A DNA stretch of 38,316 bases. Origin: Phycisphaerae bacterium (lineage in GTDB: Bacteria > Planctomycetota > Phycisphaerae > UBA1845). The notes under the pieces are model-generated. The model did no database searches, was not told where the DNA came from, and saw nothing but the letters and a program-made list of their open reading frames with translations. The position numbers were made by a program, and so were the translations under genes. The stretch is taken from the NCBI GenBank assembly GCA_016929015.1, contig JAFGJQ010000074.1:1-38316 (forward strand), written 5' to 3'. Positions 1 through 38,316 of the stretch are shown piece after piece. Position 1 is the stretch's first letter; every line of letters starts with the position of its first letter.

Positions 1-502
1 GCACGTCCGGGTTGGCGAACAGGTCCACGTAGCGGCGGCGATACCGCAGCTCCACGTCGGTCAGACCGTGCCATTTCTCCGGCGGCGGCAGCAGGGACTT
101 CGTCTGCAGTACAAACCCGTCCGCCCAGACCGTCAATTCACCGGTCTTGGTCAGGCCCAGGAACCCGTCCACGGCGATGATGTCGCCCAGATCCAGCAGC
201 TTGATCACCGGCCAGGACTCGGCCAGCGCCTTCTTCGACAGCCCAACCTGAATCCGCCCGCCGCCGTCCTGAACGGTCAAAAAGACCAGGCTTCCCATCA
301 CCCGCTGGAGCATCACCCGGCCCGCCACGCGGGCACGCGCGCCCTCCGCCGATTCCCCGGGCCCCAGGCCCAGCCCCTCGCCCTTCGTCCGAACCGACGC
401 AATCGGCTCGACGTCCGGCAATCGCCGTCCGTACGGGTCAACATTCAACTCGCGCAGCTTCTCCAGCTTGCGAAGGCGGTCTTCTTTCAGTCGGTGATCC
501 AA
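1..502 (-). CDS. lysS: Lysyl-tRNA synthetase, N-terminal part (runs off left edge)
   Basis: Reverse-strand translation reads MDHRLKEDRLRKLEKLRELNVDPYGRRLP...VMLQRVMGSLVFLTVQDGGGRIQV...DLGDIIAVDGFLGLTKTGELTVWA...KWHGLTDVELRYRRRYVDLFANPDV, the LysRS OB-fold and class II start; TTG start at 502 is a guess. Absent from the ORF track because it is truncated. Confidence 0.88.
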   Translation of the reverse strand, partial: MDHRLKEDRLRKLEKLRELNVDPYGRRLPDVEPIASVRTKGEGLGLGPGESAEGARARVAGRVMLQRVMGSLVFLTVQDGGGRIQVGLSKKALAESWPVIKLLDLGDIIAVDGFLGLTKTGELTVWADGFVLQTKSLLPPPEKWHGLTDVELRYRRRYVDLFANPDV

Positions 503-568
503 GGTTTTCCTCGCCTGAAGCCGGTGGCGCACCGGCGGGCCGGATGGTAGCACGCCCGATAGGTCCGA

Positions 569-1255
569 TCAACGCCGCCGGCCATCGACCGTCGGCAACA
601 AGGAACGCGGATCGCCGATCAGCACCTCTGCCTGGTCCACGAGGATCGCAAATGCCGCCCGCTCCCCCGGGGCAAAAACCGGTCGACCGAACGTGCTCAG
701 CGCCCGTTCGACCGCAAAGGCCAGACCCTCAAACGTGTCATAGCTGTGCAGCCGGCGGTTGGCGACCCATTGGGCCAGCAGGGCGCGCGTGACGGACACG
801 TCCACGCCATAGCCGTCACACACCGTGGGCAGCACGTCGCTGTCGTGCAACCGACGGATGGCGTCGTAGCAGGCCTGGGCCCCGGCCGGATCGGCCCGGA
901 CCAACAGGCGATCGAGCAACAATTCCGCCGCCACGTGCGGCAGCAGCCATCGCGTCCAGTGGTCCGCCAGGAGGGGAACCTCCCGCCGCGTAAAGGTTGT
1001 CAGAGCCTGCATCAGAGACACGAAGGGAACGCTTCCGTGGAAGGCCGCATCCGCTTGTACATGACAACGGATCCCCTCCGCCAGATCGGCCAGAGGTTCC
1101 TGCTGATGGCCGGCCGCGTCCGTTCCGTTCCACGGCGCGGGCCGGTGAGTTCGCCGGGCCCCGGCGTACCGGATCAGGTCCGGCAGGATGCTCCCTGCCG
1201 TCAGCAGCGGCCGATCCATCGGCAGAACCAATGTGGCATGTGCAAAGTAGTTCAT
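569..1255 (-). CDS. ACP phosphodiesterase-like (AcpH/DUF479-type) protein
   Basis: Internal ATG at 1255 gives MNYFAHATLVLPMDRPLLTAGSILPDLIRYAG..., resembling the AcpH N-terminus (MNxxAHxxL...GxxxxDxxR) in a protein of about 230 aa. Confidence 0.55.
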   Translation of the reverse strand: MNYFAHATLVLPMDRPLLTAGSILPDLIRYAGARRTHRPAPWNGTDAAGHQQEPLADLAEGIRCHVQADAAFHGSVPFVSLMQALTTFTRREVPLLADHWTRWLLPHVAAELLLDRLLVRADPAGAQACYDAIRRLHDSDVLPTVCDGYGVDVSVTRALLAQWVANRRLHSYDTFEGLAFAVERALSTFGRPVFAPGERAAFAILVDQAEVLIGDPRSLLPTVDGRRR

Positions 1256-1338
1256 GGACCCGTCGGAGGTCACCGGCCGCCGGCGGCTTGTTAGCCGTCG
1301 GGGCACGATGGAGTCCGTCGCCCGGCTGATCCCCCTGC

Positions 1339-4400
<3,062 letters not shown>

Positions 4401-4406
4401 CCGCCG

Positions 4407-5510
4407 CTAGGACAGGTTCAACGGCATGACAACGTACAGCATATTCGGGCCGCAACGAAGAATCCCCGGCCGATTGGACGCCTTCAGCTCCAGCGTGACC
4501 CGGTCTGACTCCACGACCTTCAGCGCGTCCACCAGGAACACCGGGTTAAACCCGATGTCCAGCGGCTCTCCCTGAAAAGCCGCCAACATGCGGACCACCG
4601 CCTCCCCCTCTTCCGGCGCCCGCCCGGTCAGGACGAGTTCATCGCCCTGGAACGACAGCTTCACACTTCGCGATTCATCGTTGGTCAGCAGGGCAGCTCG
4701 CCGGATGGCGCTGAGGAACTCCGCCGTGTTCAAATCCGCCTGCTTATCACTGTCCGTCGGGATCACGTCGCGATAGTTGGGGAACTGCCCCTCGACCAGG
4801 GCGGAGGTCACCGTCGCCCGGCTGGAACGGAGCACGACCTGGTTCTCGTTCTCGGTCACGCTGATTCCGACGTCTCCCTCCGCCTCCCCCACAATCCGCA
4901 TGAAGAGGTTCAGCGCCTTGATGGGGATGATGGCCCGAAGCGAGCGGTCGGTGGTCGTCTTGGGCTTGCCTTCCGCGTGAGACAGACGCCGGCCGTCGGT
5001 GGCCGTCAGGGACAGATGCCCCTTCTGCAACTCCCACAGGACGCCGTTGATCGCATACCGGCTTGTTTCCCGCGCCGCGGCGAAGGCCGTCCAGCCCACC
5101 AGCCGCCGCAGCTCCCCCGTCTCCAGTTCAAAGTCCGCCGGACCGCCCCCCGAAGGGACCGGGGGAAACTCCCGCGTGTCCTGTTGATAGATCTGGAAAT
5201 GGCTGTCCTGCCCGCGCACGTGGCACAGCCCCTCGCCGGTCTCCAGCAACAGGGTTTCATCCCCCGACTCCCGAACGATTTGCGAGAGCTTGTCGGCGGA
5301 GACCAGGATGTCTCCCTTCTCCTCCACCTCCACCTGGGTCACGGTGAAGGAAACGCTCATCTCCAGGTCGGTCGCCTTCAGCACGCAGCAGTCGCCTTGT
5401 GCCTCCATGAGCACGCACTGAAGAATCGGCTTGGGAGTTCGAGAGGTCGTCACACCGCTGACCGCCGCGAGCCCCTCCGCAAGTTCATGGCGATTGACAC
5501 GCAGTTTCAT
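4407..5510 (-). CDS. dnaN: DNA polymerase III beta subunit (sliding clamp)
   Basis: MKLRVNRHELAEGLAAVSGVTTSRTPKPILQCVLMEA...RYAINGVLWEL...LTATDGRRLS...NPVFLVDALKVVESDRVTLELKASNRPGIL...YVVMPLNL; correct length and synteny. Confidence 0.97.
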   Translation of the reverse strand: MKLRVNRHELAEGLAAVSGVTTSRTPKPILQCVLMEAQGDCCVLKATDLEMSVSFTVTQVEVEEKGDILVSADKLSQIVRESGDETLLLETGEGLCHVRGQDSHFQIYQQDTREFPPVPSGGGPADFELETGELRRLVGWTAFAAARETSRYAINGVLWELQKGHLSLTATDGRRLSHAEGKPKTTTDRSLRAIIPIKALNLFMRIVGEAEGDVGISVTENENQVVLRSSRATVTSALVEGQFPNYRDVIPTDSDKQADLNTAEFLSAIRRAALLTNDESRSVKLSFQGDELVLTGRAPEEGEAVVRMLAAFQGEPLDIGFNPVFLVDALKVVESDRVTLELKASNRPGILRCGPNMLYVVMPLNLS

Positions 5511-5776
5511 GCGGAACTCTCTGTTGTTGATCCCCCTTCTGGGGAATGGAAGTAGAAAAAAACAGTATCCGTCTTATGGCCTGTGAGAAGCGTCACTTCC
5601 GCCGGGCACAAATCCGTAACCTACTAGTATACCGGCGTTTCCACGATCTGCCAGCCTGCCTGCATTGGTGACAGACCTGTAACGGCTTTTCAGAGATCTC
5701 ACGGTCTTGCTCAGGCGTCTGATGGTTCACTGCACGACTCAACAGAATCGTGGCCGGACTATGCGCAAACCTCACA

Positions 5777-7129
5777 TCACTTGTGCCCGGGCGCATGAGC
5801 CGTGCCGGCCGGCCGACGCTGCAGGACCCGGGTGATTTCCTGGAGAGCATCGTCGAGCTTGGTTTCGTCTGCCCGCAATGTTCCGATCAGGCGGCTGGCG
5901 TGCAACACGGTGGTGTGATCGCGTCCGCCGAAATACGCCCCGATTTCCTCCAGGCTGTGAGAGGTCAGCTCGCGAGCCAGATACATGCACACCTGGCGGG
6001 GCCGGGCGATGGACTTGTGTCGCTTGCGCCCCTGAATGTCGCCCAGGCGGACATTGTACCACGCCGTGACGGCCTGCAGGATGTCCTGGATCGTGATGGA
6101 GGACGGGGCTTCCCGCTTGCCAAGGGCCTCGTACGCCACCGCCATGTCAATCTGGCCGCCCTTCATCTGGCTCATGGCGTCGATTTTGACCAGGGCGCCC
6201 TCCAACTCGCGAATGTTACTGTCCACTCGCGAGGCGATGAACCGCACCACGTCTTCCGGCACCTCGATGCACCGGACCTTGGCCTTCTTGCGGATGATGG
6301 CCATCCGCGTCTCCAGGCACGGCGCGTCGATCCGGGCGACCAGCCCGGAGTTGAACCGGCTGACCAAACGCTCCTCCAGGCTGGGAATCTCCGAGGGGGA
6401 GCAGTCGGCCGACAAAACGATCTGCCGCTGGCCCTGGTGCAGTGTGTTGAACGTGTGAAAAAACTCTTCCTGGCTGCGTTCCCGCTCGGCTAGAAACTGG
6501 ATGTCATCAATCACCAGAGCATCCACATGGCGATAACGATAGCGGAATCGGTTTAACGCGCCCCGCTCCACCGCCTCGATGAAGTGATTGATGAATGTTT
6601 CACAGGAAATGTACAGGGCCTGCAGTTGCTCCGGCCGCTCTTGGACCCCGTGGCAGATGGCCTGCAGCAGATGAGTCTTACCCAACCCCACATTCCCGTG
6701 GACAAACAGTGGGTTGTACGCCCGGCCGGGGCTTTCTGCCGCTGCAACGGCCGCGGCGTGGGCCAGTCGGTTGCAGGGACCGATGACGAAGTTTTCAAAG
6801 ACGTAGTCTGAGTTCAGGGCCAGACCGCCGTCCTCACGGACAAACGAGGGGGTCCGCCCATATTCATCTTCCAGTTCCTCCGTGCTGCTCGAGCCGAAGG
6901 CCACGCTGACCAGCCGGCCCGTGGCGGCTTGGGTCGCTTCGGCGAACGGGCGGGCGCAGTGCTGTTTCAGGTATCGCATCTGAGCAGGATTGCTCGCAGT
7001 GACGGTTAACACGCCATTGCTCAGGCCGCCGGGCTCCAGGTGAACGAACCAGCCCCGTACGAGGTCCGGATGATTCAGCCGCACATGAGCCATGATGTCC
7101 GTCCACAGGGACGCACCGATGGTTGTCAT
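5777..7129 (-). CDS. dnaA: Chromosomal replication initiator protein DnaA (ORF may extend to GTG at 7144)
   Basis: Walker A GNVGLGKTHLLQAI, Walker B LVIDDIQFLAERERSQEEFFHTFN, RLVSRFNSGLVARI, and C-terminal box-binding signature GGRDHTTVLHASRLI. ATG at 7129 has a nearby GGAG. Confidence 0.97.
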   Translation of the reverse strand: MTTIGASLWTDIMAHVRLNHPDLVRGWFVHLEPGGLSNGVLTVTASNPAQMRYLKQHCARPFAEATQAATGRLVSVAFGSSSTEELEDEYGRTPSFVREDGGLALNSDYVFENFVIGPCNRLAHAAAVAAAESPGRAYNPLFVHGNVGLGKTHLLQAICHGVQERPEQLQALYISCETFINHFIEAVERGALNRFRYRYRHVDALVIDDIQFLAERERSQEEFFHTFNTLHQGQRQIVLSADCSPSEIPSLEERLVSRFNSGLVARIDAPCLETRMAIIRKKAKVRCIEVPEDVVRFIASRVDSNIRELEGALVKIDAMSQMKGGQIDMAVAYEALGKREAPSSITIQDILQAVTAWYNVRLGDIQGRKRHKSIARPRQVCMYLARELTSHSLEEIGAYFGGRDHTTVLHASRLIGTLRADETKLDDALQEITRVLQRRPAGTAHAPGHK

Positions 7130-7144
7130 TGTCTCCACAAACAC

Positions 7145-7497
7145 CCTGAACGACCTCGCACGTGAGCGGTGGACCGCGCAGTGCGCCCGCTCTCCGTGAG
7201 GTCAGTATGTAACACTTTACTACATCGCAAGTTACACTATAGACACGTTCGCCGTAGCGACGTGGACCGTATTGTACCATGAACCGTTATTTTCGCCATC
7301 CCCAAAAGAAAATCACAGCTTGTACACACCGTGGGGCGGTCGGTGTGGTCTCCCGGTGCGCAGCGTGGGATTGGCCGGGCGGCCGAGCTACGCTGATGCG
7401 TTTTCCACCTGTGAGCCGACCTAGGGGGAGTAGGTGGCTTGATGGAACGAGCGGCACCGCTACGATGGCGGTGAACGGAGGTTAACTGCCCAGCGAA
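7145..7497. other. Candidate replication origin / divergent control region between dnaA and top6B
   Basis: Non-coding 353 bp with locally AT-rich segments (7205-7240, 7281-7320); near-consensus DnaA boxes TTTTCCACC (7401-7409, one mismatch to TTTTCCACA) and TTGTACACA (7320-7328, two mismatches); dyad TGTAAC-N17-GTTACA (7208-7236). Confidence 0.3.
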
Positions 7498-9438
7498 TTG
7501 GCCAGGACGGCAGCGATGAGACAGACCGGAGCGTCGTCCCCGGCGGCCGGGGAGTCCCAACTGACTCTCTCGTTTTCAGACGGCCGGCCGGGGTTGTCCC
7601 CAACGGAAACTGTGAAAAGAGCCCCAAAACCCAAACCGGCGGCGGCCAAGACGCGCCCCGGCCGCACGCGCGGCCTGTCCGCCGAGGACATGGCCAGGCA
7701 ACAGCGAGAGATATCCGTCTCGGAGTTTTTCGCGAAGAACCGCCATCTGCTCGGATTCGACAACAAGCGTAAGGCCATGCTGACCACCGTGAAAGAAGCG
7801 GTGGACAACAGCCTTGATGCCTGTGAAGAGGCTGGCATTCTGCCGGACATCTGGATTGAGGTTTCCCAGCTTACCGAAGACCGTTTTTGCGTCTGCGTAC
7901 GCGACAACGGGCCAGGAATCGTGAAACAACAGATTCCCAATATCTTTGGCAAGCTGCTTTATGGTTCGAAATTTCATAGACTTAAGATGGCTCGGGGGCA
8001 GCAGGGAATTGGCATCAGCGCCGCGGGGATGTACGGGCTGCTGACCACGGGCAAGCCCATCAGCATCATCAGTAGGATCGCGGGCAAGAAGGACGCCCAC
8101 CATTACAAGCTGGCCATCGACACCAAGAAGAACAAGCCGGACATCATCCATGACGACGCGGTGGAGGTGGATTGGGAGCACGGCACCCGCGTCGAGATCG
8201 AGCTGGAGGCCAGCTACGCCAAGGGCCGCCAGAGCGTGGACGAGTACGTCGAGCAGACGGCCATCGCGAACCCGCACGGGAGTTTTGCGTACCAACTGCC
8301 CACGGGCGAGGTCCGGGAGTACCCACGCAGCGTACACGAACTGCCGCCGGCCCCCCGCGAGATCAAGCCCCATCCGTACGGCATCGAGCTGGGCACGCTC
8401 ATGAAGATGCTGAAGGAGACGGAGTGTCAGCAGGTGGGGGCGTTTCTCCAGACGGAGTTCTCCCGGGTCAGCCCGACCATCTCCAGGTCCGTCTGTGATA
8501 CCGCCGGCCTCACGCCGCGCACCTGGGTGAAGACGGTCGACCCCCAGACGGCCGAGAAGCTCTTCAACGCCCTGCAGAAAACGCGCATCATGGCGCCGGC
8601 CACCAACTGCCTGGCCCCGATCGGGGCGGAGGCGATCCTGGCCGGCCTGCTGAAGGGGATCAAGGCGGAGTTCTACACCGCGACCACCCGGCCCCCGGCC
8701 GTCTACCGCGGTAACCCGTTCCAGATTGAGGTCGGCATTGCCTACGGCGGGGAACTCGGCGGGGACTGGCTCCGCAGCGACAAGAGCAACGGCGACGCGT
8801 CGGCCCCGCCGGAGACCCGCGTGCTCCGCTTCGCCAACCGCGTGCCGCTGCTCTACCAGCAGAGCGGGTGCAGCATGTACCGATCTGTCGTGGAGACCGG
8901 CTGGAACAAGTACGGCCTGTCCCAATCGCGCGGCTCGCTGCCCGCGGCGCCGATGGTTGTGCTGGTGCACATGGCCAGTGTCTGGGTGCCGTTCACGTCG
9001 GAGTCGAAGGAGGCCATTGCCGACTACGACGAGATTCGCAAAGAGATCAAGCTGGCGATTGCCGAGTGCGGGCGGCGGCTGGGCGTCCTGCTGAGGCGTA
9101 AGCGGACGAAGGTGGCGTATGCCCGCCGGCGTGATGTGTTTACACGCTACATTGATGAGGTGGTCAACGCCGTCGGCGAGATGACCCGCGTGAACCGGAC
9201 CGAGTTTCGCGGACACTTGCTGAAGCTGTCCGAACGGTACACCGCGGCGGCGGACATGGATTTTGACGATCACGGGAAAGTGATTCGCAAGTCTGCCGAG
9301 CCGGGCCTGGCGGACACGGTTGTGGTGGATCGAAGCGATGACGGCGAGCCGGACGAGCCGGAACAGGGCGTTCTGTTTGAGGATGAGGCGCCCCCGCCGC
9401 CGACAAGAAAGCCCGCCCGCCCGAGGCGCAAGAAATAG
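7498..9438 (+). CDS. top6B: DNA topoisomerase VI subunit B
   Basis: ISVSEFFAKNRHLLGFDNKRKAMLTTVKEAVDNSLDACEEAGILP, VRDNGPGIVKQQIPNIFGKLLYGSKFHRLKMARGQQGIGISAAGMYG: the canonical Top6B GHKL region. Start is TTG 7498 or ATG 7516. Confidence 0.95.
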   Translation: MARTAAMRQTGASSPAAGESQLTLSFSDGRPGLSPTETVKRAPKPKPAAAKTRPGRTRGLSAEDMARQQREISVSEFFAKNRHLLGFDNKRKAMLTTVKEAVDNSLDACEEAGILPDIWIEVSQLTEDRFCVCVRDNGPGIVKQQIPNIFGKLLYGSKFHRLKMARGQQGIGISAAGMYGLLTTGKPISIISRIAGKKDAHHYKLAIDTKKNKPDIIHDDAVEVDWEHGTRVEIELEASYAKGRQSVDEYVEQTAIANPHGSFAYQLPTGEVREYPRSVHELPPAPREIKPHPYGIELGTLMKMLKETECQQVGAFLQTEFSRVSPTISRSVCDTAGLTPRTWVKTVDPQTAEKLFNALQKTRIMAPATNCLAPIGAEAILAGLLKGIKAEFYTATTRPPAVYRGNPFQIEVGIAYGGELGGDWLRSDKSNGDASAPPETRVLRFANRVPLLYQQSGCSMYRSVVETGWNKYGLSQSRGSLPAAPMVVLVHMASVWVPFTSESKEAIADYDEIRKEIKLAIAECGRRLGVLLRRKRTKVAYARRRDVFTRYIDEVVNAVGEMTRVNRTEFRGHLLKLSERYTAAADMDFDDHGKVIRKSAEPGLADTVVVDRSDDGEPDEPEQGVLFEDEAPPPPTRKPARPRRKK

Positions 9439-9468
9439 GGTCCGCCATGCGGACCAGAAGTCCCGAAT

Positions 9469-10632
9469 ATGCCCAAGACTCCGAAGAAACCCAAAGCATC
9501 CGCATCAGCCGCCACGCCATCGCCTCGCCGTGCCAAGCGCGACGGGCAGGCCACGCAGGCCAGGCTTGCCAAGCTGGCCGACGCCGTTGTTGCCCTGGCG
9601 GAGAAGCAGAAGGACCCGTTTGTGGACATCCCCATTCGGGCCCTGAGCAACGTCAGCTTCAACGAGAAGACCCGCTACATCGAGATGGGCGACAAGACCC
9701 AGCGGCGGAATTTCTTCAACTACGGGCAGGCCAAGCGGTTCATGCAGACCGTGCTGGTTGCGTCCAAGTGCAAGCAACTGGTGGACGAGGACAAGACGGC
9801 CAGCATTCGTCAGATTTACTACCTGGCCAAGCACACCATCAAGGGCACCAACGAGAAGACGTTCGACGACCAGGACGAGTCCGACCCGGTCCTGGAGGAC
9901 CTGGAAGTGGCGCTGGACTCCCTGCGGGAAGAGCTGCACATCTTCGCGAGCAATCGCGGCAACCTGGTGGGCCCGATCACGCTGGTGGACTCCGGCAACG
10001 AACTGGACTGCACCCGTATGGGCTCGGCCGGCTACGCCGTGCCCAGCATCGTCGAGCCGGACATCATCCAGTTCAAAAAGTGCAAGGCGAAGTTCATCCT
10101 GCACGTCGAAAAAGACACGGTGTGGCGCCGCTTCTACGAGGACCGCTTCTGGGAGAAGCACAACTGCATCGTTTCGCACGGCTCCGGCCAGCCTACCCGC
10201 GGGATGCGCCGGCTGCTCCACCGCATGCACAACGAGCTGAAGCTGCCGGTCTACGCGCTGCTCGATTGCGACCCGTGGGGGTACTACATCTACTCCGTCA
10301 TCAAGCAGGGCTCGATCAACCTGGCCTATGAATCGCGGCGGATGGCCGTCCCCGAGGCGGTGTTCATCGGCGTTTCCGCGTTCGACTATGAGCGCTACGA
10401 TCTGAGCGACGACGTGAAGCTGGGCCTGGACAGCGCCGATGTGAAGCGCTGCAAGCAGATCCTGGCGTACCCGTGGTTCGCGGGCAAACGCCCCTGGGAG
10501 AAGGAAATCAAGAAGCTCGTCCGCAACGGCTTCAAGATGGAAGTCGAGGCCCTCTGCAACAAATCGCTCAGCTTTGTTACGGAAGAATACGTCCCGGCCA
10601 AGCTGAAGGACAGAAAGCAGTGGCTGGATTGA
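9469..10632 (+). CDS. top6A: DNA topoisomerase VI subunit A (Spo11-like)
   Basis: Catalytic-Tyr region SIRQIYYLAKHT, Toprim glutamate ILHVEKDTVWRRF, and LLDCDPWGYYIYSVIKQGS; immediately downstream of top6B. Confidence 0.95.
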   Translation: MPKTPKKPKASASAATPSPRRAKRDGQATQARLAKLADAVVALAEKQKDPFVDIPIRALSNVSFNEKTRYIEMGDKTQRRNFFNYGQAKRFMQTVLVASKCKQLVDEDKTASIRQIYYLAKHTIKGTNEKTFDDQDESDPVLEDLEVALDSLREELHIFASNRGNLVGPITLVDSGNELDCTRMGSAGYAVPSIVEPDIIQFKKCKAKFILHVEKDTVWRRFYEDRFWEKHNCIVSHGSGQPTRGMRRLLHRMHNELKLPVYALLDCDPWGYYIYSVIKQGSINLAYESRRMAVPEAVFIGVSAFDYERYDLSDDVKLGLDSADVKRCKQILAYPWFAGKRPWEKEIKKLVRNGFKMEVEALCNKSLSFVTEEYVPAKLKDRKQWLD

Positions 10633-10670
10633 CGGACGCTCGTGCGCCGGGGCGGATCGTGCGATGATCG

Positions 10671-11657
10671 ATGTCGCTTCCTTTTCGCATCTATCACCTG
10701 AAGCTGCCCGACATCGGAAAACGCGCCGGCCGGGCGCGCGAACGTTTGCGCCGAGCCCGCCTGGCGGCCGCCTCGGCGCATCCTGACTTTCAGAAGCGCC
10801 TGCCCCACCGGGCGATCGAACTGGCCTGCCTGCGTAAGCAGCGCCTGGGTGATCTTGGCGTTCGTCGTTTTCGCCGCAGCCTTCGGGACATCCTGTCTCC
10901 GCTTGCGCCCGGAACGGTCATTGTGGCCAACTACGGCCCGACGGACGACGAAGGGGTCGCGCCGCCCTTTCCCGTGCCCACCGACGTGCCCTTCGAACCC
11001 GCGGATTTGAACAGCGGGGACGGACCGAACCTCGTTGAGGTCAACTTGCGGGCCCAGGGTTTGTCAATAGACGACTGGATGAACTCGTTGGGTGACAAGG
11101 TACCGCCGCTGGAGATGTACGCACGCAGAAACCCCTCGGCGACATCGAAACCCCCGGAGTATTCCGATACGCGGAAAAGAGCATCGCAGAAACAAGGCGG
11201 CCTTGCACTCCTTCGGCGAGTTTGCGGTGCAGTCGGGCGTGTTGTGGGCTTGTTGATCCTGTTTGGTCTGATGCTGAGTCCTGTGTTGGTCATTGCCGGC
11301 TTGTTCTACTGGAATCCGCAATCCGGGTTTCTTTGTGTTTCCATCGGCGTGGTTCTGCTCGGCCTGTTGTCAATGGTCACGTTGATCGCCGGCAGGCACT
11401 GGTGGGCGGTTCCCGGCGGAATTGTACGCGTGGATCACCGGCTATGGCGATCTCAGCGTGATGTCCGCGTGTACCGCAGCGCAAATACTCCGCTGTTTGT
11501 CGATTATGGCGAATCGAAAGGGTATGTCCTATTCCGCGGCCGCCTGGCCACCATCCCCGCGAGCTGGACCCTGCTGGCCGCGTGGCTCAGCACGGCCCGC
11601 AGCCCGACGGATGAGGAAATCCTGGCGTTCGTCGGCCCCGACGCCCGCCTGGCATGA
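10671..11657 (+). CDS. Hypothetical membrane protein
   Basis: 328 aa; two predicted TM stretches (VVGLLILFGLMLSPVLVIAGLFYW and SGFLCVSIGVVLLGLLSMVTLIAG); no family recognised. Confidence 0.6.
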   Translation: MSLPFRIYHLKLPDIGKRAGRARERLRRARLAAASAHPDFQKRLPHRAIELACLRKQRLGDLGVRRFRRSLRDILSPLAPGTVIVANYGPTDDEGVAPPFPVPTDVPFEPADLNSGDGPNLVEVNLRAQGLSIDDWMNSLGDKVPPLEMYARRNPSATSKPPEYSDTRKRASQKQGGLALLRRVCGAVGRVVGLLILFGLMLSPVLVIAGLFYWNPQSGFLCVSIGVVLLGLLSMVTLIAGRHWWAVPGGIVRVDHRLWRSQRDVRVYRSANTPLFVDYGESKGYVLFRGRLATIPASWTLLAAWLSTARSPTDEEILAFVGPDARLA

Positions 11658-11684
11658 AGCACGATCGACACGCCAGCGCGTGCT

Positions 11685-13400
11685 TCACTTCGTGCCTTTG
11701 TGCCTCTGAGAAGCCCCCCCGCCAGGGGGTGCCTCCGTGCCTTCTTCCCACCCATACTTCGCCGCGATCGGCATTCGCCGGCCGGTGCCGAACGCGCGGG
11801 TGGTGACTTTCAGGCCCACCGCCGCCTGCTTGCGCTTGTACTCGTTTACGTCGACTTTGCGGATTACGTCTTTTACCACGGCCGGCTCGAAGCCGCGGGC
11901 GGCGATCTCATCCGCCGACAGCTCCTCCTCCACGTACAGCCGCAGGATGGCGTCCAGCAGGTCATAGGGCGGCAGGCTGTCCTGGTCGGTCTGGTTCGGC
12001 CGAAGCTCCGCGGAGGGCGGCTTGGTGATGCTGCTGTCCGGAATGATCTCGCGGCCGGCCTTGTGGTTGATGTAGCGGGCCAGATCGTACACCATCGTCT
12101 TGGGCACGTCGGAGATGACGGCCAATCCGCCGCACATGTCCCCGTAGAGTGTGCAGTAACCCACCGCCAGCTCGCTCTTGTTACCCGTGGTCAGCAGCAG
12201 CCAGCCGAACTTGTTGGACAGCGACATCAGCACGTTGCCCCGGACGCGGGCCTGGATGTTCTCCTCGGTTACGTCCGGTGCCCGGTCGCCAAAGTGCGGC
12301 CGAAGCTCCAACTCGACAGCCGCGTGCATCCGCTCGATGGGAATCACGCGGTGGTCCACGCCCAGGTTCCGGGCCAGGGTGGCCGCGTCGGACAGGCTGT
12401 GGTCGCTGCTGAACCGGGACGGCATGGCCACCGTGTGCACGCGGTCCGGCCCTAGGGCCGCCGCGGCGAGCACGGCCGTCACGGCGGAGTCGATCCCGCC
12501 GGACAGCCCGATCACCACCGCGGAGAATCCGCACTTGTTCACGTAATCGCGGGTGCCCATGACCAGGGCCTCGTACACGCCGGCGACGGGTTCCGGATAC
12601 GGGTGGATCAGCCCGGCCGGGCGGTTGTCCAGGTCCACGATCAGGAGGTCTTCTTCGAAGGCTTTGGCTTGGGCAACGAGGGAGCCGTCCGCGGCGAGCG
12701 CGGCACTCGCCCCGTCGAACAGCAGATCGTCGTTGCCGCCGACCTGGTTCACGTAGACGAGGGGGACGCCGTAACGGACGACTTGCCGCCCGAACAGGTG
12801 TACGCGCTTGGCCTGCTTGTCCACGTAGAAGGGTGAGGCGGACAGGTTCAGCAGCAGCTCGGCGCCCGCGTTGACCAGGGCACGGATGGGGTCGGCGTCG
12901 TAGAGGCGCCGGCCGTCGAGTTGTTCCTGGTTCCAGAGGTCTTCGCAGATGCTGACGCCGACGGGCACCTCTCGCCCGCCCGCGGGAATGCGGGCCACCG
13001 CCAGTTCCGGGCACGGCTGGAAGTACCGCGATTCGTCGAAAACGTCGTACGTCGGCAGCAGATGCTTGCCGTGGTTGGCCACAATCCGCCCTTCGCGGCA
13101 GACGGCCGCGGTGTTCCAGAGGGTCTTCCCTCTGGGCGTCTCGTTTGGCCGGGCGTAGCCGACCACGACGGTCGTGGTTCCGGTCTGCGCGGCAATTCGC
13201 TCCACCGCCGCGAGGTTGTCGCGGATGAAGGCTCTTTTCAGCAGCAGATCGCGGGGCGGATAGCCCAAAACGGCCAGTTCGGGGAAGACGACGAGTTCCG
13301 CGCCTTCCCGCTCTGCATCCCGCACAAACCGGAGGATCTTCCGGCTGTTTCCCTCGATGTCGCCCACCACCGGGTTGGTCTGGGCAAGGGCCACTTTCAT
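11685..13400 (-). CDS. nadE: Glutamine-dependent NAD+ synthetase (nitrilase-type amidase plus NAD synthase)
   Basis: MKVALAQTNPVVGDIEGN..., VVFPELAVLGYPPRDLL, VGVSICEDLWNQEQ, and synthase P-loop VIGLSGGIDSAVTAVLAAAALG, LLTTGNKSELAVGYCTLYGDMCGGLAVISDVPKTMVY, KPPSAELRPNQTDQDSLPPYD. Confidence 0.96.
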   Translation of the reverse strand: MKVALAQTNPVVGDIEGNSRKILRFVRDAEREGAELVVFPELAVLGYPPRDLLLKRAFIRDNLAAVERIAAQTGTTTVVVGYARPNETPRGKTLWNTAAVCREGRIVANHGKHLLPTYDVFDESRYFQPCPELAVARIPAGGREVPVGVSICEDLWNQEQLDGRRLYDADPIRALVNAGAELLLNLSASPFYVDKQAKRVHLFGRQVVRYGVPLVYVNQVGGNDDLLFDGASAALAADGSLVAQAKAFEEDLLIVDLDNRPAGLIHPYPEPVAGVYEALVMGTRDYVNKCGFSAVVIGLSGGIDSAVTAVLAAAALGPDRVHTVAMPSRFSSDHSLSDAATLARNLGVDHRVIPIERMHAAVELELRPHFGDRAPDVTEENIQARVRGNVLMSLSNKFGWLLLTTGNKSELAVGYCTLYGDMCGGLAVISDVPKTMVYDLARYINHKAGREIIPDSSITKPPSAELRPNQTDQDSLPPYDLLDAILRLYVEEELSADEIAARGFEPAVVKDVIRKVDVNEYKRKQAAVGLKVTTRAFGTGRRMPIAAKYGWEEGTEAPPGGGASQRHKGTK

Positions 13401-13516
13401 GGATTGCCATCCTGTGCTCGCGTTCACCGCGACGGGTAGATTCTACGCCCAATGGGCCGTGGGGGACACGGGAGGGGCGTCTGAGGCATGTGCGGCGGAG
13501 GTCGGCGCATAAGAAA

Positions 13517-13587
13517 GGCCAACGGCGTCCTTCCATTGTTCGGGCCGGAGAGGGGATTGCAGAGGAAGGACTTTGTTGCCGTTGGCC
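13517..13587. repeat. Long inverted repeat / hairpin (18 bp paired with a 6-nt bulge)
   Basis: GGCCAACGGC-GTCCTTCC (13517-13534) versus GGAAGGAC-tttgtt-GCCGTTGGCC (13564-13587). Confidence 0.75.
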
Positions 13588-13597
13588 CTGTCTTGGG

Positions 13598-13629
13598 ATC
13601 GTTAACGCCCCGGCACGGCCGGGAACGAT
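13598..13629. repeat. Hairpin
   Basis: ATCGTT-aacgc-CCCGGC-acg-GCCGGG-AACGAT: 12 bp paired with a 5-nt bulge. Confidence 0.6.
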
Positions 13630-13766
13630 ACTCTCAAGGTCTCCGTTAGCATCTTAGTCAGGCACGGGGGGAAAAGTCAGGTGAGAATCTTCCCCACGCG
13701 CGGTTTTCGTCGTGAGCGATCCGTGTCGTTTTCGGCCGCTCTTGCGTCGGGCCGTTTGGATGCGGC

Positions 13767-13812
13767 CCCGACCAGGGATGCCCATCCGACGCTCGGATCA
13801 GGGCAGGTCGGG
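13767..13812. repeat. Compound hairpin
   Basis: CCCGACC-agggat-GCCC-ATCCGA-cgc-TCGGAT-ca-GGGC-a-GGTCGGG: 17 bp paired. Its 5' arm also pairs upstream with GTCGGGCCG (13746-13754). Confidence 0.65.
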
Positions 13813-14026
13813 AACCCTCCGGCCGGCTCCACGTGTTGGTCGTAGCATTTTCCGTGCCTATGCCAACTACCTTCTCGGGCCGTTCGTTTGTGCCGTTTCT
13901 CGCGCGATATCTCTCTGCCGGGCGCCGCGCTCGCCTTTTGGCGCGTGTCTGGAATGAGGTATTTCTCGTAGCCGGATGCGAAATGTTCAGCGCGGCAGGT
14001 GTTGCGAGGGGGGGGGCGACAAAATG

Positions 14027-14058
14027 GGGGATCCGAGCTCGCCGTTACTCGGATCCCC
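14027..14058. repeat. Perfect 11-bp stem hairpin
   Basis: GGGGATCCGAG-ctcgccgtta-CTCGGATCCCC. Confidence 0.8.
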
Positions 14059-14063
14059 GTTTC

Positions 14064-14129
14064 AGGCTGTTCGCTCTTTCGAGCAAAGACCCACAGCCTC
14101 TGCGGCGATCATCGACGGCGGGGTGGGTC
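14064..14129 (+). other. Nested hairpin with potential pseudoknot or alternative helix in the leader of the downstream gene
   Basis: AGGCTGT (14064-14070)/ACAGCCT (14093-14099) enclosing GCTC-tttc-GAGC (14073-14084); GACCCAC (14088-14094) is complementary to GTGGGTC (14123-14129). Confidence 0.5.
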
Positions 14130-14171
14130 ACCTTTAGCTACCCATTGGTTCAGGTGTTACGGGCGGGGTCG

Positions 14172-16643
14172 ATGGTTGCGCGGCCTGTCCCCCGGGCGTG
14201 TTATCGGGCGTATCGAAAACCCGACGGGTTTGGGCTACTCTCTTCGGTCATCGTGGCACGCGTGTTGGAAACCATCGCGTTGTTTGTCCTTCTGGCCGTC
14301 GTCGGCCTGCGCCCGTTGATCGGCGAGACCTACGACTCGGCCGGTTCGCCCTTCACGTATCCGGGCGGGGGTCTGGCGGATCCCTCGCCGGTCCGAACGC
14401 TCGTGATCGACTGCGTGATTCTGGCGGCGGCCGGGCTCTGGTTGGCGGCCCGGGCCATCGGTCCGCGTGTCCGATACCGCCGAACGGGGCTGGAGTATGG
14501 GTTTATCGTGGTCGCGATTGCGGCGGCGGTGTCCTGCTTCTTCGCCGGCAACCAGCGATTGGCCGTCAACGCCTCCGTGGACTGGCTGGCCATGCCGGTT
14601 CTGGCCGTCACCCTGACGCAGCTTGTGCGCCGGCCCTGGCAGGTGCGCCTGACCCTTTGCGTGATTCTGGCGTCCGCGGCAGCGAATGCCGGGCAGTGCC
14701 TGTACCAGAAGCTCGTCAGTTTCGAAGAGACCAGCCGGGACTACTACGAACATCGTGTGGACATATGGGCCCATCAGGGCGTGGCGCTGGATTCGCCGCA
14801 GGTTGAGGCGTTTGAGCGACGGCTGGCCGCCCAAGAGGCATCGGGCTACACGTGGCACAGCAATGTGGCCGGGGCGTACCTGGTGCTGGCGGCCTTTGCG
14901 GGCCTGGGGCTGGCGGTCGGCAAGTGGTGTAACTCCGCGGCTTCGGCGGGGTATGGGACGCCCGCGAAGGCGGACACTCGAGTCGGCAAGCGGGGTCGAG
15001 CGGACACGGCGGGCGCCGTGGGCAGGGCTGCGGCGAAGCCGGCGGGGCCGCCCTTTCGGCAGATATTCGCTGTTGCCACGGGGTTGCTTGCCTTCGGCGT
15101 GCTGGCGGTCACCGTCACGACGGGAAGCCTGGGCGCGTTTTTGGCAATCGGGGCCGTGGCCGTGCTGGGTGCGGCCGTCGAGTTGCTGGGGCGCTGGATT
15201 CGTCGGCACCGTCGGCTTGCGTTCGGGTTGGGATGGTCTTGCGCAGTGGGGGCGGTGGCGGCCGTGGTAACGCACGGCGTGGTTCGGGGGTCGCTACCGG
15301 GCGCATCGCTGAGTTTTCGTTGGCAGTACTGGACGGCCAGCGTGCGGATGATTGCGGATCATCCTCTGACCGGGGTCGGCATGGAGAACTTCGGCCGGCA
15401 TTACGTGAGGTACAAGCCCATCGAGAGTCCGGAGGAGGTGAAGAACCCGCACAACTTCCTCGTTTCGGCCGCGGCAGATTGGGGGCTGCCCGGACTGGCC
15501 GGCGTTGTGTTGATGCTGGTCGGCGGGTCGTGGGTGTTGAGCCGGCCGACGCCGTACGATGCCCGTTCGCCCGGCTTTCCGGATGAGTCCGGTGGACCGA
15601 TGTCTCCCACCGGCCGCCCCTGGGTCTGGGGGCTTCTGCTGATTCTGGGCATCTTCGGTCCCCGCGTGTTTCTCCTGGAGAGCGATCTGTTCTACTATCG
15701 CGTCTGGTCCACAGTGTTTCCGCTGCTGTTCTGGGCATGCGCGTTCTCCGTGGCGGCGCTGGAAACGAACATCTTCACCCAGTTTCAGGACGAGCCGCTG
15801 CCGCGGCTGCCGCTGATGCTGAACTGCGGCCTGCTGGCGTTTCTGATTTCTGACCTGGTGAATTTTTCGCTTCTTGTGCCGTCCACACTCACCACGTTCT
15901 TCGCGTTGATGGGAGTGGCGGCGGCGGTGCGGGCGCCGGTGGAGCCGGCCGGCGTGTGCAAGCGCTCGGTTCGCTGGTTGCCGGCCGTGTTGTGTTTCGT
16001 GGGGTTGGTCTTGCTGGTGGGGTTCGTGGTTCGCCCGGTCGCGCGGGCGCGGGTCCATCTGGCGGATGCGCGACGGCAACTGCCCATGGATCCTGCGCTG
16101 GACCTGGCGCAGCAACCGACCTACCAGTCCTACGCGCAGGCCGCGGAGGCGGATGTGCTGGATCCGACGGCCCCGGCTGAGCTGGCTCGCTTCGCCATTG
16201 CCTATGCGGAAATGGCCGGCGGTCGTCGATCGGCCCTCACGGCGGCGGTTGCGCGGCTTGAATCGGCGTTGGATCGCGATCCGCTCTGGCTGCGGCTGTG
16301 GAGAGATCTGGTCCACGCCCGGACGGCCCTGGCGGAGGCTGCTGCGGACCCGGCCGCATACGTCCAGGCTGTGGCGGCCGCGCAACGGGTCGTCGAGTTG
16401 TACCCCACGTCGCCGGACGACTACGAGCGTCTCGGCGATGCTTATGCTTCCGTTCTCATTGAGCCGGAATCGCCGGTTCGCGACGCACGCGAGTGTGCCA
16501 TCGAGGCGTACGAACACGCCTTGGCACTTGATGACGCCCGCCCGGAGTGGGAGGTGGTTCAGCGCTTCAGCGTCCGCAAGCGAGAGGCCATTCAGGAGAA
16601 GGTGGACAAGCTGAGACAGGCGGCGAGTACGCGCCCGGATTGA
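14172..16643 (+). CDS. O-antigen ligase (Wzy_C)-like multi-pass membrane protein with C-terminal TPR-like region
   Basis: Multiple TM segments; ligase-type loop SLSFRWQYWTASVRMIADHPLTGVGMENFGRHYVRYK...NPHNFLVSAAADWGLPGLAGVVLML; helical repeat C-terminus. ATG 14172 is in frame with the ORF, and the first ~113 codons of the tracked ORF look non-coding. Confidence 0.8.
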   Translation: MVARPVPRACYRAYRKPDGFGLLSSVIVARVLETIALFVLLAVVGLRPLIGETYDSAGSPFTYPGGGLADPSPVRTLVIDCVILAAAGLWLAARAIGPRVRYRRTGLEYGFIVVAIAAAVSCFFAGNQRLAVNASVDWLAMPVLAVTLTQLVRRPWQVRLTLCVILASAAANAGQCLYQKLVSFEETSRDYYEHRVDIWAHQGVALDSPQVEAFERRLAAQEASGYTWHSNVAGAYLVLAAFAGLGLAVGKWCNSAASAGYGTPAKADTRVGKRGRADTAGAVGRAAAKPAGPPFRQIFAVATGLLAFGVLAVTVTTGSLGAFLAIGAVAVLGAAVELLGRWIRRHRRLAFGLGWSCAVGAVAAVVTHGVVRGSLPGASLSFRWQYWTASVRMIADHPLTGVGMENFGRHYVRYKPIESPEEVKNPHNFLVSAAADWGLPGLAGVVLMLVGGSWVLSRPTPYDARSPGFPDESGGPMSPTGRPWVWGLLLILGIFGPRVFLLESDLFYYRVWSTVFPLLFWACAFSVAALETNIFTQFQDEPLPRLPLMLNCGLLAFLISDLVNFSLLVPSTLTTFFALMGVAAAVRAPVEPAGVCKRSVRWLPAVLCFVGLVLLVGFVVRPVARARVHLADARRQLPMDPALDLAQQPTYQSYAQAAEADVLDPTAPAELARFAIAYAEMAGGRRSALTAAVARLESALDRDPLWLRLWRDLVHARTALAEAAADPAAYVQAVAAAQRVVELYPTSPDDYERLGDAYASVLIEPESPVRDARECAIEAYEHALALDDARPEWEVVQRFSVRKREAIQEKVDKLRQAASTRPD

Positions 16644-16655
16644 GGACAGGGGGAC

Positions 16656-16706
16656 GGGTGTACCGGCCTCATCGACTTGACGGGGGTGTACCTGCATGGG
16701 GTACAC
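16656..16706. promoter_or_regulatory. Putative operator: three GTGTACC motifs (two direct, one inverted)
   Basis: GGGTGTACC at 16656-16664 and 16684-16692; GGTACAC at 16700-16706, forming the dyad GTGTACC-tgcatgg-GGTACAC (16686-16706), about 50 bp upstream of the ATG at 16755. Confidence 0.4.
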
Positions 16707-16754
16707 TTTGTCGCTGCGGGCCTGTTGACTCGAAACGACGGACGGACATCCACC

Positions 16755-18221
16755 ATGCCTACGTTCTTCGGACGCCGGTATATGAGACCGCCGGCGCGGG
16801 TCTCCGCGCGTGAGAAAGGGATCGGCGGGCTCGTTCTGCTCGTCGCGGCGGCCATCGTGGTGGCGTGCGGGGTTGTGACGATCCGCGAGAGCACGCCGCT
16901 CTTTGAGATTGCCCCCGGCAACGAGAAAGTCTCTCCCAACCGTGAGCTTCTCGTCGCGCAGCGGATGATGCCCGCGCTGGGGACGGCCGGCTGGTCGGAC
17001 GCGCGGGCGATCCAGGTGGACCCCTCCGACGTGCCGGATGCCCCGCCGGCGGCCCGGGACGTGGATCGCGTGTTCACCGGCCGCTACGAGAACCTTGCGG
17101 ACGTGGCGCAACAGGTGCGGGTGACCATCTACGACGCCGGCACTCCGGAGAATGCACTCGGGCTGTTTACCGAATCGCGGCCGGCGGAGTCGGAGTCGTT
17201 GGCCGTCGGGTGCGGCGGCTGGCGCACGCAGACCGGCGGGGGGTTCTGGGCAGGCCGGTACTGCACCCGATTCGATCGCTCCACGGTGACGGAAACAGAC
17301 CCGACGATTCAGACCATCGCGGACGCATTGGCGGGCGTGCAGTTGCGCTACGGTCCTGCGCCCGCCGAGCCTTCATTGACGGAGGCAAAGGAAGACTCGT
17401 TGCTGCCGGCGATCGATCTGGCCGGGTGGGGCGAGGCGATGGGGCTCCGCGTTTACACGCCGGAAGACCTGTGGGAGAAGATCGATGGCCGGGCGGACCT
17501 GTACCTGGCCTTCCACATGGTGCGCATGGTGTTCGGCACGTACAGCGACAGCCGCGATCCGGGAAACTACATCGACGTGTACTGGTACGACATGGGCACG
17601 CCGGACAATGCCTTCGGCATCTATCGTGCGGAGATGAGCAGCGAACCGCGGTCCGTCGACGTCGGGCGCGAAGGATATGCGACGCCGGGCGGCGTGTTTT
17701 TCTGGAAGGGCGGGAGTTACGTGCGGGTGGAAGCGTCGGACGGCTCGCAGGAGCTGGCCGATGTGGCGCTGGCCGCTGCGCGTGCCGTGGCTCAGGTGGT
17801 GCCGGATGCCGACCGTCGGCTTTGGGCGGACGACCTGCTTCCGGAGGAAAATCGGGTTGCCGGCAGCTTCGGCTACGAGGCGACGGACGCTTTCAGCCTG
17901 GGTTTTCTGGACGACGTTTTCCGTGCGGAGTACCAGGCGGGCGATGCCACGTACACGACGTTCGTTCATCGGGCGAAGGATGAGGTTGCGGCCCGGGCGA
18001 CGTTCGACGCCTACGCGGCGTTTTTCCAGGAGCACGGCCAGTTGTTCAAACGCCAGACGCGAGAAGGATTCGACCTGGTCGTGGGGGAAGTCGGGGGAGT
18101 CGTGGACGCCGTGGTCGTGGTGAAGAACTACCTGGGCGGCGTCAGCGGGACGGGCGACGCGGCCTTGGCCGAGGAGAAGGTGGTAGCGTTTGCGCAGACG
18201 TTGGTGTCCGAGGCGAACTGA
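16755..18221 (+). CDS. DUF6599-like membrane-anchored protein
   Basis: N-terminal TM (GLVLLVAAAIVVACGVVTI), repeated motif DLYLAFHMVRMVFGTY...YIDVYWYDMGTPDNAFGIYRAEMS, and VTIYDAGTPENALGLFTESRP; position directly upstream of DUF362 supports the call. Confidence 0.6.
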   Translation: MPTFFGRRYMRPPARVSAREKGIGGLVLLVAAAIVVACGVVTIRESTPLFEIAPGNEKVSPNRELLVAQRMMPALGTAGWSDARAIQVDPSDVPDAPPAARDVDRVFTGRYENLADVAQQVRVTIYDAGTPENALGLFTESRPAESESLAVGCGGWRTQTGGGFWAGRYCTRFDRSTVTETDPTIQTIADALAGVQLRYGPAPAEPSLTEAKEDSLLPAIDLAGWGEAMGLRVYTPEDLWEKIDGRADLYLAFHMVRMVFGTYSDSRDPGNYIDVYWYDMGTPDNAFGIYRAEMSSEPRSVDVGREGYATPGGVFFWKGGSYVRVEASDGSQELADVALAAARAVAQVVPDADRRLWADDLLPEENRVAGSFGYEATDAFSLGFLDDVFRAEYQAGDATYTTFVHRAKDEVAARATFDAYAAFFQEHGQLFKRQTREGFDLVVGEVGGVVDAVVVVKNYLGGVSGTGDAALAEEKVVAFAQTLVSEAN

Positions 18222-18246
18222 GCGCGGACCGAAGAGGAAGTGCCCG

Positions 18247-19389
18247 ATGGCGGAATCGCAGCCAACCGAAACCGGCCTGTCCCGCCGCGAGTTTCTGCGT
18301 CGCGGGGGCGCCACTTTGATCGCCGCCGGTGCGGCCACGGGCGGGGCGCTTTGGCTGTATGACCCCACCGGCAAGGCGGGGCTCCGCCAGCCGTCGCCGC
18401 AGCGATTGCCGAATTACTTCGCGAGCGTGGACTATCCCGTGTCCGCGCCGCGGATCAGCATCGCCCGGGGAGGCGCCCTCGATCCGCAGACCGTCGAGAA
18501 GATGGTGCGGTCGGCCGTTGGCGGCCTGAATGGGGGTCCGGGATTGTCGCGCTTCATCCGCAAGGGCGACGTGGTGCTTCTCAAGCCGAACGTCGGGTTT
18601 GAGCGGGCGCCGCAGTTTGCCGCCACGACCAACCCGGATGTGGTGCGCGCGGTCATCCGCCTCTGCCGCGAGGCGGGCGCGTCGGAAGTGCTGGTGGCGG
18701 ACAACCCCATCGAGGCGGCGCCCAACTGTTTTGCGCGGTCGGGGATCCAGGACGCGGCGCAGCGTGGGGGGGCCAGGGTGCTGATCCCGGCAAACGTCTA
18801 CTTCACGCCGCTGGCCATTCGCGAGCCGAATCCGGACGGCACGCCGCACCAGCCGGACCCGGCGCAGCATGAGGCGCTCGGCACCTGGCCTGTGTTCTGG
18901 GAGCCGTTGCGAGAGGCGAACAAGGTCATCGGCATCCCGGTCATCAAGGACCACAGTCTCTGCTACGCGTCAATGGGGTTGAAGAACTGGTACGGGCTGT
19001 TGGGCGGCCGGCGGAACCAGTTTCATCAGGCCATCCACGACATCATCAGCGACCTGGGCCTCATGCTGAGCCCCACCCTCACGATCGTGGACGGCACGAG
19101 GGTCATGATGAGAAACGGCCCCACCGGCGGCAGCCTCTCGGATGTTCGGGACGGCAACACCATCGTGGCGAGTGTGGACCCGCTCGCCTGCGATGCGTGG
19201 TGCTACGAGAACCTGCTGGAGCGTGACCCGGCTGCCCTGCGCTACCTGGACCTGGCCCAGGAGAAGTTCGGCGCGCAGGAGGCCGGCCCGCGGAGCTACG
19301 CGGAGGCCGGGCGATTCGGCACACGACACTGGACGGATTACAGGAATCGCGGGCTGATCGTGGAAACCGTTGTACGGAGCGGCGCATGA
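18247..19389 (+). CDS. DUF362 domain protein with Tat signal
   Basis: TGLSRREFLRRGGATLIAAGAATGGALW (twin-Arg); DVVLLKPNVGFERAPQFAATTNPDVVRAVIRLCREAGASEVLVADNP; IPVIKDHSLCYASMGLKNWYGLLGGRRNQFHQAIHD. Confidence 0.88.
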   Translation: MAESQPTETGLSRREFLRRGGATLIAAGAATGGALWLYDPTGKAGLRQPSPQRLPNYFASVDYPVSAPRISIARGGALDPQTVEKMVRSAVGGLNGGPGLSRFIRKGDVVLLKPNVGFERAPQFAATTNPDVVRAVIRLCREAGASEVLVADNPIEAAPNCFARSGIQDAAQRGGARVLIPANVYFTPLAIREPNPDGTPHQPDPAQHEALGTWPVFWEPLREANKVIGIPVIKDHSLCYASMGLKNWYGLLGGRRNQFHQAIHDIISDLGLMLSPTLTIVDGTRVMMRNGPTGGSLSDVRDGNTIVASVDPLACDAWCYENLLERDPAALRYLDLAQEKFGAQEAGPRSYAEAGRFGTRHWTDYRNRGLIVETVVRSGA

Positions 19390-21278
19390 GAATCACGACC
19401 GTACGCATCCTCGTTCAGACCGTGATGTTCAGCCTTTTCCTGGCGTTCGTGCTGCTGACCACGTTTTCGCACCTGAACGACTGGCCGTCGGCGAAGTGGG
19501 TGGTCAGCAAGTTTCTGGAGGTGGACCCGCTGGTGGGGATTGCCACCGCGATCACAACGCACACGGTCTATCGCGGCCTGCTCTGGGGCCTGGTGATTCT
19601 GATCCCCACGTTGTTCTTGGGCCGGTTCTTCTGCGGCTGGATCTGCCCGTTCGGCATCCTTCACCATCTCGTCGGCTGGGTGTTCAACCGGCGGAACGCA
19701 AAGGAGAAGATTGAGTCGAACCGCTACCGGCCGCTGTTCGCCCTGAAGTACTCCATCCTGATCGGCTTTCTGGCGGCGGCTGCGTTCGGCTGCCTGCAGA
19801 TCGGCCTGCTGGATCCGATCGTGTTTCTCTACCGGGCGTTCACCACCAACGTGCTGCCCGTCGCGAACATGCCTGCCCAGAGCGCGTTCGGCGACTACCA
19901 CGTGCATGCCTACGCCTGGGTGCTGGGGTTCCTGTTCCTCTTCTTCGTGAGCATGAATCTGGTCATCCCGCGGTTTTTCTGTCGGGTGATCTGCCCGCTG
20001 GGGGCGTTGCTGGGCGTGCTGAGTCGCTATGCGTTCTGGCGAATCGAGCGCGACCCCGACAAATGCGTGAACTGCGACCTGTGCCTCCACTCGTGCGAAG
20101 GGGCGTCGGATCCGCACAAGCAGTTGCGGATGTCGGAGTGTTTCGTCTGCTTCAACTGCATTGAGGACTGCCCGCACGAGGCCCTGCGTTTCGCCTTTCT
20201 GCCGTCACGCCGGCGCGAGATTCGGAGCCCGGACATCGGCCGCCGCCATGCCGTCTTTGCCGCCCTGGTCGGCGGGCTTTTCTTCGGCTGGACCAAGGCC
20301 GGCGGCAAGAGTACACGCGATTTCTCCAGCAAAGTCATTAGGCCACCCGGCTCGGTGGAGGAGCAGGAGTTTCTTGCACGCTGCATCAAATGCGACCAGT
20401 GCATTCGCGTGTGTCCGACCAACGTGCTCCAGCCGGCGTCGTTCGAGGCCGGCGTGGAGGGGCTCTGGACGCCGATCCTGAACTTCCGCATGGGGGCGTG
20501 CCAGCACCAGTGTACCGCCTGCGGACACGTGTGCCCGACCGGGGCGATCCAGCGGATCACGGTCGAGGAGAAACTGGGATTGGCTGAGTTCGAGGCGGTC
20601 GGCCCCATCCGGCTGGGCACAGCCCATTTTGATGTCGGCCGCTGCCTGCCGTGGAGCAAGAACATCCCCTGCGTGGTGTGCGAGGAGGTCTGCCCGGTCT
20701 CGCCGAAGGCGATCCACTGCGAATACAGACAAATGCTGGTCCGCGACGGCAAGAAGCTCGTGCGGGCGGCGACGGCCACCGCCCTGACCCTGATTGACTC
20801 TCCGGCCCCGGGCCAGGCCGTTGGGGCGCCGTGTACTTTCCGCCCCGGCGAGTTCAAGGGAGATGCAAGCCTCTCGTACCACGTGCAGGTGTACACGGGG
20901 GGCGGGTTCGTTCGGACTTTTCCCATCGCGGACAACGACGCCGACACGCTGGTTGTTGACGGCGTGATGGACCCCGTGCCGCCGGCCGGTGCGGTCGCCG
21001 CCATACACGTGCAACTGAAGGTCCCGAAGATAGACACGGAGTACTGCATCGGCTGCGGGCTGTGCGAGTTGGAGTGTCCCGTTGTGGGAGATCGTCGGGC
21101 GGTCTACGTGACGGCCGAAGGAGAAACCCGCTCGACGAACTACTCGGAGCGGGACCGCAACCGGTCTCTGCGGCTGACGCGGACGGCCGATGCCGGGCGG
21201 ACCGGCCGGGTCATCGGAGAAGAATTCCGAAAGCCGGATTCGGGCGAAGTGCCCGATTGGACGAGTTTGTTGAGTTAA
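19386..21278 (+). CDS. NapH/MauN-like membrane 4Fe-4S polyferredoxin
   Basis: CGWICPFGILHHL and CRVICPLGALLG motifs between TM helices; soluble motifs CVNCDLCLHSC, CFVCFNCIEDCP, CIKCDQCIRVCP, CQHQCTACGHVCP, CVVCEEVCP, CIGCGLCELECP. Overlaps the DUF362 stop by 4 nt. Confidence 0.9.
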   Translation: MRITTVRILVQTVMFSLFLAFVLLTTFSHLNDWPSAKWVVSKFLEVDPLVGIATAITTHTVYRGLLWGLVILIPTLFLGRFFCGWICPFGILHHLVGWVFNRRNAKEKIESNRYRPLFALKYSILIGFLAAAAFGCLQIGLLDPIVFLYRAFTTNVLPVANMPAQSAFGDYHVHAYAWVLGFLFLFFVSMNLVIPRFFCRVICPLGALLGVLSRYAFWRIERDPDKCVNCDLCLHSCEGASDPHKQLRMSECFVCFNCIEDCPHEALRFAFLPSRRREIRSPDIGRRHAVFAALVGGLFFGWTKAGGKSTRDFSSKVIRPPGSVEEQEFLARCIKCDQCIRVCPTNVLQPASFEAGVEGLWTPILNFRMGACQHQCTACGHVCPTGAIQRITVEEKLGLAEFEAVGPIRLGTAHFDVGRCLPWSKNIPCVVCEEVCPVSPKAIHCEYRQMLVRDGKKLVRAATATALTLIDSPAPGQAVGAPCTFRPGEFKGDASLSYHVQVYTGGGFVRTFPIADNDADTLVVDGVMDPVPPAGAVAAIHVQLKVPKIDTEYCIGCGLCELECPVVGDRRAVYVTAEGETRSTNYSERDRNRSLRLTRTADAGRTGRVIGEEFRKPDSGEVPDWTSLLS

Positions 21279-21323
21279 CGCTGCGTCGATTCTGTGGCTG
21301 CACCTGATTGAAGGAGTGATCCC

Positions 21324-22541
21324 ATGCTCAACGACGCCGTATCCCGACGTGAGTTCCTGCGTGCCGGCGCCGCTGCCGGCGTTACCGTGGCTGCCTTGCC
21401 GGCCCTCGCCCAGGACAAGCCGGCCACAACGCAACCGTCGGCCCTTGTGCCCAAGCGGAAGCTCGGCCGGGCCGACGTGGAAGTGTCCATTCTGAACCTG
21501 GGCACGACCTGGGGCTGCAATCTTCGGCACCTGAACGTCCTGCACGATGAGGGAATCCGTTTCATCGACACCGCCGCGTCGTACAAGGGCGGTTCCGCGG
21601 AGAAGTGCATCGGCGAGTGGTGCGAGCAGACCGGCCGCCGAAAGGAGTACTTTCTCATCACAAAAGACAGCCCCCGCACGCCGGACGAGTGGGTGGCGAG
21701 CGTGGATGAACGGCTCAAGGCCCTGCGGACGGACTATCTGGACGCGTTCTTCATTCACGGCCTGGGCGACGGCAAGCACGGTGCGGAGGCCGGCCGCGAC
21801 GTGCCGAAGGACAAGGAATGGGCCGCCGCGGCGGAAAAGATGAAGAAATCCGGCAAGGTTCGTTTCGCCGGCTTCAGCACGCACTGCAACCCGATTGAGC
21901 TTCGCACGGCCCTGCTCAACAGCGCGGCGGAGGGCGGCTGGGTGGACCTGATCATGCCCGCCACCAGCCCGCTGCTCATGCGCGACAACGCGGAGTTCAA
22001 CAAGGCCCTGGACAACTGCTACAAGGCCGGCATCGCCCTGATCTCCATGAAAGAGTGCAAGGGCGCCGACGGCATCCGGGAGATCATGCCGGGCTTCGAG
22101 GCCAAGGGGCTCAACAAGTTCACCGCCGTTCTGACCGCGATGTGGTCCGACGAGCGGTTCGTCAGCGTTTGTTCGCTGATGGACAACATTCAGAAGCTGC
22201 GAGAGAACGCGGCGGCCGCCCGCAACTTCAAGCCGCTGAACGAGAAGGAAATGGCGGCGGTGGCCGACATGTTGCGGGGCGCCCGGCGCACGTACTGCGA
22301 TGCCTGCGACGGAAGTTGCCGCCGGGCCGCCGGCACCCGGGCGGACCTCAACACCATCGCCCGCTGCGTGTCGTACGTCGAGCAGAACGGACAGCGGGAG
22401 GAGGCCCGCGCCCTGTTCGCGAGCCTGACGCCGGAGGCCCGTGACTGGTCCGGGGCCGATCTGCACGCGGCTACCTGTGCATGCAGGTGTCACGTGGACT
22501 TCGCCCACGTGGTGCAGAAGGCGCAGGAGTACTTCGCATAA
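21324..22541 (+). CDS. Tat-signal aldo/keto reductase with Cys-rich C-terminus
   Basis: AVSRREFLRAGAAAGVTVAALPALAQ; AKR core VSILNLGTTWGC..GIRFIDTAASYKGGSAEKCIGEWC...FLITKDSPRTPDEW...DYLDAFFIHGLG; tail YCDACDGSC...ARC...CACRCHVDF. Confidence 0.88.
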   Translation: MLNDAVSRREFLRAGAAAGVTVAALPALAQDKPATTQPSALVPKRKLGRADVEVSILNLGTTWGCNLRHLNVLHDEGIRFIDTAASYKGGSAEKCIGEWCEQTGRRKEYFLITKDSPRTPDEWVASVDERLKALRTDYLDAFFIHGLGDGKHGAEAGRDVPKDKEWAAAAEKMKKSGKVRFAGFSTHCNPIELRTALLNSAAEGGWVDLIMPATSPLLMRDNAEFNKALDNCYKAGIALISMKECKGADGIREIMPGFEAKGLNKFTAVLTAMWSDERFVSVCSLMDNIQKLRENAAAARNFKPLNEKEMAAVADMLRGARRTYCDACDGSCRRAAGTRADLNTIARCVSYVEQNGQREEARALFASLTPEARDWSGADLHAATCACRCHVDFAHVVQKAQEYFA

Positions 22542-22600
22542 GCGCGGCGACCGGCAGGGGTGTCGGCCCCACAAGAGACGCTGGAAAGGCCAGGGCGGTC

Positions 22601-24499
22601 ATGTCTGATTCGAACGAGTTCGTCCCGTACCGGGGCATGCGGGTTCCCGCCGATACGGCGGCCGTGCTCGCGGCCGCGCCGCGCGTCGTCATGCCCGAGA
22701 ACCGCGAGGAGATTCTCCGGCTGGCTCTGAGGCCCGAAGCTGCCGACGCCTTCGAGGTGGCGTACGACGTTCCTGGACACGGCCGGGTGGTGGAGGCCAC
22801 CGTGGCTCGCTGCCGCAACGGCGTGGCGGTGAACTATGGTGATGCGTACATGCGTCGCCGCGATCCGGACTGCATGCTCATCGCGGACGACGGGCCGTCT
22901 GACAAGCCGCGGTTTTCCGACCGCTTCGGCGGGCCGTTCACGCCCTGGCGCCGTGAGATCTTTGACTGGCTGGCCGGGCAGGAACTGGTGGTTCTGCCGT
23001 TCCCGCCGGGCGGTCCGAAGCTGGGGTATGAGGCCCTGCTGATCGGCCCCGCCAACGCGGCCTTTTTTGCGGCCGCACTCGCCGACATGCAGGGGATGCT
23101 GGCGCCGTCCGATTTGAAGGGTGAGTTCACGCCGCAGGCCATCATCTATGTGGCCCCGACCTTCCGACACACGCACTGTGACGGACGGCAGGTGGTTGTC
23201 CACAACCGCAGCCCCCGGATGCACGAGGTGTTTTCATTGAACCTCTACCCCGGGCCCAGCGCCAAGAAGGGGGTCTACGGCGTGCTGCTGTCCATTGGGC
23301 GGGAGGAAGGCTGGATCACCGCCCACGCCTCCACCGTGCAGGTGGTCACGCCCTATGACATCATTGTCACGATCCTGCACGAGGGCGCCAGCGGCAGCGG
23401 CAAGAGCGAGATGCTCGAATACGCCCATCGCGAGGAGGACGGACGTCTGCTGCTCGGAGAGAACACCGTCACGGGCGAACGGCGCATGTTGACCCTGCCG
23501 CGCGGCTGCCACCTCCAGCCGGCCACCGACGACATGGCGCTTTGCCATCCGGACTTTCAGGGCAACAGCCGCAAGCTTGTGGTGCATGACGCGGAGGCCG
23601 GTTGGTTTCTGCGTATCAACCACATTGCGCGGTACGGAACGGACCCGCACCTGGAATCCATCTGCGTGCATCCCGAAGAGCCGCTGGTGTTCCTGAACAT
23701 CGAGGCCGTGCCGCGGGCCACCTGCCTGATCTGGGAACACGTGGAGGACGAGCCGGGCAAGCCGTGTCCCAATCCACGGGTGATCGTGCCCCGGCGGCTG
23801 ATGCCGGGCATTGTGAACGAGCCCGTGGCGATCGACGTGCGGAGCTTCGGCATTCGCACCCCGCCGTGTACGCGCGAGGCGCCGTCGTACGGCATTTTCG
23901 GCGTGCTGCACGTGCTGCCGCCGGCCCTGGCCTGGCTGTGGCGGCTGGTCGCCCCGCGCGGGTATGAAAACCCGAGCATCACGGACTCGGCGGGTCTGAG
24001 CAGTGAAGGCGTGGGCTCGTACTGGCCGTTCGCGACCGGCCGGCGGGTGACTCATGCCAACTTGCTGCTGGAGCAGATTCTGGCGACCCCGGGCACGCGA
24101 TACACGCTTTCGCCGAACCAGCACATCGGCTGCTGGAAGGTCGGGTTCATGCCGCAGTGGATCGCCAGGGAATACCTGGCGCGTCGCGGGGGGGGGCGCT
24201 TCCGTCCGGAGCAACTGATTGCCGCTCGGTGTCCGCTGCTGGGCTACACACTGGCCGCCATGATGGTGGAAGGTACCCAGATCACGCAGTGGCTGCTTCA
24301 GGTGCAGACGCAGCCGGAGGTCGGTGAGGCCGCCTACGACGCGGGCGTGCAGATGCTGGCGGATTTCTTCGCAAAGGAGTTGCGGCCCTACCTGGACGAG
24401 CCGGACCTGCATCCCCAGGGCCGGCAGATTATTGAGGCGTGCCTGGCCGGTGCCGGTGTTGAGGCGTACCGGGAACTGATCCCCATGCCCACGGCGTGA
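22601..24499 (+). CDS. DUF4914-like P-loop protein (PEPCK/HPr-kinase-like fold suspected)
   Basis: Walker-A-like HEGASGSGKSEMLEYAHRE; VGSYWPFATGRRVTHANLLLEQI...SPNQHIGCWKVGFMPQWIAREYLARR. Family name recalled, not searched. Confidence 0.6.
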   Translation: MSDSNEFVPYRGMRVPADTAAVLAAAPRVVMPENREEILRLALRPEAADAFEVAYDVPGHGRVVEATVARCRNGVAVNYGDAYMRRRDPDCMLIADDGPSDKPRFSDRFGGPFTPWRREIFDWLAGQELVVLPFPPGGPKLGYEALLIGPANAAFFAAALADMQGMLAPSDLKGEFTPQAIIYVAPTFRHTHCDGRQVVVHNRSPRMHEVFSLNLYPGPSAKKGVYGVLLSIGREEGWITAHASTVQVVTPYDIIVTILHEGASGSGKSEMLEYAHREEDGRLLLGENTVTGERRMLTLPRGCHLQPATDDMALCHPDFQGNSRKLVVHDAEAGWFLRINHIARYGTDPHLESICVHPEEPLVFLNIEAVPRATCLIWEHVEDEPGKPCPNPRVIVPRRLMPGIVNEPVAIDVRSFGIRTPPCTREAPSYGIFGVLHVLPPALAWLWRLVAPRGYENPSITDSAGLSSEGVGSYWPFATGRRVTHANLLLEQILATPGTRYTLSPNQHIGCWKVGFMPQWIAREYLARRGGGRFRPEQLIAARCPLLGYTLAAMMVEGTQITQWLLQVQTQPEVGEAAYDAGVQMLADFFAKELRPYLDEPDLHPQGRQIIEACLAGAGVEAYRELIPMPTA

Positions 24500-24533
24500 C
24501 GGGCGGACTTGCGGAAAATCGTCGCGCAGTGAA

Positions 24534-24581
24534 GACGCCCGCCGCGGAATCGGCTCGAGGCCGATCCCGCGGGCAGGCGTC
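24534..24581. terminator. Large bidirectional terminator-like hairpin between convergent genes
   Basis: GACGCC-cg-CCGCGG-a-ATCGGC-tcgag-GCCGAT-c-CCGCGG-gca-GGCGTC: 18 bp paired; no clear U-tract. Confidence 0.65.
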
Positions 24582-24617
24582 CGCATTCATGCGGCATATC
24601 TGTCCAGGCGAACGGCG

Positions 24618-25418
24618 TCAGGTAACCTTGCCGATCATCTGCGGGATCAGGCGTTTCTTTTCCTGGTATACCCACTTGTAGTAGTCGGCCCGCTTGAGCC
24701 TGGAGCCGGCCTCGGCATCGAGAATGACGACCACGTCGCGGTGCATCTGCAGGACGCTGGCGCTGACCTGGGCCGTCACCGGGCCTTCGATGGCCTCCGC
24801 CACGATTTCGGCCTTCTTGGGGCCGTTGGCCAGCATGATGATCTTCTTGGCCTCGAGAATGGTGCCCACGCCCATCGTGATGGCGAACCGCGGCACCTCT
24901 TCCTCCTTTGCGAAGAAGCGGGCGTTGTCGTCGATGGTCTGCTTGGTCAGGGTCTTGAGCCGCGTGCGCGAGCCCAGGGATGAGCCCGGCTCATTGAAGG
25001 CAATGTGCCCGTCGCCCCCGATGCCCAGGACCTGAATGTCAATGCCGCCCGTCCGCTTGATTTCCGCCTCATACCACTCGCAGAACTCCTCGATGTCCTC
25101 CGCGTGTCCGTAGGGCACGTGGATGTTCTTGGGGTCCACGTTGATGTGGTTGAACAGGTGCTGATCCATGAAGTAGCGGTAGCTCTGGTCGTGCGAGGGG
25201 GGCAGGCCCAGGTACTCGTCCAGGTTGAAGGTGATGACCTTGGAGAAGTCGAGCCCCTCTTCCTGGTGCATCCGGACCAGTTCCTTGTACGTCCCGATGG
25301 GGGTGGACCCGGTCGCCAGTCCCAGCACGCTGCTGGGTTTTTTGAGCAGTTGATGGCGGATCACGTCGGCCGCCAGCCTGCTCATTTGTTCGTACGTCTC
25401 GCGAATAATGATTTCCAC
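24618..25418 (-). CDS. nagB: Glucosamine-6-phosphate deaminase
   Basis: LGLATGSTPIGTYKELVRMHQEEGLDFSKVITFNLDEYLGL..SYRYFMDQHLFNHINV; IQVLGIGGDGHIAFNEPGSS. GTG start with upstream AGGAGG. Confidence 0.96.
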   Translation of the reverse strand: MEIIIRETYEQMSRLAADVIRHQLLKKPSSVLGLATGSTPIGTYKELVRMHQEEGLDFSKVITFNLDEYLGLPPSHDQSYRYFMDQHLFNHINVDPKNIHVPYGHAEDIEEFCEWYEAEIKRTGGIDIQVLGIGGDGHIAFNEPGSSLGSRTRLKTLTKQTIDDNARFFAKEEEVPRFAITMGVGTILEAKKIIMLANGPKKAEIVAEAIEGPVTAQVSASVLQMHRDVVVILDAEAGSRLKRADYYKWVYQEKKRLIPQMIGKVT

Positions 25419-25508
25419 GGTGCGCCTCCTGAGGTGTAAAGTCCGCCTTTTCCCCTCCGGGCCGCATGCCCGGCGGGAGCCCCTAATTTAATTCAGTTTC
25501 CGTACCTA

Positions 25509-25528
25509 TTCAAGGCTTCCCCCTTGAA
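25509..25528. promoter_or_regulatory. Inverted repeat in nagB/ROK divergent region, candidate ROK operator
   Basis: TTCAAGG-cttccc-CCTTGAA: 7-bp arms, 6-nt spacer. Confidence 0.4.
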
Positions 25529-25592
25529 AAGTCTTCTTTGTGCCATTATCCTGTGGATTGCGCGTCTGGGAATAGATTCGGATTCTGTGAAA

Positions 25593-26816
25593 ATGGGTGT
25601 TCCGACCGTGCGACCTTCGGATTGGCAGGTTTTGCAGGTCGTCCACCGGCTGGGGGCGATCCCGCAGTACAAGCTGGCCGATCTGCTGGGTCGCAACCGC
25701 TCGACCGTCAACGGCACGGTGCAGCGGCTTCTCGCTTCGGGCTGGCTGGTCCGGGCCGGGCAGTCGGGTACGGGTCGCGGTCGGCCGGCGATCCTGCTGG
25801 CCGTCAACAAGTCGCTGGGTTGTTTTGCCGGCATCGACATCGCCGCAGACGAGTTGCACGTGGCCGTGGTCGGGGCGGACGGCACCTTGCAGGATCAGGT
25901 GCGCACCCGGTTCGGCAGGGACCGTTCGCTTTCGGCCGTGTTGGATCAGATTGACCTGAACCTGCGCGGGCTGCTTTCCCGCATGGATGCGAACGTGAGC
26001 CGACTTCTGGGAGTCTGGGCGGGAATCAACGGTGCGGTCAACGATCGCGGCGTGGTTGTCACCTGTGCGTCTCATCGCTGGTATAACGTGCCGCTCCGGG
26101 ATCGGCTGGCCCAGCGGTACGGGTGCGACGCGCTGGTGCAGGGCAGTGCCGGCGTCATGAACGCGGCGGCCGAGTCGCTCATGGGCGCCGGCCGCGAGGC
26201 GGAAAGCCTCGTCTACTACCACGTGGGCCGCGGCATCAGCGCCCGACTGGTCAGCCGGGGGCGTGCGCTTGCCGGGCGCACCCAGCGGGCGGGCGAGTTC
26301 GGGCACGTTGTGGTGGAGCCGGGCGGGCCGAAGTGCGCCTGCGGCAACCGCGGATGCCTGGAAGCCGTGGCCTCGGGGCCGGCCATCGTCGCGGCCCTGT
26401 CCAAGCTGCCCCGCCGGGGCCTGCCTGCTCCGTTGCGAGCGATGCTGCGTAAGTCGCCGCCGGAGAAGAAGCGGGCCATCGTTTGCACGGCCTTCCAGTA
26501 CGCCAACGGCCGCAAGGACCAGATGCTCACAAAGCTGCTGGGGCGGGTCACCGCGTACCTCGCGCTTGGGGCGGCCATGGCGGTCGCCGCGTACGATCCG
26601 GACGTATTGGTACTGGGCGGGTATGCGTTCGAGGACAACCCCGCCTTGCAGGAGGGGATCCGCAAGGCCCTGCGGGCCATGGTGCTCGACTGGGAGGAGC
26701 GAAAGGTTCGCGTCGTGCTCGGCGAAGTGATGTCACAAGACCGGGCCATCGCCGGCGCCGCCGAGGTCTGTCAGCGATTCTGGGCGAACCCGCGCGGCGT
26801 GGTGGTGTCGGCGTAG
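25593..26816 (+). CDS. ROK-family transcriptional regulator (wHTH plus ROK domain)
   Basis: N-terminal wHTH (LQVVHRLGAIPQYKLADLLGRNRSTVNGTVQRLLASGWLVRAGQ), ROK GIDIAADELHVAVVG, and zinc motif GHVVVEPGGPKCACGNRGCLEAVASGPAI. Confidence 0.93.
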   Translation: MGVPTVRPSDWQVLQVVHRLGAIPQYKLADLLGRNRSTVNGTVQRLLASGWLVRAGQSGTGRGRPAILLAVNKSLGCFAGIDIAADELHVAVVGADGTLQDQVRTRFGRDRSLSAVLDQIDLNLRGLLSRMDANVSRLLGVWAGINGAVNDRGVVVTCASHRWYNVPLRDRLAQRYGCDALVQGSAGVMNAAAESLMGAGREAESLVYYHVGRGISARLVSRGRALAGRTQRAGEFGHVVVEPGGPKCACGNRGCLEAVASGPAIVAALSKLPRRGLPAPLRAMLRKSPPEKKRAIVCTAFQYANGRKDQMLTKLLGRVTAYLALGAAMAVAAYDPDVLVLGGYAFEDNPALQEGIRKALRAMVLDWEERKVRVVLGEVMSQDRAIAGAAEVCQRFWANPRGVVVSA

Positions 26817-26916
26817 GCGCTCGAGCCGACGCCCCCACCAACGAACATGCACAGAGAACGCGGTCGGCCGCCGGGCGGACCGACCCTCATGGAAAGAGCC
26901 GAAGGAGACTGAACTC

Positions 26917-28203
26917 ATGCCAAGACCCCTGGTGATTTTTGAGGATGAAGGATACCGGAACCTGCGACCGCTGACCTACACCCGCCCGGCCTGTCGCCTG
27001 CGCTGTGGGATGACGTCGTTGGCGGAGAAGATTGCGGCTGCGTACCCGTCCGCCCCCCTCGTGCTGCACGTGCGCGACTACATTGCGCCGGTGCTGGCGG
27101 AGGAAGTGCCCGATGCGAAGGTCAACCAACTCAGCGGTGATTCCGCCTTGCTGATCAACGGGCGCGTGCTCGCCCCGCGGGACCTGGCCAGGATCATCCC
27201 GGCCGACGGTCCGGACGTGGCGTTTGAATGTGACGGGCAGATCGTGGCGGCCCGGGTCAGCGGCGCCGCCTACTCGAAGATCGCCAAGGCCATCGCCGCC
27301 GGCCCGCTGCCCGACGGCTGGGCCAAGGGGCTCAAGACCGAAGCGGTGAAGGTGCCACTGATGAACTACCTGTGGGACCTGATCAACGCGAACCCCGCCC
27401 AGATCGAGGCCGACTTCGCGGCGGCCGGGAAGACCGGCATCCACGGAAAGGTGCATGAGTCGTCCGTGGTGTACGGACCGAAGGAGCGGGTGTACGTGGC
27501 CGAAGGCGCCGAAGTGCAGCCGTTCGTCTGCATGGATACGCAGCACGGCCCGGTGATTCTGGATGCCGGCGCGGAAGTGCATCCGTACACGCGGATCGAG
27601 GGCCCCTGCTACGTCGGCCCCAAGTCGATCCTGCTGGGCGCCAAGGTGCGGGAAGGCTGCAGCATCGGGCCCATGTGCCGCGTGGGCGGCGAGGTGGAAG
27701 AGAGCATCATCCACGGCTATTCGAACAAGTACCATGACGGGTTCCTCGGCCACGCCTACGTCGGCGAGTGGATCAACCTGGGCGCCCTGACCACCAACAG
27801 TGACCTGAAGAACGACTACGGTACGGTCAGCATCATGATGGACGGCAAGCCCGTCGACAGCGGGTCGACCAAGGTGGGAAGCTTCTTCGGCGATCACGTG
27901 AAGACCAGCATCGGGACCCTGCTGAACACCGGTACCATCGTGGGCACCATGGCGGTGCTGGTGGCCACCGGGGCCCCGCTGCCCAAGTACATCACGCCGT
28001 TCGCCTGGTTTCTGAATGGTGTCGTGACCCGCGGCTTCGGGCTTGACGGTCTGATCGATACGGCCCGCATCGCGATGTCGCGGCGGAAGGTGACGATGAC
28101 TCCGGCGTATGAGGCCATGCTGCGGAAGCTGTACGAGCTGACGGCCGACGAGCGCAGCGTGTACGTGGCGAAGGGTCGGCGGCAAATGGCCGGCGGCCGG
28201 TAG
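26917..28203 (+). CDS. Putative sugar nucleotidyltransferase/acetyltransferase (alternative bacterial GlmU family)
   Basis: N-terminal VIFEDEGYRNLRPLTYTRPACRLRCGMTSLAEKI; left-handed beta-helix GAEVHPYTRIEGPCYVGPKSILLGAKVREGCSIGPMCRVGGEVEESIIHGYSNKYHDGFLGHAYVGEWINLGA. Confidence 0.82.
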   Translation: MPRPLVIFEDEGYRNLRPLTYTRPACRLRCGMTSLAEKIAAAYPSAPLVLHVRDYIAPVLAEEVPDAKVNQLSGDSALLINGRVLAPRDLARIIPADGPDVAFECDGQIVAARVSGAAYSKIAKAIAAGPLPDGWAKGLKTEAVKVPLMNYLWDLINANPAQIEADFAAAGKTGIHGKVHESSVVYGPKERVYVAEGAEVQPFVCMDTQHGPVILDAGAEVHPYTRIEGPCYVGPKSILLGAKVREGCSIGPMCRVGGEVEESIIHGYSNKYHDGFLGHAYVGEWINLGALTTNSDLKNDYGTVSIMMDGKPVDSGSTKVGSFFGDHVKTSIGTLLNTGTIVGTMAVLVATGAPLPKYITPFAWFLNGVVTRGFGLDGLIDTARIAMSRRKVTMTPAYEAMLRKLYELTADERSVYVAKGRRQMAGGR

Positions 28204-28320
28204 TTGCGGGGCCCTCAGACGAGTGGTTCAACGGTTTGGCGTACGTTCGTCAACCGGGTTTTTCAGCAGTCAGAGCGTCCGGGATTGATCTGTGCCCCGG
28301 GCGCCCGGGAGATGTGATTC

Positions 28321-28563
28321 ATGGCAAATCAGGACGTGGTGAATCGGGTGATCAAAGTCACGGCTCGCGTGCTGTCGTTGGATCCGGAAAGCATCAAGCC
28401 TACGGACAGCTTCGTATTCGACCTCGGCGCCGAATCGGTGCAGAGTGTTGAGCTGGTGGCCTCGTTCGAGCAGGAGTTCGGGATCGAGATGAATGAAGAC
28501 GCCGCCCTCGCCGTGGATACCGTGAACGGTGCGGCCGAGTTCGTTGCGAAATTCCTGAAGTGA
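28321..28563 (+). CDS. Acyl carrier protein
   Basis: 80 aa; DSFVFDLGAESVQSVELVASFEQEFGIEMNEDAALAVDTVNGAAEFV with the Ser expected to carry phosphopantetheine (variant ESV rather than DSL). Confidence 0.9.
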   Translation: MANQDVVNRVIKVTARVLSLDPESIKPTDSFVFDLGAESVQSVELVASFEQEFGIEMNEDAALAVDTVNGAAEFVAKFLK

Positions 28564-28676
28564 CCGGCGTCGGGGCGGCGTGCCCCTGGAACGTGGTCGG
28601 GCGGCGTGTCTCGCGTGTGCGGTGCCGGTCCGGCCCTGGAGTGGATGGCAGACTGAAGCGTAAGAGAAGGAAGCGT

Positions 28677-30839
28677 ATGACTACACAATCGACCTCCACC
28701 TCCCAGGCGCCGGCCTCTCCGGACGGCCTGGACTCGATCTTTCGTCCCAAGTCCATCGCCGTGCTCGGCGTAACGAATACCCTCGGCACCGTTCCGCACG
28801 ACATATTCGTGAACATCCTCACCACGCGGTTCAACGGGGTGGTGTATCCCGTGGCCCCGCGGAAAAGACACATCGTGGGCGTGCGGGCCTACAATTACGT
28901 GACCGAAATTCCAGACCCCGTCGAGCTGGCGGTCCTGGTCTTTCCCGGCGCGGTGTGCGAGAAGGCCCTGCAGCAGTGTGTGGAAAAGGGCGTCCGGGCC
29001 GCGGTCATCATCTCCGCCGGGTTCCGTGAAATCGGGCCCGCCGGACTGGAACGTGAGAACCGCGTCAAGGCCATTGCCCGCGAAGGCGGGATGCGGCTCA
29101 TCGGCCCGAACTGTCTGGGCGTCATCAATACGGAACCGGAAGTCCGTCTGAATGCCAGCTTCGCCCGGGCCATGCCCGACGCGGGCCGCATTGCCTTCCT
29201 ATCCCAGAGCGGTGCTTTGTGCACGGCCGTTCTCGACTACGCGGCCAGCAAGCACATCGGCTTCTCCAAGTTCGTCAGCCTCGGCAACAAGGCGGACGTG
29301 AGTGAAGTGGACCTGCTGCGGTACCTGGCGGAGGACCCGGAAACGTCGGTCATTCTCATGTACCTGGAGTCCATCAACAACGGACGCGAGCTGATGAAGG
29401 CCGCCCGCGAGATCGCCGGCAACCGGAGCAACCCCAAGCCGATCCTGGCCATCAAGGGGGGTCGGACCGCCGCCGGGGCCGCCGCCGCCCAATCCCATAC
29501 CGGCGCTCTGGCCGCCAGCGCCGAGGTCTGTGACGGTGTTTTCGAACAGTCCGGAATCATTCGGTGCCAGTCGCTCGAGGAAATGTTCAACGCCGCCCAG
29601 TTGCTTTCCCAGCGGCCGGTGCCGCGGGGCAGCCGCATCGCCATCGTGACGAACGCCGGCGGCCCGGGCGTGATGGCCACCGACGCGGCGATCAGCAACG
29701 GATTGGATCTGGCGCAATTCTCCGATGAGACAACCGCTCTGCTGAAGGCGGCCCTGCCGGCGGCTGCGAACTTGAAAAACCCCGTGGACGTGATCGGCGA
29801 CGCCCGGGAGGACCGCTACGGCGCGGCCCTGGACGCGGTGTTCAAGGACGATGCGGTCGACCAGATCCTGGTCATTCTGACGCCGCAGTCGATGACGAAC
29901 ATTACGACCATCGCCCAGACCGTCTGCGACATCAAGGATCGCTACGCCGACTCCGACAAGTCCCTGCTTTGCTCGTTCATGGGTGCCAAGGACGTGGCCC
30001 CGGGCATCGAGATTCTTCAGCGGAACGGCGTTCCGCACTACATTCTGCCGGAGTGGGCGGCGGATGCGATGTGGCGCGCCGCCTGGTACCGCCAATGGCT
30101 CAACCGTGAGGTGACGCAGATCGAGACGCTGCCGGTTCATCGGGAGCGGGCCGCTGCGATCCTCGACAAAGCGCCGGACGGGTACCTGCTTGAATCGCAG
30201 GCGTTGGAGGTGCTGGAGGCGTACGGGTTCCCCGTGGTGCCCTCCGTGCTCACGCAGACGGCCGACGAAGCCGTCGCCGCCGCCGACCGCGCGGGCTACC
30301 CTGTCGTGCTCCGCGTCGTCTCGCCCAAAATCATCCACAAGATCGACGTGAAGGGTGTCATTCTGAACCTCAAGAATGCGGACGAGGTGCGGAAGGCCTA
30401 CGGGGCCATGCGCGACAACCTTCTCCAGCACGTCAAGGCGGAAGACGTGACGGGCATTCTGGTTCGCCACATGATTCCGGCGGGCAAGGAGATCATCCTG
30501 GGCGTCAACCGCGATCCCACCTTCGGACACATGCTGATGTTCGGGCTGGGCGGTATTTTCGTGGAAACCTTCAAGGACGTGACGTTCCGCATCGTGCCGA
30601 TCCGTGCCTCCGCGGCCGGCAAGATGATCCGGGAGACGCGGGCCTACGCCCTGCTCAAGGGAGTGCGGGGCGAACCGCCGAGCGACATCCCGTCAATCGA
30701 AGATGCTCTCAAGCGTCTGTCCCAGCTCGCCCACGATTTCCCGCGGATCGCCGAGCTGGACATCAACCCCCTGATCGTGCACCCGCAAGGCGAGGGCTGT
30801 CACGTGGCGGACATTCGCATCCGCCTGGAGCAGCCGTAG
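28677..30839 (+). CDS. Acetate--CoA ligase (ADP-forming) / acyl-CoA synthetase family protein
   Basis: CoA-binding IFRPKSIAVLGVTNTLGTVPHDIFVNIL...FNGVVYPVAPRKR; FLSQSGALCTAVLDYA; KGGRTAAGAAAAQSHTGALAAS; NAGGPGVMATDA; C-terminal ATP-grasp VVPSVLTQTADEAVAAADRAGYPVVLRVVSPKIIHKIDVKGV. Confidence 0.9.
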   Translation: MTTQSTSTSQAPASPDGLDSIFRPKSIAVLGVTNTLGTVPHDIFVNILTTRFNGVVYPVAPRKRHIVGVRAYNYVTEIPDPVELAVLVFPGAVCEKALQQCVEKGVRAAVIISAGFREIGPAGLERENRVKAIAREGGMRLIGPNCLGVINTEPEVRLNASFARAMPDAGRIAFLSQSGALCTAVLDYAASKHIGFSKFVSLGNKADVSEVDLLRYLAEDPETSVILMYLESINNGRELMKAAREIAGNRSNPKPILAIKGGRTAAGAAAAQSHTGALAASAEVCDGVFEQSGIIRCQSLEEMFNAAQLLSQRPVPRGSRIAIVTNAGGPGVMATDAAISNGLDLAQFSDETTALLKAALPAAANLKNPVDVIGDAREDRYGAALDAVFKDDAVDQILVILTPQSMTNITTIAQTVCDIKDRYADSDKSLLCSFMGAKDVAPGIEILQRNGVPHYILPEWAADAMWRAAWYRQWLNREVTQIETLPVHRERAAAILDKAPDGYLLESQALEVLEAYGFPVVPSVLTQTADEAVAAADRAGYPVVLRVVSPKIIHKIDVKGVILNLKNADEVRKAYGAMRDNLLQHVKAEDVTGILVRHMIPAGKEIILGVNRDPTFGHMLMFGLGGIFVETFKDVTFRIVPIRASAAGKMIRETRAYALLKGVRGEPPSDIPSIEDALKRLSQLAHDFPRIAELDINPLIVHPQGEGCHVADIRIRLEQP

Positions 30840-30878
30840 CCGCTGCAATCCTCCTGTTTCGCAGGGGCTCCAACGCAA

Positions 30879-30911
30879 CACCCCGGCATGGCGGGAAGCC
30901 ACGCCGGGGTG
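30879..30911. terminator. Bidirectional terminator-like hairpin between convergent genes
   Basis: CACCCCGGC-a-TGGC-gggaa-GCCA-c-GCCGGGGTG. Confidence 0.7.
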
Positions 30912-30983
30912 CTGTGTTTCAGCCGCTCGAGGCGCTGGTTCGGACGCGTTCCCGTGCCGTCATCCCGACCGGACGGCGCGTTC

Positions 30984-32570
30984 CTATTCGTGCTCGAATG
31001 CGTCGGCCTCGTCCGCCTGCATGCGGGCGGCGGCCTCCGCCCGGACCCGTTCCCGTTGCGCGTCCGACCGCTTCTTCACCACCGCCCGGACGACCAGGTT
31101 CACGCCGATGGTCAGCAACATGCCCGCGATGCCCAGGTGGTACACGCACCGGCACACAATGCCTGCGGCCGCCGCCGCGATGGCCGCGGCCATGAACCAA
31201 CTGAACACGACCCAGATGGACCGCCCCAGCTTCAGGGCCGCGTCGCCGCGCCGGAAGATGCGATCCGCCATGCCCGTGGCCACGATTGCGGCGAAGGCCA
31301 CGTACGTGGTGGATACCGGAAGCCCCAGGCTGGAGGCCGTGGCGATTACCGAGGCGGAGACGGCCATGATCACGCAGGCGCGGAGCATGTCGTAGTGGGC
31401 GGTCTTGCCGGCGGGCGTCACCGCGGCCTCGGGCGCCAGTGCGCCGTTGCGGGTTCTGGATCGAGACCGAAGCATCAGAGTGGCCAGACGGATGCACCAC
31501 CGGGGGGCCCACAACTTCACGTGGTCGCCCGCGCTGCCGGCCCGCATGGCCGCCCAGGTCACGCGTTGCGACGTCTTCGTGAACATGCCGGCCGCCATCA
31601 GGCAGCCGCAGACCACCAGCCAGCTTCGGTTGATCTGCACATCGGTGATCGTGACCATGCCTTCGCTCATGTGCTTGACCGTGTGCAGCGTGGCCAGACC
31701 CGGTGACGCGCAGTTGGCCAGGTCGTTCTGTCCGAAGGCAAACGCCATGCACATCATGCCGAGGATGGTGAGCACCGGAAAAAGCCATTTTGCGGCGCGC
31801 TCTTTGAAGACGACCAGGGCGGCGTGGACGAGAATCGCGAACCCGCCCCACAGAAACACCAGTATGGCCGCGGACCCGTAGTACGCGAACATCGAGTCGC
31901 GGAAGGTGCCGACGGCCTCCACGCCGCCCATGCCCTTGAGGATCATGAAGTAGAACAGGCCCGCCAGTACGCCTCCGCCGATCCAGCCGCCGTGGAGAAG
32001 AAGCGCCTGCAGATCATCGGACCGGCGGCCGATCGCCCCGCGGGCCGCGCGCTGAATCAGGAATGAGGCGACGCCACTGAGAAGAATCGAGCACACGATG
32101 GCCGCGACCACCGTCCCTGACTTGTGCCAGTTCACCACGTCGAAGAACTCGAGGGCAAACGATGCCCCCAGCAATTCGAAGACCAGGCAGGCCGTCGTGC
32201 TGACCGGCATGCCGTATGCGGAGAAGCTGTACAGCAGAACGGTGTCCACGATGTAGACCGACGCATAGATGGCCAGCAACTGCTCCACCGAACGCAGCTT
32301 GTGAGGATCAAAAATGCTCTTTCTTGCGGTTTCCATGACCGCTGATGAGAACGATGCGCCCAGCAGAACGCATACGCCCGCCAGCATGAGCGCCGTCCGC
32401 CGCGTGAGAATGCGGGCCCCCAGCACCGCGTTGACCAGATTGGCGGCATCGTTCCGACCCACCTCGACGGTGTCCCAGAACAGCATGACCACGCCGACCA
32501 CCACCGCCCCGATAATGAAGGAGGGCTGCTGTGCGGTAGTCTGAATCAGCTCGGCAATCTCGGTGAACAT
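30984..32570 (-). CDS. Inorganic phosphate transporter, PiT family
   Basis: GRNDAANLVNAVLGARILTRRTALMLAG; AYGMPVSTTACLVFELLGA; AFGQNDLANCASPGLA; SLGLPVSTTYVAFAAIVATGMADR. ATG at 32570 preferred. Confidence 0.92.
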   Translation of the reverse strand: MFTEIAELIQTTAQQPSFIIGAVVVGVVMLFWDTVEVGRNDAANLVNAVLGARILTRRTALMLAGVCVLLGASFSSAVMETARKSIFDPHKLRSVEQLLAIYASVYIVDTVLLYSFSAYGMPVSTTACLVFELLGASFALEFFDVVNWHKSGTVVAAIVCSILLSGVASFLIQRAARGAIGRRSDDLQALLLHGGWIGGGVLAGLFYFMILKGMGGVEAVGTFRDSMFAYYGSAAILVFLWGGFAILVHAALVVFKERAAKWLFPVLTILGMMCMAFAFGQNDLANCASPGLATLHTVKHMSEGMVTITDVQINRSWLVVCGCLMAAGMFTKTSQRVTWAAMRAGSAGDHVKLWAPRWCIRLATLMLRSRSRTRNGALAPEAAVTPAGKTAHYDMLRACVIMAVSASVIATASSLGLPVSTTYVAFAAIVATGMADRIFRRGDAALKLGRSIWVVFSWFMAAAIAAAAAGIVCRCVYHLGIAGMLLTIGVNLVVRAVVKKRSDAQRERVRAEAAARMQADEADAFEHE

Positions 32571-32870
32571 GAATCCTGTCCAAACCGTGGGTTCCGGCGC
32601 TCGTCCGGCGCTGGGGGACCGTCGTCTTGCGTCGTGAGACGGAAGGTGCCGGAGGGCGGATTGTGGCATGACGCACGCGGAAGTGTCAACGGGCGGCGAG
32701 CAGCATTTGTCGTGTTTTTATCGAGTTGCCGTTGCGGTGCAGACAAAGGGAAGACAGATGCCCGAATGCACCGCCGGCCGCGCGAAAACTTAGCGCAATC
32801 TTAACGGGGCCGGCGCCGCAGCGGACCGGATGCGGGTTCGCCGAACCCTGACGCGGCCGTCTCACCAAGA

Positions 32871-32889
32871 CCCCGTCCGGGTGACGGGG
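32871..32889. terminator. Hairpin downstream of the PilZ gene
   Basis: CCCCGTC-cgggt-GACGGGG, 7-bp stem; no U-tract. Confidence 0.35.
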
Positions 32890-32939
32890 GGGATGATCAT
32901 TGCATGTTCATGGAGGGAGAAACGGCCGGAGGTGGAGGT

Positions 32940-33284
32940 TCAGAAATCAAACGCCAACTCGATGCCGACCTTGTAAGCGCCCACGGTTTGCGTGCAATGT
33001 GCGACGCGGGCGGGGACCCACGGGTCGTTTTCATCGCGGCGCAACTCCACCTGGGTGGTTTCGCCCAGGCGGCTGCGACAGACCACGCCGATACCGTCCT
33101 CGCTGATATCACGGCTGTAGACGTAGTGCATGCGCTTGCCCGAACGGAGCTCCATGGGCCGACGCCAGGAATAGCGACGGCGACTGCGTTTGATGTCGTG
33201 CGTGTCCGCCTCGCCGAACATCTTGGCCTCCTGGAGCCAGTTCGCTACGACTTCTCGGACTTCAGACGTACTCACACGCGGCAT
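32940..33284 (-). CDS. PilZ-domain protein
   Basis: RRRYSWRRPMELRSGKRMHYVYSRDISEDGIGVVCRSRLGETTQVELRRDE...VPARVAHCTQTVGAYKVGIELAF: RxxxR and DxSxxG PilZ signature. Start 33284 or 33293. Confidence 0.72.
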   Translation of the reverse strand: MPRVSTSEVREVVANWLQEAKMFGEADTHDIKRSRRRYSWRRPMELRSGKRMHYVYSRDISEDGIGVVCRSRLGETTQVELRRDENDPWVPARVAHCTQTVGAYKVGIELAFDF

Positions 33285-33653
33285 AAGCGTCATCTCCCGC
33301 AGCAGACGGGGCAAAACCTCTCCTTTTCTATCGGAAGCGGACGGCCTGCCCTGAACGATCCGGGACGGTTTTCTCGGTGCCCGCCAGACGGTCTGGTCTC
33401 TCTCGCATCTCGCACCTCCGTCCGCCGATCGTGTGACATTACCGGACATCCTGTCGCGCCACTGCGGCGCGAGCCCGGGTTGCCTGCGAACAAGGGGCGC
33501 CCCGCGTGACATTCACGGACGCGGCCCGGCCCCACCCGGCATCCGGAGGCTCGGTCCGCAGACGGCAGGCAAAGTTCGCCGACTCGTTTGCCTTCCGGCT
33601 GCGCGTATTGGATTCTGAAGGGTGACTGGCGAAGCTTGGGAAACCGGGCAGGA

Positions 33654-33706
33654 CACGACTGCTTCCACGACACGACGGCTTCCGGCCGCACGACGGTTTC
33701 CGGCCT
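33654..33706. repeat. Short imperfect tandem repeat, three units of 17-18 bp
   Basis: CACGACTGCTTCCACGA / CACGACGGCTTCCGGCCG / CACGACGGTTTCCGGCCT. Confidence 0.6.
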
Positions 33707-33892
33707 CACCGGTCTCAGAGACGTCGAATCGGGGTGGTTACGACGGTCTCGCGTTCCGGGGGGGAAAGAGGCTTTTTTTCACTGACACACCGGAACGTAT
33801 CGACTCGAACCCGAACGGACGTCCGCGTTTTTCTTGCGTCGGTGGTGCGGCCCCGCGCCGCGCCGCCGCATTCGCCGTGTGGGGGGACAGAA

Positions 33893-35251
33893 ATGATTTT
33901 CGGGCTGGCGCCATGCGCTCGATGGGGATGGATCGTCGCGTGTCTGGGATGCACGCTGCCGGTCGGCTTCGGCTGTTCGTCGGTCGGTGACGCACCGCCG
34001 ACAGCCGATGCCGTGCCGACCGATGATCCCACCGGAAATCCCGGAGGCGGCGGCGATCGGGATGACGCATACCTGATCATCGAGCCCGATGAGTCCGGCG
34101 ACTCCACCGTCGGTCCCTTTGCCGCGGCTGCTGTGGTGAGCTACCAGGAATCCCAGGCCCGAATCGAAGGCATCCTCTCCAGTCCGTCCGACATCGACGT
34201 CTATGACCTCGGATCCATCGTCATTGGTGACGTGATCGTGATTGACGTGACGGCCGGATCCGACCTTGACCCCGTGGCCGCGCTGTTTGACGCGGACCAG
34301 AACCTGATCTACGCCAACGATGACCGCGCCTACTACGCCGGTCTGCTCGATTCCCACATCAGCGTGATCGTTCGCCGCCAAAGCGAACACTGCTATCTGG
34401 CCGTCGCGTCCAGCGTCGGCTCCGGCACGCAGGGCGACTACTCGGTAACCGTGTTCCGCGGCGTGCCCGAGGACGTTCCGGCCCCGCAGACGCAGGTCGT
34501 CTTCATGAACTTCGACGGCGAAGCGTCCGTGACCATCGGCAGCCGACCGGCCGTGGGCATTCCCCCGTTCGAGGGCAGCCGGATCGCACCGGAGTACGAG
34601 GGCCAGACCGACCAGATGATCGAAACGATCATGGCCTACGTGCGCGAGGATTACGCAGGCCTGAACGTCGAGTTCGTCTCCTCCCGCGAAGGCCCGCGGC
34701 CACTGGCGGCACATACCACGATCCACTTCGGCGCGTACGATCCGGACCTGCTCGGCGTTGCGGTCAATGTGGATGAGTACAACGAGCAGCCCGTCCAGGA
34801 GGCCGTGGTATTCGTGGACACGTTTCAGGCCTTTCTCGTGCTGAACCCCACGATGGACGAGATGGCGCAGGCCCTGGCCAACGTGGCCTCGCACGAACTG
34901 GGGCATCTGCTCGGGCTGCAGCACGGCCACGACCCGGCCGCCATTATGGATGTCTCCGCCACGCTCCGGCAGATGCTCGGGCCCCAGGCGTTCCGACGGG
35001 CGCCATTGGACAAGTACGTGTTCCCCATCGGCTACCAGGACGCACCGTTGAATCTGGTGGAGGCGGTGGGAGGCGATCTGGCCGTGCTCCGCGCGGCCGC
35101 GAAGCAGGAAGTCCGAATGCGGGCATCCTGGTATGACGAAGAGATCGGGCCGCCGGCCCGTGACGGCCTGCGATTCTCCACCTGCCTATGCGGCGCGTGT
35201 GAAAAGGCCCGGGCCGCCGAGCAGAACCACGAACGGGCTCTGGACGACTGA
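33893..35251 (+). CDS. Secreted metzincin-like zinc metalloprotease with upstream PPC-like beta domain
   Basis: Signal-like N-terminus; PPC-like IDVYDLGSIVIGDVIVIDVTAGSDLDPVAALFDADQNLIYANDD; catalytic ASHELGHLLGLQHGHDPAAIMD (HExxHxxGxxH plus Met-turn). Confidence 0.82.
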   Translation: MIFGLAPCARWGWIVACLGCTLPVGFGCSSVGDAPPTADAVPTDDPTGNPGGGGDRDDAYLIIEPDESGDSTVGPFAAAAVVSYQESQARIEGILSSPSDIDVYDLGSIVIGDVIVIDVTAGSDLDPVAALFDADQNLIYANDDRAYYAGLLDSHISVIVRRQSEHCYLAVASSVGSGTQGDYSVTVFRGVPEDVPAPQTQVVFMNFDGEASVTIGSRPAVGIPPFEGSRIAPEYEGQTDQMIETIMAYVREDYAGLNVEFVSSREGPRPLAAHTTIHFGAYDPDLLGVAVNVDEYNEQPVQEAVVFVDTFQAFLVLNPTMDEMAQALANVASHELGHLLGLQHGHDPAAIMDVSATLRQMLGPQAFRRAPLDKYVFPIGYQDAPLNLVEAVGGDLAVLRAAAKQEVRMRASWYDEEIGPPARDGLRFSTCLCGACEKARAAEQNHERALDD

Positions 35252-35300
35252 CTCCGCGTGTCCGACACCGATTAAACCGTCAGAGCCACCCATCACGAAC

Positions 35301-35330
35301 GGGGCAGGCCGTCTTCTCGCGGCCTGCCCT
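35301..35330. terminator. Terminator-like hairpin
   Basis: GGGCAGGCCG-tcttctcg-CGGCCTGCCC, 49 bp after the protease stop codon. Confidence 0.65.
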
Positions 35331-35700
35331 GTTCCATGCGCAGCGCACAAAACAGGCCGCGGCCCCCGTCACCTATCCCCACCTTAGAAAGGCAAGAAAT
35401 GCTCACTCAGACGGCGAGGGTCACGGCCGTATCGCTTCTATCCCCATCCTGGCAAGATAATACCCAAGTTTATCACACAAATCACAGGCCGGCCAATGAC
35501 GGCGGGGGATTCCCGAATCAGGCGCAATTCAGTCATGCTTTTCTCCGCCGAGATTCCCCTGCTTGGGTGAGAACAGGCAGAGTGTTCGAAATCGTGACGC
35601 ACCACAGCCGCCAACACCACGAGTAGGCAAGCTACGGCACCGCCCAGTCGCCGGCGTCTGTCGGCAGAGGCAAGCAGTGGCCGACGTATCCCGCCGGAAA

Positions 35701-36714
35701 TCATGGACTTGGGTGACATGCGCAACGGGAGGGCGTGCCGCCAACTGGCGGGCCAGCGGGAGCCGGCACGCTGATCGTTTGCACGAGCCGTTCCATCGGG
35801 CCGAACCGGAAGGTCTGCAGGAGCGTGGCGAGTTTGCCGGCCACCGATGGCCGCCCCAGCCCCTGATGTATCCTCCGAGTCAATGGTACGTTAAGACGCA
35901 GTCCGGATATCGCGGTGGAATCCAACTCGTACGGGTGGACGTAGAGCACGATCGGCCAACCACTGGCAACGACCGAATTCAGGCCCCATCCGATCAACCA
36001 GCGGGGAAACAGCCGCAGGTACCCGCCGCCGCCCACCGGCCAACGGCGACCCAGCCATCGGGCCGTGGAGACCGGGATTTCCGTCAGTTGTGCTCCGCTG
36101 CGCGTGCGAATCCGGGCTGGGCCGGCCGGCCATCGCTGAATGCCGTAACCCCTCACCCGCATCGCGAAGATCGAGGAATCGTAACGGAAGCCCGACTCGG
36201 CCAGGATGTCCAGGGCCCAGGCGGTTGGAGCCGTTATCGAAAAGCGCGGGGCGCGGTATCCGGTGACGGGCTCTCCAGTTATGTCCTCGATAACGGCCTT
36301 CGCTTGGGTCAGGTCACTTCGGAACCGTTCCGGGTTGAGGCGGTTGAGTTCCACATGATCGAGCCCGTGGGACTGAATCTCGTGACCGGCCGCCTGGATT
36401 CGCCGAATCAACGCCGGCGAGTGTTTTGCCACGTTGGCGAGCACGAAGAACGTGGCCCGCGTCTGGTGCCGATCGAGAAGATTCAGCAATCGGTCGGTGC
36501 CGCGGTGAAAGTCGTCGGATACGGGAAGCGAGTGGTCAAACACGGACTGTCGCCAGTCTTCCAGGTCGACGCTGATCACATGGGAGAGGTTTGCGGGGTC
36601 GGACGGCGGCGCCGGGTCCACCAGGATCCCTTCGATCGGGGACTCCTGCCAGCCTGACGGAGGATTTGCGTTCCTGCTGAGGCGGTTGCGCACGGACACG
36701 ATTCCCCGCAGCAT
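35701..36714 (-). CDS. Polysaccharide deacetylase family protein (XrtA-system type)
   Basis: HVISVDLEDWRQSVFD; DRHQTRATFFVLANVAKHSPALIRRIQAAGHEIQSHGLDH; GYRAPRFSIT; DSSIFAMRVRGYGI; VGGGGYLRLFP; VLYVHPYELD. Confidence 0.88.
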   Translation of the reverse strand: MLRGIVSVRNRLSRNANPPSGWQESPIEGILVDPAPPSDPANLSHVISVDLEDWRQSVFDHSLPVSDDFHRGTDRLLNLLDRHQTRATFFVLANVAKHSPALIRRIQAAGHEIQSHGLDHVELNRLNPERFRSDLTQAKAVIEDITGEPVTGYRAPRFSITAPTAWALDILAESGFRYDSSIFAMRVRGYGIQRWPAGPARIRTRSGAQLTEIPVSTARWLGRRWPVGGGGYLRLFPRWLIGWGLNSVVASGWPIVLYVHPYELDSTAISGLRLNVPLTRRIHQGLGRPSVAGKLATLLQTFRFGPMERLVQTISVPAPAGPPVGGTPSRCACHPSP

Positions 36715-36910
36715 GGTCGGCCGCTCATCCGCAGGGGGACAACGGCGTCTCCCCGGTGTGCGTTGCGGTGGCCGTCGCTTACCCTAGCGTCGACCACTTC
36801 CCGGGGGCGGCTTGAGTTTGCTATGGGGTGGGCGGCCTGGACACGCGGCAGACGGGGTCGGCAAACGCATGGGGGCCGCCCTCGTCGCCATTGCCCCCGT
36901 TCAGGCCGAA

Positions 36911-36963
36911 ACCCGCGGGCCGTGCGGAGGTCGTTCCTTCGACGACCGCACGACGCCGCGGGT
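36911..36963. terminator. Long hairpin downstream of the redoxin gene
   Basis: ACCCGCGG-gc-CGTGC-gga-GGTCGT-tccttcg-ACGACC-GCACG-acg-CCGCGGGT: 19 bp paired; weak U run on the minus strand. Confidence 0.55.
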
Positions 36964-37009
36964 CAGCGGTTTTCACGGTTCGGAGGCAACAGCGAGGGCT
37001 TTGCTTCCG

Positions 37010-37714
37010 TCAGGGCGCTTGGTCCTTCGCTTCCTTGTACTTCTGCGCGTCGTCGGCCTTTGCGTACTTGACGCTGCAGCCGTAGGGCTTGGTCTCGGTG
37101 GTCTCGACGGCCTTGCCTTCGGTGAGAGCGGCCAGGGTCGCCGCGACATGGTTCTTCACCTTGTTCGGATCTCGATCTGCGGCGTTCACGTTCGAGTCAC
37201 TGTCGATGGCGCCGCTGTAGACGAGAGTCCCTTCGCGGTCGATCACGAACATGTGCGGCGTGGTCCTGGCCTGGTAGGTGCGTCCGACGTGCCCGTCGGG
37301 ATCCAGAAGAATCGGAAATGCGTATTGGCTCGTCTCGGCGAACTTGCGAATCTCCTCTTTCCGGTCCTTGCTGAAGTGGCTCGAATCAATGGCCAGCCAG
37401 ACCACGTTCTTGTCCTTGAACGCCGCCGCGGTCTTCTGCATAGTGTGGGCCTTGGCGTGATGGAACTGCACGTACGGGCACTGGTGGTTTGTCCACTCCA
37501 GCACCACGATCTTGCCCTTGTGATCGGACAACCGGTGTTCCTTGCCGTCCAGGTCTTTCAGGGTGAAGTCCGGAGCGGCCTTGCCGATTTGCGCCCGAAC
37601 CTCGTCCCGGGCGGCATCTTGGTCCTCCGTCTTTTTCTCATCGGCCCAGGCGACGGACACGATGAATGCGGTCATCGCCGCCGTAAATGCCCTGTACACG
37701 TTTGCTCGTTGCAT
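37010..37714 (-). CDS. Secreted thioredoxin-fold (AhpC/TSA-redoxin) protein
   Basis: Signal peptide MQRANVYRAFTAAMTAFIVSVAWA; IGKAAPDFTLKDLDGKEHRLSDHKGKIVVLEWTNHQCPYVQFHH; TTPHMFVIDREGTLVYSGAIDSD. Confidence 0.88.
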   Translation of the reverse strand: MQRANVYRAFTAAMTAFIVSVAWADEKKTEDQDAARDEVRAQIGKAAPDFTLKDLDGKEHRLSDHKGKIVVLEWTNHQCPYVQFHHAKAHTMQKTAAAFKDKNVVWLAIDSSHFSKDRKEEIRKFAETSQYAFPILLDPDGHVGRTYQARTTPHMFVIDREGTLVYSGAIDSDSNVNAADRDPNKVKNHVAATLAALTEGKAVETTETKPYGCSVKYAKADDAQKYKEAKDQAP

Positions 37715-38023
37715 AGCGAATCTCCTTGTGAATGAAACGAGAGCACACCCTCCGGGCGGCAACAATCACCCGCCGCCGGCTGAGGCTCGTCCGTTTGTGG
37801 ATCGAGGCCCGCCTGGTGCCCCAGACTGACACCCGATTTCGTTTGCGATTCGGCCCTCAACGGCACGGCGGGAATACTGCCCGGTCCGCGCCTGTTATCA
37901 TTGACGAAGCATAGGCCCGCCCCGCCGCGCCGGGCAAGGGCCCGTCGCGGATCGTGCGCGTCCTTACAGAAACCCATGAATACCGAGGCGGTCCCCCTCG
38001 TGTTGCGCAAGGGAGTCGGAACG

Positions 38024-38316
38024 TCACTTCGTGTAGATCTTCTCTTTGGGCGTCGCCTTTCGAGGCGGGTGTCTCGGTTCCGGACGTTCCAGCCCGTACT
38101 GTCGAACGAGCGAGCGGATGCTCTGGTACTGCACGGCCCACGCCCGATCGCTGTACCCGCCGCCGAGCACCATCACAATGGGCACCCCGCGACGATGCGC
38201 CTGGGCGAACACCAGCGAATCCCGGGCGATGATGCCTTCCTCCGTAAGCCGAAAGTCGGCCAGCGGATCGCCGTCCATCACGTCGACTCCGGCCTGGAGA
38301 AAGACGATGTCCGGCC
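38024..38316 (-). CDS. Histone deacetylase family protein, C-terminal part (runs off right edge)
   Basis: PDIVFLQAGVDVMDGDPLADFRLTEEGIIARDSLVFAQAHRRGVPIVMVLGGGYSDRAWAVQYQSIRSLV: HDAC C-terminal signature. Confidence 0.82.
   Translation of the reverse strand, partial: PDIVFLQAGVDVMDGDPLADFRLTEEGIIARDSLVFAQAHRRGVPIVMVLGGGYSDRAWAVQYQSIRSLVRQYGLERPEPRHPPRKATPKEKIYTK

Follow-up and report, generated by a model that had tools for sequence, protein, structure and literature searches.

Two conserved small RNA candidates between nadE and an O-antigen-ligase-like gene of a Phycisphaerae bacterium, one of them linked to a sigma28-type promoter

The window, a stretch of 38,316 nt of Phycisphaerae DNA, contains a hairpin-dense region of 732 nt between nadE and an O-antigen-ligase-like (Wzy_C) gene, and the question was what this region encodes. 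The first-pass annotation had suggested either a long leader in front of the polysaccharide-polymerisation gene or an unannotated ncRNA. The results described below are probably best explained by two stand-alone sRNA genes on the minus strand, judged from sequence comparison: RNA A, which would be sigma28-dependent and act in trans, and RNA B, a second sRNA. The features are listed in Table 1.

Table 1. Positions of genes, RNA candidates and promoter elements in the window.
Feature	Position	Strand	Basis or remarks
nadE	11685..13400	minus	Pfam NAD_synthase and CN_hydrolase; RNA B lies 98 nt upstream on the same strand
RNA B, hairpin with large conserved C-rich apical loop	13515..13590	minus	match of model R2, covariation
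Conserved loop of RNA B, CCCCUCUCCGGCCCGAACA	13537..13555	minus	invariant or nearly invariant alignment columns
Small hairpin	13600..13627	minus	folds; immediately 5' of RNA B; sequence not conserved among relatives
RNA A, proposed sigma28-dependent sRNA	14020..14100	minus	covariance models, covariation; 5' end inferred from promoter spacing
RNA A, terminator hairpin	14027..14058	minus	loop CGGCGAGC invariant; T-run at 14024-14021 follows
RNA A, hairpin 1	14064..14099	minus	AGGCUGU / ACAGCCU with conserved asymmetric GGGUCU bulge; fold and alignment
RNA A promoter, -10-like element GTCGATG (consensus GNCGATA)	14110..14116	minus	in relatives, CGAT varies little or not at all
RNA A promoter, -35-like element CTAAAG	14132..14137	minus	T[A/C]AAG in nearly all 75 homologous loci
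O-antigen-ligase-like (Wzy_C) gene	14172..16643	plus	Pfam PF04932; divergent from RNA A

The flanking genes are divergent, as had been annotated. The start of nadE (MKVALAQTNPVVGD) defines one border, and the Wzy_C gene starts at about 14172-14205. An open reading frame of 936 aa (13833-16643) was rejected as a protein-coding account of the region: its homologues align only from residues ~123-147, i.e., from near position 14200, and thus the stretch upstream of the Wzy_C start is non-coding, as the codon statistics there also indicate. All five inverted repeats described before were recovered (13517-13587, 13598-13629, 13767-13812, 14027-14058 and 14064-14099), among them the long bulged stem and the perfect stem of 11 bp (GGGGATCCGAG/CTCGGATCCCC). 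A repeat search of the region with a minimum of 12 bases listed none of them, the exact arms being probably too short. The 732 nt were more stably folded than 20 dinucleotide-shuffled versions on both strands (z -3.1 for the plus and z -5.4 for the minus strand). The minus strand of 14019-14100 and of 13515-13590 had z scores of -5.4 and -5.3, respectively, and in both cases 0/200 shuffles were as stable. A tRNA/tmRNA search found none. No Rfam 15 family reached its gathering score, neither in the window nor in 12 homologous loci, and weaker matches to mir-1538, pRNA, IhtA and NrsZ were discarded as chance.

Comparison of the stretch with 100 relatives by blastn revealed two recurrent islands only, 14021-14100 (island A) and 13515-13591 (island B), without conservation between them. 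Three of the five stems are thereby conserved, 13517-13587 in RNA B and 14027-14058 and 14064-14099 in RNA A. For the stems 13598-13629 and 13767-13812 no counterpart was found in the 100 relatives. The hairpin near 13767-13812 (in segment 13740-13815) is strong and apparently lineage-specific, and the small hairpin next to RNA B may here belong to the transcript of RNA B. What had been described as a single region consists of two independent RNA families, which in relatives are on other contigs or megabases apart, and a compound region of A plus B was rejected because the two are unlinked there.

Both islands carry the signature of conserved RNA structure. For RNA A, 98.6% of the pair cells were standard pairs, compared to 85.1% in shuffles (70 distinct sequences), with double changes at 20/24 pairs; the terminator hairpin had compensatory changes at 11/12 pairs. 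For RNA B, 94.7% were paired, compared to 73.7% after shuffling, with double changes at 19/21 pairs (69 sequences). The real pairing level was attained by 0/500 shuffles for either RNA, and sliding of the pairing partners lowered it to 30-52%. The RNA A alignment had been fitted to the model and therefore leans towards the structure, but a first structure-free alignment gave the same pairs; a structure-free alignment was also made for RNA B. The T-runs 3' of the hairpins occur on the minus strand only, and in the minus-strand reading G.U pairs are far more numerous than A.C mismatches, and thus both RNAs were assigned to the minus strand. The earlier suggestion of a structured RNA or unannotated ncRNA was substantiated, in the form of two conserved families with compensatory changes, neither of which is in Rfam 15.

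RNA B was matched by covariance model R2 at 13498-13597 (minus strand, E 6e-16). It is a long hairpin (GGCCAACGGC / GCCGUUGGCC, an internal loop on the left side, CCUUCC / GGAAGG) with an apical loop of 25-30 nt, in which the C-rich CCUCUCCGGCCCGAAC is invariant. Many copies have a T-rich tail, which is weak in the copy of the window (TTTCTT). RNA B was detected in 60/100 relatives with one to three, mostly 1-2, copies per genome, and outside the order in none of 294 genomes sampled from the phylum. Tandem arrangements of two or three copies, ~150-230 nt apart, were seen at three loci (L360, G019:C239; L339, G015:C5; L335, G024:C1).

The gene content around RNA B bears on the alternative that it is a cis-acting leader of nadE, either riboswitch-like or a terminator-type attenuator, and no separate sRNA. 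In at least three families, 22 loci in all, nadE was found near RNA B, always downstream, co-directional and 34-577 nt away, at one of them (L335) behind tandem copies, and the large conserved apical loop is reminiscent of ligand-binding RNAs. The NAD+-I (nadA) and NAD+-II (pnuC) riboswitches are likewise located upstream of NAD-synthesis genes. In contrast to them, RNA B did not match any Rfam 15 family, has another conserved sequence, and has many copies away from NAD genes. Where another gene was called downstream (40 loci), it was on the same strand 23 times and on the opposite strand 17 times, which is near chance, and the genes were unrelated to NAD (e.g., hemerythrin, a cystathionine-synthase-like enzyme and NtrC, named by eye from sequence). 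RNA B is thus not consistently upstream of the genes of one pathway. In addition, a search for -24/-12 sites of the sigma54 type (TGGCAC-N5-TTGC) revealed such a site at most 170 nt upstream of 35/70 RNA B copies, compared to 4/63, 2/62 and 0/60 control stretches (6/185). At about a dozen loci the site ends 7-18 nt before the hairpin, and the transcript would be hardly longer than the hairpin itself, which argues against a leader. The window's own copy has no sigma54 site within 170 nt upstream. A housekeeping sigma70 promoter was also considered and rejected, as there was no clear enrichment (17% of the loci with p<=0.05, median p 0.5). A leader function of RNA B is therefore regarded as unlikely, although it keeps some weight.

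RNA B is most likely a separate sRNA that was ancestrally located in front of nadE, because elsewhere it is accompanied by unrelated genes in mixed orientation and sigma54-type sites are present upstream of half of the copies. It lies just upstream of nadE in the window, and in relatives it would often be driven by a sigma54-type promoter. The long hairpin would display the C-rich, anti-Shine-Dalgarno-like loop, through which the RNA may act. Anti-Shine-Dalgarno sRNAs with C-rich loops include the Rsa RNAs of Staphylococcus and the alphaproteobacterial cuckoo RNAs. RNA B is similar to these in its exposed CCUCUCC-type loop and in its tandem copies in some genomes, but it has another fold and belongs to another phylum, and its function is predicted from the loop.

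RNA A was matched by covariance model R1 at 14019-14144 (minus strand, E 5e-35) and by model R3 at 14019-14103. It has a length of ~80 nt and is composed of two hairpins, the second of which is an intrinsic terminator. The stems had been described as not being obvious terminators of a neighbouring annotated gene, which needs correction for 14027-14058, the terminator of RNA A itself. The homologues share the minus-strand layout CTAAAG-N17-CGATA-N8-GAGGCUGUGGGUCUCCGCUC-N4-GAGCGGACAGCCUGGCUUGGAGGAUCCGAGUAACGGCGAGCUCGGAUCCUCUUUUUUU. With blastn, island A was found in dozens of genomes (72-92% identity); a Wzy_C gene was sometimes nearby, but often not. The covariance model detected RNA A in 81/100 relatives, nearly always as one copy per genome; in the genome of the window, both RNA A and RNA B are present once. 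A broader model revealed 10 confident genomes outside the order: one in another family of the class (G156) and the others elsewhere in the phylum (seven genomes of family f79, and families f88 and f106, all with high-scoring matches). In f79 the sequence of the terminator stem is wholly replaced, but GGCUGUGGGUCUC, the promoter and the loop are kept. Weak R3 matches in three further genomes (G170, G360, G388) were plain terminators and were excluded from the count. All strong matches among named contigs were from Planctomycetota. At one locus (L400, G003:C103) hairpin 1 is changed and GUGGGUCU is lost.

Upstream of RNA A, T[A/C]AAG-N17/18-CGATA was found at a fixed distance at nearly all 75 loci, including the carriers outside the order; a few copies have poor -35 elements (L089, L092, L105). 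The spacer between the boxes is free of gaps but has little sequence conservation, and this is the mark of a promoter. The E. coli sigma28 (FliA) consensus is TAAA-N15-GCCGATAA, which TAAAG-N17-CGATA resembles. Most of the flagellin genes tested lacked the motif upstream, and the motif was therefore tested by a pattern search of whole genomes and not with the flagellins as proof. CTMAAG-N17-CGATA had 47 matches in ten genomes, compared to 17 for a reversed control pattern. The genes following intergenic matches were read by sequence, and ten were scanned with Pfam, which identified FlgM, FliM, FliN (twice) and the prepilin-type N_methyl domain among them; overall, eight pilin-like genes, four genes for ExeA-like AAA proteins, fliM, fliN (two) and flgM were found. 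By its sequence-based annotation, this gene set is a motility/pilus regulon. Prepilin-type genes with a sigma28-type promoter were observed at eight loci (L296, L299, L300, L302, L313, L318, L320, L421). This suggests that pilus-like and flagellar genes may be co-regulated from a common sigma28-type promoter in this order.

The distribution of FliA itself was also analyzed. FliA exceeded the cut-off in 94/100 relatives, flagellins were present in 97/100, and FliA was found in 10/10 of the confident distant RNA A carriers. Of the 392 genomes sampled from the phylum, however, 339 had FliA, and thus its co-occurrence with RNA A discriminates little. One genome (G003, 98% complete) had no FliA or flagellin matches and kept RNA A with a perfect TCAAG-N17-CGATA; here, another sigma factor may read the promoter, FliA may have been lost recently, or the assembly may have a gap. 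Many genomes of the order encode a second FliA/WhiG-like sigma factor (~182 bits) beside the canonical FliA (G000:C530:21051-21719 and equivalents).

The genes next to RNA A were highly variable: at 50 loci they grouped into 64 clusters, among them PilZ, carA and APS kinase, and every orientation was seen. RNA A is thus tied to no single downstream gene, and this variability argues for a stand-alone gene. In line with an intergenic sRNA gene, the promoter motif, the hairpins and the T-run are present at fixed spacing at nearly all 75 loci. RNA A would be transcribed from the sigma28 (FliA)-type promoter CTAAAG-N17-CGATG with a start at ~14100, and would end at its own terminator at ~14020. We infer that it is made by the FliA-containing RNA polymerase along with late flagellar and pilus genes. 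It would act in trans, most likely by pairing with other RNAs via the terminator loop CGGCGAGC, the strand GUGGGUCUCC of hairpin 1, or both; the candidate segments for pairing with targets are CGGCGAGC and GGGUCUCC.

RNA A could also be transcribed with sigma28 and bind a protein instead of pairing with mRNAs, for instance as a sponge for CsrA or some other RNA-binding protein. Its invariant parts, two short loops or bulges, are fixed in place by covarying stems, and a duplex-energy screen of the RNA A loop and bulge against the starts of flagellin genes and of genes with the sigma28 motif gave no pairing signal, both of which would fit such a role. A GGA near the base of the terminator in many copies and the report that csrA is under the control of sigma54 in a planctomycete (PMC12316311) also point in this direction. 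The GGA is, however, not located in a loop, and some of the distant copies have lost it (e.g., TTTGGGAAAGC), and thus a CsrA sponge is unlikely, and the choice of any other protein would be speculation. Taken together, protein binding as the mode of action of RNA A is considered doubtful.

Two further explanations concern the hairpins as such. A nature as dispersed DNA repeats (REP, MITE or attC-like) without an RNA role would fit the occurrence of RNA B in tandem or in two to three copies in some genomes, but RNA A is essentially single-copy and RNA B has mostly 1-2 copies, the stems vary in sequence around constant loops, and the elements are flanked by promoters and terminators; this explanation is very improbable, and RNA B in particular was rejected as an attC-like or REP element based on its low copy number, promoters and covariation. 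The long plus-strand leader of the O-antigen-ligase-like gene that had been proposed is hardly tenable, since, although the stems are immediately upstream of the Wzy_C gene and RNA A is near such a gene in several relatives too, T-runs, G.U asymmetry and promoter place both RNAs on the opposite strand, and in most relatives RNA A is beside other, unrelated genes. By its position, the Wzy_C gene is also no target of RNA A.

Small RNAs under the control of the flagellar sigma factor, as proposed for RNA A, have been described in other phyla. In E. coli, UhpU, MotR, FliX and FlgO are sigma28-dependent; they derive from UTRs, bind Hfq, and their conservation is restricted to some Enterobacteriaceae (PMC10578931). 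RNA A, in contrast, is encoded by a gene of its own and also occurs in Planctomycetota well beyond its order, and no sequence relation was recognised. Campylobacter jejuni has the FliA-dependent FlmR (CJnc170) and the RpoN-dependent FlmE (CJnc230), which is processed from the flgE mRNA (PMC11187230); CjNC1 and CjNC4 belong to the context of sigma28-dependent sRNAs in the same species (PMC4626219). One sigma54- and one sigma28-dependent sRNA in the flagellar hierarchy are a parallel to RNA B and RNA A, but no homology was shown, RNA B is unlinked to flgE, and the sigma dependence is here derived from motifs only. In the literature searched, no description of a conserved regulatory sRNA of Planctomycetota was found. 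The Rhodopirellula-1 motif, a candidate structured RNA partly from Planctomycetes, is listed as cis-regulatory and as also proteobacterial (PMC2864571), and differs from RNA A and RNA B in this listed description.

On the comparative evidence, RNA A and RNA B are two new RNA families, RNA A with a strong link to the sigma28 motility regulon. As a tentative extension, the two might together control surface and swimming motility of this order post-transcriptionally, in two layers. By analogy to FlmE and FlmR, RNA B would then act early, from sigma54 promoters, and RNA A late, from sigma28, a separately evolved arrangement that we put forward as speculation. It would include, equally tentatively, an RNA A that is conserved far deeper than the sigma28-dependent sRNAs described so far. 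The known examples of the latter are narrowly distributed, and RNA A is near single-copy, deeply conserved and easily recognised. It provides a clear hypothesis of FliA-dependent expression in a phylum of unusual cell biology and makes post-transcriptional control of motility in Planctomycetota directly testable. Both covariance models can be used to annotate many genomes at once.

Two observations were made elsewhere in the window. A run of genes downstream of the Wzy_C gene (16677-21278) encodes DUF6599, DUF362 and multi-4Fe-4S proteins. Positions 9469-10632 encode a topoisomerase VI subunit A / Spo11-like protein with a TOP6A Toprim domain, which is uncommon in bacteria.
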